Positions 1 to 7,625 of a stretch of 7,625 nt of DNA are shown here, in pieces. Source of the stretch: Candidatus Omnitrophota bacterium (lineage in GTDB: Bacteria; Omnitrophota; Gorgyraeia; 2-02-FULL-51-18; JAGOUK01); the NCBI GenBank assembly GCA_020058965.1, contig JAGVCY010000058.1:1-7625 (forward strand). Direction: 5' to 3'. The number at the start of each line of letters is the position of its first letter. Within the stretch, counting starts at the first letter, position 1. Made by a program: the position numbers and the translations under genes. The notes beneath the pieces were generated by a model that worked only from the letters and a program-made list of their open reading frames with translations, ran no database searches and was not told the origin of the DNA.

Positions 1-15
1 CAAAACTTTTTTCAT
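1..15 (-). CDS. Start of a divergent gene (first five codons only)
   Basis: Only the first codons are inside the window: ATG at 15-13 reading leftwards, encoding M-K-K-V-L before the edge. A perfect AGGAGG (plus-strand CCTCCT at 21-26) sits 5 nt upstream of this ATG, which makes it a convincing translation start despite the tiny visible part. The M-K-K-V-L opening is typical of a Sec signal peptide or lipoprotein leader, so an exported product is likely, but five residues cannot identify it. The gene is divergent from the recQ gene and shares the AT-rich spacer with it. Confidence 0.5.
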
Positions 16-127
16 CGATCCCTCCTGTGTATAAAATTTATATGGGCTTATTGTACTCCGCTTGTCCGTAAATATATTTATAAAAATTATTTCTTTACTC
101 CTGCCACCTCAAACGCTAAATTGCGTC
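16..127. promoter_or_regulatory. AT-rich divergent intergenic region, presumed promoters
   Basis: This spacer separates the left-edge minus-strand gene from recQ. It contains runs such as TATAAAATTTATAT and AAATATATTTATAAAAATTAT. Several -10-like hexamers can be read in both directions, but none pairs with a good -35 at 16-18 bp, so no single promoter is claimed. Its AT richness contrasts with the GC-richer coding sequence and argues that the in-frame TTG at 62 is not the recQ start. Confidence 0.35.
21..26 (-). promoter_or_regulatory. Strong Shine-Dalgarno for the left-edge gene
   Basis: The plus strand reads CCTCCT, so the minus strand has AGGAGG 5 nt before an ATG. This is the best ribosome binding site on the left side of the window and is what decides that a minus-strand gene begins here. 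AT-rich sequence just upstream on the same strand contains TATAAA-like hexamers that could serve as a -10 element, without a clear -35. Confidence 0.55.
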
Positions 128-1981
128 ATGCCGACTCATGCTCCCCCATCCCCCTTGACCGCTCAAAAAATGTCTCAGGCCCTCGAAGCACTGCGTTCGC
201 GCTTCGGGTACCAGGATTTCCGGCTCGAGCAGGAACATATTCTGGAAGCGATCTTTCGTCGGGAAGATCTGCTCGCCATCATGCCCACCGGCGGCGGCAA
301 ATCGCTCTGCTATCAGATTCCGGCCATTTTATCGGACGGCCTCACTGTGGTGATCTCGCCGCTCATCTCGCTCATGAAGGATCAAGTCGACGCTTTGCGC
401 CTGCTCGGCATCGAAGCGGCCTTCCTCAACTCGACGCTCACAACCAACCAATACGCCGATGTGATGCAAAACCTTCGTTCCGGCAAAACCAAGCTTCTCT
501 ATATCGCGCCCGAGCGGCTTTTTTCCCAGGACCGCCAATTTTTGGATTTTTTGCAGTCGCTCAAGGTTGACTTGTGCGCGATCGATGAAGCGCATTGTAT
601 TTCGCAATGGGGTCACGACTTTAGGCCGGAGTATCTCAAACTTTCAATTCTCAAGGAATATTTTCCAGGCGTCCCCGTCGCGGCATTTACTGCCACCGCT
701 GACCCGGCGACTCAGAAGGATATCCTGCATAAGCTCGGCTTGCGTAACCCCCGCACCTTCATCGCCAGCTTCGATCGCGCCAATATTCATTACCGCGTCG
801 AACCCAAGAGCCAATCCTACGGCCAGCTCGTTTCCTTTATTAAGCGCCGCCGCGACGAATCCGGCATCGTGTACTGCCTCTCCCGCCAGTCCGTCGAGAC
901 GCTGTGCGAAAAACTCCAGGCCGACGGCTTCTCCGCGCTTCCCTACCATGCCGGCCTGACCAAGGAAACGCGCGACCGCAATCAGGACCTCTTCCTCAAA
1001 GACGAAGTGAAGATCATGGGCGCGACCATCGCCTTCGGCATGGGCATCAACAAGTCCAACGTCCGCTTCGTCGCTCACATGGACATGCCAAAAAATATTG
1101 AAGGTTACTATCAGGAAACCGGCCGCGCGGGTCGCGACGGGCTGAAGAGCGACGCGCTTTTGTTTTACAGCTCCGGAGATTACGCCAAGCTCGCCAAATT
1201 TGCAGCGATCGACGGTAATCCCCAGCAGACCGCGATCCTACTCGCAAAGCTCGGCCGGATGAGCCGCTTCTGCGAGCTCAACACCTGCCGCCGCAAGCAC
1301 CTGCTTGAATACTTCGGCGAAACTTATGCGGGTGGGACGGGCGCGTCCTGCAATTCCTGCGACAATTGCACCAAAACGATCGTTCGCACCGACGAGTCCG
1401 ATCTGGCCAAAACGGTGATCCGCGCCGTGCAAACGCTCGGCGGCGCGTTTGGCGTGACGACGGTGGCGGATTTTTTAAAAGGGGCGGCTTCGGCCAAGTA
1501 CGCGGGGCGGCACGAGGGACTGGAGGGATACGGCGCGCTCAAAACTCACACCAAGGATACGATCAAGCGAAAAGTTCGGGAGCTGGTTGAGTTGGGAATC
1601 CTGCGGCAGGAAGGTAACGAGTATCCGGTCGTGCGACTGACGGCTAAAGCAGCCGGTGTTTTGGACGGCACCGAGCAGGTTCAGATGACCGTTCTCGCCC
1701 CGCGCATCGAAAAGGAAGAAAAGGGCAAGCCGGAGCGTAAAGAAAAACTCTCCGACCTCTCCTACGACGAAGCGCTGTTTGAAGAATTAAGAAAAGTGCG
1801 TAAGGTCCTCGCGACCCGCGAAAATGTCCCCGCCTACATGATTCTGTCCGACAAATCGCTGATCGAACTCTCCGCCCACAAACCCAAAAACATGGAAGCC
1901 CTTCAGGGCATCTACGGCTTCGGCAAGGTCAAGCTCGAAAAATACGGCTCCACCTTCCTCGACTCGATCAAAAAGTTTTAA
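128..1981 (+). CDS. recQ: ATP-dependent DNA helicase RecQ
   Basis: This is a 3'-5' superfamily 2 DNA helicase that acts in recombination and repair. With the ATG at 128 the protein has 617 residues, close to E. coli RecQ. Visible in order (numbering from 128): motif 0 FGYQDFRLEQ near 26-35, Walker A MPTGGGKS at 52-59, DEAH at 153-156 followed by CISQWGHDFRPEY, AFTATAD, AFGMGINKSNVRFV, and motif VI QETGRAGRDG from about 329. The zinc site is C387, C408, C411, C414 with spacing x20-x2-x2. A winged-helix region follows, and a C-terminal HRDC domain covers about the last 70 residues (YDEALFEELRKVRK to the end). All core motifs are intact. An in-frame TTG at 62 would add 22 residues from promoter-like AT-rich DNA and is unlikely; ATG at 170 (MSQALEALRSRFGY) is the other candidate. 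No start has a recognisable Shine-Dalgarno. It is convergent with the cluster to its right and probably unrelated to it. Confidence 0.95.
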   Translation: MPTHAPPSPLTAQKMSQALEALRSRFGYQDFRLEQEHILEAIFRREDLLAIMPTGGGKSLCYQIPAILSDGLTVVISPLISLMKDQVDALRLLGIEAAFLNSTLTTNQYADVMQNLRSGKTKLLYIAPERLFSQDRQFLDFLQSLKVDLCAIDEAHCISQWGHDFRPEYLKLSILKEYFPGVPVAAFTATADPATQKDILHKLGLRNPRTFIASFDRANIHYRVEPKSQSYGQLVSFIKRRRDESGIVYCLSRQSVETLCEKLQADGFSALPYHAGLTKETRDRNQDLFLKDEVKIMGATIAFGMGINKSNVRFVAHMDMPKNIEGYYQETGRAGRDGLKSDALLFYSSGDYAKLAKFAAIDGNPQQTAILLAKLGRMSRFCELNTCRRKHLLEYFGETYAGGTGASCNSCDNCTKTIVRTDESDLAKTVIRAVQTLGGAFGVTTVADFLKGAASAKYAGRHEGLEGYGALKTHTKDTIKRKVRELVELGILRQEGNEYPVVRLTAKAAGVLDGTEQVQMTVLAPRIEKEEKGKPERKEKLSDLSYDEALFEELRKVRKVLATRENVPAYMILSDKSLIELSAHKPKNMEALQGIYGFGKVKLEKYGSTFLDSIKKF

Positions 1982-2012
1982 TTCCCCGGATCGCCGGTCG
2001 TCCCGAGCCAAT

Positions 2013-2047
2013 AAAAAAAACCAGGATGATCACTCATCCTGGTTTTT
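2013..2047. terminator. Bidirectional intrinsic terminator between recQ and the minus-strand cluster
   Basis: A perfect 9-bp stem CCAGGATGA (2021-2029) / TCATCCTGG (2034-2042) closes a 4-nt loop TCAC. It is flanked by eight A's on the left (2013-2020) and five T's on the right (2043-2047), so a U-tract follows the stem in both directions. It lies 32 nt after the recQ stop and 27 nt beyond the stop of the convergent TPR-barrel gene, as expected for a shared terminator. Confidence 0.9.
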
Positions 2048-2073
2048 CTTAAACCCGCCGCGATAACTTTAGA

Positions 2074-3828
2074 TCAATACTTGAAGTTCCCCATCAGGGC
2101 AAAGAGATGGCCGTCGTACTGGGACCGGTCGTTGCGGTTGTTGAAGTTGAGGTAGGTGTAATCGAATTCGATCTCCCAATTGTCGTTGATCTCGCGCACG
2201 AAGGCGGTCTTCAGCGTCCAGTCATCACCGCGCTTTTGCCGCGTGCGCGCCGGAAACGCAAATTCGGGATATTGGGAGACCGCATAGGAACCCTTCACTT
2301 CGGTCGTCAGCTTGGGCGCGATCGGAAATCCCACCCCCGCGTCGAGCGTGACTTTATTGAGCACATTGTTATCACCCAGCGAGAAGTCGTGCCGATAGCT
2401 GGATCCCAATTTATAAAAGTAGTCCTTCACTTTGGGATCCGGGATCAACTTATGATCCAACCCGATCTCCTCGCTCCAGCCTTCCTTATTGGTGAATTCG
2501 GGTCTGCTGCCCGTGTCGTCCTTCTCGTTGTAGCTCACCGTGTTGGTGACCGACGGCTTGTAGTGCTCCGTCCAATCCCATTCGAGCTCAACGGTGTTCT
2601 TGTACCCAAGACCGTTGTACACGCCATGTTTGGCGTTGTGCGTCCCGCCATTGCGCATGACCACTTCAACGGGCTTGCCAAAAAGACTTCCGTTTTTATG
2701 ACCGAGCGAAATGCCGGCGATGTGGGTCAGCTTGTTCCGCTCGTCCAGCGAGCTGTCCACATACGTGTGCTTCAACGATCCGTCCAGCTTGATCAGCCAA
2801 TCATCCTTATCATAAACATTGAGCGTTCCGCCCAAATTGTACTGCCAGGTACCGGCGTCAATGTCCGCCGCCTTGCGCTGCTCGGCCACGTTCGAGCGCT
2901 TTTTGATATTACTGTCATACGTGTATCCAAAACCGCCCTTGATCTTGAACGGCCCTTTTTTCTTCTTCTCCGTTTTGAGCTTCTTATCCGCCTTCTTGGC
3001 ATAAGGACCGGCCGGGTCGTAGATCTTGGCGAAGCTCAGGTGCTTCTTGGCCTCCGCCGTCATCTTTAATTTTTTAAGCGCCGAGCCCCAGTCCTCATGC
3101 AGCGCGATGCCCAGCGGATCGAGCAGGGCCGCTTTTTCAAACACCGGGATGGCGTTGGCCGCAAGACCGGCCTTGGTCAGAGACGCGCCGGTGTAGCGCA
3201 GAACCATGACGTCCCCGGGGTATTGAGCGGCCATCACTTCGTAAGCGGCGGCGGCACCCGCAAAGTCCTTGGCGGCAAAAAGCTTGGACGCCGGGCTTTC
3301 GGTGAATTGCTTGGGCTTGATCGTCGACGCGGGAGGGTCGAGCGGATCCACGGAGCTCCCCGCGGACAGCTGCGCCGCCATCCGCGCGGCAACATCGGCC
3401 ACGACCGTGTCGGGATGCGCGGAAAGAATATCCTTCAACGTGGCCTGAGCGTCCGCCGCCTTCGAAGCGCGCGCCTGCGCTTCCGCCAAATAAAGCGCCG
3501 CTACGCCGTCGTCCGGCACGCTCTTTAACCGTGCCTGAAGGGGCTCGATACTCTCTTCGAAGCGGCCCGCGCGTCTCAGAGCGTTGGCCAACAACCGCTG
3601 ATACTCGCTCTTTTTGGGGTTCTTCGCGATCTCGGCTCGAATGGCCGAGACGGCTTCATCCGGATTGCCTTTACCCGTCAACTTGGCGGTCGGCGTCTTT
3701 AGAACCTTGCGATAATCCGTCAGGTCCAACTCTCCGGCCAAACCGGCGACCGGCCAAGCCAACATCGCCGTGCCGATGATCACAAGCGCAAAAAACTTAT
3801 AGCCCATCTGTTTAGCTCCTAAGCGCAT
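2074..3828 (-). CDS. Signal peptide + TPR domain + C-terminal outer-membrane beta-barrel protein (candidate polymer secretion porin)
   Basis: With the start at 3828 the protein has 584 residues. The signal peptide (GYKFFALVIIGTAMLAWPVAGLA) ends near residue 31. Alpha-helical TPR-like repeats cover about 45-275 (for example NPDEAVSAIRAEIAKNP, YQRLLANALRRAGRFEESI, AAYEVMAAQYPGDVMVLRYT). A Lys-rich linker (AKKADKKLKTEKKKKGPFK) lies at about 273-292. The remaining ~290 residues look like beta-barrel strands, beginning GGFGYTYDSN and ending LMGNFKY, with a terminal aromatic as in outer-membrane proteins. Known proteins with periplasmic TPRs before a barrel include PgaA, BcsC and PelB (polysaccharide export) and Slam (surface lipoprotein translocation). 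Export of the polymer made by this locus is therefore an inference from architecture. It is last in the minus-strand cluster and overlaps the acidic gene by 17 bp if 3828 is used. A start at 3807 is equally plausible. Confidence 0.8.
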   Translation of the reverse strand: MRLGAKQMGYKFFALVIIGTAMLAWPVAGLAGELDLTDYRKVLKTPTAKLTGKGNPDEAVSAIRAEIAKNPKKSEYQRLLANALRRAGRFEESIEPLQARLKSVPDDGVAALYLAEAQARASKAADAQATLKDILSAHPDTVVADVAARMAAQLSAGSSVDPLDPPASTIKPKQFTESPASKLFAAKDFAGAAAAYEVMAAQYPGDVMVLRYTGASLTKAGLAANAIPVFEKAALLDPLGIALHEDWGSALKKLKMTAEAKKHLSFAKIYDPAGPYAKKADKKLKTEKKKKGPFKIKGGFGYTYDSNIKKRSNVAEQRKAADIDAGTWQYNLGGTLNVYDKDDWLIKLDGSLKHTYVDSSLDERNKLTHIAGISLGHKNGSLFGKPVEVVMRNGGTHNAKHGVYNGLGYKNTVELEWDWTEHYKPSVTNTVSYNEKDDTGSRPEFTNKEGWSEEIGLDHKLIPDPKVKDYFYKLGSSYRHDFSLGDNNVLNKVTLDAGVGFPIAPKLTTEVKGSYAVSQYPEFAFPARTRQKRGDDWTLKTAFVREINDNWEIEFDYTYLNFNNRNDRSQYDGHLFALMGNFKY

Positions 3829-4222
3829 TGTCGACCTCCGCGTCCTCGGCCATCTGACCGCCTTCGGATTCAGCGGAATCGAGCTCATCTTCGCTCATGG
3901 GCTCATCGTCCTCGTCCTCATCCTCGGACAACTCGCCCTCGTCATCGTCGTCCATGTCGTCAAATATCTCGTCGACGGTCTCCTCGATCTCTTCATCCTC
4001 CGCTTCCTCAAATTCGTCGTCGGTGATCTCGTCTTCGGCCTGATCGTCTTCCTCGTCATCGATCTCATCGTCCGAATCAAACAGATCTTCCTCGTCATCG
4101 GCCCATGCCGCCTGAGATCCCAACCGGGGCAAAAGTTCGTCCCACTGAACCGCCAACGTGTTTAGCGGCAGGACCGTAAAAGCAAAGATCATCAGCAGTC
4201 TAAAAAGAAACGAGGTGGGCAT
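3812..4222 (-). CDS. Secreted hyperacidic (Asp/Glu-rich) protein
   Basis: I do not recognise a family. The 136-residue product starts with a hydrophobic export signal (MPTSFLFRLLMIFAFTVLPL), and a likely cleavage falls after AAWA at residue 41, though cleavage after LNTLA (24) is possible. Of the 95 residues after position 41, about 57 are Asp or Glu by hand count, with a single Arg near the C-terminus and no Lys. The tail is low-complexity and probably disordered. The start is supported by GGAGG 6 nt upstream (plus 4229-4233). The coding DNA is a TCN-type trinucleotide low-complexity tract on the plus strand. It is the first gene after the 252-bp spacer and is coupled to the TPR-barrel gene. 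Such a polyanion could bind Ca2+ or basic surfaces such as the Lys-rich linker of its neighbour; that is inference. No cysteine follows the signal peptide, so it is not a lipoprotein. Confidence 0.75.
   Translation of the reverse strand: MPTSFLFRLLMIFAFTVLPLNTLAVQWDELLPRLGSQAAWADDEEDLFDSDDEIDDEEDDQAEDEITDDEFEEAEDEEIEETVDEIFDDMDDDDEGELSEDEDEDDEPMSEDELDSAESEGGQMAEDAEVDNALRS
3816..3839 (-). promoter_or_regulatory. Two alternative ribosome binding sites for the TPR-barrel gene
   Basis: The minus strand has GGAGG (plus 3835-3839) 6 nt before the ATG at 3828, and AGGAG (plus 3816-3820) 8 nt before a second in-frame ATG at 3807. The first start overlaps the end of the acidic gene by 17 bp and gives a longer, more basic signal-peptide n-region (MRLGAKQMGYKFF). 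The second begins 4 nt after the acidic gene's stop and gives a compact signal peptide (MGYKFF). Both are inside or beside the upstream gene's end, consistent with translational coupling. Confidence 0.6.
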
Positions 4223-4269
4223 ATCGATCCTCCGTAAAGCGCATGAGTTTTAACAACAAATCAGTAAGA

Positions 4270-4299
4270 AATATATCAAATCTAGCTACGTGTTAGCAA
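4270..4299 (-). promoter_or_regulatory. Candidate sigma70-type promoter for the acidic/TPR-barrel gene pair
   Basis: On the minus strand TTGCTA (plus 4294-4299, 4 of 6 matches to TTGACA) is followed after 18 bp by TATATT (plus 4270-4275, 5 of 6 matches to TATAAT). This would place the transcript start about 40 nt before the acidic gene's ATG. The region is AT-rich, so chance matches are likely and this is only a candidate. Confidence 0.3.
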
Positions 4300-4332
4300 G
4301 ATTTAGTTTTAGTAACGATTTTTATGGTTAAG

Positions 4333-4352
4333 TTGGACCGGTTGGACCGGTC
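4333..4352. repeat. Tandem 9-mer with embedded inverted repeat
   Basis: TTGGACCGG occurs twice head to tail (4333-4341 and 4342-4350). The same stretch contains an inverted repeat GACCGGT (4336-4342) / ACCGGTC (4346-4352) around the 3-nt spacer TGG. It lies about 35 bp upstream of the candidate -35 on the minus strand, a position compatible with a regulator binding site. No U-tract follows it on either strand, so it does not look like an intrinsic terminator. Confidence 0.5.
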
Positions 4353-4474
4353 GGCTCAGGCGTGCCGGCAGAGCGCCGCAATCAGTTCTGCTGCTATGAT
4401 GCGGAGGAGAGGTCGGTTAACCTCAAATGGGTCGTACTCAAAACATAGACCGCCCTACGCAAGCAAAAAATCGG

Positions 4475-5572
4475 TTAGAAGTTAAAATCCGCCCCGAGCA
4501 TCACGATATGGTTGGAGTACCCAAGCACGTCATCGCGGGTTGTCAGCGAAGGGTCAATGTCCGTTGTGACATTTGATTCCACATATGAATATTTAGCCCC
4601 GACGCTGATGTTCTCGGTGAGATCGTAGTCAAGCCCTACCCCAACCGTGAAGATGTCGTCCTCCCGGCCCGCATGCAGCGGATCGCTCGCCACCGAATTA
4701 CTCGTGGTGTAATTCCGGAAGTCGTACTCATAGAACGGTGTGATATGCCATTTCGGCATGAACTCATAGTTCACATTAACACCCACCGCATGCTGGTCAT
4801 AAGAAATATCATCATCCACCGCGGGATCATTGTCGCTACCCTCGGCATCCAGTGTTGTATACACATAGTAGGGCGACACCTTCAGATTGGGCAACACATC
4901 GTCAAAAATAAGCTTAACATCGATGTTGTGGGTCAAATTGTCGCGTTCGTCAAAGGCACTCGCATAATCATTATCCTCAAGGACATAGAGAACCCTAAAC
5001 CGGATCACGCGAGTCAACCGCTTCCAATAGCTGACGCTGAACATGTCTTTTCCGAGCTCGGATTTGCTGTAACTGGCGGTGTCTTCATCAAACAGGTAGC
5101 GGTTAAAGTAACTGGGTAAGCGGGTGTAGCGGAATTTTACAATATCATCATATCGGGTCACACGCTGCTTGAATTCGAAGCTGTACTGCTGGTAATCCTT
5201 GTTGTCGTTCTCTCCGTAAATATTCCAATTGGATCTGAATTCAAAACGCGTCGGCCGGCCCTTCGCAAATTCCTTTTCGAGGTACACACCCGCCGTATAA
5301 TCCTGGACCCAGTCGTCAATACTTTCAACATCCACAAATTTGGTGGTGCGCTGCAATCCGGCATCATAGTTCTGGATGTCGTCATCCGAATAAGATTGCG
5401 CGTTCGATTCATAACGGCCGCCGACCGATCCGGTGAGCGCGGCATCCATCCCGGAATCACCGATATTGCTCCAATGGAAGGGATTGGATTCCGTTTGGGC
5501 GGCCCATACATCACCACCGCCGAACGCCAGGAACATCGTCGACACAACCGTTATCGTTCGAATCAATTTCAT
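4475..5572 (-). CDS. Outer-membrane beta-barrel protein (putative porin-like)
   Basis: The 365-residue product begins with a signal peptide (MKLIRTITVVSTMFLAFGGG, cleavage near DVWA-AQ at about 24). After that it consists of alternating amphipathic, aromatic-rich strands with Asp/Asn-rich turns, for example VGGRYESNAQSYSDDD, FEFRSNWNIYGEND, HITPFYEYDFRNY and ISVGAKYSYVESN. It ends ADFNF, the terminal Phe expected for BAM-assembled barrels. The size and style are like the putative beta-barrel porin 2 / EpsL-like proteins often coded in extracellular polymer loci, but that family call is from memory of the pattern. The start at 5572 is chosen because AAGGA lies 7 nt upstream (plus 5580-5584); the in-frame ATG at 5590 has no such site and would add six residues (MTKDDD) that spoil the signal peptide. 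It is 31 bp downstream of the basic anchored protein, so probably co-transcribed with it. Channel or structural role for the exported polymer is inferred. Confidence 0.8.
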   Translation of the reverse strand: MKLIRTITVVSTMFLAFGGGDVWAAQTESNPFHWSNIGDSGMDAALTGSVGGRYESNAQSYSDDDIQNYDAGLQRTTKFVDVESIDDWVQDYTAGVYLEKEFAKGRPTRFEFRSNWNIYGENDNKDYQQYSFEFKQRVTRYDDIVKFRYTRLPSYFNRYLFDEDTASYSKSELGKDMFSVSYWKRLTRVIRFRVLYVLEDNDYASAFDERDNLTHNIDVKLIFDDVLPNLKVSPYYVYTTLDAEGSDNDPAVDDDISYDQHAVGVNVNYEFMPKWHITPFYEYDFRNYTTSNSVASDPLHAGREDDIFTVGVGLDYDLTENISVGAKYSYVESNVTTDIDPSLTTRDDVLGYSNHIVMLGADFNF

Positions 5573-5603
5573 GTCATCATCCTTTGTCATGCGATCGCCA
5601 AGA

Positions 5604-6587
5604 TTATAAAGAAACCCCCGGAACAGCCGACGCCATCACCGGCTCCGACACGGGAGCGGCATAGGCCCTTGCCAACACTCGACTGACTCCTCTTCGTCCA
5701 ACGGCAAAAATAGAGTACCTATGCTTTCCAACCGGCACGTAAGTATACACAAATGCGGAGCGGCCGACAACTGTTCCCGCATCCGCGCCCGCAATCGTAA
5801 CACCCTCGTCTTTAGGGACCAACATGTTCCTCTTGATCTTAATTTTTGAGTCCTGTCGGATCAGGATCGCGTAATCGGCCTTGCCGGTCATCGGATCACC
5901 CGTTCCCGCCCACCGCGTAAGCAACCTGAGTTGTGCCGGACCCTCCACGTCGAACACGACGCTCTTTTTTGATCCCAAGCGGTGGTAATTTCTGTCCTTG
6001 CCACCCACCTGGATGAGTACTTTTTTTCCCGCGCGTGAGGGTCTGATCCGGCTCCACAAATACTCCCGCACTATGGATGTCTGGTACAAAAACCTCACAT
6101 TCACTCGCCCGTTTTGTTTTGCCGGCATTGTCAGCTGAACCCGGTGCAAACCGTCGGGCACATTGACCCGGTATGTTCGAAGTCGCCCCAGGGCGAACCT
6201 CGGGTCTGATTCGTAGCGGGTCATGTAGGATCGGGAATTGCTTCGCGAGTACTGCCGGCCCTTTTGACTATCCAATTGGACGCGCAGGATGTATCGTCCG
6301 TTGGGAGTGCTACTCACAGAGTCCAGATGGCCCCGGGTCAAAATATCCAGCCGGCCAGGCCCCTGAACTTCGACCGCAAGTCGATCTCCCTGAGCGATCT
6401 GCTGATATTCATTGCGCTTGCCTTGCGTCACCAGGACGACCGGGTTGATCGGAATGAGGGGCCGTAGCACCATTCTGTTTTGATCTCTTTCCGCCAATTC
6501 CTTATGGCTTCCCACCCATACCCATCCGACTATGGCTGCGATGAGAATGAAGACATACAACTTCGCATAGCCCTTTGGGACCGTCAT
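5604..6587 (-). CDS. Basic inner-membrane-anchored periplasmic protein with internal duplication
   Basis: I do not recognise a named family. The 327-residue protein has one N-terminal membrane segment (about 10-26, LYVFILIAAIVGWVWVG) without an obvious cleavage site, so it is probably anchored with its bulk in the periplasm. The rest is two related beta-rich units: about 50-166 and 189-310. Matching landmarks are VEVQGPGRLDILTR (72-85) with FDVEGPAQLRLLTR (212-225), and YRVNVPDGLHRVQL (139-152) with YTYVPVGKHRYSIF (271-284). By hand count it has about 53 Arg/Lys against 23 Asp/Glu, strongly cationic, which would suit contact with a polyanion. Its ATG overlaps the stop of the PgsW-like gene in an ATGA arrangement (6584-6587) and it has no Shine-Dalgarno of its own, so it is probably made by translational coupling. 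A role in poly-gamma-glutamate handling is inferred from this coupling. Confidence 0.75.
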   Translation of the reverse strand: MTVPKGYAKLYVFILIAAIVGWVWVGSHKELAERDQNRMVLRPLIPINPVVLVTQGKRNEYQQIAQGDRLAVEVQGPGRLDILTRGHLDSVSSTPNGRYILRVQLDSQKGRQYSRSNSRSYMTRYESDPRFALGRLRTYRVNVPDGLHRVQLTMPAKQNGRVNVRFLYQTSIVREYLWSRIRPSRAGKKVLIQVGGKDRNYHRLGSKKSVVFDVEGPAQLRLLTRWAGTGDPMTGKADYAILIRQDSKIKIKRNMLVPKDEGVTIAGADAGTVVGRSAFVYTYVPVGKHRYSIFAVGRRGVSRVLARAYAAPVSEPVMASAVPGVSL

Positions 6588-7625
6588 TGATCGCGCCGTT
6601 TATTTCGCAACGACCGCCGTGCAAAAAGTTTTGGCAGGAGGTGCAGATCGGTCTCGATGCAGATGACCATGGCCGTGACGATCGCGACAAGAGTCATGAG
6701 AATGGGCCCTAATTTGTACTTTTCGTCGGCAAAGACCTTGCCCACGCCAACTTCCGGAAGCGGAACCGGGAAAAGTGGTAGTCCATACTGTCCGGCCAGT
6801 TTCTGCATGTGCAACAAATGAATGATGGGGATTTGGCGCTCTGCCATTGCCACCATTACACCGCGCCTGTAAAACCGGGATACGTCGATATCTTTGTTCA
6901 GTCCGGGAACAAATAGATCGCCATTGGATACGGTCCCCAAACTCGCGGCGCCTCCTCCGACATTGATAAATGCCCTGATCGGCGTCCCCTCGGACTGTCG
7001 GTCATAGATCTGCATGCGGCGGTCGGCGGAGGCGTCAACGTCATCTTCCTGGATCAGTTCAAGTCCATTGCGACGGATAGCTTCCAAGATCACCTTGCGC
7101 CCTTCATCGGGGTTTGATCTCGCCTGGTCTCCGGATCCACCCATTGAAGCCGCAACACTGCCGCGACTAAAGACTCCCTTTTTTACCAAGTACGCTTCCA
7201 TATCGAGCCAGGTAAACTCCGGATTGGTCGCGCCCCAGCTGGAAGCGCCGACGGAGCTGATGAGGATCAGCTTGATGCCGAGCGCCTCACAGGCGGACAT
7301 CACGGCAATATTGGCTCCTGGCATCGAGCCGGTGAACGAAGCCGCGACGACATCGCCCTTTTGAACACCGGCTTTTTTAAGCAGATCCACCACGACCGCC
7401 GCGAAGTTGGGCTGTGTCGCGATCAGCTTGGATTCCAGAAGGCCTTTATCGGTCGTGATCAGGGTCTCTTGAGGCCCCACCAGTCCGGTTGAGTTGGGGT
7501 CAAAACGGAGATCCGTCTCGATCCTGAGGTTTTGAACCCGTTCCTGAATGAGCTTTACGGCCGAATCCATGATCGATGCCGCGCCGACCTTGTCCTTGTA
7601 CCATGGATCCAGCCGCACCGAAGTG
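6584..7625 (-). CDS. pgsW: Poly-gamma-glutamate system protein (PgsW-like), 5' end outside the window
   Basis: The frame is open to the right edge with no stop; the GTG at 7618 is not a convincing start, so the gene is treated as partial, with its N-terminus (probably a membrane segment) missing. About 347 codons are visible. The sequence matches my recollection of the family named poly-gamma-glutamate system protein, found beside PgsB/PgsC synthetase genes. Landmarks are GLVGPQETLITTDKGLLESK, the TQPNFAAVVVDLLKKAGVQ segment, GDVVAASFTGSMPGANIAV, SVGASSWGATNPEFTWLDM, ASMGGSGDQA and FINVGGGAASLG. One C-terminal membrane helix (LGPILMTLVAIVTAMVICI) is followed by a basic tail (KLFARRSLRNKRRDQ), so the main domain is likely extracytoplasmic with the tail inside. 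The biochemical role of the family is not established. It overlaps the next gene by 4 bp. The family call is fairly firm; the symbol is less certain. Confidence 0.8.
   Translation of the reverse strand, partial: TSVRLDPWYKDKVGAASIMDSAVKLIQERVQNLRIETDLRFDPNSTGLVGPQETLITTDKGLLESKLIATQPNFAAVVVDLLKKAGVQKGDVVAASFTGSMPGANIAVMSACEALGIKLILISSVGASSWGATNPEFTWLDMEAYLVKKGVFSRGSVAASMGGSGDQARSNPDEGRKVILEAIRRNGLELIQEDDVDASADRRMQIYDRQSEGTPIRAFINVGGGAASLGTVSNGDLFVPGLNKDIDVSRFYRRGVMVAMAERQIPIIHLLHMQKLAGQYGLPLFPVPLPEVGVGKVFADEKYKLGPILMTLVAIVTAMVICIETDLHLLPKLFARRSLRNKRRDQ

What the first reader, a model, noticed from the sequence alone, without database searches (positions are those of the whole stretch)
2074..7625. 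Possible diderm poly-gamma-glutamate export locus with dedicated outer-membrane parts
A PgsW-like protein is followed on the same strand by a cationic periplasmic protein, an outer-membrane barrel, a secreted hyperacidic protein and a TPR-barrel fusion. Known poly-gamma-glutamate systems are best described in Gram-positive bacteria; how the polymer would cross an outer membrane is poorly defined. The gene order here would supply every envelope layer. The PgsW call rests on family recognition; the rest is gene order and architecture.
Basis: partly seen in the sequence, partly recalled or inferred. Interest (0 to 1): 0.75.

Follow-up and report, generated by a model that had tools for sequence, protein, structure and literature searches.

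The report
Five-gene polyglutamate outer-membrane export cassette
Bacteria of six phyla carry the same five-gene row, three genes of polyglutamate-synthesis families followed by one for a predicted periplasmic guide and one for a predicted outer-membrane pore, so how this polymer would leave two-membraned cells can now be tested.

Summary
The window is a whole contig of an Omnitrophota MAG whose right end cuts pgsW. pgsB and pgsC lie at the end of another contig of the same genome, probably about 0.1 kb away (inferred). pgsB-pgsC-pgsW-guide-barrel on one strand recurs in 69 fetched loci from Calditrichota, Fidelibacterota (Marinimicrobia), Ignavibacteriota, WOR-3, Eisenbacteria and a second Omnitrophota (a few genes cut or broken). 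In 245 Fidelibacterota genomes pgsW and the guide co-occur in 91, with 9 pgsW-only and 1 guide-only. The guide is a tandem repeat of a domain predicted to be a CBM-like beta-sandwich; BcsB is among its fold matches. The barrel is predicted to have 14 strands (CymA/OmpG-like), with its conserved residues at the predicted extracellular mouth. The acidic protein and the TPR-barrel occur beside none of the 69 cassettes as far as their sequence reaches, and follow a 252-bp gap. Most likely the cassette makes poly-gamma-glutamate and exports it through the barrel; transport itself is untested. Rivals: the barrel anchors or processes the polymer, or the polymer is not PGA.

The parts
6584..7624 (-). 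pgsW, 5' end cut by the contig end
   Evidence: TIGR04332 293 bits, cut-off 100; aligned to a full-length relative it lacks about 28 residues
5604..6587 (-). 'cat'/guide: N-terminal helix (residues 5-35 in the model) plus two tandem beta-sandwich domains, net charge +30; predicted periplasmic
4475..5590 (-). 'omp': predicted 14-strand outer-membrane barrel with a conserved, predicted extracellular mouth
4223..4474 (-). 252-bp gap after the cassette, with a promoter-like site at 4299-4270 (TTGCTA, 18 nt, TATATT); such sites are no commoner than chance in the region (4 found, 3.5 expected)
3812..4222 (-). hyperacidic protein with signal-like N terminus: neighbour, judged NOT part of the cassette
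   Evidence: no relative and no comparably acidic ORF in the 69 cassette loci; starts after the 252-bp gap
2074..3807 (-). TPR plus presumed barrel protein, 4 bases after the acidic gene: neighbour, judged NOT part of the cassette
   Evidence: no relative in the 69 cassette loci

Best explanation
Window 4475-7624 (minus strand) holds pgsW and the genes of a predicted periplasmic protein and a predicted 14-strand outer-membrane barrel, the last three of a conserved pgsB-pgsC-pgsW-guide-barrel cassette that is likely a dedicated machine for making poly-gamma-glutamate and exporting it across the outer membrane. Shown: the gene order, its recurrence in 69 fetched loci, the co-occurrence, the tandem repeat in the guide, and conserved barrel residues concentrated at one end of the strands. 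Predicted: both folds, and the barrel's orientation. Inferred: PgsB with PgsC would polymerise glutamate at the inner membrane, with PgsW in the place that PgsA/CapA takes in Bacillus. The guide, usually cationic and beginning with a membrane-anchor or signal helix, would hold the polyanion in the periplasm as BcsB does for cellulose. The barrel would then let it out, its conserved outer mouth acting as gate or binding site. The acidic gene and the TPR-barrel downstream probably belong to another unit.
For: PgsB and PgsC pass their curated equivalog cut-offs. The cassette is in order in 39 loci, 8, 19 of 20 sampled Fidelibacterota regions (the 20th is cut by contig ends) and 3 more. In the loci the median gaps are -4, -11, 14.5 and 2 bp, the largest 589. 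Co-occurrence: Fidelibacterota 91 both, 9 pgsW only, 1 guide only, 144 neither of 245; Calditrichota 37 of 39 genomes have the guide and all 39 a PgsW. Of 8 of the 9 pgsW-only genomes inspected, 3 have a divergent guide and barrel, 2 keep the barrel without the guide, 1 stops at the contig end and 2 lack both. The guide is net positive in 39 of 41 and resembles tandem CBMs and BcsB. Barrel loops are more conserved than strands or periplasmic turns: 0.60, 0.48, 0.39 in 11 representatives.
Against: No call shows transport or the polymer itself. The barrel's lumen is not clearly cationic: about 20 K/R against 18 D/E on average, and 16 against 19 in the window's own (parity heuristic). Two of 41 guides are net negative. 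Ten pgsBCW loci, eight of them outside the one monoderm-titled record and beyond contig-end doubt, have neither guide nor barrel nearby, so the pair is not needed everywhere. PgsW's role is unknown. The guide model's pTM is only 0.50, its best fold matches include unrelated beta-sandwich proteins, and BcsB is not the top one. Conservation at the outer mouth also fits a binder or an enzyme.
Confidence: 0.6

Rival explanations
1. The barrel is not the exit but a surface anchor or processing enzyme: its conserved extracellular mouth would bind, cut or tether PGA that leaves by another route (as Wzi anchors capsule, or as omptins cut at the outer rim; both analogies recalled).
For: Predicted extracellular loops are the most conserved zone; all nine invariant residues of 11 representatives lie at the outer end, among them Asp93, Arg164, Glu215, His306 and Arg309; in 64 sequences so do 22 of 23 positions conserved at about 80% or more, although Asp93 is no longer among them. 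Lumen charge is balanced.
Against: No other outer-membrane gene was seen to be constant in the cassette, and two loci keep the barrel without the guide. The best fold matches are channels, CymA and OmpG.
Confidence: 0.22
2. The cassette makes a related polymer (another gamma-linked or mixed amino acid chain, or gamma-glutamylation of another molecule) rather than PGA.
For: No tested product of these genes in these phyla was found. In Francisella capB and capC are reported as not needed for capsule and the locus's role is unclear (PMC4688374, passages); its CapA carries the name of the PgsW family in one paper's table (PMC5362203, passages).
Against: PgsB and PgsC both pass equivalog cut-offs. 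Four of nine orphan PgsW copies fetched lie beside gamma-glutamyltransferase genes.
Confidence: 0.12
3. One reading: the acidic protein and the TPR-barrel are also export parts, with the TPR-barrel as a PgaA/BcsC-like exit pore.
For: Same strand and directly downstream; TPR plus barrel is the architecture of PgaA and BcsC (recalled; weak PgaA profile match, E 0.002, far under its cut-off).
Against: Neither has a relative in the 69 other cassette loci. 252-bp gap. 15 of the 98 other relatives match the TPR protein, and none of these 15 has pgsW; G067, the one other with pgsW, does not match it.
Confidence: 0.06

Closest known systems
Bacillus-type poly-gamma-glutamate synthetase (PgsBCA/CapBCA)
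   Same: PgsB and PgsC equivalogs in the same order
   Different: PgsW, a periplasmic guide and a barrel follow; PgsA/CapA is not in the cassette, and PF09587 was found in 13 of 25 genomes searched and in neither the window's nor 11 others
Francisella capBCA
   Same: three-gene BC-plus-third-gene locus of a Gram-negative; its CapA is called a hypothetical poly-gamma-glutamate system protein, the PgsW family's name (PMC5362203, passages)
   Different: no sequence comparison was made; no guide or barrel is mentioned in the passages read; role in capsule disputed (PMC4688374, passages)
Bacterial cellulose synthase BcsA-BcsB-BcsC
   Same: logic of inner-membrane synthase, tandem CBM-like periplasmic protein and outer-membrane barrel; BcsB among the guide's fold matches
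   Different: synthetase candidate is Mur-ligase-like, not a glycosyltransferase; no Pfam match for the guide; the barrel has 14 predicted strands and no TPR match
CymA and OmpG outer-membrane channels
   Different: no solved chain matched by sequence profile up to E 1; conserved outer loops
PGA capsule loci of diderms (CapsuleFinder, PMC5542703; Ace Lake Cloacimonadota, PMC8542988)
   Same: CapB plus CapC in diderm phyla; passages read
   Different: no outer-membrane part is named for PGA in the passages read

Membership tests
Poly-gamma-glutamate synthetase system | PgsB over the TIGR04012 cut-off | tested here: met
   393.7 bits against 222.7, on C230 of the same genome
Poly-gamma-glutamate synthetase system | PgsC over the TIGR04011 cut-off | tested here: met
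   109.3 bits against 96.45
Poly-gamma-glutamate synthetase system | PgsA/CapA of the Bacillus kind (PF09587) | tested here: inconclusive
   no match in the window's genome, which is 72% complete; 13 of 25 genomes have one, not in the cassette
Poly-gamma-glutamate synthetase system | gamma-linked polyglutamate produced | not testable with these tools
   needs chemistry
TIGR04332 (PgsW) | subfamily cut-off of 100 bits | tested here: met
   293.4 bits
Synthase-dependent polysaccharide export (Bcs, Pga, Alg, Pel) | glycosyltransferase synthase | tested here: not met
   the synthetase candidate is a Mur-ligase-domain protein
Synthase-dependent polysaccharide export (Bcs, Pga, Alg, Pel) | TPR scaffold on the outer-membrane exporter | tested here: not met
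   no TPR family in the window's cassette barrel
BcsB | sequence membership (Pfam) | tested here: not met
   no Pfam family listed for the window's guide with a limit of E 10
BcsB | tandem CBM-like fold | tested here: inconclusive
CymA/OmpG-type 14-strand barrels | 14 strands | tested here: met
   predicted model only

The most novel reading that the evidence does not exclude
Diderm bacteria evolved a cellulose-synthase-like, envelope-spanning machine for an amide polymer: a Mur-ligase-type synthetase, a tandem CBM-fold guide that carries polyglutamate, and a 14-strand gated barrel that is its own outer-membrane exit, present in nearly all Calditrichota and over a third of the Fidelibacterota genomes searched.
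Probability: 0.5. Interest if true: 0.85.

Novelty: new variant of a known kind. Interest (0 to 1): 0.74.

Why it matters
PGA synthesis genes are known in diderms, but the passages I read and the listings I saw (titles and abstract starts) name no protein for the outer-membrane step. A conserved two-gene module behind pgsBCW gives that step candidates with testable residues. It would also give many uncultured lineages a predicted surface polymer, and show an amide polymer using the layout of cellulose export.

Tried and rejected
Considered and rejected. (1) TPR-barrel and acidic protein as export parts: no relative in the other 69 cassettes. A first idea, that they form a pair conserved elsewhere, is only weakly borne out: in 5 of 8 TPR-relative loci inspected the next gene encodes a protein with 10-15% Asp/Glu and 2-4% Lys/Arg, far less acidic than the window's and not shown to be related to it. 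(2) A strongly cationic lumen as sign of polyanion transport: the count came out near neutral. (3) The 395-aa gene upstream of pgsB as a PGA hydrolase: no Pfam or NCBIfam match and one weak solved-structure match, E 0.085. (4) A single-sequence protein search for the guide found only itself, the profile search only four more; genome searches revealed the family. (5) Rfam gave nothing. (6) Megablast against plasmids gave only a 50-base recQ match.

Weak points. Barrel facing was assigned by hydropathy parity, not coordinates. The 37- and 64-sequence sets are rich in Calditrichota and Fidelibacterota; the 11 representatives were chosen by hand. Gappy columns were dropped before scoring (in one search: 9 of 94 loop, 2 of 25 turn and 1 of 203 strand positions), which may favour loops a little. 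For Fidelibacterota I fetched 20 of 92 guide-bearing genomes, then G927, G805's other contig and 8 of the 9 pgsW-only ones; G868 was not fetched. L005 duplicates L007 and was dropped from counts; L005 and L021 were left out of the tree. L013's genome was not held and so not searched. In L010, L016, L021 and L105 a gene is broken or cut.

Full report
What the window is. It is the complete contig G000:C289 (7,625 bases) of a MAG of 1.68 Mb, 307 contigs and 72% completeness. Its class-mate G067 carries a 9,335-base contig (L005) that matches in length and ORFs the GenBank record JAFGCM010000121.1, titled Candidatus Omnitrophota (L007), so the window is Omnitrophota. Plus-strand 62-1981 is recQ, convergent with the finding.

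pgsB and pgsC. The own genome has one PgsW match and one PgsB match, on C230, 394 bits against a cut-off of 222.7. pgsC follows (TIGR04011 109 bits, cut-off 96.45; PF14102) and runs off the end of C230 at base 8101. The window's PgsW lacks about 28 N-terminal residues against its relative. In L007, pgsC and pgsW abut or overlap. So about 0.1 kb is probably missing between the two contigs; this is inference, and no join was made.

Conservation. A scan of one genome per species gave 16 PgsW loci. Profiles grown from the window and L007 were run on these and on fetched regions. All five genes in the order B-C-W-guide-barrel on one strand were found in 39 loci (L007-L010, L016-L018, L021, L022, L087-L116), 8 more (L149-L156), 19 of 20 and 3: 69 in all, a few with a gene cut or broken. 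Three further cases are split over contig ends: the window, G427 and G805. Loci with pgsBCW but neither guide nor barrel number ten: L011-L015, L019, L020, L024, L202 and L204. They are Planctomycetes, Verrucomicrobia, Nitrospiraceae, a record titled Tissierellales, one Omnitrophota and two Fidelibacterota. Six of their genomes (all held ones of L011-L020 in this group) and G239 have no guide anywhere. Two loci (G867, G869) keep the barrel directly after an enlarged PgsW without a guide.

Distribution. PgsW is rare in Omnitrophota, 3 of 384 (2 of 99 nearest kin), but present in 39 of 39 Calditrichota genomes, 37 of which have the guide; the two without (G442, G448) have only the orphan kind of PgsW. 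In the class of L009's genome 10 of 245 have a guide match, one of them (G688) inside an unrelated protein. In Fidelibacterota the guide is in 92 and PgsW in 100 of 245, both in 91; the guide-only genome, G927, has guide and barrel at a contig end. A PgsW tree (56 rows) places the window beside L007 (support 94/63) and the six Planctomycetes-Verrucomicrobia-Nitrospira rows without guide and barrel in one starred clade; the cassette rows are not one clade.

The two downstream genes. Between the barrel's stop and the acidic gene lie 252 bases with a promoter-like site, though such sites are no commoner than chance in this region. The acidic gene and the TPR-barrel are 4 bases apart. A search of the ORFs of all 69 cassette loci found no relative of either and no ORF of comparable acidity; 55 of the 69 hold at least 2 kb and 44 at least 3 kb beyond the barrel. 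Of 99 genomes 16 match the TPR protein, the own one included; six of the others match over most of its C-terminal part, and none of the other 15 has pgsW. So the two genes are most likely a separate unit.

Mechanism. PgsB-PgsC synthesis is family knowledge (CapB and CapC are the mandatory genes of the published PGA model, PMC5542703, passages). That the guide carries the chain and the barrel releases it is inferred from constant linkage, predicted location and fold. The near-neutral lumen and conserved outer mouth keep an anchor or enzyme role open.

Literature. Four papers contain the word PgsW and none is about this protein, judging by titles. The family's name 'poly-gamma-glutamate system protein' occurs in one paper, for Francisella CapA (PMC5362203, passages). 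A review says CapA may work with CapB and CapC in export and that the locus's role in capsule is doubtful (PMC4688374, passages). Ace Lake Cloacimonadota are reported to encode CapBC and PGA transport in general terms (PMC8542988, passages). Fusobacterium nucleatum is listed as a Gram-negative producer (PMC3815933, passages). Searches listed no paper that I recognised as describing this cassette; most were judged by title and abstract start only.

Noticed in passing
L117, L118, L121, L122 (Calditrichota): A second, orphan PgsW (323-329 aa) lies beside a gamma-glutamyltransferase in four of nine orphan loci fetched; L121 also has a DctM-family permease, L117 a weakly TRAP-like one and an AstE/AspA-like gene. 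All nine orphans form one clade. Perhaps a PGA or gamma-glutamyl scavenging system.
   Followed up: partly
L205, L206 (G869, G867): PgsW enlarged to 461 aa, partly by an aspartate/asparagine-rich stretch near its C terminus; guide absent, barrel kept.
   Followed up: partly
L009:10416-11429, L150, L208: A protein with LVIVD repeats, lipoprotein-like by eye, follows the barrel in three of six post-barrel genes scanned; the other three had no Pfam match. A possible sixth part.
   Followed up: partly
L055:8510-9475 (G411), L123 (G429): Guide homologues without pgs genes beside them; in G411 it sits among racemase, aminotransferase and arginine-synthesis-like genes (judged by eye), hinting at a glutamate-related role.
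   Followed up: no
L204 (G929): pgsBCW without guide or barrel, flanked by an Asp/Glu racemase-family gene and a protein with a sorting tail and a weak N-formylglutamate amidohydrolase match.
   Followed up: no
L024:1226-1801 (G239, Omnitrophota): Gamma-glutamylcyclotransferase-like protein directly after pgsBCW in a locus without guide or barrel.
   Followed up: no
L006:5221-6408: A 395-aa protein of no known family, with a signal-like N terminus, directly upstream of pgsB in the window's genome.
   Followed up: partly
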